Shown: in pieces, positions 1 through 34,809 of the stretch
Layout of the letters: each line of letters begins with the position of its first letter
How positions within the stretch are numbered: the stretch's first letter is position 1
Source of the DNA: Deltaproteobacteria bacterium
GTDB lineage: Bacteria > Lernaellota > Lernaellaia > Lernaellales > Lernaellaceae
Length of the DNA: 34,809 nucleotides
Assembly: GCA_003170555.1 (NCBI GenBank)
Contig: PMZC01000089.1
Location: forward strand, 2,984 to 37,792
Reading direction: 5' to 3'
Notes under the pieces: generated by a model
The model's input: the letters and a program-made list of their open reading frames with translations, nothing else
What the model was told of the DNA's origin: nothing
Databases searched by the model: none
Position numbers and translations under genes: made by a program

Positions 1-117
<117 letters not shown>

Positions 118-119
<2 letters not shown>

Positions 120-425
120 TCGTCGACCTGAGCAACGCGGTTGTCGTCCTGAGCGAAGCGAAGGATCTATGAAACGTCTAGTAACAAATTCTTCGTTGTG
201 CTCAGAACAACAATGGGGGTTTAGAATGGCGATGGGAGACCGGCGTCGACCTTAGTTGTCGTCCTGAGCGAAGCGAAGGATCTATGAAATGAACGGATAT
301 AGATTCTTCGCAACGCTCAGAATGACAACGGGGGCTTTGAATCACATTCGCGTTGTCGTCCTGAGCGAAGCGAAGGATCTATGGGATGCCCGTACAAAGA
401 TTCTTCGCTATGCTCAGAATGACAA
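118..425. repeat. Cluster of paired inverted repeats (palindromic intergenic repeat family A)
   Basis: This gene-free stretch is built from a repeated unit. The forward half contains CCTGAGCGAAGCGAAGGATC and occurs at 141-174, 256-289 and 353-383. Each forward half is followed within about 15-20 bases by a reverse half containing AGATTCTTCG..GCTCAGAA, at 188-214, 301-329 and 398-425. A degenerate forward half begins right at the lepA stop (118-141). Paired halves can fold into a stem-loop. Forward and reverse halves differ consistently at the same two positions (CC versus TC, GG versus GA on one strand), so the element has a fixed polarity. It resembles the dispersed palindromes rich in CTGAGCGAAGCGAAG seen in many bacterial genomes. 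Apart from the repeats I see nothing else here. Confidence 0.85.
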
Positions 426-442
426 AAAAGGTTGGTGCACAA

Positions 443-763
443 ATGGCGAGAACCAGAACCTTCTACGTATACATCATGACCAATCATTCCGGCACGCTTT
501 ACACTGGAATCACGAACAATCTTGTGCGCCGCGTGGCTGAGCACAAGGAGGGCCGCGGGTCGGAATTCACCAGCAGGTACAAGATTACGCGACTCGTATA
601 CTTCGAGGAGACAAATGATGTTACCGCCGCGATTGAACGCGAGAAGCAAATCAAAGGTTGGTTGCGCGCGCGGAAGATCGCGCTGATCGAGTCGGTCAAT
701 CCGCAATGGCGCGACTTGAGTGAGGACTCGGAAACGATGCTTCAAGCCGATCCGGTTTTCTGA
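443..763 (+). CDS. Small single-domain GIY-YIG nuclease-superfamily protein
   Basis: The product is 106 residues. The N-terminal strands read FYVYIMTN and GTLYTGITNNLVRRVAEHK, a GIY-YIG core with YVY and YTG in place of the two name motifs, followed by the catalytic-type Arg (in RRVAEH) and a downstream Glu (in IEREKQIKGW). This matches the UPF0213/YhbQ-like single-domain group, which lacks a DNA-binding partner domain; cellular function in that group is poorly known. The frame is open further upstream to 386, but those codons are the read-through of a repeat half, so I chose the ATG at 443, preceded by an A-rich AAAAAAGG. The gene sits between copies of one palindromic repeat family on both sides. 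Activity is inferred from family only. Confidence 0.85.
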   Translation: MARTRTFYVYIMTNHSGTLYTGITNNLVRRVAEHKEGRGSEFTSRYKITRLVYFEETNDVTAAIEREKQIKGWLRARKIALIESVNPQWRDLSEDSETMLQADPVF

Positions 764-788
764 TCTTCTTGTTAATAGTCATCTTTAT

Positions 789-975
789 TTGTCGTCCTGA
801 GCAACGTGAAGGATCTATTTCTGCTTTCATAGATTCTTCGCTTCGCTCAGAACGACAACCAGGGCGCTCAGAACGACAACCAGGGCGCTCAGAACGACAA
901 AAAGGGCGTGTAGAATGACAACCGACGCGTTTTACTTTGCGCCGCCAACCGTGTCATCCTGAATAACGTAACGTG
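789..975. repeat. Palindromic repeat family A, downstream copy plus 21-bp tandem array
   Basis: Downstream of the GIY-YIG gene the same repeat resumes. A forward half (slightly diverged, CCTGAGCAACGTGAAGGATC) lies at 791-818 and a reverse half at 830-859. The end of the reverse half has been amplified into a tandem array of period 21 (core GCTCAGAACGACAACCAGGG), with units at 845-865, 866-886 and 887-907 and a decayed partial unit to about 922. A diverged forward half (GTCATCCTGAATAACG) ends the block at about 951-973, just before the next gene. The array is too short and has no spacers, so it is not a CRISPR. No gene or RNA is visible in 764-998. Confidence 0.8.
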
Positions 976-998
976 TTTTTTTCACCTCTTGGTAGTCG

Positions 999-1673
999 AT
1001 GATGCACCTGTTCAAGATGAAGGGCTCGTGGGACGCGGGGATATCGTTTTTCTACGACCACATCGTCGCGAGCGGCATCGGCGAGCTCTACGACGACGTG
1101 GTCGAAAATTTTTTCCGCGAGTTGCCGGCGGGCTGCCGCGTGCTCGACCTGGGTTGCGGGTCGGGGCAGGTCAGCATCCGCGTGGCGAAGCTGAACCCGC
1201 TGGCGCAGGTGGTCGGTATCGACCTGTCGCCGAGCCAGATCGCGCGGGCGAAAAAGCGCGGGGCCGGCCTGCCGAACCTTTCGTTCCTGGTCGGCGACGC
1301 GATGAACGCGCCGCAGCCGAATGAGTCGTTCGACCTCGTCGTGTCGCTGGCGTCGATCAAGCACTGGCCCGATCCGGTGCGCGGCCTGCGCGAGATGCGG
1401 CGCGTCTGCCGCGGCGACGGGCGGCTGTACGTCATCGAGGTGAATGCGCGCTGCACCGAAGAAGAAGCGCGCGACTTCACCGACCGCTGGCGCCACGTGC
1501 CGCCGGGCACGCGCGCGATCGTCCGCTGGCACTTCCGCCGCTTCGTGGCCGGGCAGGGCGCGACCGCCGACGAACTCGCCGGCCTGATGCGCGAAGCCGG
1601 CATGGGCGAGGTCTACGTGCAGATCGTTCCCGGCCAGCCGCTGCTGATCGCGACCGGCCTGCCGGCGAACTGA
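999..1673 (+). CDS. Class I SAM-dependent methyltransferase, substrate unknown
   Basis: The 224-residue protein has the seven-strand methyltransferase signature. Motif I is VLDLGCGSGQVSI (about residues 49-61), the acidic loop after strand 2 is VVGIDLSPSQI, and motif II/III-like segments are FLVGDAMNAPQPNESFDLVVS and LREMRRVCRGDGRLYVIEV. This is the Methyltransf_11/25 type that acts on small molecules or lipids. No substrate-binding signature is recognisable. Two adjacent ATGs (999 and 1002) and a third at 1017 are possible starts; the ribosome-binding site is weak, so the start is uncertain by a few codons. It is followed after 69 bases by a lipoprotein gene with its own clear ribosome-binding site, so co-transcription is possible but not evident. 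Confidence 0.85.
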   Translation: MMHLFKMKGSWDAGISFFYDHIVASGIGELYDDVVENFFRELPAGCRVLDLGCGSGQVSIRVAKLNPLAQVVGIDLSPSQIARAKKRGAGLPNLSFLVGDAMNAPQPNESFDLVVSLASIKHWPDPVRGLREMRRVCRGDGRLYVIEVNARCTEEEARDFTDRWRHVPPGTRAIVRWHFRRFVAGQGATADELAGLMREAGMGEVYVQIVPGQPLLIATGLPAN

Positions 1674-1742
1674 CGCCGCGACTTCTCTCTTCGCCGCACC
1701 CGTTGTAGTATTCGTTCAGCGTAATGCTTGCGGAGGTGTGTG

Positions 1743-4385
1743 ATGCGGGCCACGGCGTTGTTGCTGATTCTTCTGGCGGCGTTTCTCGTTCTGGTCGGCT
1801 GCGCGTCAAGCGGCGGATCCGGAGCCAACGGCGACGACGATACGACGCCCGATGACGACACGGCCGTCGATGACGACACGACGCCGGACGATGACACCGT
1901 CGCCGACGACGACACCAACGATCAGGTCGAGGTGTTTCTCGACGGCGACACGGTCGTGCTGCGCAATCACGAACTCAGCGTGCGCTACGATCTCACGCCC
2001 GGCCGCTTCCATATTCTCGACGCCGACGGCAAAAAGATCGTGCGCAACGCCGAGGCGCTGGTGCTGTCGCATGAGCTGATCCCCGCGCACAAATGGCACG
2101 GCAGTGCGCTGCCGCTGATCGATTGGACGCAAGCCGACGCGAGCAACGCCCTGGGCGCGGGCAAGTCGATCACCGTGCGGCGCGGCGGAACGGCCGATGC
2201 GCCCAACATCGCGCAGACGTTCACGCTGCTGGCGGGCGAAAGCTGCCTGCTGGCCGCGGCGAAGGTCGACAATGCGACGCGCGGCTCGCTGAAGATCGGC
2301 GCGATCTATCCGCTGTACGCCAATCCGCCGGACGGCGCGCTGCTCTTCGGCCGCAGCGCCGACCTGCGCACGCTGACCAACGGCACGCTCAACTACGCCG
2401 ACTTCGTCGAGCCGCTGAATCCGGGCTTCATCCCCTCCGACTCGAACTGGAGCACGCTGATCTTCAACCAGCGGACCGGCCGCAGCCTCGCGCTCGGGTT
2501 TCTGACTTACGAACTGGCGCAGCCGGTTGTTTACAACGGGCCCGATCGCGGCTCGGACGCCAGCCAATCGCTGCAGGCCGATTGCCAGTATGACCCGGCG
2601 CAGACGCTCACCGCCGGCGGCAGCCTGACGTCGGAGCAGATGATTCTCGACTTCGAGCAGGCCACGCCGTTCGACGCGCTGGAGTTGTACGCCGACCGTT
2701 TGAAGACGTGGCTGAACATCAGCCTCTGGGTCGAGCGGCATCCGGAGATCGGCGTGCCGGCGGGCTGGAACTCGTGGTCGGGCAGCGACAGCTCCGGCGG
2801 TTACGGGCACGGCATCAACGAGCAGATCATTACCGACAACATGGATTTCGCCGACCGCGAACTGCGCCGCTGGGGCTTCAACTATTTCCAGATCGACGAC
2901 GGCTGGGAGGTGCGGAGCGGCGACTGGCAGGTCGATACGACCAAGTTCCCCGACCACGGCGCGGAGAACGGCATCGCCTGGCTGATGGACCGCGCGAAAA
3001 GCCTCGGCTTCCACACCGGCCTGTGGTGCGGCGCCTTCTCGGCGGACGGCAACGCGCAAACGGTGCAGGATCATCCCGACTGGTTCGGCTACCAAATCCT
3101 CCATCAACTGACCGGCGCCTCGGGGCGCTACCTCGACCTTTCGAATCCCGACGCGCTCGCCTATCTGACCGACCTGATCAACACGCTGAAGGACTGGGGC
3201 ATTCAGTGGCTCAAGCTCGACTTCGCCTACGACGACATGCTCAGCGAAGGCTGGCACGACCCCACGCTGACCCGCGGCGAGTTCTACCGCCGGGGCATCC
3301 AGACCATCCGCGATGCGCTGGGGCCGGATGCGTTTTTCCTCAACGTCGCGGTCGCGGGTTTCAACTACGGCATGATCGATTCGCTGCGGCTGACGCTGGA
3401 CACGATGCCGGTGTGGGAAGGCACGGCGACCGATCCGTATTCGCTGATCGCCATGTTCGACAACCAGGGCCTCAAGCCGATGTACCGCGACGCCGCGCGC
3501 CGCTATTACCTGAACGGGCGCGTCTGGATCAATCACCCCGACCTGATCTTCTTCCGCGCGCATTCCGACCCGAAGTATCCGCCGCTCACGCTGAACGAAA
3601 CGCAGACCTTCGCCACGGCGGTCGTGCTGCAAGGCGGGCTGGTGAAGCTCGGCGACCGGCTGGTCGATCTGTCGGCGGACGCGCTGAACACGATCCGCGC
3701 CATGCTGCCGGTCTGGGGTCACGCCGGTCGGCCGCTCGACTTGTTCCGCCGCACGTTCCCCGAAGTGTGGGCGCTGCACATGGATGACTTCGACGAGCCT
3801 TACGCTGTGATCGGCCTGCTCAACTGGGGCATCAATCAAGACCTGACGACGCCGGGGTACGACTTTCTGCCCGACGCCGCGCGCGACATCAGCGCGACAT
3901 TCGCCGAGGCCGGGCTCGATGAAGGCCAGACCTATCTCGCGTTCGAATTTTGGACGCAGCAGTTTCTCGGCGAGGTGACCGGCGAGCTGTCGCTCAACGT
4001 GCCCGCGCGCACGCCGCGCGTCGTCGCCCTGCGGCCGAAACTCGACCGGCCGCAACTGCTGGGAACCAACCGGCACCTGCTCGGCGGCGTCGGCGTGATT
4101 CGCTCGCTCAAGTGGGACGCCGCCGGCAAGACGCTGACCGGCGTGCAGGAGGGCGCGGTCGGCACCACGTTCGCGCCGTTCACGCACCAAATCACGCTCT
4201 ACGCGCCGGACGGCTTCACCGCCTCGACCGCCGACGTGACCGCGCCGTCGGGCTACCAGATCGCGAACAAGACGCTGACGACCAACGGCAAGGTGGTCAC
4301 GCTGCGTTTCGATGTCGTCCGCACCGGCGCGCCGCAGACCGCCGATCAGCACCCCGACGTGACGTGGGTGGTGAATTTCGAGTGA
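1743..4385 (+). CDS. Surface lipoprotein, GH36-type alpha-galactosidase / clan D glycoside hydrolase
   Basis: The protein has 880 residues. The ATG at 1743 follows GGAGG with 6-base spacing, which decides the start over an in-frame TTG at 1728. A signal peptide ends in the lipobox LVGC (Cys20), then an Asp/Thr-rich linker (about residues 31-58) spaces the enzyme from the membrane. An N-terminal beta-sandwich (about 60-330) precedes a (beta/alpha)8 barrel starting at GWNSW. The nucleophile Asp lies in WLKLDF (Asp493) and the proton donor fits Asp553 in SLRLTLDT; QIDDGW and WCGAFSADG are barrel strands seen in GH36/GH27 relatives. A C-terminal beta domain follows. Such enzymes retain configuration and cleave terminal alpha-galactosides; raffinose-synthase-like or alpha-N-acetylgalactosaminidase specificity cannot be excluded. 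No transporter is adjacent. Confidence 0.85.
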   Translation: MRATALLLILLAAFLVLVGCASSGGSGANGDDDTTPDDDTAVDDDTTPDDDTVADDDTNDQVEVFLDGDTVVLRNHELSVRYDLTPGRFHILDADGKKIVRNAEALVLSHELIPAHKWHGSALPLIDWTQADASNALGAGKSITVRRGGTADAPNIAQTFTLLAGESCLLAAAKVDNATRGSLKIGAIYPLYANPPDGALLFGRSADLRTLTNGTLNYADFVEPLNPGFIPSDSNWSTLIFNQRTGRSLALGFLTYELAQPVVYNGPDRGSDASQSLQADCQYDPAQTLTAGGSLTSEQMILDFEQATPFDALELYADRLKTWLNISLWVERHPEIGVPAGWNSWSGSDSSGGYGHGINEQIITDNMDFADRELRRWGFNYFQIDDGWEVRSGDWQVDTTKFPDHGAENGIAWLMDRAKSLGFHTGLWCGAFSADGNAQTVQDHPDWFGYQILHQLTGASGRYLDLSNPDALAYLTDLINTLKDWGIQWLKLDFAYDDMLSEGWHDPTLTRGEFYRRGIQTIRDALGPDAFFLNVAVAGFNYGMIDSLRLTLDTMPVWEGTATDPYSLIAMFDNQGLKPMYRDAARRYYLNGRVWINHPDLIFFRAHSDPKYPPLTLNETQTFATAVVLQGGLVKLGDRLVDLSADALNTIRAMLPVWGHAGRPLDLFRRTFPEVWALHMDDFDEPYAVIGLLNWGINQDLTTPGYDFLPDAARDISATFAEAGLDEGQTYLAFEFWTQQFLGEVTGELSLNVPARTPRVVALRPKLDRPQLLGTNRHLLGGVGVIRSLKWDAAGKTLTGVQEGAVGTTFAPFTHQITLYAPDGFTASTADVTAPSGYQIANKTLTTNGKVVTLRFDVVRTGAPQTADQHPDVTWVVNFE

Positions 4386-4435
4386 TTGCGGGACGCTTTT
4401 CAATCCGCAATCCGCCATCGACAATCCGCAATTAC

Positions 4436-4465
4436 TTGACGTACTTCCTACCCCGGCCTTACAGT
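4436..4465 (+). promoter_or_regulatory. Probable sigma-70-type promoter of rsfS
   Basis: TTGACG (4436-4441) is followed after 18 bases by TACAGT (4460-4465, four of six consensus positions). The predicted start of transcription, near 4472, leaves a leader of about 35 bases that contains AGGAGG at 4489-4494. Just upstream, 4401-4432 holds three near-copies of AATCCGC, a short simple repeat. Prediction by eye only. Confidence 0.5.
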
Positions 4466-4506
4466 ATCTTCAGAAGAACAACATCATCAGGAGGCTTGCG
4501 TCGCAG

Positions 4507-4887
4507 GTGAACACATTAGACAAGGCCCAGCGCGTCGCCCAACTCGCCCTCGAAAAAAACGCCGTTGATCTGGTTCTGCTCAATGTCACCAACCTTTGTT
4601 CCTACACCGACGTGGTGGCGGTGTGCCACGGCCGCTCGACGCGGCAGGTGCAGGCCATCATCCAGTACGTGGCCCAGGAAATGAAGCACGCGAAGATGCC
4701 GGGGTTGACGATCGAAGGCGCGGCCGAGGGTTTGTGGGCGCTGGCGGATTTCGGCGATGTCGTGCTGCACGTGTTTCACGAACCGTTGCGCGGCTACTAC
4801 GATCTCGAAGGCATCTGGCCCGAGGCGCCGCGCATCACGGTGGCGGAAGACCCGCGCGGGGCGGCTGACGGAAGGCGTTCGACGTAA
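4507..4887 (+). CDS. rsfS: Ribosomal silencing factor RsfS
   Basis: The 126-residue product matches the RsfS/Iojap (DUF143) family throughout. It begins with the helix preceding VDLVLLNVTNLCSYTDVVAVCHGRSTRQVQAI and carries the hallmark stretch EGLWALADFGDVVLHVFHEPLRGYYDLEGIW near the C-terminus. RsfS binds ribosomal protein uL14 and blocks joining of the subunits, lowering translation in stationary phase or starvation. The start is GTG at 4507, with AGGAGG ending 12 bases upstream (slightly long). In many relatives of Deltaproteobacteria rsfS stands with nadD, rlmH and a phosphoglycerate mutase gene. Here the next chromosomal-type genes are apgM and comF, with a restriction cassette between. 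Length is normal for the family. Confidence 0.92.
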   Translation: MNTLDKAQRVAQLALEKNAVDLVLLNVTNLCSYTDVVAVCHGRSTRQVQAIIQYVAQEMKHAKMPGLTIEGAAEGLWALADFGDVVLHVFHEPLRGYYDLEGIWPEAPRITVAEDPRGAADGRRST

Positions 4888-4963
4888 GGGAGACCCCGTG
4901 GTTGCTCGGCGAATTGAATGGCCGCAAGGAACGGTCCTAATACTCCATCTTACCCGGACGGCA

Positions 4964-4992
4964 TTGACATCAGTTGTCTTGCGCTGTCTACT
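4964..4992 (+). promoter_or_regulatory. Probable promoter of the restriction endonuclease gene
   Basis: A perfect -35 hexamer TTGACA (4964-4969) and TCTACT (4987-4992, four of six matches) are separated by 17 bases. A small inverted repeat GACA-TCAGT-TGTC (4966-4978) overlaps the -35 element and could be an operator, but four-base arms occur by chance. The leader to the ATG at 5035 has only a poor ribosome-binding site (AAAAGG about 19 bases upstream), which would keep endonuclease translation low. Confidence 0.5.
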
Positions 4993-5034
4993 CCGGTCCA
5001 TCGATCAAACTAAAAGGCGCGAAGACACTAGATA

Positions 5035-5634
5035 ATGATTCCCCGGAACGTCGTCGATGCTTCGAAGTTCAACCAAGATGCCATCCTTCCGTACGAGTTG
5101 CGGCGCGAAGACTTTCAGATGGCGATGCAGGACGTGTATGACTTTTTCTTCGACGTAAATTCCCAATTGACCAAGAAAGGTCTCCGGCGACTGGACGAGA
5201 TGCTTCGTCCCGCGATCATGTCCGGCGTTCTCTCTGACATGTTGACGGCGAGCCTCGCAAAGCACTCTCGGGTGTTGACCGAGAACAAATATTTCAATGG
5301 CCATCCGGACTTGATCGTCCAAGGGCAATACTCCGAAAACTCAGCGAAAGCGGCAACCGAGGGCGTTGAGATCAAAACCACCAGAAAAAAAGGCGGCGCA
5401 GTAGACACGCACGGCGCCAGAAATCAGTGGATGTGCGTTTTTGTCTACGACGTAGATAATAAGACAGAGCCAGCACGCGATCGCCGACCAATGACGTTTG
5501 TCCAGGTGTTTCTCAATAATGTGACCATTGAGGACTTTCGCAAGAATCCCCGAGGCGAGCTCGGAACCAGGACTGCTACGCTCGATCGAGACGGCATTAG
5601 CAAGCTAAGAAGCAACTGGCTATATAAGCTTTAG
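5035..5634 (+). CDS. Putative Type II restriction endonuclease (PD-(D/E)XK fold)
   Basis: The 199-residue protein belongs to no family I can name, but context and motif point to the restriction half of a Type II system. Residues about 90-122 read GHPDLIVQG followed by EGVEIKTTRK, fitting the PD-(D/E)XK metal site (Asp of PD, then Glu-Ile-Lys). The rest is mixed alpha/beta with a helical N-terminal half. It runs tail-to-tail with a DNA adenine-type methyltransferase and overlaps its 3' end by 15 bases. By eye the base composition is much less GC-rich than the flanking housekeeping genes, consistent with acquisition. The recognition sequence is unknown. Activity is inferred; a solitary nuclease with another role is less likely given the partner. 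Confidence 0.75.
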   Translation: MIPRNVVDASKFNQDAILPYELRREDFQMAMQDVYDFFFDVNSQLTKKGLRRLDEMLRPAIMSGVLSDMLTASLAKHSRVLTENKYFNGHPDLIVQGQYSENSAKAATEGVEIKTTRKKGGAVDTHGARNQWMCVFVYDVDNKTEPARDRRPMTFVQVFLNNVTIEDFRKNPRGELGTRTATLDRDGISKLRSNWLYKL

Positions 5635-6777
5635 CTGTCCCTGGTTTTGGAACGTGATGAGCTTGGGAACGGCGTGGCGCGCCATGTTGAAGTAGTGCTC
5701 GTCCTTTTCGACGCCGATGCTTAAATACCCGATAGCCTCCGCGGCAGCCAATGTCGAACCCGCTCCAGCAAAAGGATCCAAAACGACTCCTTCGCCCAAC
5801 GGCAAGATCGCCCGCACCAATTGACGTAGAAAAGCTTGCGGTTTCAAGCTGGGATGCGGTGCAATTTGGCGCTCGGTCTTTCTGGTCGGTGCGGATTCAA
5901 TGACATCGCCAAACGGCTTGTCCTTGCTCGGACGACGAAAACCCCCTGTTTTCCATTTTCGCAAATTGTCTTGCACTCGGTCTTCGGGGGGTTTCCGAAA
6001 AACAATCCATGGTTCCCACATGGAACGAGGCATGACACTGACTTCCGCAAACTCGGTGTGTGCTGCCTTGGGGCGATCGCCACCTCTCATAGTCATGGTA
6101 AGCCGGATAATTTCTCCGCGGCGTTCAAGACCGGCATCGGCAAGGGCTCCGGACACTATGTAGGACAGAAGGGGATTCGAGGCCACGACCACATGAGCTC
6201 CGGGCACAAGTTTGGGCAATAACAGGCGCGCCCACAGAAGGAAAAAAGTTCTAATATCTTTGAGCTGTTCCGGTGTAAGCGTGGTGAAGCGCGGAAGCGG
6301 AGATCGCAGGTGTCCGTCGAAGGACGGAGGAATTCTCCATACCCCGCCTCTGCCGCTACGGAGTTTTCCTTGCTGCTCCTCCGAATATTCATAGAGTCCG
6401 TACGGAGGATCCGTTACGACGGCGTGAATGCACGCGTTCTCCTGGCGCGCGATCCAGTCGAAACAATCGGCGTGATACAGAATCGACCGGTTAAAATGCG
6501 CAGGCTCTTGCCATTTTTCCGTGTGTTGTAACTTTTGTTGGATTCCAGGAGCGCCGTTGTGGCGCAAAGAATAATATCCGCGTGATGTTCGCTCGAAAAG
6601 GTCGGGCGTGTTTAATCGGAGATATGATCGCACGGACGAAGCTGGCGTTGGGCCGATGATCTGACCAACGTTCTGTTCGATATGCCTGACCGACAAAGGA
6701 TTGGCGGCGACCTCTAGAACCTGACGAATGGCATCTCTCACGCGACCTGGTTGAGACCTTACTTTTCGCTCGATCAT
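5620..6777 (-). CDS. Type II DNA methyltransferase (beta order, N6-adenine type) with N-terminal winged-helix domain
   Basis: The 385-residue enzyme carries catalytic motif IV as DPPYG (about residues 123-127) before the SAM-binding motif I DPFAGAGST (about 336-344), the order of beta-class methyltransferases; DPPY rather than SPPY favours adenine-N6. A variable region between them (about 145-320) should read the target. The first 75 residues form a separate domain (RVRDAIRQVLEVAANPLSVRHIEQNVG..YYSLR) resembling HARE-HTH winged helices. Such a domain is unusual in a small Type II methyltransferase and could bind DNA for regulation. AGGAGG lies 8 bases before the ATG, so translation should be strong. 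A clear promoter lies upstream. Together with the converging nuclease gene it forms a self-contained restriction-modification cassette of lower GC than its surroundings. Confidence 0.88.
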   Translation of the reverse strand: MIERKVRSQPGRVRDAIRQVLEVAANPLSVRHIEQNVGQIIGPTPASSVRSYLRLNTPDLFERTSRGYYSLRHNGAPGIQQKLQHTEKWQEPAHFNRSILYHADCFDWIARQENACIHAVVTDPPYGLYEYSEEQQGKLRSGRGGVWRIPPSFDGHLRSPLPRFTTLTPEQLKDIRTFFLLWARLLLPKLVPGAHVVVASNPLLSYIVSGALADAGLERRGEIIRLTMTMRGGDRPKAAHTEFAEVSVMPRSMWEPWIVFRKPPEDRVQDNLRKWKTGGFRRPSKDKPFGDVIESAPTRKTERQIAPHPSLKPQAFLRQLVRAILPLGEGVVLDPFAGAGSTLAAAEAIGYLSIGVEKDEHYFNMARHAVPKLITFQNQGQLKLI

Positions 6778-6802
6778 CTGTCTGCCCTCCTATTGATTTT
6801 GC

Positions 6803-6832
6803 ATCTTAGACGTCTGGACGTCTTGTTGTCAA
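6803..6832 (-). promoter_or_regulatory. Methyltransferase promoter with perfect palindrome in the spacer
   Basis: On the minus strand TTGACA (6832-6827) and TAAGAT (6808-6803) are separated by 18 bases, a strong sigma-70-type promoter directed at the methyltransferase gene. The spacer is occupied by a perfect inverted repeat AGACGTC-TG-GACGTCT (6808-6823), which touches the -10 element and contains two GACGTC hexamers. Its position between the two promoter boxes is where a repressor, or methylation of a recognition site, would control initiation. Candidate binders are the winged-helix domain of the methyltransferase itself or a separate regulator; none is encoded nearby. Confidence 0.6.
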
Positions 6833-7037
6833 GAACAATGTTGTGCGGCCGGATTGGCGAGGCGGAGCCAGCGAGCTATTGACGAACGTTGAGAGAACTT
6901 CTGCCTCGTTTTCGCGCGGGCAACATACCAGCCATGTACAACACGGCCGCGCTTGCGCTATCTTGCATCTGCGCTTTTCGGGGAAAGACCAAGTCTCAAT
7001 CGAGTATTTTTGGGCGGCGTAGATAACGGAGGCGCCA

Positions 7038-8348
7038 ATGCAATTCCCAATCACCCCTCAATGGGAACTGATTTCGCGCCTGGCGAAACGCGGCGGCGTG
7101 AGTTCGAAGATTGTGCTGCTGGTGCTCGACGGCCTGGGTGGCCTGCCGTGGGGCGCTGAAGGTCTCACCGAGCTCGAAGCCGCGCGCAAACCCAACCTCG
7201 ACAAGCTGGCGGCCGCCGGCGCGCTCGGCTTGCACGACCCCATCGGCCCCGGCTTCACGCCCGGCTCCGGCCTCGCGCATCTGGCGCTCTTCGGCTATGA
7301 CCCGCTGGTTTACGAAATCGGCCGCGGCGTGCTCGCGCTGTTCGGCGCGCGCTGCTTCGAACGCGACGTGATGCGGCCCGGCGAGGTCGCGGCGCGCGTC
7401 AACTTCTGCACGGTCGAAGAAAAGCAGAATCAGTTGATCGTCACCGATCGCCGCGCGGGGCGCATCAAGGACGCAGCGGCGAGTGAGTTGGTCGATCTGC
7501 TGCGCGCGTCGGTTCACGTCGCCGGCGTAGATTTTGATTTGTGGCACAGCAAGGAATATCGCGCGGTGCTGCACCTGAAAGGCGAGGGCTGGTCGGGCGA
7601 GTTGTCGGACACCGATCCGCAGGCGACCGGCGTGCCGCCGCTCGCGCCCGCGCCGCAAGCCGCCGCGGCGAACGATCCGGCCGCGCAGCGAACCGCCAAG
7701 GTGGTGGCCGACATTCTGCGCCAGGCGCGGTCGGCGTTGCGCGACAAGCAGCCGGCGAATTTCATCCTCACGCGCGGCTACGACACCTACAAGGAAATTC
7801 CGAGCATGGCCAAGCTGACCGGCATGCGCTGCGCCGCCATCGCCGCGTATCCCGATTACCGCGGCATCGCGCGGCTGGTCGGCATGGACGTCATCCCCAC
7901 GGCGGTCGATCTGGCCAACCGCGGGCTGCCCGTGGCGCAGCGGAGCGAGGTCGCGATCGAAGACGAAATTACGGTGTTGGAAAAAGTTTGGCACGACCAC
8001 GACTTCTTCTTCGTCCACGTGAAAAAAACCGACAGCTACGGCGAGGACGGCGCCTTCGCCAAGAAAGTCGAAATCATCGAACAGGTCGACGCGCTGATCC
8101 CGCGGATCATGGCGCTGCGGCCCGACGTGCTTTGCGTGACCGGCGACCATTCGACGCCCGCGCTGATGAAGACGCACAGCTTCCATCCCGTGCCGGTGCT
8201 GATACACGGCCGCCTGGTGATGCCGGACGGCGTGGCGTCGTTCGGCGAACGCGTCTGCGCCAAGGGCGGACTCGGTCGCCTGCGCGGCGTCGATCTCCTG
8301 CCGCTGATGCTGGCCTACGCCGACCGGTTGGCCAAACACGGCGCGTGA
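7038..8348 (+). CDS. apgM: 2,3-bisphosphoglycerate-independent phosphoglycerate mutase, archaeal type
   Basis: The 436-residue protein belongs to the ApgM branch of the alkaline phosphatase superfamily, which interconverts 2- and 3-phosphoglycerate in glycolysis and gluconeogenesis without bisphosphoglycerate. The N-terminus has the metal-binding start IVLLVLDGLGGLP, followed by the family-typical TELEAARKPNLDKLAAAGALGLHDPIGPGFTPGSGLAHLALFGYDP, in which the Ser of PGSG is the phosphorylated nucleophile. C-terminal metal ligands are in VHVKKTDSYGEDG and VTGDHSTPALMKTHSFHPVP. GGAGG ends 5 bases before the ATG. ApgM occurs in archaea and a scattered set of bacteria. It opens a compact co-directional run with comF. 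Confidence 0.92.
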   Translation: MQFPITPQWELISRLAKRGGVSSKIVLLVLDGLGGLPWGAEGLTELEAARKPNLDKLAAAGALGLHDPIGPGFTPGSGLAHLALFGYDPLVYEIGRGVLALFGARCFERDVMRPGEVAARVNFCTVEEKQNQLIVTDRRAGRIKDAAASELVDLLRASVHVAGVDFDLWHSKEYRAVLHLKGEGWSGELSDTDPQATGVPPLAPAPQAAAANDPAAQRTAKVVADILRQARSALRDKQPANFILTRGYDTYKEIPSMAKLTGMRCAAIAAYPDYRGIARLVGMDVIPTAVDLANRGLPVAQRSEVAIEDEITVLEKVWHDHDFFFVHVKKTDSYGEDGAFAKKVEIIEQVDALIPRIMALRPDVLCVTGDHSTPALMKTHSFHPVPVLIHGRLVMPDGVASFGERVCAKGGLGRLRGVDLLPLMLAYADRLAKHGA

Positions 8349-8353
8349 GCGCG

Positions 8354-9106
8354 ATGTCGGGTGATCAATCCCACCATAGTTTGTGGCGGCGCGCGCGCTG
8401 GCGAATCGGCGATCTGCTTTATCCGCGCATCTGTCCGTGGTGCAATCGCGTGCTCGCCCCGCACGACGATCCGCTCGCTTGCGCGGAGTGCGCCGGGCTG
8501 GTGCGCCGACTGGCGCCGCCGTTCTGCGCGGTCTGCGGCGCGCCCTTCGCGACCGGCGCGGGCGGCCACCTGTGCCCCGCGTGCGAGCGCAAGCAGCCGG
8601 CGTTCGATCATCTGCGCGGCGTGGTGGCGTACGACCGGCCGGTGGCGGATGCGATCATTCGCTTCAAATACGGCCGCGACACGACGCTGGCGCGCGCGCT
8701 GGCGCGGGTGCTGTGGTCGACGCGCCACCTCGGCATCGCTTGGACGGGCTACGACGCCATTCTCCCCGTGCCGCTGCATCCCGACCGGCTGCGCACGCGG
8801 CGCTTCAATCAGGCGCTGCTCCTGCTCTGGTCGTTGCCGCAGCGCGGTCTGCCCGTTCGCGCCCAATGGCTGGTGCGCACGCGCGCGACCGCGCCGCAGG
8901 TCTCGCTGCCCGACGATCATCGCCACACCAACGTGCGCGCGGCCTTCGCCGTGGCGCCGGGCGTGGTGCTCAAGGGACTGCGGCTGCTATTGGTGGACGA
9001 CGTGGCCTCGACCGGCGCGACGCTGCACGAATGCGCGAAGGTGTGCAAAAAAGCGGGCGCGCGCGAAGTCGACGCCGCCGTCGTCGCCCGCTCCGTGCTG
9101 TGCTAA
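8354..9106 (+). CDS. comF: ComF family phosphoribosyltransferase-like protein
   Basis: The 250-residue product has the full ComF layout. Two Cys pairs form zinc ribbons (CPWCN..CAEC about residues 29-48, then CAVC..CPAC about 56-77). A double-strand region follows, and the C-terminal type I phosphoribosyltransferase PRPP loop reads LLLVDDVASTGATLHECA. ComF proteins are linked to uptake of single-stranded DNA in competent bacteria, through PriA and other partners, though many non-competent species carry them. The ATG at 8354 lies 5 bases after the apgM stop; an in-frame GTG at 8345 overlaps that stop (GTGA) and is an equally plausible, translationally coupled start. No other competence genes are visible here. 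Confidence 0.88.
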   Translation: MSGDQSHHSLWRRARWRIGDLLYPRICPWCNRVLAPHDDPLACAECAGLVRRLAPPFCAVCGAPFATGAGGHLCPACERKQPAFDHLRGVVAYDRPVADAIIRFKYGRDTTLARALARVLWSTRHLGIAWTGYDAILPVPLHPDRLRTRRFNQALLLLWSLPQRGLPVRAQWLVRTRATAPQVSLPDDHRHTNVRAAFAVAPGVVLKGLRLLLVDDVASTGATLHECAKVCKKAGAREVDAAVVARSVLC

Positions 9107-9138
9107 AATCCCACTTCATCCTCTGAACGGAGACGACG

Positions 9139-9942
9139 GTGTCGAAGAAAATCAACTTCGCTGTCGAGGCGTTGAAGCAGCCGGGGAACATCGTGGTGCT
9201 CGCGGTCACCGGGTTGATCGCGCTGGTGGTCGGCGGCACAACCGGGCTGGTGCTGGCGGTGATCGGCGCGGTCGGCGAAGGCGTGTACCTCGCGCTACGA
9301 TCCGGCAGCCGCGGCTATCGGCGCAAGGTGCTGCGTCGCCTGGGTTGGGGCGGCGAGGTGAGACCGAAGCAGCTCGAAGAGTTGGCCGACGGCGTCACCG
9401 AAGCGGGCGCCGCGCGTTATCGCGTGTTCCGCCAGCAGGTGAATGCGGTCGTCGAGCTGGTGGAATCGCGCGGGCACGAGGAAGATCCGCTGTTGGCCGG
9501 CGTGTTGGCGAACCTGCAGTCGATGTCGCTGACCTACCTCAAATTGCTGCACGCCGACCGCGAGCTCGAACGCCTGCGGGCGACGGCGAAAACGGAGGAG
9601 GTCGACGGCGAATTGGCCGAGCTCGACGGCAAGATCGCCCAGGCCGATCCCGCGCTGCGGCCGACGCTCGAACAGAATCGCGCGCTGTTGGCCAAGCGGC
9701 GCGACCGCGTGCAATCGGCGGCGGACAAGCGGCGGCGCCTCGCCGCGCAACTCGACCTGATGGATTCCACCGTGAAGCTGCTGCGCGATCAGGCGGGCGA
9801 CATGTCCGCGCCGGCCGACATCAGCGCGCAGGTCGACAACACGCTGGCCAACATGAACGACGCGCGCACGCTGCAAGGCGAACTCGACGACCTGCTGCTC
9901 GAGACCGCGCCGCCGCGCGTGAAGCAGGGGGGCGGGTCATGA
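9139..9942 (+). CDS. Membrane-anchored coiled-coil protein of unknown function, partner of AAA ATPase
   Basis: I do not recognise this 267-residue family. Residues about 17-52 are a continuous hydrophobic region (IVVLAVTGLIALVVGG, then LVLAVIGAVGEGVYLAL) that fits a two-helix membrane hairpin. The remainder (about 60-267) is hydrophilic, charged and predicted by eye to be long helices with heptad character, including KLLHADRELERLRATAKTEE and LLAKRRDRVQSAADKRRRLA. It should be cytoplasmic and elongated. The start is GTG at 9139 with CGGAGA upstream. Its stop overlaps the ATPase start (ATGA at 9939-9942), so the two are probably translated together and may interact. Helical, PspA- or ESCRT-like membrane proteins paired with AAA enzymes are a loose analogy only; no sequence relationship is claimed. 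Confidence 0.75.
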   Translation: MSKKINFAVEALKQPGNIVVLAVTGLIALVVGGTTGLVLAVIGAVGEGVYLALRSGSRGYRRKVLRRLGWGGEVRPKQLEELADGVTEAGAARYRVFRQQVNAVVELVESRGHEEDPLLAGVLANLQSMSLTYLKLLHADRELERLRATAKTEEVDGELAELDGKIAQADPALRPTLEQNRALLAKRRDRVQSAADKRRRLAAQLDLMDSTVKLLRDQAGDMSAPADISAQVDNTLANMNDARTLQGELDDLLLETAPPRVKQGGGS

Positions 9943-11675
9943 TCGAGCAGGCGTACCTGGACTCGCTGCCGCCGTGGGCCGCGGCGCTGGCGGTGAAGTA
10001 CGCGACGCACACGGTCAGCCAGTTCATCGTACACGGCAACGTGCGCGACTTCGTGCCGCTGCGCGCCGAGGGCGCGACGAGCTTCGTCGAGCTGAAAACG
10101 TTTCTCGAAAAGAGCCTGTTCGCCGGGCGCGACTTCGTCTTGCACTACAACCGCGCCGACGGCCTGACCTTCGCCGGCGCCGAAGCGGCGAAAGACTTCG
10201 CCAACTTCTTGCAGGCCTACCAGACGATGCTCAGCGGCGAGAAGGCGGCGGTCGTCAAGGCGCCGCGCGATCCGGCGCAACTCTTTCCGCTGCTCGACCG
10301 CTACCTGCGCTCGCGCATCGGCGAACGCAAGAGCCTGGCGCTGATCATCGAATACGCCGAGCTCATCGCGCCGCAAGCCGAGTCGGGCTATCTCCCCGAA
10401 GGAGACCGTGCGACGATCATCTACCTGCGCAACTGGGCCGACGACCCGGTGTTCCTCGGCGCCGACATCACCTTCTGCCTGATCACCGAACACCTCTTGC
10501 GCCTGCACGAAGACCTGGTCCGCAATCCGTACTCGGCGCAGGTGGCCATCGCCATGCCCGACCGCGCCGAACGGGAGGAGTACATCCGGGTCGAGACGCA
10601 GGGGCGCAACTGGGACGAGTTGTCGGAGGTCGGCGTCAACGTCGTGGCCGAACTCACCGGCGGGCTGTCGCGCGTGCACATCAAGCAGGTGCTGGCCGAG
10701 GCGCTGCGGCACAAGCAGCGGCTGAACCTGGCGCTGCTCATGCGCCGCAAAAAAGAACTGATCGAAGCCGAGTGCTTCGGCTTGCTCGAGTTCATCGAGC
10801 CGAAATACAACCTCGACCTCGTCGCCGGCGCGGACGAAGCGGTCGCCGAATTGCGCAGCATCGCACAGATGCTCAAGCAGGGCCGCCTCGATGTGCTGCC
10901 GATGGGCTACCTCATCTGCGGACCGGTCGGCACCGGCAAGACGTTCCTGGTCGCGTGCTTCACCGGCGAGATCGGCGTGCCGTGCGTCAAGCTGCTGAAC
11001 ATCCGCAGCCAGTGGCAGGGCGTGACCGAAGCGAACCTGCAAAAGGTGCTGGCCATCTTTCGCGCGATGGGGCCGCTCGGCGTGATCATCGACGAAGCGG
11101 ACACCTGGATCGGCGAGCGCGACGCCGCCGGCGACAGCGGCACCAGCGCGCGCATCTTCGGCACGATCGCCGCGTTCATGTCGGACACGGACAACCGCGG
11201 CCGCGTGATCTGGTTCCTGCTCACCGCGCGCCCCGATCTGCTGCCGGTCGACATCAAACGGCAGGGCCGCGCCGAAGAACACCTCGCGCTGTTTCATCCG
11301 ACCGGCGCGCACGATCGCCAGCGGCTGTTCGAGGTGTTCGTGCACAAGAACAACATCCAGACCGAAGTGAAGTCGATCGAAGCGGAGTACCAGGCCGCCG
11401 GCGCGCCGCGGCTGTCGGGCGCCGACCTCGAGGCGATTCTCATTCGCGCCAAGAAGCGCGCGGTCGTCGCCGGACGCGAGATCGTGGAAACGGCGGACGT
11501 CGCCAAGGTCTTCGCGCAATTCGTGCCGCCGGTGTACGCGGAGGAGATCGAATACCAGACGCTCGCCGCGGTGATGGAATGCACCAACCGCGATCTGCTG
11601 CCGGCGGAATACCGCAACCTGCCGCGCGACGAAGTGGCCCGCCGCCTGCGCGAGTTGCGGCCGCTGATCAGTTGA
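9939..11675 (+). CDS. AAA ATPase with degenerate N-terminal AAA-like domain
   Basis: The 578-residue protein ends in a classical AAA module: Walker A GPVGTGKT (Lys334), Walker B LGVIIDEAD (Asp385, Glu386), sensor 1 in WFLLTARPD, and a second-region-of-homology-like arginine segment DIKRQGRAEE. A helical lid follows (LSGADLEAILIRAKKRAVV). The first 300 residues look like a decayed AAA domain: SLALIIEYAELI resembles Walker B and ITFCLITEHL resembles sensor 1, but there is no P-loop. A pseudo-domain followed by an active one is known in other AAA machines. The start overlaps the previous gene's stop by ATGA. No protease, nuclease or helicase domain is fused, so it is probably a remodelling ATPase acting on its coiled-coil neighbour or another protein. 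Confidence 0.85.
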   Translation: MIEQAYLDSLPPWAAALAVKYATHTVSQFIVHGNVRDFVPLRAEGATSFVELKTFLEKSLFAGRDFVLHYNRADGLTFAGAEAAKDFANFLQAYQTMLSGEKAAVVKAPRDPAQLFPLLDRYLRSRIGERKSLALIIEYAELIAPQAESGYLPEGDRATIIYLRNWADDPVFLGADITFCLITEHLLRLHEDLVRNPYSAQVAIAMPDRAEREEYIRVETQGRNWDELSEVGVNVVAELTGGLSRVHIKQVLAEALRHKQRLNLALLMRRKKELIEAECFGLLEFIEPKYNLDLVAGADEAVAELRSIAQMLKQGRLDVLPMGYLICGPVGTGKTFLVACFTGEIGVPCVKLLNIRSQWQGVTEANLQKVLAIFRAMGPLGVIIDEADTWIGERDAAGDSGTSARIFGTIAAFMSDTDNRGRVIWFLLTARPDLLPVDIKRQGRAEEHLALFHPTGAHDRQRLFEVFVHKNNIQTEVKSIEAEYQAAGAPRLSGADLEAILIRAKKRAVVAGREIVETADVAKVFAQFVPPVYAEEIEYQTLAAVMECTNRDLLPAEYRNLPRDEVARRLRELRPLIS

Positions 11676-11683
11676 ACCGGTCG

Positions 11684-12691
11684 ATGGCGAAGCCGCTGAT
11701 CAGTGTGCTGCTCCCGGCGCGCAATGAAACCGCGCGTCTCGGCGCCGCGCTCGCCGATCTGCAAAACCAGACATTGACTGAAATCGAAATCATCGTCATC
11801 GACGACGGCTCAACCGACGACACCGCCGCGATCGCGCAGGCCGCCGCGCGAAAGGACTCGCGCGTGCACGTGCTGCGGCAAGAACCGCGGGGCATCGTCG
11901 CGGCGCTGAATCACGGCCTGGCGCGGGCGCAAGGCGAGTTCATCGGGCGGATGGACGCCGACGACGGCTGCACGCCGGATCGGCTGGCGAAGCAACTCGC
12001 GCTGCTGCGCCGCAAATCGCTCGCGCTGGCGTCGTGCCAAGTCGCGCCGCCGCCGGGCGAGAGTTATGCGGGCGGTTACGCGGCCTACGCGGCGTGGGTG
12101 AACAGTCTGTTGACGCCGGAGGCCATCGCGCGGGAGCGTTTCGTCGAATGCCCGATCGTCCATCCCACGCTGCTGATGCGCGCGGCGCTGCTACGCCAGA
12201 TCGGCGGTTGGCGCGACGGCGATTTTCCGGAAGACTACGATTTGATTTTGCACGTGCTGGCGGCCGGACATCGCGCGGCGAAAGTCGCCGAGCCGCTCTA
12301 TTTCTGGCGCGACCACCTGGACCGCGCGAGCCGCGTCGATCCGCGTTATTCGCCCGAGGCGTTCGCGCGGCTGAAGGCGCGGTATCTGGCGGCAGGTCCG
12401 CTGCGCGGTCAGCGGCGCGTGGTCGTGTGGGGCGCGGGCAAAACCAGCCGCCGCGCGCTGCGGCCGCTCGTCGAGCTCGGTCACGAAGTCGCGGCGTGGA
12501 TCGACATCGACCCGCGCGAGATCGGCCGGCGGCGTCGTGGCGCGCCGGTGCTGCCGCCGGATGAGCTGCCGACGCTGCACGGCCTGCCGTTGCTCATCTA
12601 CGTCGGCACGCGCGGCGCACGCGAGTTGATTCGCCCCCGCCTCGTCCGGTACGGTTACACGGAAGGCGAAAACGCCTGGTTCTGCGCGTGA
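11684..12691 (+). CDS. GT2 family glycosyltransferase with C-terminal Rossmann-like domain
   Basis: The 335-residue protein begins with a GT-A domain of family 2: ISVLLPARNE, the nucleotide-binding VIDDGSTDDT, and the metal-binding DXD in GRMDADD, then EDYDLILHVLAAGH carrying the likely catalytic base (ED). About residue 245 a second small domain starts (VVVWGAGKTSRRALRPLVELGHEV, then WIDIDP). It resembles the nucleotide-binding N-terminal domain of PglD-like sugar acetyltransferases and may bind a sugar nucleotide or a partner. The sugar and acceptor are unknown. The ATG at 11684 lies 8 bases after the ATPase stop; an in-frame TTG at 11672 overlaps it. It is followed closely by a multi-pass membrane protein, suggesting a joint role in building a surface glycan. 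Confidence 0.85.
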   Translation: MAKPLISVLLPARNETARLGAALADLQNQTLTEIEIIVIDDGSTDDTAAIAQAAARKDSRVHVLRQEPRGIVAALNHGLARAQGEFIGRMDADDGCTPDRLAKQLALLRRKSLALASCQVAPPPGESYAGGYAAYAAWVNSLLTPEAIARERFVECPIVHPTLLMRAALLRQIGGWRDGDFPEDYDLILHVLAAGHRAAKVAEPLYFWRDHLDRASRVDPRYSPEAFARLKARYLAAGPLRGQRRVVVWGAGKTSRRALRPLVELGHEVAAWIDIDPREIGRRRRGAPVLPPDELPTLHGLPLLIYVGTRGARELIRPRLVRYGYTEGENAWFCA

Positions 12692-12705
12692 ACGAAGGAG
12701 CGAGA

Positions 12706-14289
12706 ATGCGCGAACATCGCTGGACCATCGCCGTGCTGTTCTTGGCGGTCGTCGCGTTCACGCTGGCGTTCACCTGGCTCGCGCACGCACGCTACCGCGC
12801 TTTCTTCAGCTACGATCCGCGCGACGAGGCCGTCAACAACCAGATGCTCTACAACACCGCCACCGGCCATTTGCTGCGCAGTTCGATCAAGGGCGACATC
12901 ATTTTCCACATGCACTTCCGGCCGATCTTTCTGCCGCTGGCGATTCCGTATTTTTTTCATCGCGGACCGACGGCGTACTACTTCGCCGCGGCGTTGATTC
13001 TCGCGCTGGGCGCGCTGGCGGCATTCGGGTTGGGCAAAGAGCTATTCGGCGACCGGCGGCTGGCGCTGCTGGCCGGGCTCGCCTGGCTTTGCTTCGCGCC
13101 GGTGCACGAACTGGCGCTCGGCAATTTCGATCCGGAGACGCTGGTCGCAACATTGTGGCTCGCGGCGCTGTTGTTTTTCCGGCGGCGATTGGCGCGGCCG
13201 TTCTGGCTGTTCGCGATCCTCGCCGTGACGGCCAAGGAAACGCAGGCGCCGGTGCTCGCGGCGTTCGGCGTGCTGGCGCTGTTCGAGCGGCGCAAGTGGA
13301 CCTGGTCCGTGCTGCCGATTCTCATCGGCTCGGTGTGGTTCATCGTGTCGCTCAAACTGATCATCCCGCTTTTCCACCCGACGTTCGACACGATCTACGG
13401 CCGCTTCGCCGGCGTGCACACGACGAACTTCTGGGGCGATTTTCTGGCGAGTTGGCGCACCGACCCGCGGCAGATGTTGGAACTGATCTTCTCGCGCGAA
13501 CATTTGTCGCTGCTGGGGATGGTGCTCGCGGCGACCGGCGGCCTCGCCGTGCTGAGCCCGCTGACGCTGATCCCGGCCGGTCCGATTCTGCTCGAGATCA
13601 TGCTGCTCGCCGATCCGTTGCCGGTGCGGCAGGCGCACGTGCTGGCGGCCGTCGCGCCGTTCGTGTTCGCCGCCGGACTGATCGGCCTGGCGCGGCTCGG
13701 CCGTTGGCTGGGCGGCAAGAAGAATATCGCGACCGCGGCGCTGCTGGTCGCGTGGCTCGTGCTGCTGCTCGCGGTGCTGCCGTGGCGCGCCGGTCCGTTC
13801 GGCAAAGGGCGCACGTACGGCTCGCCGGACAGCCCGCTGCCCGATACGCTTTTCGACGCGCGCTGGTATGGCGCCGACGCCGCGGCGAAACGCGCGTGGG
13901 CGATGATCGCACGCATCAATCCGGACGCGCCGGTGATGACCAACGAGCGCTACCTGCTCGCGCTGTCGAGCCGGCATGAGCTTTACGAATACGGCAACCA
14001 GGGGCCCAGCCTGGAAGCGTACGACAACGTCGATTGGATTCTGCTCGGCCTCACCGAGCCCTGGTGTCCGACCTGCACTTACGCGCGCCTGCTGCCGTCC
14101 TCGCTCGACGCCGCGTTGCGGCTGATCCGCGAGAACCGCTTCGTCGTCGAGGACGTCGCCGACACGGTGATCCTGCTGCGCCGCGCGACGCTGACCGGCC
14201 CCGCGCCGACGCCGCGGCAAACCGAGCGCGCGCTGGCGTTGCTCGAGGCGCTGAAGGCGAAGAAGGAAAAAGAAGCGGCGGGGCTGTAA
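12706..14289 (+). CDS. DUF2079-like multi-pass membrane protein (possible GT-C glycosyltransferase)
   Basis: The 527-residue protein has an N-terminal membrane helix (WTIAVLFLAVVAFTLAFTWL) followed by the luminal loop FFSYDPRDEAVNNQMLYNTATGHLLRSS and HMHFRPIFLPLAIPYFF. Some eight to ten further hydrophobic helices follow, then a soluble C-terminal domain. The pattern (DxxDEAV.NQ.LYN...G..L.SS.......H..P...L..P) is that of DUF2079 proteins, which are thought to be distant GT-C-fold glycosyltransferases using polyprenyl-phosphate sugars. A strong AAGGAG sits 5 bases before the ATG at 12706; an in-frame GTG at 12688 overlaps the upstream stop and is the alternative. The C-terminal 20 residues are Lys/Glu-rich and probably disordered. 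It ends the co-directional run that starts at apgM. Confidence 0.8.
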   Translation: MREHRWTIAVLFLAVVAFTLAFTWLAHARYRAFFSYDPRDEAVNNQMLYNTATGHLLRSSIKGDIIFHMHFRPIFLPLAIPYFFHRGPTAYYFAAALILALGALAAFGLGKELFGDRRLALLAGLAWLCFAPVHELALGNFDPETLVATLWLAALLFFRRRLARPFWLFAILAVTAKETQAPVLAAFGVLALFERRKWTWSVLPILIGSVWFIVSLKLIIPLFHPTFDTIYGRFAGVHTTNFWGDFLASWRTDPRQMLELIFSREHLSLLGMVLAATGGLAVLSPLTLIPAGPILLEIMLLADPLPVRQAHVLAAVAPFVFAAGLIGLARLGRWLGGKKNIATAALLVAWLVLLLAVLPWRAGPFGKGRTYGSPDSPLPDTLFDARWYGADAAAKRAWAMIARINPDAPVMTNERYLLALSSRHELYEYGNQGPSLEAYDNVDWILLGLTEPWCPTCTYARLLPSSLDAALRLIRENRFVVEDVADTVILLRRATLTGPAPTPRQTERALALLEALKAKKEKEAAGL

Positions 14290-14295
14290 GTGAAT

Positions 14296-14388
14296 GACCT
14301 CCCCCCGACCCCCTCCGACACGGAGGGGGAGTAGTCGCATCCGTCGGCGATGGCTCTCCCCCCGTGTCGGGGGGAGATGGAGGGGGGT
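14296..14388. terminator. Two mirror-image GC hairpins between convergent genes
   Basis: Between two convergent genes lie two perfect nine-base-pair hairpins with three-base loops: CCCCCTCCG-ACA-CGGAGGGGG (14309-14329) and CTCCCCCCG-TGT-CGGGGGGAG (14356-14376). The whole region is also an imperfect inverted repeat (left arm about 14296-14330, right arm about 14356-14388), so the two hairpins can alternatively pair with each other into one long stem. There is no T-run, so rho-independent termination would be non-canonical. It may act as a bidirectional transcription block or an mRNA 3' stabiliser, and may belong to a dispersed repeat family. Confidence 0.6.
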
Positions 14389-16095
14389 CTATTGCCGGCA
14401 GCGCGCGAGCATATCGACCGCGGCGTCGTATTGCTCGACACGCGGCTCGGCGCTCACGACGACGTGCAGATAGCGCCGCGTCAGATCGCAGCGGCGTCCA
14501 AGGTAGGACAGATACCCGGCGATGAAGTTCGCCGTCGGATCGCGCGGGTCGCAGGCGAGGGCCTGGTCGGCGGCGAGCGTCGCGCTCACCGGGTCGTCGA
14601 TCTTGACGAACGCCTGCGCCAGCGCGGCCTGCGCGGGACAATACGTCGGGTCGATCTTCACCGCCTGCAACAGCAACTGCACGCCTTGCTGATCGTGCTT
14701 CTCGCGGAAGGCGATCTCCGCCAGCGACGTCAGCGGCTCGGCCCGCCGCGGCCCCAACCGGCGCGCGCGTTCGGCCGCCGGCCGCGCCTCATCCAAACGG
14801 CCGACCCGAATCAGGTGGTAGGCGGCGTTGACGTTGGCGAGAAAACTGCGCGGCTCACGCTGCGCGGCTTGCCGCCAGAGGCGCAGCGGATCGCCCCACG
14901 TCTGCGCGCGCGCCGCCGTCGCCGCGCCGTAAATCGTCAGCGCCAGAACCAGCAGCGCCGCGGCCGCCCGCCGCCGCCGCGCCAATTGCGCGCCGCCCCA
15001 GCCCGCCGCCAGCGCGAACCCTCCGAGCGGCGAATAGAGGTAGCGCTCGGCCATCAGCGTGTCGGACGGCAGCAGATTGGCGAACGGCAGCAGCATCACC
15101 AGGAACCACAGCACGCCCAACGCAAACGCCGGCGCGCGTCGCCGCAGCGCCAGCGCGATCACCGCCAGCGCGATCAACCCGGCGAGGCCGAGCGCGGGCG
15201 CGAGCGACAGCGAACGGTAGATCGTCGGTCCGTACGCCGGCGTCAGCCCGACCGGCCAGAACAACAGCCCGACGTAGCGCCACACGATGACCACGGTGGT
15301 CAGCAGCGAATTCGACAGGCCGCCGGCCGCGTAGTGCGCCGTGCGCGCGACGCCGCTGAGCACGACGGTGCGCGCGATGAGGTACGCCGCGATCACCGCG
15401 CCCAGCGCGAAGAGCACGCGCCGCCCGCGCCCGGACCGCGCGCCGCGCAACACGAAAAACGCGGCGAGCCAGACCCACACGGTCAGCGTTTCTTCGCTGG
15501 CCAGGCAGCCGAGCGCCAGCATCGCCGCCGCGCCGAGCAAATGCCGGCCGCCGCCGCGCCGGTCGTAGCGCAACGCGCCGAGCCAGGCGGCGTAGGCGAA
15601 CACGAGGCCCAGCAAATCGAAGCTGCCGGTGACGTTCGCCACGCGGTCGGCGTGCACCGGATGCAGCGCGAAGATCAGCCCGGCGAGCAGCGCGGCGAGC
15701 GGATCGCGCGCCAGCCGCCAGGCCAAGCCGACGACCATCGCCGACAACAGCGCATGGAACAACAGGCCGGCCGCCTGAAACGGGAGCGCCGAATCGAGAC
15801 CGAATGCGCGGATCAGCGCCGCCAGCGCCAGCGAACGCAGCGGACGATAAAGCCGCGCCTGATCGTGGCCGAATTGTTTCAGCGCGTCGGGCAGCGAACG
15901 CAGCGCCGGATCGGTCTGAATGAAGACGCGGTCGTCGAAGTTGAAGCCGCTGCGCAGCTTGGGCAGATACACGCCCACCGCCACGACGAACACGGCGAGC
16001 GCCGCGGCGAAGACGGCGCGCGGCGTTTTCGTTCCGGCGTTGATCGCTGAAGGCAAACCCGCTCCCGGTGGTGATGTCGTGCTCCACTTTGGCAA
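14389..16095 (-). CDS. TMTC-like multi-pass membrane protein with C-terminal TPR repeats
   Basis: The protein is 568 residues if the TTG at 16095 is the start; a TTG at 16056 with GGGAG upstream is at least as good. About nine to eleven membrane helices fill residues 30-400. Telling segments are GFNFDDRVFI (first loop, acidic pair typical of GT-C enzymes), YRPLRSLALAALIRAFGLDS, ALHPVHADRVANVTGSFDLL and LLPFANLLPSDTLMAERYLYSPLGG. They match the pattern of the TMTC/DUF1736 family, whose animal members O-mannosylate cadherins. The C-terminal 150 residues are TPR-like helices (AYHLIRVGRLDEARPAAERARRLGP and two more units). Bacterial members are presumed glycosyltransferases using lipid-linked sugars. 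It lies 41 bases downstream of a lipoprotein gene on the same strand and may be co-transcribed with it. Confidence 0.8.
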   Translation of the reverse strand: MPKWSTTSPPGAGLPSAINAGTKTPRAVFAAALAVFVVAVGVYLPKLRSGFNFDDRVFIQTDPALRSLPDALKQFGHDQARLYRPLRSLALAALIRAFGLDSALPFQAAGLLFHALLSAMVVGLAWRLARDPLAALLAGLIFALHPVHADRVANVTGSFDLLGLVFAYAAWLGALRYDRRGGGRHLLGAAAMLALGCLASEETLTVWVWLAAFFVLRGARSGRGRRVLFALGAVIAAYLIARTVVLSGVARTAHYAAGGLSNSLLTTVVIVWRYVGLLFWPVGLTPAYGPTIYRSLSLAPALGLAGLIALAVIALALRRRAPAFALGVLWFLVMLLPFANLLPSDTLMAERYLYSPLGGFALAAGWGGAQLARRRRAAAALLVLALTIYGAATAARAQTWGDPLRLWRQAAQREPRSFLANVNAAYHLIRVGRLDEARPAAERARRLGPRRAEPLTSLAEIAFREKHDQQGVQLLLQAVKIDPTYCPAQAALAQAFVKIDDPVSATLAADQALACDPRDPTANFIAGYLSYLGRRCDLTRRYLHVVVSAEPRVEQYDAAVDMLARCRQ

Positions 16096-16136
16096 ATCAC
16101 GGGCGGTGGTCGCAAGGGCGGGGGTAGCCGGCGGAA

Positions 16137-16577
16137 TCAGAGCGTGTCGTCGTCCGTCGCGTCGTCGTCGATCGTGTCGTCGTCGACCGCGTCATCATCG
16201 ACGGTGTCATCGTCAATTATGTCGTCGTCGATCGCGTCATCGTCGGCGGTGTCGTCGTCACCGCCGAAGGCGTGTTCCGGGGCGCATCCGGCGAAGACTT
16301 CGCAACTGTTGTTGTTCTTTTTGTAATTATACATATAGCAGCGCACGAACACTTTCCACAGGTGGCCGCCGTCCTTGCATGAAGCGAGCGCGTCGTCATA
16401 GGAAACCGGGTCGACGCCGTCGAGGCTGACCGAAAACCCGCAGGTGTTGTACCAGGTCGTGAGCGCGCCGGTGCAATTCAGCGGCTTTTCTTCGGATTTG
16501 TGTTTCTTCGCGCAGGCGCCGACGATGACGATGGCGACCACCATCAACAGCAGTGCAAGCGGCAATAATCGACGCAC
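16137..16577 (-). CDS. Small six-cysteine lipoprotein with Asp-rich C-terminal tail
   Basis: I do not recognise this 146-residue family. The GTG start at 16577 follows GGAGGG closely. A signal peptide (RRLLPLALLLMVVAIVIVGAC) ends at lipobox Cys22. The mature domain (about residues 23-105) has exactly six further cysteines (35, 46, 67, 80, 92, 98), enough for three disulfides, and aromatic residues between them. The last 40 residues are repeats of DDD followed by T, A or I (DDDTADDDAIDDDIIDDDTV and on), ending DDDTL; they would be very acidic and may bind calcium or extend from the surface. The same kind of tract sits after the lipobox of the GH36 lipoprotein and near the end of the phospholipase-like protein in this window. 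No catalytic motif is visible. Confidence 0.8.
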   Translation of the reverse strand: MRRLLPLALLLMVVAIVIVGACAKKHKSEEKPLNCTGALTTWYNTCGFSVSLDGVDPVSYDDALASCKDGGHLWKVFVRCYMYNYKKNNNSCEVFAGCAPEHAFGGDDDTADDDAIDDDIIDDDTVDDDAVDDDTIDDDATDDDTL

Positions 16578-16601
16578 GATCCCTCCGCGATTGGCTTTGG
16601 C

Positions 16602-16630
16602 AAACTACAAGCGCGGTCCGACGTTGTCAA
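16602..16630 (-). promoter_or_regulatory. Possible promoter of the six-cysteine lipoprotein gene
   Basis: On the minus strand a perfect TTGACA (16630-16625) is followed after 17 bases by TAGTTT (16607-16602), which matches only three of six consensus positions. The intergenic region 16578-16708 separates divergent genes. On the plus strand TTGAAC (16641-16646) with TGTCAT 17 bases later (16664-16669) could serve the Spy-like gene. Both are weak predictions. Confidence 0.3.
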
Positions 16631-16708
16631 CATCGCGCGCTTGAACCGCGTTCACTAACCGAGTGTCATATCTAGTGAAGACGAAAAAAAGCAGAAAGGG
16701 ACCAAGCG

Positions 16709-17284
16709 ATGAAGAAATATTATCTTGTCGTGGCGATGGCGATCTTGGCGCTCGGCGTGCTCGCGGCGCTGCCGGCGTTGGCGCAGGATCACGGCCAGCC
16801 GCGTCCGCAGACGGGCGAGCCGGCGGGCGGCGACGGCGGGGCGGGGCCGGGCATGGCGCATCCGATGATGGGGCGACACGGCATGGGTCTCGGCGCCGGG
16901 CCGTTCTGGCGCAATCCGATGGTCGCCCAGCACCTGGCGCTGACGCAGCAGCAAATCGACAAGCTGGAAGAACTGCTGACGGCGCACGAACGCGAGATGA
17001 TCAGCCTCGAATCCGAAATGAAGTTGGCCCACTTCGACCTGCAACAGGTGCTCGAGCACAATCCGCCCGATGAGGCCGCGGCGAAGAAGGCCATCGAAAA
17101 CGTGCTGGCGGCCCAACGCCGGATCATGTGGGGGCAACTTAGTTTCCATATCGCGGCGATGAAAATCCTGACGAAAGAGCAAGTCGACAAACTGAATCAG
17201 ATGCGCGGCGGCGAGATGATGCAGCACGGCGGACGCTGGCCGCACCATGACTTCACTCCGCCCGCGGGCGATGGTCCGCATTAG
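16709..17284 (+). CDS. Periplasmic Spy/CpxP/ZraP-like protein (LTxxQ motifs)
   Basis: The 191-residue protein starts with a Sec signal peptide ending LPALAQ (cleavage near residue 25), then a Gly/Pro/Met/His-rich segment (GMAHPMMGRHGMG) that could bind metal. The core is helical, with two LTxxQ-type motifs, LALTQQQIDKLEELLTAHERE and ILTKEQVDKLNQMRG, separated by about 80 residues as in Spy, CpxP and ZraP. Those proteins are cradle-shaped periplasmic chaperones or zinc sensors that respond to envelope stress. The C-terminus is His-rich (MMQHGGRWPHHD), supporting a metal link. AAAGGG lies 8 bases before the ATG. No two-component system is adjacent, so regulation by Cpx- or Zra-like signalling cannot be shown. 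Confidence 0.8.
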   Translation: MKKYYLVVAMAILALGVLAALPALAQDHGQPRPQTGEPAGGDGGAGPGMAHPMMGRHGMGLGAGPFWRNPMVAQHLALTQQQIDKLEELLTAHEREMISLESEMKLAHFDLQQVLEHNPPDEAAAKKAIENVLAAQRRIMWGQLSFHIAAMKILTKEQVDKLNQMRGGEMMQHGGRWPHHDFTPPAGDGPH

Positions 17285-17326
17285 GGGCGGCGCTCCGAAC
17301 GACGGATTCAACCTCCTTCTCCAAAC

Positions 17327-17367
17327 GGGTGCGGTTGCAATGGGGCAGCCGCACCCCTCGTGTTTTT
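17327..17367 (+). terminator. Rho-independent terminator after the Spy-like gene
   Basis: GGGTGCGG (17327-17334) pairs with CCGCACCC (17349-17356), an eight-base-pair GC-rich stem with a 14-base loop in which TTGC/GCAG can partly extend the stem. Six bases downstream comes TTTTT (17363-17367). It lies 43 bases after the stop of the Spy-like gene and would end that transcript. Confidence 0.7.
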
Positions 17368-17407
17368 AGCGGACTAGAAAAGGATAAGAGCGGCAATGCG
17401 GCGAGCG

Positions 17408-17602
17408 TGTCATTCCGACCAAGCCCCGAGTGCATCCGAGGGGCGCGTGGAGGAATCCCTCCCTTGCCAATGCGTCCATCCTTATTCGGCCTGTCCGGTA
17501 AAGCGGAAGGATCATTAATTCAAGGGAGCGATCCCTCCGCTCCGCTTCCACGCTCTGCTTCACGTTGTTTCGCTGCGCTTGGTCGCGTCGGTCGGGATGA
17601 CA
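17408..17602. repeat. 195-bp inverted-repeat element (family B), gene-free region
   Basis: The 399-base gap between the Spy-like gene and mdh is mostly one element. Its ends are a 13-base inverted repeat with one mismatch: TGTCATTCCGACC (17408-17420) and GGTCGGGATGACA (17590-17602). Inside is a second inverted pair of 18 bases with two mismatches: 17448-17465 (GGAGGAATCCCTCCCTTG) and 17521-17538. The layout resembles a miniature inverted-repeat element or the widespread stem-loop repeats that begin GTCATTCCGA. No transposase gene and no obvious target-site duplication are visible. Open frames crossing it have no recognisable content. Confidence 0.65.
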
Positions 17603-17683
17603 CGACGGTGTGCGCTTTCCGTCGAAGTCGGCGGTTTCCCGCAAAGGCGCGGCCATTTTCCAAGGGACCAAACCATGCACACG

Positions 17684-18619
17684 TTAGTTCGCGCAGCACT
17701 TCAGCTTCGCCACCAGTTCGCGCACGGCCGCGGCGGAGTGATCGAGCGCGCTCTTCTCGTCGGGCGACAGGCGCAGTTGGATGATCTTCTCGACGCCGCC
17801 CGCGCCGAGCAGCACCGGCACGCCGAGGTAGATGCCGTCGTAGCCGTACTCGCCTTCGAGGTAGGCCGCGCAGGGCAGCAGGCGCTTCTTGTCTTTGACC
17901 ACGGCCATCACCATTTCCACCGCGCTGGCCGCCGGGGCGAAGAACGCGCTGCCGGTCTTCAGCAGCGACACGATCTCGCCGCCGCCGTTGCGCGTGCGTT
18001 CGATGATCGCGTTCACGCGCTCCTGGCTCATCATCATTTCGAGCGGGATGCCGCCGACGGTGCAGTACTTCGGCAGCGGCGCCATCGTGTCGCCGTGGCC
18101 GCCGAGCACGATCGCCGCGATGTCCTGAACCGACACGCCCAGCTCCAGGCTGATGAAGGTGCGGAAGCGCGAGGTGTCGAGCACGCCGGCCATGCCGACC
18201 ACCCGTTCCTTGGGGAAGCCGCTGATCCGCTTGGCCACGTGGCACATCGCGTCGAGCGGGTTGCTGACGATGATCAGCACGGCGTGCGGCGAGCGCGGCG
18301 CGATCTGCTCGACGACGCCCTTCATGATTTCTTCGTTCTTCGCCAGCAGATCGTCGCGGCTCATGCCCGGCTTGCGCGCGAGGCCCGCAGTGATGACCAC
18401 GACGTCCGAAGCGGTGGTTTCGGCATAATCGTTCGCGCCGATGATCCGCGCGTCGTGGTTGAGCAGCGGCGCCATCTGTTGCAGGTCGAGACCCTTGCCC
18501 TGCGGCATGCCCTCGATCACGTCGACCAGTACGATGTCCCCGAGTTCCTCGACCAGCAGGCGCGCGGCGGTCAGCGAACCGACGTTGCCCGCGCCGACCA
18601 CGGTGATCTTCTTACGCAT
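17684..18619 (-). CDS. mdh: Malate dehydrogenase (LDH-like type)
   Basis: The 311-residue protein is a NAD-dependent malate dehydrogenase that oxidises malate to oxaloacetate in the TCA cycle. It shows the Rossmann start [15 protein letters not shown], the NAD-ribose Asp in LVDVIEG, the substrate loop [17 protein letters not shown] (the Arg in ARKPG is the malate-selecting residue; lactate dehydrogenases have Gln), IVSNPLDAM, and the catalytic His in GGHGDTMAP (about residue 174). The pattern [13 protein letters not shown] is that of the LDH-like MDH group. The ATG at 18619 follows GGAGGGGG. It is divergent from selD, sharing a 122-base upstream region, and has no co-directional partner. It ends in CCAN, with two Cys near the terminus. 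Confidence 0.93.
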
Positions 18620-18741
18620 CGGCTTCTTCCCCCTCCGGCGGATAGTTGCGGCGTCGCTCCGCCCGCGCCGAAATATACGGCTCGGCTTGCGCGCGGCGGA
18701 TGACCTCATCTAAGCTTTCTGCAACATCTATGAGGAGCGAC

Positions 18742-19785
18742 ATGGGCGATGTCAAGCTGACCCAGTTGTCCCACGGCGCCGGCTGAGCCTGCAAACTGGC
18801 TCCGGGCGAGCTGGCGAAGGTGCTGGATCAACTGCCGCGGCCGCACGACGCGCGGGTGCTCATCGCGCAAGGCGGCGACGCGGGCGTGTACCTTTTGCGC
18901 GACGACCTCGCGCTGGTGCAGACGGTCGATTTCTTCACGCCCATCGTCAACGACCCGGAAAGTTTCGGGCGCATCGCCGCGGCCAACAGCCTGTCCGATA
19001 TCTACGCGATGGGCGCGACGCCGCTCACCGCGCTCAACGTGGTCGGCTTTCCGCAGCGCGGCCCGCTGGGCATGGCGGTGCTGACCGAGATCCTGCGCGG
19101 CGGCTACGCGAAAGCCGACGAAGCGGGCGTGGCGATCATCGGCGGGCACACTATCGACGACGCGGAACCGAAATACGGCCTCGCGGTGACCGGCGTCGTC
19201 CACCCGCGCGATCTCTGGACCAAACGCGGCGCGCGGCCGGGCGACCGGCTGGTGCTGACCAAGGCGCTGGGGACCGGCCTGCTCGCCACCGCGCTGAAAG
19301 CCGAGATGGGGCCGCCCGACGCGGAGCGCGCGATCATCGACTCGTGCGCGCGGCTGAACGATCGTGCGGCCCGTGCGGCGCGGCGCGTGGGCGTGTACGC
19401 GGTCACCGATGTCACCGGCTTCGGCCTGGCGCTGCACACGCTGGAGATTCTGGAAGCGAGCGGCGTCGGCGGCGAACTGTGGCTCGACGCGCTGCCGCTG
19501 CTGCCCGGCGCGCGCGAGTGTCTGGCGCTGGGCCTCGTACCCGGCGGCACGCACGCCAACCGCGATCACGCGCTGCCGCGGCTGCGGGTGGACGCGGCGC
19601 TGTCCGGCGACGACGTGCTGCTGGCGAACGACGCGCAAACGAGCGGCGGGCTGCTCTTCGCCGTCGCGCCGGAGAAAGTCGACGTTCTGCTCGCCGCCTT
19701 GGCCGAGGAAGGCGTACCGGTCCGCGCGGTGATCGGCCGCGTCACCGAAGAGGCGAACGTGCTGCGGCTGCGGCCCGGCGAGTAA
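18742..19785 (+). CDS. selD: Selenide, water dikinase (selenophosphate synthetase), itself a selenoprotein
   Basis: SelD makes selenophosphate from selenide and ATP, the selenium donor for selenocysteine and selenouridine. The ATG at 18742 follows GAGGAG. The 15th codon is an in-frame TGA (18784-18786) inside HGAG-U-ACKL, exactly where SelD enzymes carry catalytic Cys or selenocysteine followed by the essential Lys (Cys/Sec-x-Cys-Lys). Reading TGA as Sec gives a 347-residue protein, the normal length. Beyond it the ATP-binding features are intact: GGDAGVYLL, QTVDFFTPIVNDPE, IGGHTIDDAEPKYGLAVTG, TDVTGFGLALHTLE and NDAQTSGGLLFAV. A gene caller ignoring recoding would truncate it to start near 18820. 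A candidate SECIS hairpin lies just downstream of the TGA. One base separates it from dus. Confidence 0.95.
18796..18814 (+). promoter_or_regulatory. Candidate bacterial SECIS hairpin in selD
   Basis: Starting nine bases after the UGA, CTGGCTC (18796-18802) can pair with GAGCTGG (18808-18814), seven pairs including two G-U wobbles, with loop CGGGC (18803-18807). Bacterial SECIS elements sit within the coding sequence directly after the UGA and present an apical loop about 15-25 bases downstream to SelB, which agrees with this placement. The loop sequence does not match the E. coli fdhF loop, but bacterial SECIS sequences vary widely. Confidence 0.55.
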
Positions 19786-19786
19786 C

Positions 19787-20764
19787 GTGCACATCGGCGA
19801 TCTCGACTTCGGCGATCACCTGCCGCTGGCGCTGGCGCCGCTCGCGGGCTACACCGACTACGCGTTCCGCCGCGTGTGCCGGCGCTACGGCGTCGATCTC
19901 ACGGTCAGCGAAATGGTCAGCGCCGACGGCCTGACGCTCGCGCGGCGTTCGTCGAAGGGCTGGCGTAAAACGCTGGCGCTGCTCGACGCCGACGAAGCGG
20001 ATCGTCCGTTCGCGGCGCAACTGTTCGGCAAGGAGCCGGCGCGCCTGGCCGAGGCGTGCCGCATCGTGCAAAGCGAGGCGCGCGTCGAGCTGATCGACCT
20101 CAACGCCGGTTGCCCCGTGCGCAAGGTCGTGGCCAGCGGGCACGGCGTGGCGCTGATGCGTGATCCGCCGCTGCTCGGCCGCATTCTCGCGGCGATGCGC
20201 GCGGCCACGACGCTGCCGCTCACCGTGAAGCTGCGCGCCGGCGCCGAGGCGGTGAACGTCGTCGAGTGCGCGCGGGTGGCGGAGCAGGCGGGCGTCGATG
20301 CGATCATCGTGCATCCGCGGCTGCGCGGGCAGATGTTCGCCGGGAAGGCGGACTGGTCGTTGATCGGCGCGGTCAAAGCAGCGGTGCGCGCGCCGGTGAT
20401 CGGCAACGGCGACGTGCGCAGCGGCGAGGACGCGGCGCGTCTGGTGCGCGAAACCGGCTGCGACGGGGTGATGATCGGCCGCGGCGCCGTCGGGCGGCCG
20501 TGGATCTTCGCCGCCGCGCGCGCGGCGCTCGCGGGGCGGGAGTGGACGCCGCCGGATCGCCGCGAGCAGTTCGAGGCGTTGCGGCTGCATCTGGCGACGC
20601 TGGCGGCGTACAAAGGCGAGGCCGTCGCCGTGCGCGAGATGCGCAAGTTCGCGCTGCAAACCGTGCGCGGCATGCACGGCGCGGCCCAGGCGCGGCAGTC
20701 CATCGCGACCGCGCCCGACGCGGCGACGCTGCTGGCGATCACCGAACGGGTGCTGTTAGAATAG
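19787..20764 (+). CDS. dus: tRNA-dihydrouridine synthase (DusB-like)
   Basis: The 325-residue flavoenzyme reduces specific uridines in tRNA D-loops to dihydrouridine. The FMN-binding TIM barrel starts with LALAPLAGYTDYAFRRVCRRYG. The catalytic Cys lies in LIDLNAGCPVRKV (GCPV), followed by the conserved VKLRAG, the flavin-contacting HPR segment VDAIIVHPRLRGQMFAGKADW, IGNGDVRSGEDA and GVMIGRGAVGRPWIF. A C-terminal helical domain begins near residue 245. The start is GTG at 19787, one base after the selD stop, so translation is probably coupled. Subfamily (A, B or C) is judged DusB-like from LNAGCPVRKV and the length, but not firmly. It is in an apparent operon with selD. Confidence 0.9.
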   Translation: MHIGDLDFGDHLPLALAPLAGYTDYAFRRVCRRYGVDLTVSEMVSADGLTLARRSSKGWRKTLALLDADEADRPFAAQLFGKEPARLAEACRIVQSEARVELIDLNAGCPVRKVVASGHGVALMRDPPLLGRILAAMRAATTLPLTVKLRAGAEAVNVVECARVAEQAGVDAIIVHPRLRGQMFAGKADWSLIGAVKAAVRAPVIGNGDVRSGEDAARLVRETGCDGVMIGRGAVGRPWIFAAARAALAGREWTPPDRREQFEALRLHLATLAAYKGEAVAVREMRKFALQTVRGMHGAAQARQSIATAPDAATLLAITERVLLE

Positions 20765-20844
20765 ACGCGCATTTTATTGCCGCGTGGTTAGTTTTTTATT
20801 GGGTCGAAGCGCTTTGTTGCATTAGGCGAAAACGGGGTGGGGAA

Positions 20845-21087
20845 ATGTCGTCATCGTCGGTCGGATCGTGGGAAGCTATGCTCGAATCGTTTTGCCGCCG
20901 GCTGATGCGCGCCGTGCCGTCCGGCGCGACCGGCGACGTGCACGCGACGGTGACGGCGATGGTCGAGGGCGTGCTGCTGCGCACGGCGCTCGACGAAGGC
21001 GGCTGTCAGGTGCGGGCGGCGCGGCTGCTCGGCCTGCATCGCAACACCATCCGGCGCAAGCTCGCCGAGCTCGAGCGTGCGGAATAG
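20845..21087 (+). CDS. Small Fis-family helix-turn-helix protein
   Basis: The 80-residue protein ends with a Fis-type HTH: LLRTALDEGGCQVRAARLLGLHRNTIRRKLAELE. This is the same domain as at the C-terminus of Fis and of NtrC-family activators (A-L-x-x-x-G-x-Q-x-x-A-A-x-x-L-G-x-x-R-N-T-x-R-x-K). The first 45 residues could supply the dimerising helices of Fis. ATG at 20845 is preceded by GGGGTGGGGA. It lies 80 bases after dus and 9 bases before mobB, suggesting co-transcription with mobB. In the gap an imperfect hairpin (ACGCG..CGCGT, 20765-20785) with TTTTTT at 20792-20797 may terminate the dus transcript. Role: probably a nucleoid-associated or local transcription regulator. Confidence 0.8.
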   Translation: MSSSSVGSWEAMLESFCRRLMRAVPSGATGDVHATVTAMVEGVLLRTALDEGGCQVRAARLLGLHRNTIRRKLAELERAE

Positions 21088-21096
21088 GGGGACGTC

Positions 21097-21750
21097 ATGG
21101 GACCGGTGGTCAGCATTGTCGGCACGTCGGGCTGCGGCAAGACCACGCTGATCTGCAAGCTGCTGCCGCTGTTCGCGGAGCGCGGCTATCGTGTGGCGGT
21201 GATCAAACACCACGACGGCGATTTCGCCATCGACCACGAGGGCAAGGACACCTATCGCTTCGCCGCGACGGGCGCGCCCACAGTGATGATTTCCTCGCCG
21301 GGCAAAACGGCGATCGTGCGGCGTAACGCAGCCGAGCCGTCGCTCGACGAACTCATCGCCGCGTTCGCGCCGGACGCCGACCTGATCCTCACCGAAGGCT
21401 TCAAGCACGCCGACGCGCCGAAGATCGAAGTCTGGCGGCAGGGTCAGCCCGACGAAACGTTCGTCTGCTGCGATGACCCGACCTGGCTCGCGCTGGTGAC
21501 CGACTTCCCGCATCACGTGGACGTGCCGGTGCTCGACCTCAATTGGCCCGAGCAGGTGGTCGACTTCATCGAGAACCGCTTCCTCAAATCCGCCAAACCG
21601 CGGCGCGTGCAATTGCTGGTGAACGGCCGGCGCATTCCGCTCAACGCGTACGTCACCGACATGCTCACCGGCGTGGTGCGCGGCGCGGTCTCCTCCCTGC
21701 GCGGCGGCGAGCAGCCCGACCGGATTCTGCTGCGCATCGAAGAAGAATAA
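21097..21750 (+). CDS. mobB: Molybdopterin-guanine dinucleotide biosynthesis protein MobB-like GTPase
   Basis: The 217-residue protein begins with a P-loop VSIVGTSGCGKTTLICKLLP and continues with the MobB-typical RVAVIKHHDGDFAIDHEGKDTYRFAATGAPTVMISSPGKTAIV and DLILTEGFKHADAPKIEVWR. MobB helps MobA attach GMP to molybdopterin, giving the bis-MGD cofactor of DMSO-reductase-family enzymes such as formate dehydrogenase. Typical MobB is about 170 residues. Here an extra 45-residue C-terminal module (VQLLVNGRRIPLNAYVTDML..GVVRGAVSSLRG) follows, which I have a vague memory of seeing in other MobB entries but cannot confirm. No mobA is in the window. The gene sits between a Fis-like regulator and an amidohydrolase, 17 bases before the latter. 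Confidence 0.88.
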   Translation: MGPVVSIVGTSGCGKTTLICKLLPLFAERGYRVAVIKHHDGDFAIDHEGKDTYRFAATGAPTVMISSPGKTAIVRRNAAEPSLDELIAAFAPDADLILTEGFKHADAPKIEVWRQGQPDETFVCCDDPTWLALVTDFPHHVDVPVLDLNWPEQVVDFIENRFLKSAKPRRVQLLVNGRRIPLNAYVTDMLTGVVRGAVSSLRGGEQPDRILLRIEEE

Positions 21751-21766
21751 CGAAAGGCTCGCCTGC

Positions 21767-23362
21767 ATGGCCGGACAACTTTACTTCGGCGGCGACATCT
21801 ACACCGTCGACGACGCGCGGCCGACCGCCGAGGCCGTGGCGGTGCGCGACGGCGTGATCGCGGCCGTCGGTTCGTGGCGCGAATGCCGCGCGGCGCTGGG
21901 GCCGGAGCACGAGGCCGTCGACCTGCGCGGCGCGACGCTGCTGCCGTCGTTCATCGACACGCACCTGCATCCGCTGATGCAAATCTATTACGACCTGAAC
22001 GTGAATCTGCGCGACGTGCGCTCGCTCGCTGAACTGCAAGGACGGCTGCGCGAGATGGCGCGGCGGCGTCCGGCCGGCGAGTGGATCGTCGGGCTGGATT
22101 TCGACGAACAGAATCTGGCCGAGGCGCGGCTGCCGACGCGGCATGACCTCGACGCGGCTTGCCCCGATCGGCCGGTGGCGCTGATGAAACACGACGGCCA
22201 CATGACCATCGCCAACACGCGCGCGATCGAAGCGTGCGGCGCGGCGCGGCTGGCGCGCGATCCGGACGGCGGGGCGATCGACCGCGAGCCCGACGGCTAC
22301 CCCGCGGGGCCGTTTCGCGAGACGGCATCGGCCCTCGTGCGTTCGGCGCTGCCGATCCCGAGCCTTGAGGCCTTCGCCGCCGGCGCGAAAATCATCGCGG
22401 CGAGACTCTTGTCGCAGGGCGTCACCTCGATCGGCGGCATCATGCAGACCGACGAGGATGGGCCGATCGGCGACGGCGGCGCGCTGGAAGTGATGATCAT
22501 GTCGATGCTCGCCGAACACTTTCCGCTGAGCATCTACGGCATCGTGTTCGCGCGCGCGCTGGCGGCGGTCGAGGCCGCGCGCCAGTCGCCGCTGCAGCAC
22601 GGCGAGCCGGGCGAGAGCCGCATCGGCGCGATCAAGATCATCGCCGACGGTTCGCTCGGCTCGTGCACCGCGTTCATGTTCGCGCCGTTCACCGACCAGC
22701 CGAAGCAGCGCGGTTTCCTGCTGCTCGACGAAAAGGAAATCTACCGGCGCATGGTCTTCGCGCACACGGCCGGTCTGCAAATCGCCATCCACGCGATCGG
22801 CGACGCGGCCAACCGCACGTGCATCGACTTGTTCGCGCGCCTGCTGGCCGAGCATCCGCGACGCGATCATCGCCATCGCATCGAACACGCGTCGGTGCTC
22901 GATGCGCGGATGATCGCCGACCTGGCGCGCCTCGGCCTGATCGCCGCGATCACGCCGCTCTATCTGCACTCCGAAAAACGCTGGCTGCACCAACGGCTCG
23001 GGCCGGACCGCGCGAAGTGGACGTATCCGTTCCGCGCGTTGCTCGACGCGGGGGTGAAGGTCGCGGGTTCGTCCGACGGGCCGGTGGAATCGACCGACGT
23101 GCTGCACGCGATGCAATGCTGCGTGACGCGCGAGGGCTTCGAACCGCAGCAGGCCATCACGGCGGCCGAGGCGATCCGGCTCTACACGATCGACGCCGCG
23201 TACACGCACTTTGAAGAAAGCGTGAAGGGCTCCATCACCGTCGGCAAACGCGCCGACCTGGTCGTGCTGAGCGAGAATCCGACGCGCGTGGTCGCCGACC
23301 GCATCGCCGCGATCCGCGTGCTGCGCACGGTGCGCAAAGGGCAGGTGCTGTTCACGCGATAA
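21767..23362 (+). CDS. Metal-dependent amidohydrolase, YtcJ/COG1574 type
   Basis: The 531-residue protein fits the amidohydrolase 3 family. The N-terminal beta-domain reads LYFGGDIYTVDDARPTAEAVAVRDGVIAAVGS, then the first metal ligands are in LPSFIDTHLHP (HxH). Further ligands and catalytic residues appear as IKIIADGSLGS (the Lys-equivalent segment), IAIHAIGDAAN, HRIEHAS and the distal Asp in VAGSSDGPVES. The C-terminal strand-rich closure is GSITVGKRADLVVLSENP. Family members hydrolyse amide, formamide or cyclic amide bonds in diverse small molecules; the substrate here is unknown. GAAAGG precedes the ATG, and the gene follows mobB by 17 bases, although a functional link with molybdenum cofactor synthesis is not expected. 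Confidence 0.88.
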   Translation: MAGQLYFGGDIYTVDDARPTAEAVAVRDGVIAAVGSWRECRAALGPEHEAVDLRGATLLPSFIDTHLHPLMQIYYDLNVNLRDVRSLAELQGRLREMARRRPAGEWIVGLDFDEQNLAEARLPTRHDLDAACPDRPVALMKHDGHMTIANTRAIEACGAARLARDPDGGAIDREPDGYPAGPFRETASALVRSALPIPSLEAFAAGAKIIAARLLSQGVTSIGGIMQTDEDGPIGDGGALEVMIMSMLAEHFPLSIYGIVFARALAAVEAARQSPLQHGEPGESRIGAIKIIADGSLGSCTAFMFAPFTDQPKQRGFLLLDEKEIYRRMVFAHTAGLQIAIHAIGDAANRTCIDLFARLLAEHPRRDHRHRIEHASVLDARMIADLARLGLIAAITPLYLHSEKRWLHQRLGPDRAKWTYPFRALLDAGVKVAGSSDGPVESTDVLHAMQCCVTREGFEPQQAITAAEAIRLYTIDAAYTHFEESVKGSITVGKRADLVVLSENPTRVVADRIAAIRVLRTVRKGQVLFTR

Positions 23363-23406
23363 CCCGGCGGCTTTGTTTTTTCCATTAAAAAAAGTAGGCT
23401 GGAGCG

Positions 23407-23895
23407 ATGGGTCGGCGATTCATCGTGGCGTTGATGGTGTTGACGGCGTGCGCGGCGGCGTTCGCGCAGTCGACCGATGCGGCGCGCCTGTTCCTCGGCA
23501 ATTGGGAAGGCCCGGCGAATGTGTTCGACGAGCAGAACGTCGCGACGCCGACCAACGCGAAACTGTCGATCTTCCCCGCTCCGAATGACCCGCGCCGTTA
23601 CGTCGTGGAGCTGACGCTCTTCGGCGACAAGGTGTCGCGCTTCACGCGCTCGACGCTCGTCGACGACCACGAGCTGCGTGTGCGCGACGACGTGTTGGTC
23701 GAGCTGCGGCGGGTGCGCGCGGACGGCGTGCTGCGCACGAGCGACGGCGTGCGGATCGAAGAGGGCTACATCCGCTTCTTCGTCGACGACGGCGGCGGCG
23801 ATTTTCGGCCGTACTACGCGGTCAAGCTGATGGCGAAACGTGTGGCGTCTTCGCGCGCGACGCCGACGCCGCCCGCGTCCACGCCGGGGCATTAG
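23407..23895 (+). CDS. Hypothetical secreted protein
   Basis: The 162-residue protein has an N-terminal signal peptide (RRFIVALMVLTACAAAFAQ, cleavage near residue 21). The mature part begins ARLFLGNWEGPANVFDE, reminiscent of small lipocalin-like or heme-free beta-barrel domains that open with a G-x-W-x-G motif, and is rich in beta-strand (YVVELTLFGDKVSRFTRSTLVDDHELRV). The last 20 residues are Ala/Thr/Pro-rich. I do not recognise a family. GGAG precedes the ATG, and one base separates its stop from the next gene, so both are probably co-expressed. A run of T followed by A-rich sequence (23375-23397) lies just upstream. Confidence 0.7.
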   Translation: MGRRFIVALMVLTACAAAFAQSTDAARLFLGNWEGPANVFDEQNVATPTNAKLSIFPAPNDPRRYVVELTLFGDKVSRFTRSTLVDDHELRVRDDVLVELRRVRADGVLRTSDGVRIEEGYIRFFVDDGGGDFRPYYAVKLMAKRVASSRATPTPPASTPGH

Positions 23896-23896
23896 C

Positions 23897-24490
23897 ATGA
23901 GACGCCTGGTCATCCTGACGCTGCTGGTGTTGATCGCGACGACCGCTTACGCCGCCGATCCGTTTCTGCTGCACGATCTGCCGCTCGGCTCGACGCTGGC
24001 CCGGGCGCAAAAGCTGATCCCGACGTTGGCGCAAGCGGAAGCGCCGGCGTCGCTCGAAGCGTGGCGCGCGACCGGACCGATCGGCGAGGCGCGCGACATC
24101 CGCCTGATCTTTCGTGCGGGCAAGCTGGCCTCGATCAGCTTCGCCACGGGGCCGGGCACGGTGAAGCGCGTGCGCCAGGCGCTGGCCAATGTGCTCGGTC
24201 CGTTCACGCCGGCCGCTGACGGTCACTGGGCGTACGAAGCGCGACGCGGCGCCCAACGCCTGCAGGTGTTTCGTCACGAAGACGACAGCACGTGGGTGGT
24301 CTGGCTGGACACGGCGCAGTTCGTCGCAGCAGACGGAGGGCTTGGGGCTTGGGACTTGAGTCTTGAGGGGTGGGAGGCGATGCCAAACGCGTGGCCAATC
24401 ACCCCGCAAGCCTCGGCTCGACTGAGCTCGCCGAAGTCAAGCCACAAGCCTCAGGACCTGCCGCGTCTCGAACCCGGTTCGCCGTCATGA
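23897..24490 (+). CDS. Hypothetical exported protein with repeat-derived C-terminus
   Basis: The 197-residue product starts with a signal peptide (RRLVILTLLVLIATTAYAA, cleavage near 20). The core, about residues 21-148, reads as an alpha/beta domain (FLLHDLPLGSTLARAQKLIPTL..LIFRAGKLASISFATGPGTVKRVRQAL..VWLDTAQFV) of unknown family. From about residue 148 the coding sequence is made of a dispersed repeat and its inverted counterpart (24338-24470), giving an odd tail (GLGAWDLSLEGWEAMPNAWP..SSHKPQDLPRLEPGSPS). The original stop was probably lost or displaced when the repeat arrived. The stop overlaps the next start (ATGA at 24487), which may be fortuitous. No function can be assigned. Confidence 0.65.
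   Translation: MRRLVILTLLVLIATTAYAADPFLLHDLPLGSTLARAQKLIPTLAQAEAPASLEAWRATGPIGEARDIRLIFRAGKLASISFATGPGTVKRVRQALANVLGPFTPAADGHWAYEARRGAQRLQVFRHEDDSTWVVWLDTAQFVAADGGLGAWDLSLEGWEAMPNAWPITPQASARLSSPKSSHKPQDLPRLEPGSPS
24338..24470. repeat. Dispersed repeat (family C) inserted in a gene 3' end
   Basis: Positions 24338-24373 read as GGGCTTGGGGCTTGGGACTT followed by GAGTCTTGAGGGGTGG. The last 16 bases and the general CTTGAG..CTTGAGGGGTGG layout recur at 34773-34804 near the window end. An inverted 13-base match to that second copy, CAAGCCTCAGGAC, lies at 24445-24457. Between them is GGCTCGACTGAGCTCGCCGA, which looks like another intergenic repeat half. The composite lies inside an open reading frame. 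Confidence 0.6.
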
Positions 24491-26421
24491 AGTCGTTGCG
24501 TTTCACCTCCATGCTTATCCGCCTCGCGCTCGTCGTGACGGGCTTGTCGGCGATCGCCGGCGCGGGCTGCGGCCTGTGGCAAGGCGTCGCCGAACATTAT
24601 TGGGGCTGGTCGGATTATCTTTTTTGGCGCGTCACCGCGCACGCGGCGCTGATCGGCGTATTCGTCGGGCTCGGGTTGAGCGCGCTGGCGATCGTGCAGG
24701 CGGCGGTCTTCCGTCTGTTCCTCGCGCCGCGCCGGGCGCTGGCCGCGTTGGCGTGCGGCTGGCTGACGACGCTGCCGTTTTTGGCGGCGGCGCCGGTGGT
24801 GCTGCGGGCGCTGCTGCAATCGACGCCGGCGGCCAAGATGCCGCTGTTCGCCGCCGACGCCGTCTCGATGGAAGTGTTCATCGGGCGCATTCTCGCCGGG
24901 GCGCTGTTGCCCGAGCGCCTGCCGTCGTTGTTTCTGTCGCGGCCGGTGGTCCTGGCGCCGCCGTTGTTGGCGCCGCTGCTGCTCGGCCTGATCGTCTACC
25001 TCCTGCTGCGCCGGCCGATCGGGCGTCGGCTCGGCGACGAAGCGACGCGGCCGGTCCACCTGCTTCGCTGGATCGCGTTGATCGTGATCGCGTCCTCCGC
25101 CGCGGCTGGTCCGGCGCTCGCGACGTGGCGGATGCGACCCGCGTCGAACCTGCCGAATCTGGTGCTGATCAGCATCGACACGCTGCGGGCCGACGCGCTG
25201 GGCGTGTATGGCGCGCCGGTCAGCGCGGCGCCGCATCTCGATCAGCTTGCGGCGCGCGGCGTGCGCTTCACCACCGTGCGGGCGCCGTCGAGTTGGACGC
25301 TGCCGTCGCACGCGGCGCTGCTCACCGGGCGCTGGCCGTGGCGGCTGGGCGTGCGCCGGGTGGCCGACGCCGTACCGCGCTCGGCGATCATGCTGGCCGA
25401 AGTACTCGCGGCCCGCGGTTATGAGACGCGCGCGGTCGTTTCGCATCTGTTTGTCGACGCGCCCTACGGGTTCGGCCAGGGCTACGATGAGGTCGAGCAC
25501 GCGCCGACGGAGCGCGCGGCGGACGCGGCGGCGCTGGCTTTGCGCTGGCTGCGGCGGCGCGATGCGCACGCGCCGTACTTTCTCTTTTTGCATTTGTACG
25601 ATCCGCATTGGCCGTACGATCCACAGAGCGAAATTCCGAGCACGTTGCTCGGCGACACGGCGCTGGCCGATCGCGTGCACGTGCAGGAGTTCACCGACTA
25701 CCTCGACCTGGCCCAAGCGATGCGGCAGGGCCCGCCGGGCCTGACCCAGGCGGCGCACGCGCTGTATCTGGGCGAGGTCTACGCGGCCGATCGCGCGGCC
25801 GGGCAGGTGATCGACGCCGCGCGGCAAGCCGGGCGGCCGACCATCGTGGCGGTGGTGTCGGATCACGGCGACCTGTTCGGCGAGCACGGGATGTACGGCC
25901 ACGGCATCACCTTGTTCGAGCCGGAAATCCGCGTGCCCTGGATCATCGCCGGGCCGAACCTGCCGCCAGGCAAGGTGGTGGACGGGCCGGTGAGCCTGGT
26001 CGATGTCGCGCCGACGCTGCTCGGCCTGCTGGGTCTGGGCGGCGGGTTGGGCGAGATCGACGGCCTCGACCTGTCGTCCGCGGTGCGCGGCGAGAAGCCC
26101 GTGCCGACGCCGCGCTGGCTCGGCGGCGAGAACCTGTTCGTTTCGGCGACGCCCGCGCGCTACGTTTCCGACGGCCGTTGGAAATGGTTCAGCGGCGTCG
26201 AGCTGCAACTCAAGACCATGCATCTCGCCTTCGGCCCGCTGCTCACGCGGACCGATCTCGATCCGGGTGAGTTGAAGAACCTGCTGGATGACGCGATGGC
26301 CGCGCAAATCGCCGCGGTGGCGCACGCGCTGTTCTCCGGCGCCGAGCGCTCCGAGCGCGCCGTATCGCTGACCGACGAGGAAAAGCAACGGCTGCGGGCG
26401 CTGGGGTACTTGCCGCACTAG
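24487..26421 (+). CDS. Membrane-anchored sulfatase-fold enzyme with Thr at the nucleophile position
   Basis: The 644-residue protein has about five membrane helices in the first 215 residues and then a sulfatase/alkaline-phosphatase-superfamily catalytic domain. The metal Asp is in LVLISIDTLRADALGVYG (Asp231), the nucleophile loop is SSWTLPSHAALLTG, and distal metal ligands are in VVSDHGDLFGEHGMYGHG. True sulfatases need Cys or Ser in C/S-x-P-x-R, which is matured to formylglycine. Here the aligned residues are Thr271 and His275 (TLPSH), so this is more likely a phosphatase, phosphodiesterase or phosphotransferase such as those using Thr in lipid-modifying relatives. The start ATG overlaps the upstream stop. 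The C-terminus (LTDEEKQRLRALGYLPH) is typical of the sulfatase group. Substrate unknown. Confidence 0.85.
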   Translation: MKSLRFTSMLIRLALVVTGLSAIAGAGCGLWQGVAEHYWGWSDYLFWRVTAHAALIGVFVGLGLSALAIVQAAVFRLFLAPRRALAALACGWLTTLPFLAAAPVVLRALLQSTPAAKMPLFAADAVSMEVFIGRILAGALLPERLPSLFLSRPVVLAPPLLAPLLLGLIVYLLLRRPIGRRLGDEATRPVHLLRWIALIVIASSAAAGPALATWRMRPASNLPNLVLISIDTLRADALGVYGAPVSAAPHLDQLAARGVRFTTVRAPSSWTLPSHAALLTGRWPWRLGVRRVADAVPRSAIMLAEVLAARGYETRAVVSHLFVDAPYGFGQGYDEVEHAPTERAADAAALALRWLRRRDAHAPYFLFLHLYDPHWPYDPQSEIPSTLLGDTALADRVHVQEFTDYLDLAQAMRQGPPGLTQAAHALYLGEVYAADRAAGQVIDAARQAGRPTIVAVVSDHGDLFGEHGMYGHGITLFEPEIRVPWIIAGPNLPPGKVVDGPVSLVDVAPTLLGLLGLGGGLGEIDGLDLSSAVRGEKPVPTPRWLGGENLFVSATPARYVSDGRWKWFSGVELQLKTMHLAFGPLLTRTDLDPGELKNLLDDAMAAQIAAVAHALFSGAERSERAVSLTDEEKQRLRALGYLPH

Positions 26422-26503
26422 CCGGCGAGCCGCGCGACGCCGACCGGCTTGCATCCCCGTTTTACATTCGCTGAAATGATCGCCGGACGCGGGAAGGAGT
26501 TCC

Positions 26504-27349
26504 ATGCGCTGGGTGCGTTGCCATCACGCCGCCGAGTTCGTCGCCAAGGCGGCGGACTTCCTCGAGCGGAACGAAGCCGAGAACAACTTGATGCTCGGTC
26601 TGGCGCTGGCCATCACCGCCGATCCGGATTACACCGCGCTGCCGCCGTTCATGTCGGTCGCTCAACACGGCCGCACCACCGCCGCCGCCGTGTTCCAAGC
26701 GCCGCCGCGACCGCTGATCGTCACGCGCTTGGCGCGCGGCGATCTGTCCGTCCTGGTGCAGCATCTGCGCAAAGAAAAAGTGAAGCTGTCCGGCCTGGTC
26801 GGACCGATCGAAACGGCCGCCGCCCTCGCCGAATTGTGGACCGAGGCCACCGGCGCGCCGTACGTGGTCGAGATGCGCCAGCGGATCTATCAGCTCACGA
26901 AGGTCTTGGCTAAACCCGAAGCGCCGGGGCGGCTGCGCCCGGCCGAGCCGCGGGAGATCGACTACCTGATCGAATGGTTCATTGACTTCGATCGCGCCGC
27001 CGGCGGCCGTCGGGACAGTAACACCGCCGAGCAATTGGTGCGCAAGCACGTCGGCCGCGGCGCGTTGTTCGTCTGGGAAAACGGCGAGCCCGTGTCGATG
27101 GCCGCCTTCGCCGGACCGACGCCGCACGGCGTGCGGGTGAATCTCGTCTACACTCCGCCGGCCCAGCGCTGCCGCGGCTACGCGTCGGCGACCGTGGCGA
27201 CGCTCAGCCAGCGATTGCTCGATTCCGGCCGCCGGTTTTGTTTTCTCTATACCGATGCCGCCAGCCCGACGCCCAACCGCATCTACCAGCGGATCGGTTA
27301 CACGCCGGTTTGCGATTCGGTTGCGATTCTCTTCGGGGAAACGAGCTAG
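26504..27349 (+). CDS. GNAT-family N-acetyltransferase
   Basis: The 281-residue protein is a two-part GNAT. The N-terminal 135 residues form a degenerate acetyltransferase-like half (FLERNEAENNLMLGLALAI..PPFMSVAQHGRTTAAAVFQAPPRPLIVTR). The C-terminal half carries the active fold, ALFVWENGEPVSMAAFAG, then VRVNLVYTPPAQRCRGYASATVATLSQRLLDSGRRFCFLYTD, where QRCRGYAS is the acetyl-CoA pyrophosphate loop (Q/R-x-x-G-x-G/A) and NRIYQRIGYTPV the closing strand. This layout matches proteins annotated as GNAT with an N-terminal extension (DUF4081/FR47-like). Acceptor unknown. GGAAGGAG lies just before the ATG. It is alone on its strand between repeats and the sulfatase-like gene. Confidence 0.82.
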   Translation: MRWVRCHHAAEFVAKAADFLERNEAENNLMLGLALAITADPDYTALPPFMSVAQHGRTTAAAVFQAPPRPLIVTRLARGDLSVLVQHLRKEKVKLSGLVGPIETAAALAELWTEATGAPYVVEMRQRIYQLTKVLAKPEAPGRLRPAEPREIDYLIEWFIDFDRAAGGRRDSNTAEQLVRKHVGRGALFVWENGEPVSMAAFAGPTPHGVRVNLVYTPPAQRCRGYASATVATLSQRLLDSGRRFCFLYTDAASPTPNRIYQRIGYTPVCDSVAILFGETS

Positions 27350-27400
27350 AGCATTTCACGATTACTTGTAACCACAAGATTTGGGCCAACCTTGTTCCTG

Positions 27401-27596
27401 AGCCCCGCGGGGGCGTTATCCGCAAGCCCAGGGCGGCAGCCCTGGGAAAGCGCCGAGCATATCAAGCGAGCCCTGAAAGGGCGGCATTGGCGCGGACCAA
27501 GTTGCCGGATGACGCCCCTTCAGGGCTCCGATGGAAAGGCGCATCTGAACCCACGGCTCACGCCGTGGGCTGGCGAATGACGCCCTTTCAGGGCTG
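27401..27596. repeat. Cluster of GC palindromes (family D) in a 323-bp gene-free region
   Basis: The region 27350-27672 contains no supportable gene but at least four palindromic blocks: GCCCCGCGGGGGC (27402-27414), CCCAGGGCGGCAGCCCTGGG (27427-27446), a direct/inverted series of AGCCCTGAAAGGGC (27468-27482, with inverted versions at 27511-27527 and 27581-27595), and CCCACGGCTCACGCCGTGGG (27550-27569). The same words (CCTGAAAGGGC, CCACGG..CCGTGG) recur in intergenic clusters of unrelated bacterial phyla, to my recollection. The whole block could fold into a multi-stem structure. It lies between two convergent genes (GNAT and alkaline-phosphatase-like), so it may also serve as a transcription terminator. 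Confidence 0.75.
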
Positions 27597-27672
27597 GCGG
27601 CACGTTGCCGACATCATACTCGGGATCCGCGCTAAGAATCAGCGCTAAGGATCGGCGAAAACGTTAGTTGCT

Positions 27673-29466
27673 CTAAGCCAGGTCAGCGCGCCAATCTTTC
27701 CCCACCGTCGACGAACGCAGCTCCAAACCGAACAACGCGGCGGCGGTGACGCCCAGATCGGCGATGCGGATCTCGCGGTCCAACACGCGCGCGGCGGCGC
27801 CGGGGCGCGCAATGGCCGCGGTGATCGGCAGCGTATCCACTGAGCCGTGTCCGCCGTTGAACGGCAGAAACGGCGGCAGCCAGCGCGGCAACTGCAGGCC
27901 GGTGTTCGGCATCGTGCCGCCGTGGACCGGCATCTGCCAGCCGTTCTTCGCGAAGAGGAACAGGTCGGGCCACGCGGTTTTGCCGCTGCGCTCGCCGTCG
28001 ACGAGATAAGGCTGATAGAGTTCGCCGGGCAGGCAGACGCCTTCGACGCCGCGGCGCATGTCATCGCGGTCCAGCACCCACCAGGGGCATTCGCTTTGGC
28101 CGGTCTGGGGATTCCGGGCGCGCAGGTTCAGCAAGAATGCCTTGGCCGGCGCCGCCTGGTCTTTCCGTTCGCGCCAGAACAGGCCGGCGATGCTGCACAG
28201 CGTGAAAGCGAAAAGGTCGTGCTTGTCCGCCAGATGCGCGTCGAGCAGCTTTTGCTGGAAATCGATGGTCGACGGATCGGCGACGTGCAGATAATTAATC
28301 ATCGAGTGGTCGCTGAGCAGCACGACGACCGCATTCTTCAGCGCGCCTTGCGCCTCGAGGCCGGCGATCAGGCGGCCGAAATGAAAGTCGGTGTCGCGAA
28401 TCGAGTCGAGCATCGGGTCGAGAAAGAGCATCGTGTTGCGGCGGCTGACCAACTGGTACTCCGGCTGATTCGCACACCACCACGGCGGGCGATAGGGCGT
28501 CGCCGGCGCCACAAACTCCGGCGGATTCGACCCCGTGCCCAGGCAGTGGCCGGCGTCGTCGGTTTGCGCCATCAGAATATAGGCGAGGTCCGGGTTTTCG
28601 CGCGAAAACACCTCGAGCGTCGAATCGACGATCCAGCCGTCGTGCGGAAAACGCGCGGGCAGCGCTTCCATCAGCCGAGTCAACTGCCCGGTCTGGCCGT
28701 CCCACAATCCGTAATTGACGCCGGACATGGGGTCTTCACCGTGCGGCTTCAGCGGCGACCGCGGATCACAGGCGGCGTCTTCATCGGTCGACGGATCGGC
28801 GAAATGTTCGTGCGGCGGCTTTTTCAAATACGCCGGGTGATGGCGGCCGGTGACCAGCACATCGACCGCCGGGCGTTCCGGCGTGTCGAACATCTCGGCG
28901 ACCCAGCCCTTGCCGGAAATGAAAGTGGTCGGCGAATCGGGCCAGCGCCGCTTCCAGGCGTGAAAAATCGTATCGACCGGGCGGCCCTGGTCGTCCCACA
29001 GGCGGGACAGATTCGTGGTGACCAGCTTCGGCTTGCCGTTCGCGCCCCACGAGGCGAACTGCCATTGCACGCCCAGCACGCCCGTCTGGCCGGTCATCGT
29101 CCCCGCGAGCGCGTTGAGGTGATTCGTGTCGGTCATCGACGGCAGGAAGCATCTGGCTTTCGGATACCAGACCGCGCGGTTCAGAAATTGGCGGATGTTC
29201 GGCATCAGCCAATCGCCGTCGCGTCCGCCCGGCTGCCCGTGGCGATTCAGCTTCAGATAGTTCGGGTCGAGCGAATCGATGGCGATGAAAATCAGCTTTT
29301 CCTTCGGCCGGTCGCCGGACCCGTCGCGGCGGATCGGCCGCAGCAAGACGCGCGACGCCGCCGGCGCGCAGGCCGACAGCATCGCGCCGCCCATGAATAC
29401 GCCAAGTCGTTGGAGGAACTGCCGCCGACTGAATTCGCGCCCGGGGTTTTCGTTTTCCGCGTTCAT
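27673..29466 (-). CDS. Tat-exported alkaline-phosphatase-superfamily lipoprotein
   Basis: The 597-residue protein begins with a twin-arginine signal (SRRQFLQ, residues 13-19) that ends in a lipobox LSAC (Cys33), so it should be exported folded and lipid-anchored. The catalytic domain has the superfamily start KLIFIAIDSLDPNYLKLN (metal Asp in IDSLD), a nucleophile region in RCFLPSMTDTNHLNALAGTMTG (Ser or Thr), and metal ligands in YILMAQTDDAGHCLG, VVVLLSDHSMINYLH and FNGGHGSVDTLP. The pattern is that of type I phosphodiesterase/nucleotide pyrophosphatase-like enzymes. Tat export fits a metalloenzyme folded in the cytoplasm. The substrate is unknown. ATG at 29466 follows AAGGAAG. It lies downstream of the rhomboid gene on the same strand, 77 bases apart. 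Confidence 0.85.
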   Translation of the reverse strand: MNAENENPGREFSRRQFLQRLGVFMGGAMLSACAPAASRVLLRPIRRDGSGDRPKEKLIFIAIDSLDPNYLKLNRHGQPGGRDGDWLMPNIRQFLNRAVWYPKARCFLPSMTDTNHLNALAGTMTGQTGVLGVQWQFASWGANGKPKLVTTNLSRLWDDQGRPVDTIFHAWKRRWPDSPTTFISGKGWVAEMFDTPERPAVDVLVTGRHHPAYLKKPPHEHFADPSTDEDAACDPRSPLKPHGEDPMSGVNYGLWDGQTGQLTRLMEALPARFPHDGWIVDSTLEVFSRENPDLAYILMAQTDDAGHCLGTGSNPPEFVAPATPYRPPWWCANQPEYQLVSRRNTMLFLDPMLDSIRDTDFHFGRLIAGLEAQGALKNAVVVLLSDHSMINYLHVADPSTIDFQQKLLDAHLADKHDLFAFTLCSIAGLFWRERKDQAAPAKAFLLNLRARNPQTGQSECPWWVLDRDDMRRGVEGVCLPGELYQPYLVDGERSGKTAWPDLFLFAKNGWQMPVHGGTMPNTGLQLPRWLPPFLPFNGGHGSVDTLPITAAIARPGAAARVLDREIRIADLGVTAAALFGLELRSSTVGKDWRADLA

Positions 29467-29543
29467 ACCCGCTTCCTTCGACGATTCGCCGCCGTGAACG
29501 ATATGATAGTCGCGTCAGTCATGGCCCGCAAATTCGCGGCGTC

Positions 29544-31007
29544 TCAGAAACGCAAAGCTCCGGTCTGTCCCGCGGCCGTGAGCACGTGCTGCGCCTCGGC
29601 CGCCGCCGGATGCATCGGAAATCGAGCAATCAACTGGCGCAGTCGCTCGCGGGCCGCGGGCGCGTTGTGCGACGCGGTGGCGAGCAGGTGGGCCGACTGG
29701 AACAGCGCCTTCGGGGCCAACGGCGAAGTCGGGTAATGCCGCAGGAGCGTCTCGTACATCTGCAGCGCCAGTTCCGGCATTTCGCTCTCCGCAAAGTACG
29801 GACCCAGCAGCGCATACGCCCGATCGGGAATCGGCGGCTCGCCGGGCACGTCGACAAAAAACCGCGCCAGGTCGCCCAGCAGCGGGAGGTCGCGGGCCTC
29901 GACCAGCTCGTTCGCCAGGCGCGCGGCGTCCTGCTTGGCGACGATGACATTGTGCTCGGCCACATTGGTCTGAATTTTGCGGAAACGGCCGAAAAAGTCC
30001 GTCGCTTCCGGATCGCCCTTCAGCCGGCGTTCGGCCCGGCGCTTCGCTCGGCCGATGGCGCTGGTGTCTTCCAACTCCTCTTCTTCCTCCTCCTCGACCG
30101 TCTCTTCCGGCGGGTGAAAATAGCGGAGCACGAAATAGAGACCCAGGCCGGTGCAGAAGCCGCCGACGTGCGCCCAATAGGCGATGTTCGTCGTGTGTTC
30201 GGCGCCGAGCAACGCCGGAACCAGGTTCTCCAAGAAATAAAAAGGAAGCACGATGTACGCGGGCAGAGTGAAGTAGCCCTTGCCCCAGCGGATGATGATC
30301 CAGTAGAAGTAGAAAAACTGAATCTTGGCTTTCGCGAAGCGCGGCAGGAAGGCGCCGATCAGCCCGAAGACCGCTCCCGAGGCGCCGATGATGGGGACAT
30401 TCGAGCCTGCGTTCATCAGCGCGAACAGCACGTTTCCGAAGAACCCGGCGATGAAATAGAGCAGCAGGTAGGCGACCACGCCGAACGTGTCTTCCAAGAT
30501 GCCGCCGGCCAGATACAGAAAGATCATGTTCCCGACGACGTGACCCAGGCTGGCGTGCAGGAACATGGCGGTGATCGCGCTGAGCGGGTTGAAGTGCTTG
30601 GGGACCAGGCCGTAGCGGCGATCGAAGCCGCGATCGATTTTCGCCTGCCATGTGTCGACGAGCTTTTGATAATCCGTGAACATCGGGTCATCAGCCGGCA
30701 CGACTTTTCCGGCGATGAAATCGGTCGCGAATTGCCGGAACTCGTCGTAGTGTGTTTGACAATATTCAGCATTCAGCGGGGGCCAGGACGGCGCGTTAGG
30801 TTTGGCCCGTTCTGTAGCGAGAAAGTCCTCACAGAGCAACTGACGCTTGGCCTGCCGCGCCGACAGTTGCACGTCGACCGAATCCCACATCGGGCCGAGC
30901 GTCGCGAAGAACACCGCCAGGTTGATGAAGATCAGCGCGAAGGTGGCGTAAGGCCACCCGTGCACCCGGCCTTGCTCGTGGCCGATGGGAAAAATAAACC
31001 AGAACAT
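29544..31007 (-). CDS. Rhomboid-family intramembrane serine protease with C-terminal helical-repeat domain
   Basis: With the ATG at 31007 (GGGAAG upstream) the protein has 487 residues and starts at a hydrophobic helix (MFWFIFPIGHEQGRVHGWPYATFALIFINLAVFF). The rhomboid core shows HASLGHVVGNMIFLYLAG (helix 2 His/Asn), the catalytic Ser in IIGASGAVFGLIG (Ser210) and the catalytic His in YWAHVGGFCTGLG (His280). A loop of about 100 residues sits between helices 1 and 2, and a cytoplasmic tail after residue 300 begins with a run of Glu and continues as TPR-like helices (YETLLRHYPTSPLAPKALFQSAHLLAT). Rhomboids cleave membrane proteins within the bilayer. The C-terminal repeats may hold substrates or partners. 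Substrates are unknown. An upstream in-frame start at 31076 is less likely. Confidence 0.88.
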   Translation of the reverse strand: MFWFIFPIGHEQGRVHGWPYATFALIFINLAVFFATLGPMWDSVDVQLSARQAKRQLLCEDFLATERAKPNAPSWPPLNAEYCQTHYDEFRQFATDFIAGKVVPADDPMFTDYQKLVDTWQAKIDRGFDRRYGLVPKHFNPLSAITAMFLHASLGHVVGNMIFLYLAGGILEDTFGVVAYLLLYFIAGFFGNVLFALMNAGSNVPIIGASGAVFGLIGAFLPRFAKAKIQFFYFYWIIIRWGKGYFTLPAYIVLPFYFLENLVPALLGAEHTTNIAYWAHVGGFCTGLGLYFVLRYFHPPEETVEEEEEEELEDTSAIGRAKRRAERRLKGDPEATDFFGRFRKIQTNVAEHNVIVAKQDAARLANELVEARDLPLLGDLARFFVDVPGEPPIPDRAYALLGPYFAESEMPELALQMYETLLRHYPTSPLAPKALFQSAHLLATASHNAPAARERLRQLIARFPMHPAAAEAQHVLTAAGQTGALRF

Positions 31008-31156
31008 GGTTTGCTTCCCAAGTTTGCATCGCGGCGGCGAACCGACGGATGCGGGTTCGAGAGCCGGCTGCGCCAATACTTTTTTGTTGAACGAGGACCG
31101 ATTCTATCGCGGGTTTGGCGGCGGTGGCAAATCGTTCGCTGGGCCGGCCGAGCGGT

Positions 31157-31882
31157 CTACCACGGCATCTGCTCGCCGATGTACTGCCAGCACTGGCCCG
31201 ACTCTTTTGGGCCGACGCGGTCGATGACGCGCAACATGCCGGCGACGGATTCCTGCGGCGAAGTCGGCGCGCGCGGCCCGCCCATGCCGGTCTGCACCCA
31301 GCCCGGCGAAATCGAAATGACCGTGACGCCCTGCCCCGCGAGGTCGGCCGCCAGCAGCCGCGTGAACATGTTCAGCGCCGCCTTGCTCGCGCTGTAGGCG
31401 TAATAGCCGCCGTGGTGTTTGAGGCTGAGCGAGCCGAGATACGACGTGAGGTTGACGATCTTCGGTGCGCTTCCTTTGCGCAGCAGATCGACGAAGCGCT
31501 GCGCCATCAGTACCGGCCCGGCGGCGTTGACGCGATAGACCTCGGTCAGATTGTGCGCGTCGAGACGGCCGAACGGCGGATCGCCGTGTCCCTCGAACGA
31601 GCTGGGAAACGAGTTGAAGACGCCCGCGTTGTTGATCAGCACATCGAGCGCGTCGGTCTGCGCGCTCACCGCGCGATGCGCCTGGTCGATCGACGCCGGA
31701 TCGGCCACGTCGAGCGCGATCAGTGCGAGCCGCTCGGGCTGTGCGGCGGCGAACTGCTGCAGTTCGGCGGCCTGCTCGGGCCGGCGGGCGCACGCGAAAA
31801 CGCGATCGCCGCGCGCGAGCAATTGGCCCACGAATTCCAGACCGATGCCGCGATTCGCCCCGGTGATGAGCACGCGTTTCAT
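31157..31882 (-). CDS. Short-chain dehydrogenase/reductase
   Basis: The 241-residue protein is a classical SDR. The cofactor-binding motif is RVLITGANRGIGLEF (TGxxxGIG), then DVLINNAGVFNS (NNAG), the catalytic Ser in IVNLTSYLGSLS, and Tyr/Lys in YYAYSASKAALNMF (YxxxK). ISPGWVQTGMGG is the PG motif after the active site. Basic residues after the first strand (CARRPEQ) suggest NADP(H). Close relatives are annotated C-factor/sniffer-type SDRs of unknown substrate. ATG at 31882 was chosen because it starts directly at the Rossmann strand; a frame extension to 31948 adds residues with no homology. It lies 149 bases upstream of the rhomboid start on the same strand and is divergent from the phospholipase-like gene. 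Confidence 0.9.
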   Translation of the reverse strand: MKRVLITGANRGIGLEFVGQLLARGDRVFACARRPEQAAELQQFAAAQPERLALIALDVADPASIDQAHRAVSAQTDALDVLINNAGVFNSFPSSFEGHGDPPFGRLDAHNLTEVYRVNAAGPVLMAQRFVDLLRKGSAPKIVNLTSYLGSLSLKHHGGYYAYSASKAALNMFTRLLAADLAGQGVTVISISPGWVQTGMGGPRAPTSPQESVAGMLRVIDRVGPKESGQCWQYIGEQMPW

Positions 31883-32013
31883 GCGTCCGCCCCCGTCGTT
31901 TTGCGCAACGTAGGGTCGGCGAGGCGGCCTGTCAAACGCGAAAGACAAACGGCCGGCGAATCGTTACAATGCGCCCGGTTGATCGGGCAGTTCACCACGG
32001 CCGAGAGTTGACC

Positions 32014-34746
32014 ATGCGGCATCGAATCACGCTCACCCTGTCGATCTTTTCCTTGTTCGCGTTCTTGCTCGCGCCCCCCGCGCGGCCCTGCGGCATGTCG
32101 ACGCACGACGAAATCAGCCAGCGGGCGCGCACGTTTTTCCACTCGGACGACTACCCGGCGTTCGACGACTATCTCGCCCAGCAAAGCGGCGCGCTGCAGG
32201 CGGGTTCGGTGTTTCCGGATTGGGGATACTCGTTCGGTTACCCGGACGAGTCGGAGGCGGCGCACTGGCCGCCCTATCTGACCGCCTACGCCGACTACCT
32301 GCACGACACCTATCCGCAGCCGTGGGACGAGGACACGATCAAGTCGGCGGTGTTTCTCCTCGGCGCGGTGTCGCATTCGGTGGCCGACTTCAACTGGCAC
32401 TTCACCGTCGGCCCGCTCGACGGTTTCATCACGACCATGAGCAAGCTCGATTTCCACGGCAACTACGGCGACGCGCATACGGCCGCCGATTTCGGCGGCG
32501 ACGTACTGACCGTCAGCGAAATCGACCTCGGCTTCGAGGAATATTGGTACGTGGCCGCGGCCGACGCGGCGGCGGTCTATCAGGAACAGGGCTATACGAC
32601 CGTCACGCCCGAGGCGATCACCTCCCGCATGGGCATCATGTTCGTGGGTTCGCGCGGCGAGCGGATCGTGAACGGCCTGCTGTTCGACAAGTACGCCGCG
32701 GAATCGCCGTTCATGACCGAGCAGTTCCTCGACTACCACTTCGGCGGCCTCGACGACATGGCGGCCTGGACGGCGTGGACCTGGCCCGAGTACATCGCCG
32801 ATATGGAAAACGGCCTGCCTGTCGCCGCGCGTCACGTTGCACCGGCGGACGGAGTGGACGTGGACCGCGTCTACGCCATGCTCGCCGCGTTCGGCATCGG
32901 CCCGGCCGACATCATCATCGAGCGCGACGGTCGCGGCGTGACGATGCGCCTGCCCGATCCGGTTCGCGCCGCGCCGGCGAAGCCGGGACGCGCGCTGCCG
33001 CCGCCGGCCGACCGCTCGCTGACCCTGACCACCGCCGATCCATACGCCCACCTCGGCACGAGCCTTGCCACGGCCGATCTCAACGGCGACGGCTATGCCG
33101 ATCTGGTCGTCGGCGCGCCCGGCTACGGCAAACCGGGGCAGCCGCAACTCGGCGCGGTGTACGTGCTGCTCGGCCGGCCGCAGGTGGACGGCCAGGAGCA
33201 ACTGTCGGTCGCCGACGCCGATTTCACGCTGACCGGCCGGGACACCTATGGCCGCTTCGGCTGGAGCGTGGCGCTGGTTGACCTGAACGCCGACGGCAAG
33301 CTCGATCTCGTCGTTTCGTCGCCGACCATCGGCGCACAGAGCGACGCGTACACCGGCCGCGTCGACGTCTTCTTCGGGGACGGCGCCGGCGGTTTCTCCA
33401 CCACGCCCGACGTAGTCATCACGGCGACCGACATCGAAACCGTGCTCGGCTACACCATGCTCGCCGGGGACGTCGACGGCGACGGCCACGACGACCTGAT
33501 TCTCGGCATGCCGTTCGCCCCGGCCGGCGGCCAGCAGCGCGGGCAAGTCACCGTGTTTCGGGCCTCCGCCGGCCTCACCAGCGGCCGGAACCTGACCGTG
33601 GCCGACGCCGATTGGACGCTCAGCGGCGAGGCGGACCACGATTGGTTCGGCTACTCGCTGGCGCTGGCGCCGCGCGCGGGGCAGAGCCCGCTGATGCTGG
33701 TCGGCGCGCCGACGGTCAACGTCGGCGACGTGCAGAGCGCGGGGCGCGTGTACGGGTATACGTATGGTTCGTCCGCGCGGGCGTTCACGATCACCGCGGC
33801 GGACGAATTTCAGAAGTTCGGCGCGTCGCTGTCGGTGTTGAATCTGCCGGCGGAAGGTCCGGCCGCCGTGGTCGGCGCGCCGACCGAATCCCAAGGCGCG
33901 CAGAACCAGGTCGGCGCGGTGCACGTGATTCCGCTGGCCGGCCTGAGCGGTGACCGGCGCCTGGCCGACGTGAACGAGCGCGCGGCGCTCTACGGCGACG
34001 CCGCCGGAAAACGCTTCGGCTGGCGCACGACGACCTGCGACCTCAACGGCGACGGCGCTGACGACCTGTGGGTGTCGCAGCCGTGGCTCGACCACGAAGC
34101 CGGCGACGCGCACCTGTGGTTCGGCGGCGACAGCTTCCCGACCGGCGCGGTCGCTCATGCGCCCGACGGCGCTTCGTGGACGGCCGGCGAAGGCCCGGCG
34201 CGCTCGCTGGCCGGCAATGCGCTGGTTTGTCTCGACTTCAACGGCGATGGTTACCCCGACCTCGCGCTCGGCGAGCGACGCGATAGCCGTTTCGGTGTCG
34301 AGGCCGGCGCCGTGACGTTACTACTCACCCCCGCGCCCTCGCTGGTGGGCCTGGCGCCGGATCACGCGGCGGCGGGTGAGTCGCGCATCTTCATGCTCAG
34401 CGGCGAACGCTTCATCGACCAGGGCCTGTCGCTCGAACTGCGGCAGGGCGACCGCGTGCTGCGACCGGCGCAACTCAGCGTGGGCGACGCGCAGCACATC
34501 TCCTTCTCGGTCGACATCCCCGCCGACGCGCCGACCGGCGCCTACGATCTCACCTTGCAAACCGATTTCGGCGCGGCCACGCTGACCGGCGCGCTGACGA
34601 TCGAGCCTTCCACCGCTGACGACGATGTGATTGACGACGACGCGGTCGATGATGACGCGGCGGACGACGACACGGCGGACGATGACTCGTCAGACGACGA
34701 TGCTTCGCCTGCGGGCGATGACGACAACAGCGGGTGCGGATGCTGA
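32014..34746 (+). CDS. Secreted GPI-PLD-like protein: zinc-dependent phospholipase domain, FG-GAP propeller, Asp-rich tail, terminal GCGC
   Basis: The 910-residue protein has a signal peptide (cleavage likely before Cys26) and a mature start CGMSTHDEISQRA. Residues 26-300 match, from memory, the catalytic domain of animal GPLD1: QAGSVFPDWGY, AAHWPPYLTAYADYLHDTYP, LLGAVSHSVADFNWHF, DFHGNYGDAHTAADFGGDVL and SPFMTEQFLDYHFGGLDDMA, with His/Asp/Trp residues able to bind zinc. Residues about 335-780 are FG-GAP blades with calcium loops DLNGDGYADLVVG (Asp355 region), DLNADGKLDLVV, DVDGDGHDDLILG, DLNGDGADDLWV and DFNGDGYPDLALG, plus two degenerate blades, seven in all. An Ig-like/IPT domain follows (about 785-865), then an Asp-rich tail (DDDVIDDDAVDDDAADDD) and NSGCGC at the end. 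Mammalian GPLD1 cleaves GPI anchors; the bacterial substrate is unknown. Confidence 0.88.
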   Translation: MRHRITLTLSIFSLFAFLLAPPARPCGMSTHDEISQRARTFFHSDDYPAFDDYLAQQSGALQAGSVFPDWGYSFGYPDESEAAHWPPYLTAYADYLHDTYPQPWDEDTIKSAVFLLGAVSHSVADFNWHFTVGPLDGFITTMSKLDFHGNYGDAHTAADFGGDVLTVSEIDLGFEEYWYVAAADAAAVYQEQGYTTVTPEAITSRMGIMFVGSRGERIVNGLLFDKYAAESPFMTEQFLDYHFGGLDDMAAWTAWTWPEYIADMENGLPVAARHVAPADGVDVDRVYAMLAAFGIGPADIIIERDGRGVTMRLPDPVRAAPAKPGRALPPPADRSLTLTTADPYAHLGTSLATADLNGDGYADLVVGAPGYGKPGQPQLGAVYVLLGRPQVDGQEQLSVADADFTLTGRDTYGRFGWSVALVDLNADGKLDLVVSSPTIGAQSDAYTGRVDVFFGDGAGGFSTTPDVVITATDIETVLGYTMLAGDVDGDGHDDLILGMPFAPAGGQQRGQVTVFRASAGLTSGRNLTVADADWTLSGEADHDWFGYSLALAPRAGQSPLMLVGAPTVNVGDVQSAGRVYGYTYGSSARAFTITAADEFQKFGASLSVLNLPAEGPAAVVGAPTESQGAQNQVGAVHVIPLAGLSGDRRLADVNERAALYGDAAGKRFGWRTTTCDLNGDGADDLWVSQPWLDHEAGDAHLWFGGDSFPTGAVAHAPDGASWTAGEGPARSLAGNALVCLDFNGDGYPDLALGERRDSRFGVEAGAVTLLLTPAPSLVGLAPDHAAAGESRIFMLSGERFIDQGLSLELRQGDRVLRPAQLSVGDAQHISFSVDIPADAPTGAYDLTLQTDFGAATLTGALTIEPSTADDDVIDDDAVDDDAADDDTADDDSSDDDASPAGDDDNSGCGC

Positions 34747-34772
34747 GCGGGGTCTAGGGTGCGGAATGGAAA

Positions 34773-34804
34773 TTGAGGCTTGAGTCCTGAGGCTTGAGGG
34801 GTGG
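34773..34804. repeat. Dispersed repeat family C, second copy
   Basis: Directly downstream of the phospholipase-like gene lies TTGAGGCTTGAGTCCTGAGG followed by CTTGAGGGGTGG. The last part repeats the unit at 24338-24373, and GTCCTGAGGCTTG (34785-34797) is the exact reverse complement of 24445-24457. The window ends five bases later, so the element may continue. Confidence 0.6.
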
Positions 34805-34809
34805 AAAAA

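Follow-up and report, generated by a model that had tools for sequence, protein, structure and literature searches.

A GIY-YIG nuclease gene bracketed by TGTC-tagged hairpins is a candidate mobilising gene of CGTC-tagged REPs

The locus described here is probably a copy of a very small mobile element, a reading to which we assign a probability of roughly two in three. In this element of about 400 bp a GIY-YIG nuclease gene stands between a TGTC-tagged hairpin and an inverted hairpin, with extra hairpin dimers around it; the nuclease would cut its own tagged hairpins and host synthesis would copy them. The repeats themselves are not new but belong to the CGTC-tagged REP superfamily, which includes the Neisseria dRS3-type and Rickettsia RPE repeats and whose members, according to Di Nocera et al. 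2013, 'apparently lack a dedicated transposase' (PMC3733652). The nuclease is commonly bracketed by hairpin copies and seems to travel with them, and this makes it a strong candidate for the so far missing enzyme behind the spread of CGTC/TGTC-tagged REPs. A literature search, whose scope did not extend to subscription journals and preprints, retrieved no paper linking GIY-YIG proteins with REPs, RAYTs or dRS3.

Results

Layout of the locus

The window, i.e. the whole stretch of 34,809 nucleotides that was analysed, carries the following features around the nuclease gene.

122..141, + strand: truncated copy (tag plus arm) on the outer side of palindrome 1, direct-repeat family D4
142..214, + strand: palindrome 1, TGTC-tagged hairpin 142-168 (forward) and inverted hairpin at about 187-212 (reverse), partly decayed, fold z -1.6
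257..329, + strand: palindrome 2, hairpins 257-283 (forward) and 301-327 (reverse), fold z -6.0
354..426, + strand: palindrome 3, 18 bp 5' of the GIY-YIG gene, hairpins 354-380 (forward) and 398-424 (reverse), fold z -6.2
386..442, + strand: in-frame 5' extension of the gene translating the right half of palindrome 3 (MPVQRFFAMLRMTKKVGAQ), ORF 386-763
443..763, + strand: single-domain GIY-YIG nuclease gene, 106 aa, core VYI..YTG, R30, H34, E67, N86, PF01541 with E 1.4e-16
790..857, + strand: palindrome 4, 26 bp 3' of the GIY-YIG stop codon, hairpins 790-816 (forward) and 831-857 (reverse), fold z -5.8
844..923, - strand: truncated copies in tandem, each made of the tag and one arm, with a period of 21 bp, at the outer side of palindrome 4, direct-repeat family D3

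The initial annotation had placed three palindromes of uniform polarity upstream of the gene and one downstream, and this layout was borne out. The repeat sequence CCTGAGCGAAGCGAAGGATC, with up to 3 mismatches allowed, has 5 matches in the window compared with 0.01 expected in shuffles, and single-stranded folding against shuffled sequences gave z values of about -6 for three of the four palindromes and -1.6 for the outermost one (142-214). The genome to which the window belongs (4.66 Mb, 84% complete) contains only about 11 further sites with this repeat, so that four dimers within 330 bp of the gene are not a chance cluster. The annotation was also right that the GIY-YIG frame extends upstream across a repeat half, from an ATG at 386 through '...FFAMLRMTKK...'. 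On the left, a gene that ends at 119 and has only its 3' end in the window resembles by eye the translation factor LepA; on the right, beyond palindrome 4 and the truncated pieces, a methyltransferase gene starts at 999. Farther along the window, a large ORF (1728-4385) encodes a secreted or lipoprotein-like product in which a DDDT-rich linker is repeated after the N-terminal signal region (DDDTTPDDDTAVDDDTTPDDDT).

Anatomy of the hairpins

The contrast between the palindrome halves that had been noted, CC/GG in one and TT/AA in the other, was confirmed and can be refined: since the halves differ in this way, each pairs with itself and forms its own hairpin (TCCT..AGGA and TTCT..AGAA). The window palindromes are four head-to-head dimers of a forward and a reverse hairpin, with TGTC tags at 142, 257, 354 and 790 plus mirrored copies, and dimers occur elsewhere in the same genome too. 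Co-variation of the arms within a half was examined in tagged copies from many genomes, picked by tag and loop alone with no stem required. All 5 outer stem positions were paired in 29 of these 42 copies, compared with a mean of 11 and a maximum of 17 when partners were shuffled.

The generic unit reads YGTC-AYNNN-(GARCGNAGYGA or other loop)-N'N'N'RT-C[CT]. Its stem start, AYNNN..N'N'N'RT, is present in nearly all units, and in the forward halves of the window G replaces the first A (a G.T pair). CG-loop types, which are dRS3-like, match a stem of 8-9 bp, a loop of 4-5 nt and a tail that is mostly CCA; the GA-loop type of the window, in which the outer stem has 5 bp, the inner part 11 nt and the tail is CT, would represent a further family of the CGTC-tagged REP superfamily. 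Truncated tag-plus-arm pieces were counted 74 times outside and 32 times inside intact units (around 390 units), and their outer reiteration with a period of 20-26 bp, seen in the window at 844-923 and 122-141, recurs at three other loci (L083, L074 and L036). Frequent abortion of copying into the hairpin would produce such an excess on the outside.

Association with the nuclease gene

In a first look at 60 genomes, the three nearest relatives of the nuclease (62-66% identity), all from outside the class of the window's organism, were flanked by the window repeat. More distant relatives had inverted pairs of different sequences beside them, which have nothing but the TGTCATT start and the hairpin plan in common with that repeat. 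A scan of GTDB species genomes then yielded 80 relatives from at least 26 phyla, taken together with flanks of at most 10 kb. The generic unit is present in at least 66 of these 80 loci. In the first 100 bp next to the gene the units reach a density of 7.69/kb; at 400-800 bp it is down to 0.4/kb, and farther away it is 0.04-0.19/kb (0.08-0.19/kb, or about 0.1/kb, beyond 1.6 kb). Sequence-reversed controls contained no units within 800 bp of the nuclease genes. Units lie within 150 bp on some side of 63/80 nuclease genes but of only 56/674 other ORFs at these loci, and on both sides of 42/80 versus 3/674 (odds ratio about 247), with P values that are optimistic because the unit pattern was defined after these loci had been seen. 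Among loci fetched after the pattern had been fixed, to which this caveat does not apply, the association was replicated in 12 of 17, and in all four records from a plasmid collection. The nearest units mostly face outward in the fashion of terminal inverted repeats (36 forward and 17 reverse on the left, 41 reverse and 18 forward on the right). Fourteen of the 80 relatives have no unit within 400 bp of the gene. Two genome samples, in addition, showed units beside 19 of 23 members of the nuclease group and beside one of 18 other GIY-YIG genes.

Chance or a general bias towards intergenic regions is ruled out as the source of this association by the control ORFs and the distance profile. The lack of enrichment over other genes, named beforehand as an outcome that would speak against a link, was not seen. 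An artefact of draft bins is likewise ruled out, as the same arrangement is found in isolate records of Neisseria, Sinorhizobium, Planktothrix and Spirosoma, in a complete Acidobacteriaceae genome (L128) and in a one-contig genome (G066). RAYT was rejected as partner of the repeats: near the three Y1_Tnp genes of the window's own genome there is one stray unit-like match and no cluster. Overall, the recurrent REP/RAYT-like association of GIY-YIG genes with repeats that the initial annotation had proposed is strongly supported, by both-side bracketing as well as by the unbracketed UPF0213-like genes, the tracking of hairpin types, the mobile units and the empty sites described below.

Two isolate loci deserve mention on their own account. 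In Neisseria gonorrhoeae (L186, NZ_CP119142.1, 1881719-1881982), a nuclease of the group is encoded amid arrayed repeats of the dRS3 type (GTCATTCCCGCGCAGGCGGGAATCC), in a region for which the plasmid table has no annotation; the ATG immediately 5' of the domain is in another frame, so that this copy is possibly broken. In Sinorhizobium meliloti (L188, CP090106.1), two gene copies stand in tandem with GTCATCCTCGGGCTTGACCCGAGGATCC units between them.

Hairpin type follows the enzyme

On the protein tree the broad hairpin class changes 14 times, compared with 28.1 times in shuffles (minimum 23), and none of 200 shuffles was as low; the loop type changes 4 times compared with 8.6. Protein and hairpin distances of cross-phylum pairs are correlated (Mantel r 0.27, 0/1000 permutations). 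With an alignment of 94 columns and most forks weak, this tracking holds for the tree overall and not for single branches. The dRS3-like CG-loop type lies within one well-supported group (support 96), which comprises Pseudomonadota, Bacteroidota, Nitrospirota and several candidate phyla.

A second GIY-YIG subgroup, recognised by the C-terminus GNF..L..LS (L153-L156), is flanked by TGTC hairpins with the loop GAGCYTGTCGA and a G after the stem, and appears to have a TGTC hairpin family of its own. Its initial status as a pure negative was an artefact of the tail pattern TC[CT], and a relaxed pattern detected tagged hairpins with another loop and tail. Therefore, only the UPF0213-like GIY-YIG genes (L157-L165) serve as negatives, and these have no tagged hairpins alongside. 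Some C-termini of the second subgroup, such as HPSTSSG, are translated hairpin sequence. The second single-domain gene of the window's own genome (L002, G000:C130:3006-3221) looks like a member of this subgroup and adjoins sequence that is, by eye, related but degenerate.

The nuclease group

The hallmarks of GIY-YIG enzymes are all present, namely the two Tyr motifs, the Arg/His helix, the catalytic Glu and the C-terminal Asn, and positions Y10, Y20, G22, R30, H34, E67 and N86 are conserved in 98-100% of 81 members. Copies of the gene within one genome are under strong purifying selection (dN/dS 0.08 and 0.11). The presence of the nuclease is patchy, with several copies per genome, and phylum labels are scattered across its tree. 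The best phage matches are 35-40% identical and mostly partial. The suggestion that many GIY-YIG entries of this type have repeat-derived N-termini was borne out only in part: an open frame that extends 5' across a complete unit is present in 14/80 relatives. In 16/80 the stop codon lies inside a repeat unit.

Mobility of the units

Where gene copies occupy different sites of one genome, they share only the REP-gene-REP unit, with the left edge at the tag. Homology starts at the GTC of the tag in one pair (L238/L239) and at TGTC in another (L242/L243), and it spans about 400 bp in a third (L236/L237). The one-contig genome G066 carries three identical gene copies in tandem with a 562-bp period. 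Empty sites were found as well. At the first, between conserved neighbouring genes, a unit is present in G066 and G068, whereas in G067 the genes are separated by 34 bp that hold no unit; at the second, neither G099 nor G087 carries anything, a dimer stands alone in G011, and G089 and G091 have dimers plus the gene. The flanks at these empty sites are too diverged for a clear target-site duplication to be established. One unit is found at different sites with unrelated flanks, and related genomes have sites that lack it, as expected of a transposable element.

Repeats with and without the gene

That repeat number goes with presence of the gene was confirmed in part. Within one order, genomes with the gene have a median of 3 repeat copies compared with 0 in those without it (P=0.0055, uncorrected for kinship), but two gene-free genomes are rich in repeats. 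G004, which belongs to the window's class and is 99% complete, has 155 near-identical hairpins, many of them identical over 20 bp (loci L206-L235); its sole GIY-YIG gene is of the UvrC type, and no single-domain GIY-YIG gene is present. G005 presents a similar picture, with 54 hairpins and without the gene. These genomes speak against a strict dependence of the repeats on the gene. No other gene recurs as neighbour of the G004 hairpins among 30 loci. Either G004 has lost the gene recently, or its repeats have spread or been held constant without it.

Discussion

A mobile element made of one nuclease gene and two hairpins could work as follows. The tagged hairpins would fold when the DNA is single-stranded, on the lagging strand or during repair, and the nuclease would recognise its own hairpin type and cut by hydrolysis at or near the tag. 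The chemistry of GIY-YIG nucleases is hydrolysis, with no joining of strands, so that strand transfer must be supplied by host functions; a segment that has been released or displaced may then be copied by host replication and repair and so reach new sites. Units with the gene would be the autonomous copies and gene-free hairpin dimers the non-autonomous ones, and copying aborted at a hairpin might leave the truncated tag-plus-arm pieces that lie outside many units. The sequence comparisons show the association and its specificity, the joint change of hairpin type and enzyme, the purifying selection, the unit edges at the tag, the empty sites and the duplications in tandem and at dispersed positions; recognition of the hairpins, cutting at the tag and the copying route are inferred.

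In its working the system resembles a REPtron, without being a RAYT system. As in the GTAG REPs with their RAYTs (REPtrons, REPINs), short tagged hairpins in inverted pairs bracket a gene whose product is a small dedicated DNA enzyme, and many copies are solitary. However, the enzyme here is a GIY-YIG hydrolase (PF01541) whereas RAYT is a Y1 HUH transposase, the tag is YGTC and not GTAG, and the present repeats can abound where the gene is absent. With the CGTC-tagged REPs they share an unpaired CGTC/TGTC tag, a stem starting with AT, a short tail, head-to-head dimers, a mostly intergenic position and occurrence in many species. Unlike the published repeats, for which the lack of a dedicated transposase is a negative finding and not a defining trait, the present units bracket a GIY-YIG gene, and their stem and loop types are more varied and extend over at least 26 phyla compared with 5. 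UPF0213/COG2827 proteins (PDB 1ZG2, 1YWL) also consist of a single GIY-YIG domain and provide the nearest solved structures, but the NPxWxDL C-terminus is missing from UPF0213-like members, and tagged hairpins do not bracket their genes.

GIY-YIG homing endonucleases (I-TevI type, and the free-standing Seg/F-Tev) combine selfish mobility with a separate DNA-binding domain of the NUMOD type. The catalytic fold and the selfish mobility are common to both; the protein described here has only about 95-106 aa and no separate DNA-binding domain, and the element ends in repeat hairpins and is not tied to one allele. The main rival explanation nevertheless starts from such enzymes: the repeats would be spread by something else, and a free-standing GIY-YIG homing endonuclease would cut existing palindromes and copy itself in via homology of the arms. 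Besides the fact that homing endonucleases are known among GIY-YIG enzymes, this would suit the site with a solitary dimer in G011 and dimer plus gene in G089 and G091, as well as the abundance of repeats without the gene in G004 and G005. We still consider it unlikely, as the empty sites of G067, G099 and G087 are without any palindrome and the shift of hairpin type with the enzyme over many phyla is not predicted, unless the homing parasite also spreads the repeats.

Less probable still is that the host keeps the nuclease as a UvrC/Cho-like enzyme for the repair of palindromes or junctions, around which repeats gather by self-targeting or local instability. The strong purifying selection agrees with such a role, and COG2827 genes of Caulobacter have been proposed as repair endonucleases (PMC1839093). 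Caulobacter crescentus NA1000 has three small genes of this kind (CC3518, CC1343 and CC0707; PMC1839093) and is among the carriers of CGTC-tagged REPs (PMC3733652). A host role is at odds, however, with a nuclease that is patchily distributed, scattered across phyla and present in several copies per genome, and with the empty sites and the dispersed duplicates of REP-gene-REP units. Finally, passive hitch-hiking of a gene that sits in intergenic repeat islands and is moved by inter-repeat recombination would agree with the intergenic position of the repeats and the tandem duplication of gene-repeat blocks, but it is highly improbable given the bracketing of 42/80 nuclease genes versus 3/674 other ORFs, the co-variation of cognate hairpins and enzymes across phyla and the unbracketed UPF0213-like genes.

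A mobile element driven by its own nuclease thus remains the preferred reading of the locus. A wider proposal, for which we see the chances as evenly balanced, is that GIY-YIG nucleases are the general mobilising enzymes of bacterial TGTC-tagged palindromes. This would be a class of mobile DNA that does not depend on HUH transposases and whose complete elements consist of a single domain of about 95 aa and two hairpins. There would be at least two subgroups of the enzyme, with a different hairpin type for each, and the dRS3 repeats of Neisseria and similar repeats would be non-autonomous descendants.

The CGTC-tagged REPs are widespread in bacteria and long known, and according to Di Nocera et al. 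2013 they have no transposase of their own; a candidate enzyme can now be named, and the build of what appears to be a complete element, one gene in about 400 bp, can be described. The element would represent a second answer to the REP/RAYT theme, based on a different chemistry, and would explain why peptides derived from repeats, such as FFAMLRMT, occur at the ends of some GIY-YIG open frames. It would also assign a function to a large uncharacterised group of GIY-YIG proteins previously guessed to be repair enzymes. In conclusion, the origin and spread of CGTC-tagged REPs become testable in laboratory strains.

Follow-up and report, generated by a model that had tools for sequence, protein, structure and literature searches.

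A bacterial protein with the domain architecture of animal GPI-specific phospholipase D in the phylum Lernaellota

The window analysed here, i.e., the whole stretch of 34,809 nucleotides from a genome of the phylum Lernaellota, carries an open reading frame of 910 residues that runs from an ATG at 32014 to a stop codon at 34744-34746. The initial annotation had attributed to its product the full architecture of animal GPI-specific phospholipase D (GPLD1), and the features on which this attribution can be judged are the following, in window coordinates.

31942..31970 (+), weak promoter-like candidate site, 9/12, with 0.1 expected by chance
32014..34746 (+), whole gene of the GPLD1-like protein P0001, 910 aa (ORF, Pfam and BLASTP against human GPLD1)
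32014..32088 (+), predicted signal peptide of 25 aa, MRHRITLTLSIFSLFAFLLAPPARP ([AC]G start aligned across seven homologues)
32089..32814 (+), catalytic domain of the zinc-dependent phospholipase C type, residues 1-242 of the predicted mature protein (PF00882, alignment, model pLDDT 84)
32089..32106 (+), predicted mature N-terminus C1-G-M-S-T-H6, where a metal site is expected from the amine/carbonyl of residue 1 and the H6 side chain (alignment)
32218..32220 (+), D44 (FPD), expected metal ligand (invariant in alignment)
32263..32265 (+), H59 (AHW), expected metal ligand (invariant in alignment)
32374..32400 (+), H96-xxx-D100-xxx-H104, expected metal ligands equivalent to GPLD1 H125/D129/H133 (invariant in alignment)
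32476..32490 (+), H130-xxx-D134 followed by GG, expected metal ligands equivalent to GPLD1 H158/D162 (invariant in alignment)
32914..32949 (+), linker hairpin with the R-G motif IIIERDGRGVTM (alignment; model strands 276-280 and 283-287)
33016..34353 (+), integrin-type beta-propeller of FG-GAP repeats, with calcium-type DxDxDG loops at five places (PF01839, motif positions, integrin-head fold match)
34357..34608 (+), Ig-like beta domain, not in GPLD1 (alignment, model strands)
34609..34743 (+), DDD-repeat tail of 45 residues ending in SGCGC at the C-terminus (sequence; ending shared with other proteins of this genome)

Another in-frame ATG occurs further upstream, at 31969; position 32014 was taken as the start because the frame read from there opens with a proper signal peptide and a GAGAG stretch precedes this ATG by a few bases. 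In seven homologues the aligned [AC]G lies directly after signal peptides with A-x-A-like or -xP ends, and a lipoprotein was ruled out, since the ARP that precedes C1 is no lipobox. All the segments quoted in the initial annotation (CGMSTHDEI, VFPDW, HWPPYL, DFHGNY, DFGGDVL and EQFLDYHFGGLDDMA) were found, in the order claimed. The signal peptide is followed by a PF00882 Zn_dep_PLPC match (residues 51-183, E=5e-15) and by FG-GAP repeats (PF01839, E=1e-43), while the Ig-like domain gave a weak NPCBM_assoc match, under the cut-off.

For the comparison with the animal enzyme, a mature human GPLD1 sequence that does not come from a database record was used, which is a weakness of the comparison; three internal checks agree with it. 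It has 817 residues, the length expected of the mature protein, matches PF00882 (E=1e-22) and FG-GAP (E=2e-31) in Pfam, and has His at precursor positions 29, 125, 133 and 158. The protein of the window aligns with it in a single collinear stretch from CG-STH onward, covering nearly the whole protein (BLASTP, 367 bits, 35% over 702 columns, E=1e-112 when scaled to a database size of 2e8 letters), and the catalytic part is 39% identical over 250 columns. The order of domains proposed for this gene was thus confirmed, and it is not peculiar to it, an N-terminal PF00882 domain followed by an FG-GAP propeller being found by Pfam in all eight bacterial members of the group as well as in this human protein. 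Beyond this, the bacterial protein and animal GPLD1 have in common the secretion signal, the predicted CG-STH-EI mature start, the ligands and catalytic histidines, the RGV motif of the linker, for which IIIERDGRGVTM is the equivalent of GPLD1 TERGVFF, and the calcium-type loops of the propeller. The two differ in that the protein of the window is bacterial, only about 35% identical, has a shorter linker, and bears two additions, an Ig-like domain and a tail of DDD repeats that closes with GCGC.

Similarity to other families falls far below these values. Integrin alpha subunits also have an FG-GAP propeller with DxDxDG loops, but integrins reach only 53 bits against the 367 bits of GPLD1, and the protein of the window has an enzyme domain in front; membership of the integrin alpha family, with its thigh/calf domains and beta-subunit pairing, was therefore rejected as a propeller-only similarity. 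Bacterial zinc-dependent phospholipases C (PF00882) and S1/P1 nucleases belong to the same superfamily and share the expected ligand pattern, but are without such a propeller, are far more distant in sequence and fall in a separate clade. The human catalytic domain scored 179 bits with the protein of the window and 223 bits with the homologue L033, compared to 86 bits at most with short PF00882 proteins of other bacteria. In a tree of eight bacterial GPLD1-like proteins, one animal sequence (the human one described above) and short zinc phospholipases, the nine GPLD1-like rows formed one clade against the short enzymes with a support of 99-100%. These bit scores and this clade support rule out a generic zinc phospholipase and bear out the specific kinship with GPLD1 that had been suggested. 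Since the collinear match exceeds that to integrins and to short zinc phospholipases, and since the predicted mature N-terminus and the ligands are kept, we consider the relation specific to GPLD1, and the protein is almost certainly a member of this family.

As a loss of zinc ligands would bear on that reading, it was looked for by alignment, and all eight ligands were kept in each of the eight bacterial proteins. The ligand pattern was taken from zinc phospholipase C and P1 nuclease, and on this analogy H6, D44, H59, H96, D100, H104, H130 and D134, together with the N-terminal residue, are expected to bind the metals; the eight side chains are invariant in 8/8 bacterial proteins and match those of the human GPLD1 sequence. 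The last acidic ligand is Asp in the protein of the window and in GPLD1, and Glu in the classical enzymes. In every one of the eight alignment rows the predicted mature protein opens, at one aligned position, with Cys or Ala and then Gly. Mutagenesis by Raikwar et al. in 2005 is said to have found His 29, 125, 133 and 158 essential in GPLD1; these residues correspond to H6, H96, H104 and H130 of the window's protein, and each is kept in every bacterial homologue. Given that the other seven are only 41-53% identical to it in the catalytic domain, the invariance of the ligands indicates that selection keeps the metal site, and the protein is very probably a zinc hydrolase. The same invariance, despite a full-length identity of 37-44% to these seven homologues, speaks against a surface adhesin or structural protein whose function would reside in the propeller and the tail, with the phospholipase domain serving as a scaffold. 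These genomes encode many FG-GAP proteins, the GCGC tail is found on many other proteins, and some motifs vary in relatives, such as DFHGNY, which is EFPDHF in L013, all of which would suit an adhesin, but we regard such a role as improbable.

Structure prediction was consistent with this layout. An AlphaFold run on a bacteria-only alignment gave a whole-protein model (mean pLDDT 82, pTM 0.85) in which an N-terminal domain of helices leads through a beta-hairpin linker to the propeller and then to the Ig-like domain. The propeller matched integrin heads (E=3e-16), with a TM-score of 0.67 on the 454-residue headpiece of integrin alphaIIb (3nid). Of the seven blades initially attributed to it, the model and the match to 7-bladed integrin heads are in favor, whereas Pfam counts five FG-GAP stretches. 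The DxDxDG loops are predicted to bind calcium, as in the blades of GPLD1, whose calcium blades have been discussed previously (PMC3123361). When the catalytic domain was modelled alone (pLDDT 84), its best PDB matches in Foldseek were zinc phospholipase C and S1/P1-type nucleases, with probabilities up to 0.95 but individually weak (E 0.17 and up), and because of these poor E-values Pfam and the ligand pattern are the main basis of the fold assignment. A sequence search of the PDB returned no relative of the GPLD1 catalytic domain.

The gene is carried by six of the seven Lernaellota genomes analysed, in one as two copies and in another with a frame break. Outside the phylum, two full-length homologues were found, L033 in the 'Deltaproteobacteria' MAG DeMMO3_31 and L058 in genome G392. 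More than 1,000 other genomes, in partly overlapping samples of 386 relatives (mostly of other families), 198 relatives of G386, and 297, 195 and 349 genomes of three phyla, contained no further full-length homologue but only short PF00882 proteins, and a pattern scan of 84,980 species genomes, which requires exact motifs and can therefore miss relatives, gave two loci. Viral contigs and plasmids held no full-length homologue either, the plasmid matches being confined to propeller or repeat. The gene is hence a near-constant trait of a small phylum and rare elsewhere. So rare an animal-like architecture among bacteria might raise the suspicion of eukaryotic contamination or of a mis-assembled animal gene in a bacterial bin, but the reading frame is free of introns, its GC3 of 0.87 is like that of its bacterial neighbours, bacterial genes flank it on both sides, it ends in the phylum-typical DDD..GCGC tail, and diverged copies occur in six genomes. 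Contamination is thereby ruled out by GC3, flanks, tail and copies, and we give it practically no credence.

Two of the copies deserve mention in their own right. L013 (G002:C130) is the second GPLD1-like paralogue of its genome and the more diverged one; its ligands are kept and its DFHGNY segment is changed as described above. In G006, which belongs to the class of the window's genome, the gene (L007/L034, G006:C26, about 169862-172610) is split over two frames near residue 64 of the catalytic domain, either through misassembly or because the gene has become a pseudogene.

Regarding what the enzyme does, GPI-PLD cleaves the GPI anchor to yield phosphatidic acid and a soluble protein (PMC3634480). 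For the protein of this phylum, the most likely reading, which we favor with some reserve, is a secreted, Ca-stabilised phosphodiesterase with several zinc ions that belongs to the GPLD1 family and has inositol phospholipids as its substrates. We infer zinc loading, activity, substrate and surface retention, and envisage the following course. The signal peptide would export the protein and signal peptidase would expose the N-terminal Cys-Gly, whose amine would complete a multi-zinc site with the eight ligands listed above. At a membrane surface, this site would cut phospholipid head groups by hydrolysis of a phosphodiester bond. The calcium-type propeller would stabilise and position the site, and the enzyme may be held at the surface of the producing cell by its Ig-like domain and DDD...GCGC tail. 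The likeliest substrates would be inositol phospholipids, whether these are GPI and similar glycoinositides of eukaryotes in the vicinity or prokaryotic inositol lipids.

The substrate is the weakest step of this proposal. Because the superfamily includes both C-type phospholipases and nucleases, bond and substrate are not readable from the ligands alone, and no conserved neighbour gene pointing to a substrate was found between the compared loci; a short-chain dehydrogenase lies near the gene in two of them, at different distances. The main rival is a broad extracellular phospholipase or phosphodiesterase that scavenges phosphorus and carbon, with C-type or unspecific cleavage of common phospholipids from dead cells, its GPLD1 likeness reflecting shared descent without GPI specificity. 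C-type phospholipases and nucleases make up most of the PF00882/P1 superfamily and are among the best matches of the model, and, to our knowledge, GPI is not known from bacteria. Moreover, nearly every analysed genome of the phylum has retained the gene. This phylum, which also goes by the names FEN-1099, Candidatus Lernaellota or Podoxiota (PMC13248872), has been reported from habitats such as sludge with no fixed host, and such near-universal presence points to a general role rather than to a tie to one host. However, the similarity to GPLD1 is far above that of generic members and extends to the linker motif and to the distal SPF--EQ--Y-GGLDDMA segment, and we hold a mere scavenger to be unlikely, if still a serious contender, next to the favored phosphodiesterase for inositol phospholipids.

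Order within the GPLD1-like clade is poorly supported, so no direction of gene transfer is claimed. In the best tree the human sequence groups with L033 and L058 (support 72/87, not significant), and a tree with all bacterial rows together was not rejected (p-AU 0.18); with a single animal row, human GPLD1 may be nested in or sister to the bacterial set. That the phylum owns a true GPI- or glycoinositide-cutting phospholipase D, directed from the cell surface at eukaryotic neighbours or at an unrecognised prokaryotic inositol lipid, and that animal GPLD1 descends from it by horizontal transfer, is a doubtful proposition at present. Our literature search found no report on a bacterial GPLD1 and no account of the origin of GPLD1. 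GPLD1 is an abundant plasma enzyme of animals, and bacterial homologues with its whole layout offer a panel for the residues that set GPI specificity and D-type cleavage and a possible route to a structure, and make gene transfer between bacteria and animals a question that can be put in concrete terms.

The Ig-like domain and the DDD-repeat tail, neither of them noted in the initial annotation, are additions in the Lernaellota copies. DDD-x repeats followed by [SG]GCGC exactly at the stop codon form a signature seen at 34609-34743 of the window and at L071-L100 on other contigs of the same genome, where the GCGC-tail pattern gave 45 matches compared to six for the reversed pattern. In 29 of the 30 loci read (L071-L100) the open frame ends in GCGC after an Asp- or Gly/Asp-rich stretch, and the tail is also present on GPLD1-like proteins of three related genomes. 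Known CTERM sorting tags are followed by a transmembrane segment; none follows GCGC here, and NCBIfam named no sorting tag in either tail tested (that of the window type and that of L033). DDD..GCGC may represent a signal for anchoring or cysteine modification that has yet to be described. L033 and L058 have no such tail and both end in a CFI-x-x-A motif, which in L033 is CFISSA followed by a hydrophobic stretch and lysines, and the same enzyme thus carries different tails in different bacteria.

Among the neighbouring genes, a rhomboid-domain protein with a long C-terminal region resembling helical (TPR-like) repeats is encoded two genes away (29544-31076, minus strand). Three genes away lies that of a type I phosphodiesterase/nucleotide pyrophosphatase with a Tat-like signal (SRRQFLQ...SACAP; 27673-29466, minus strand), possibly a second exported phosphodiesterase.
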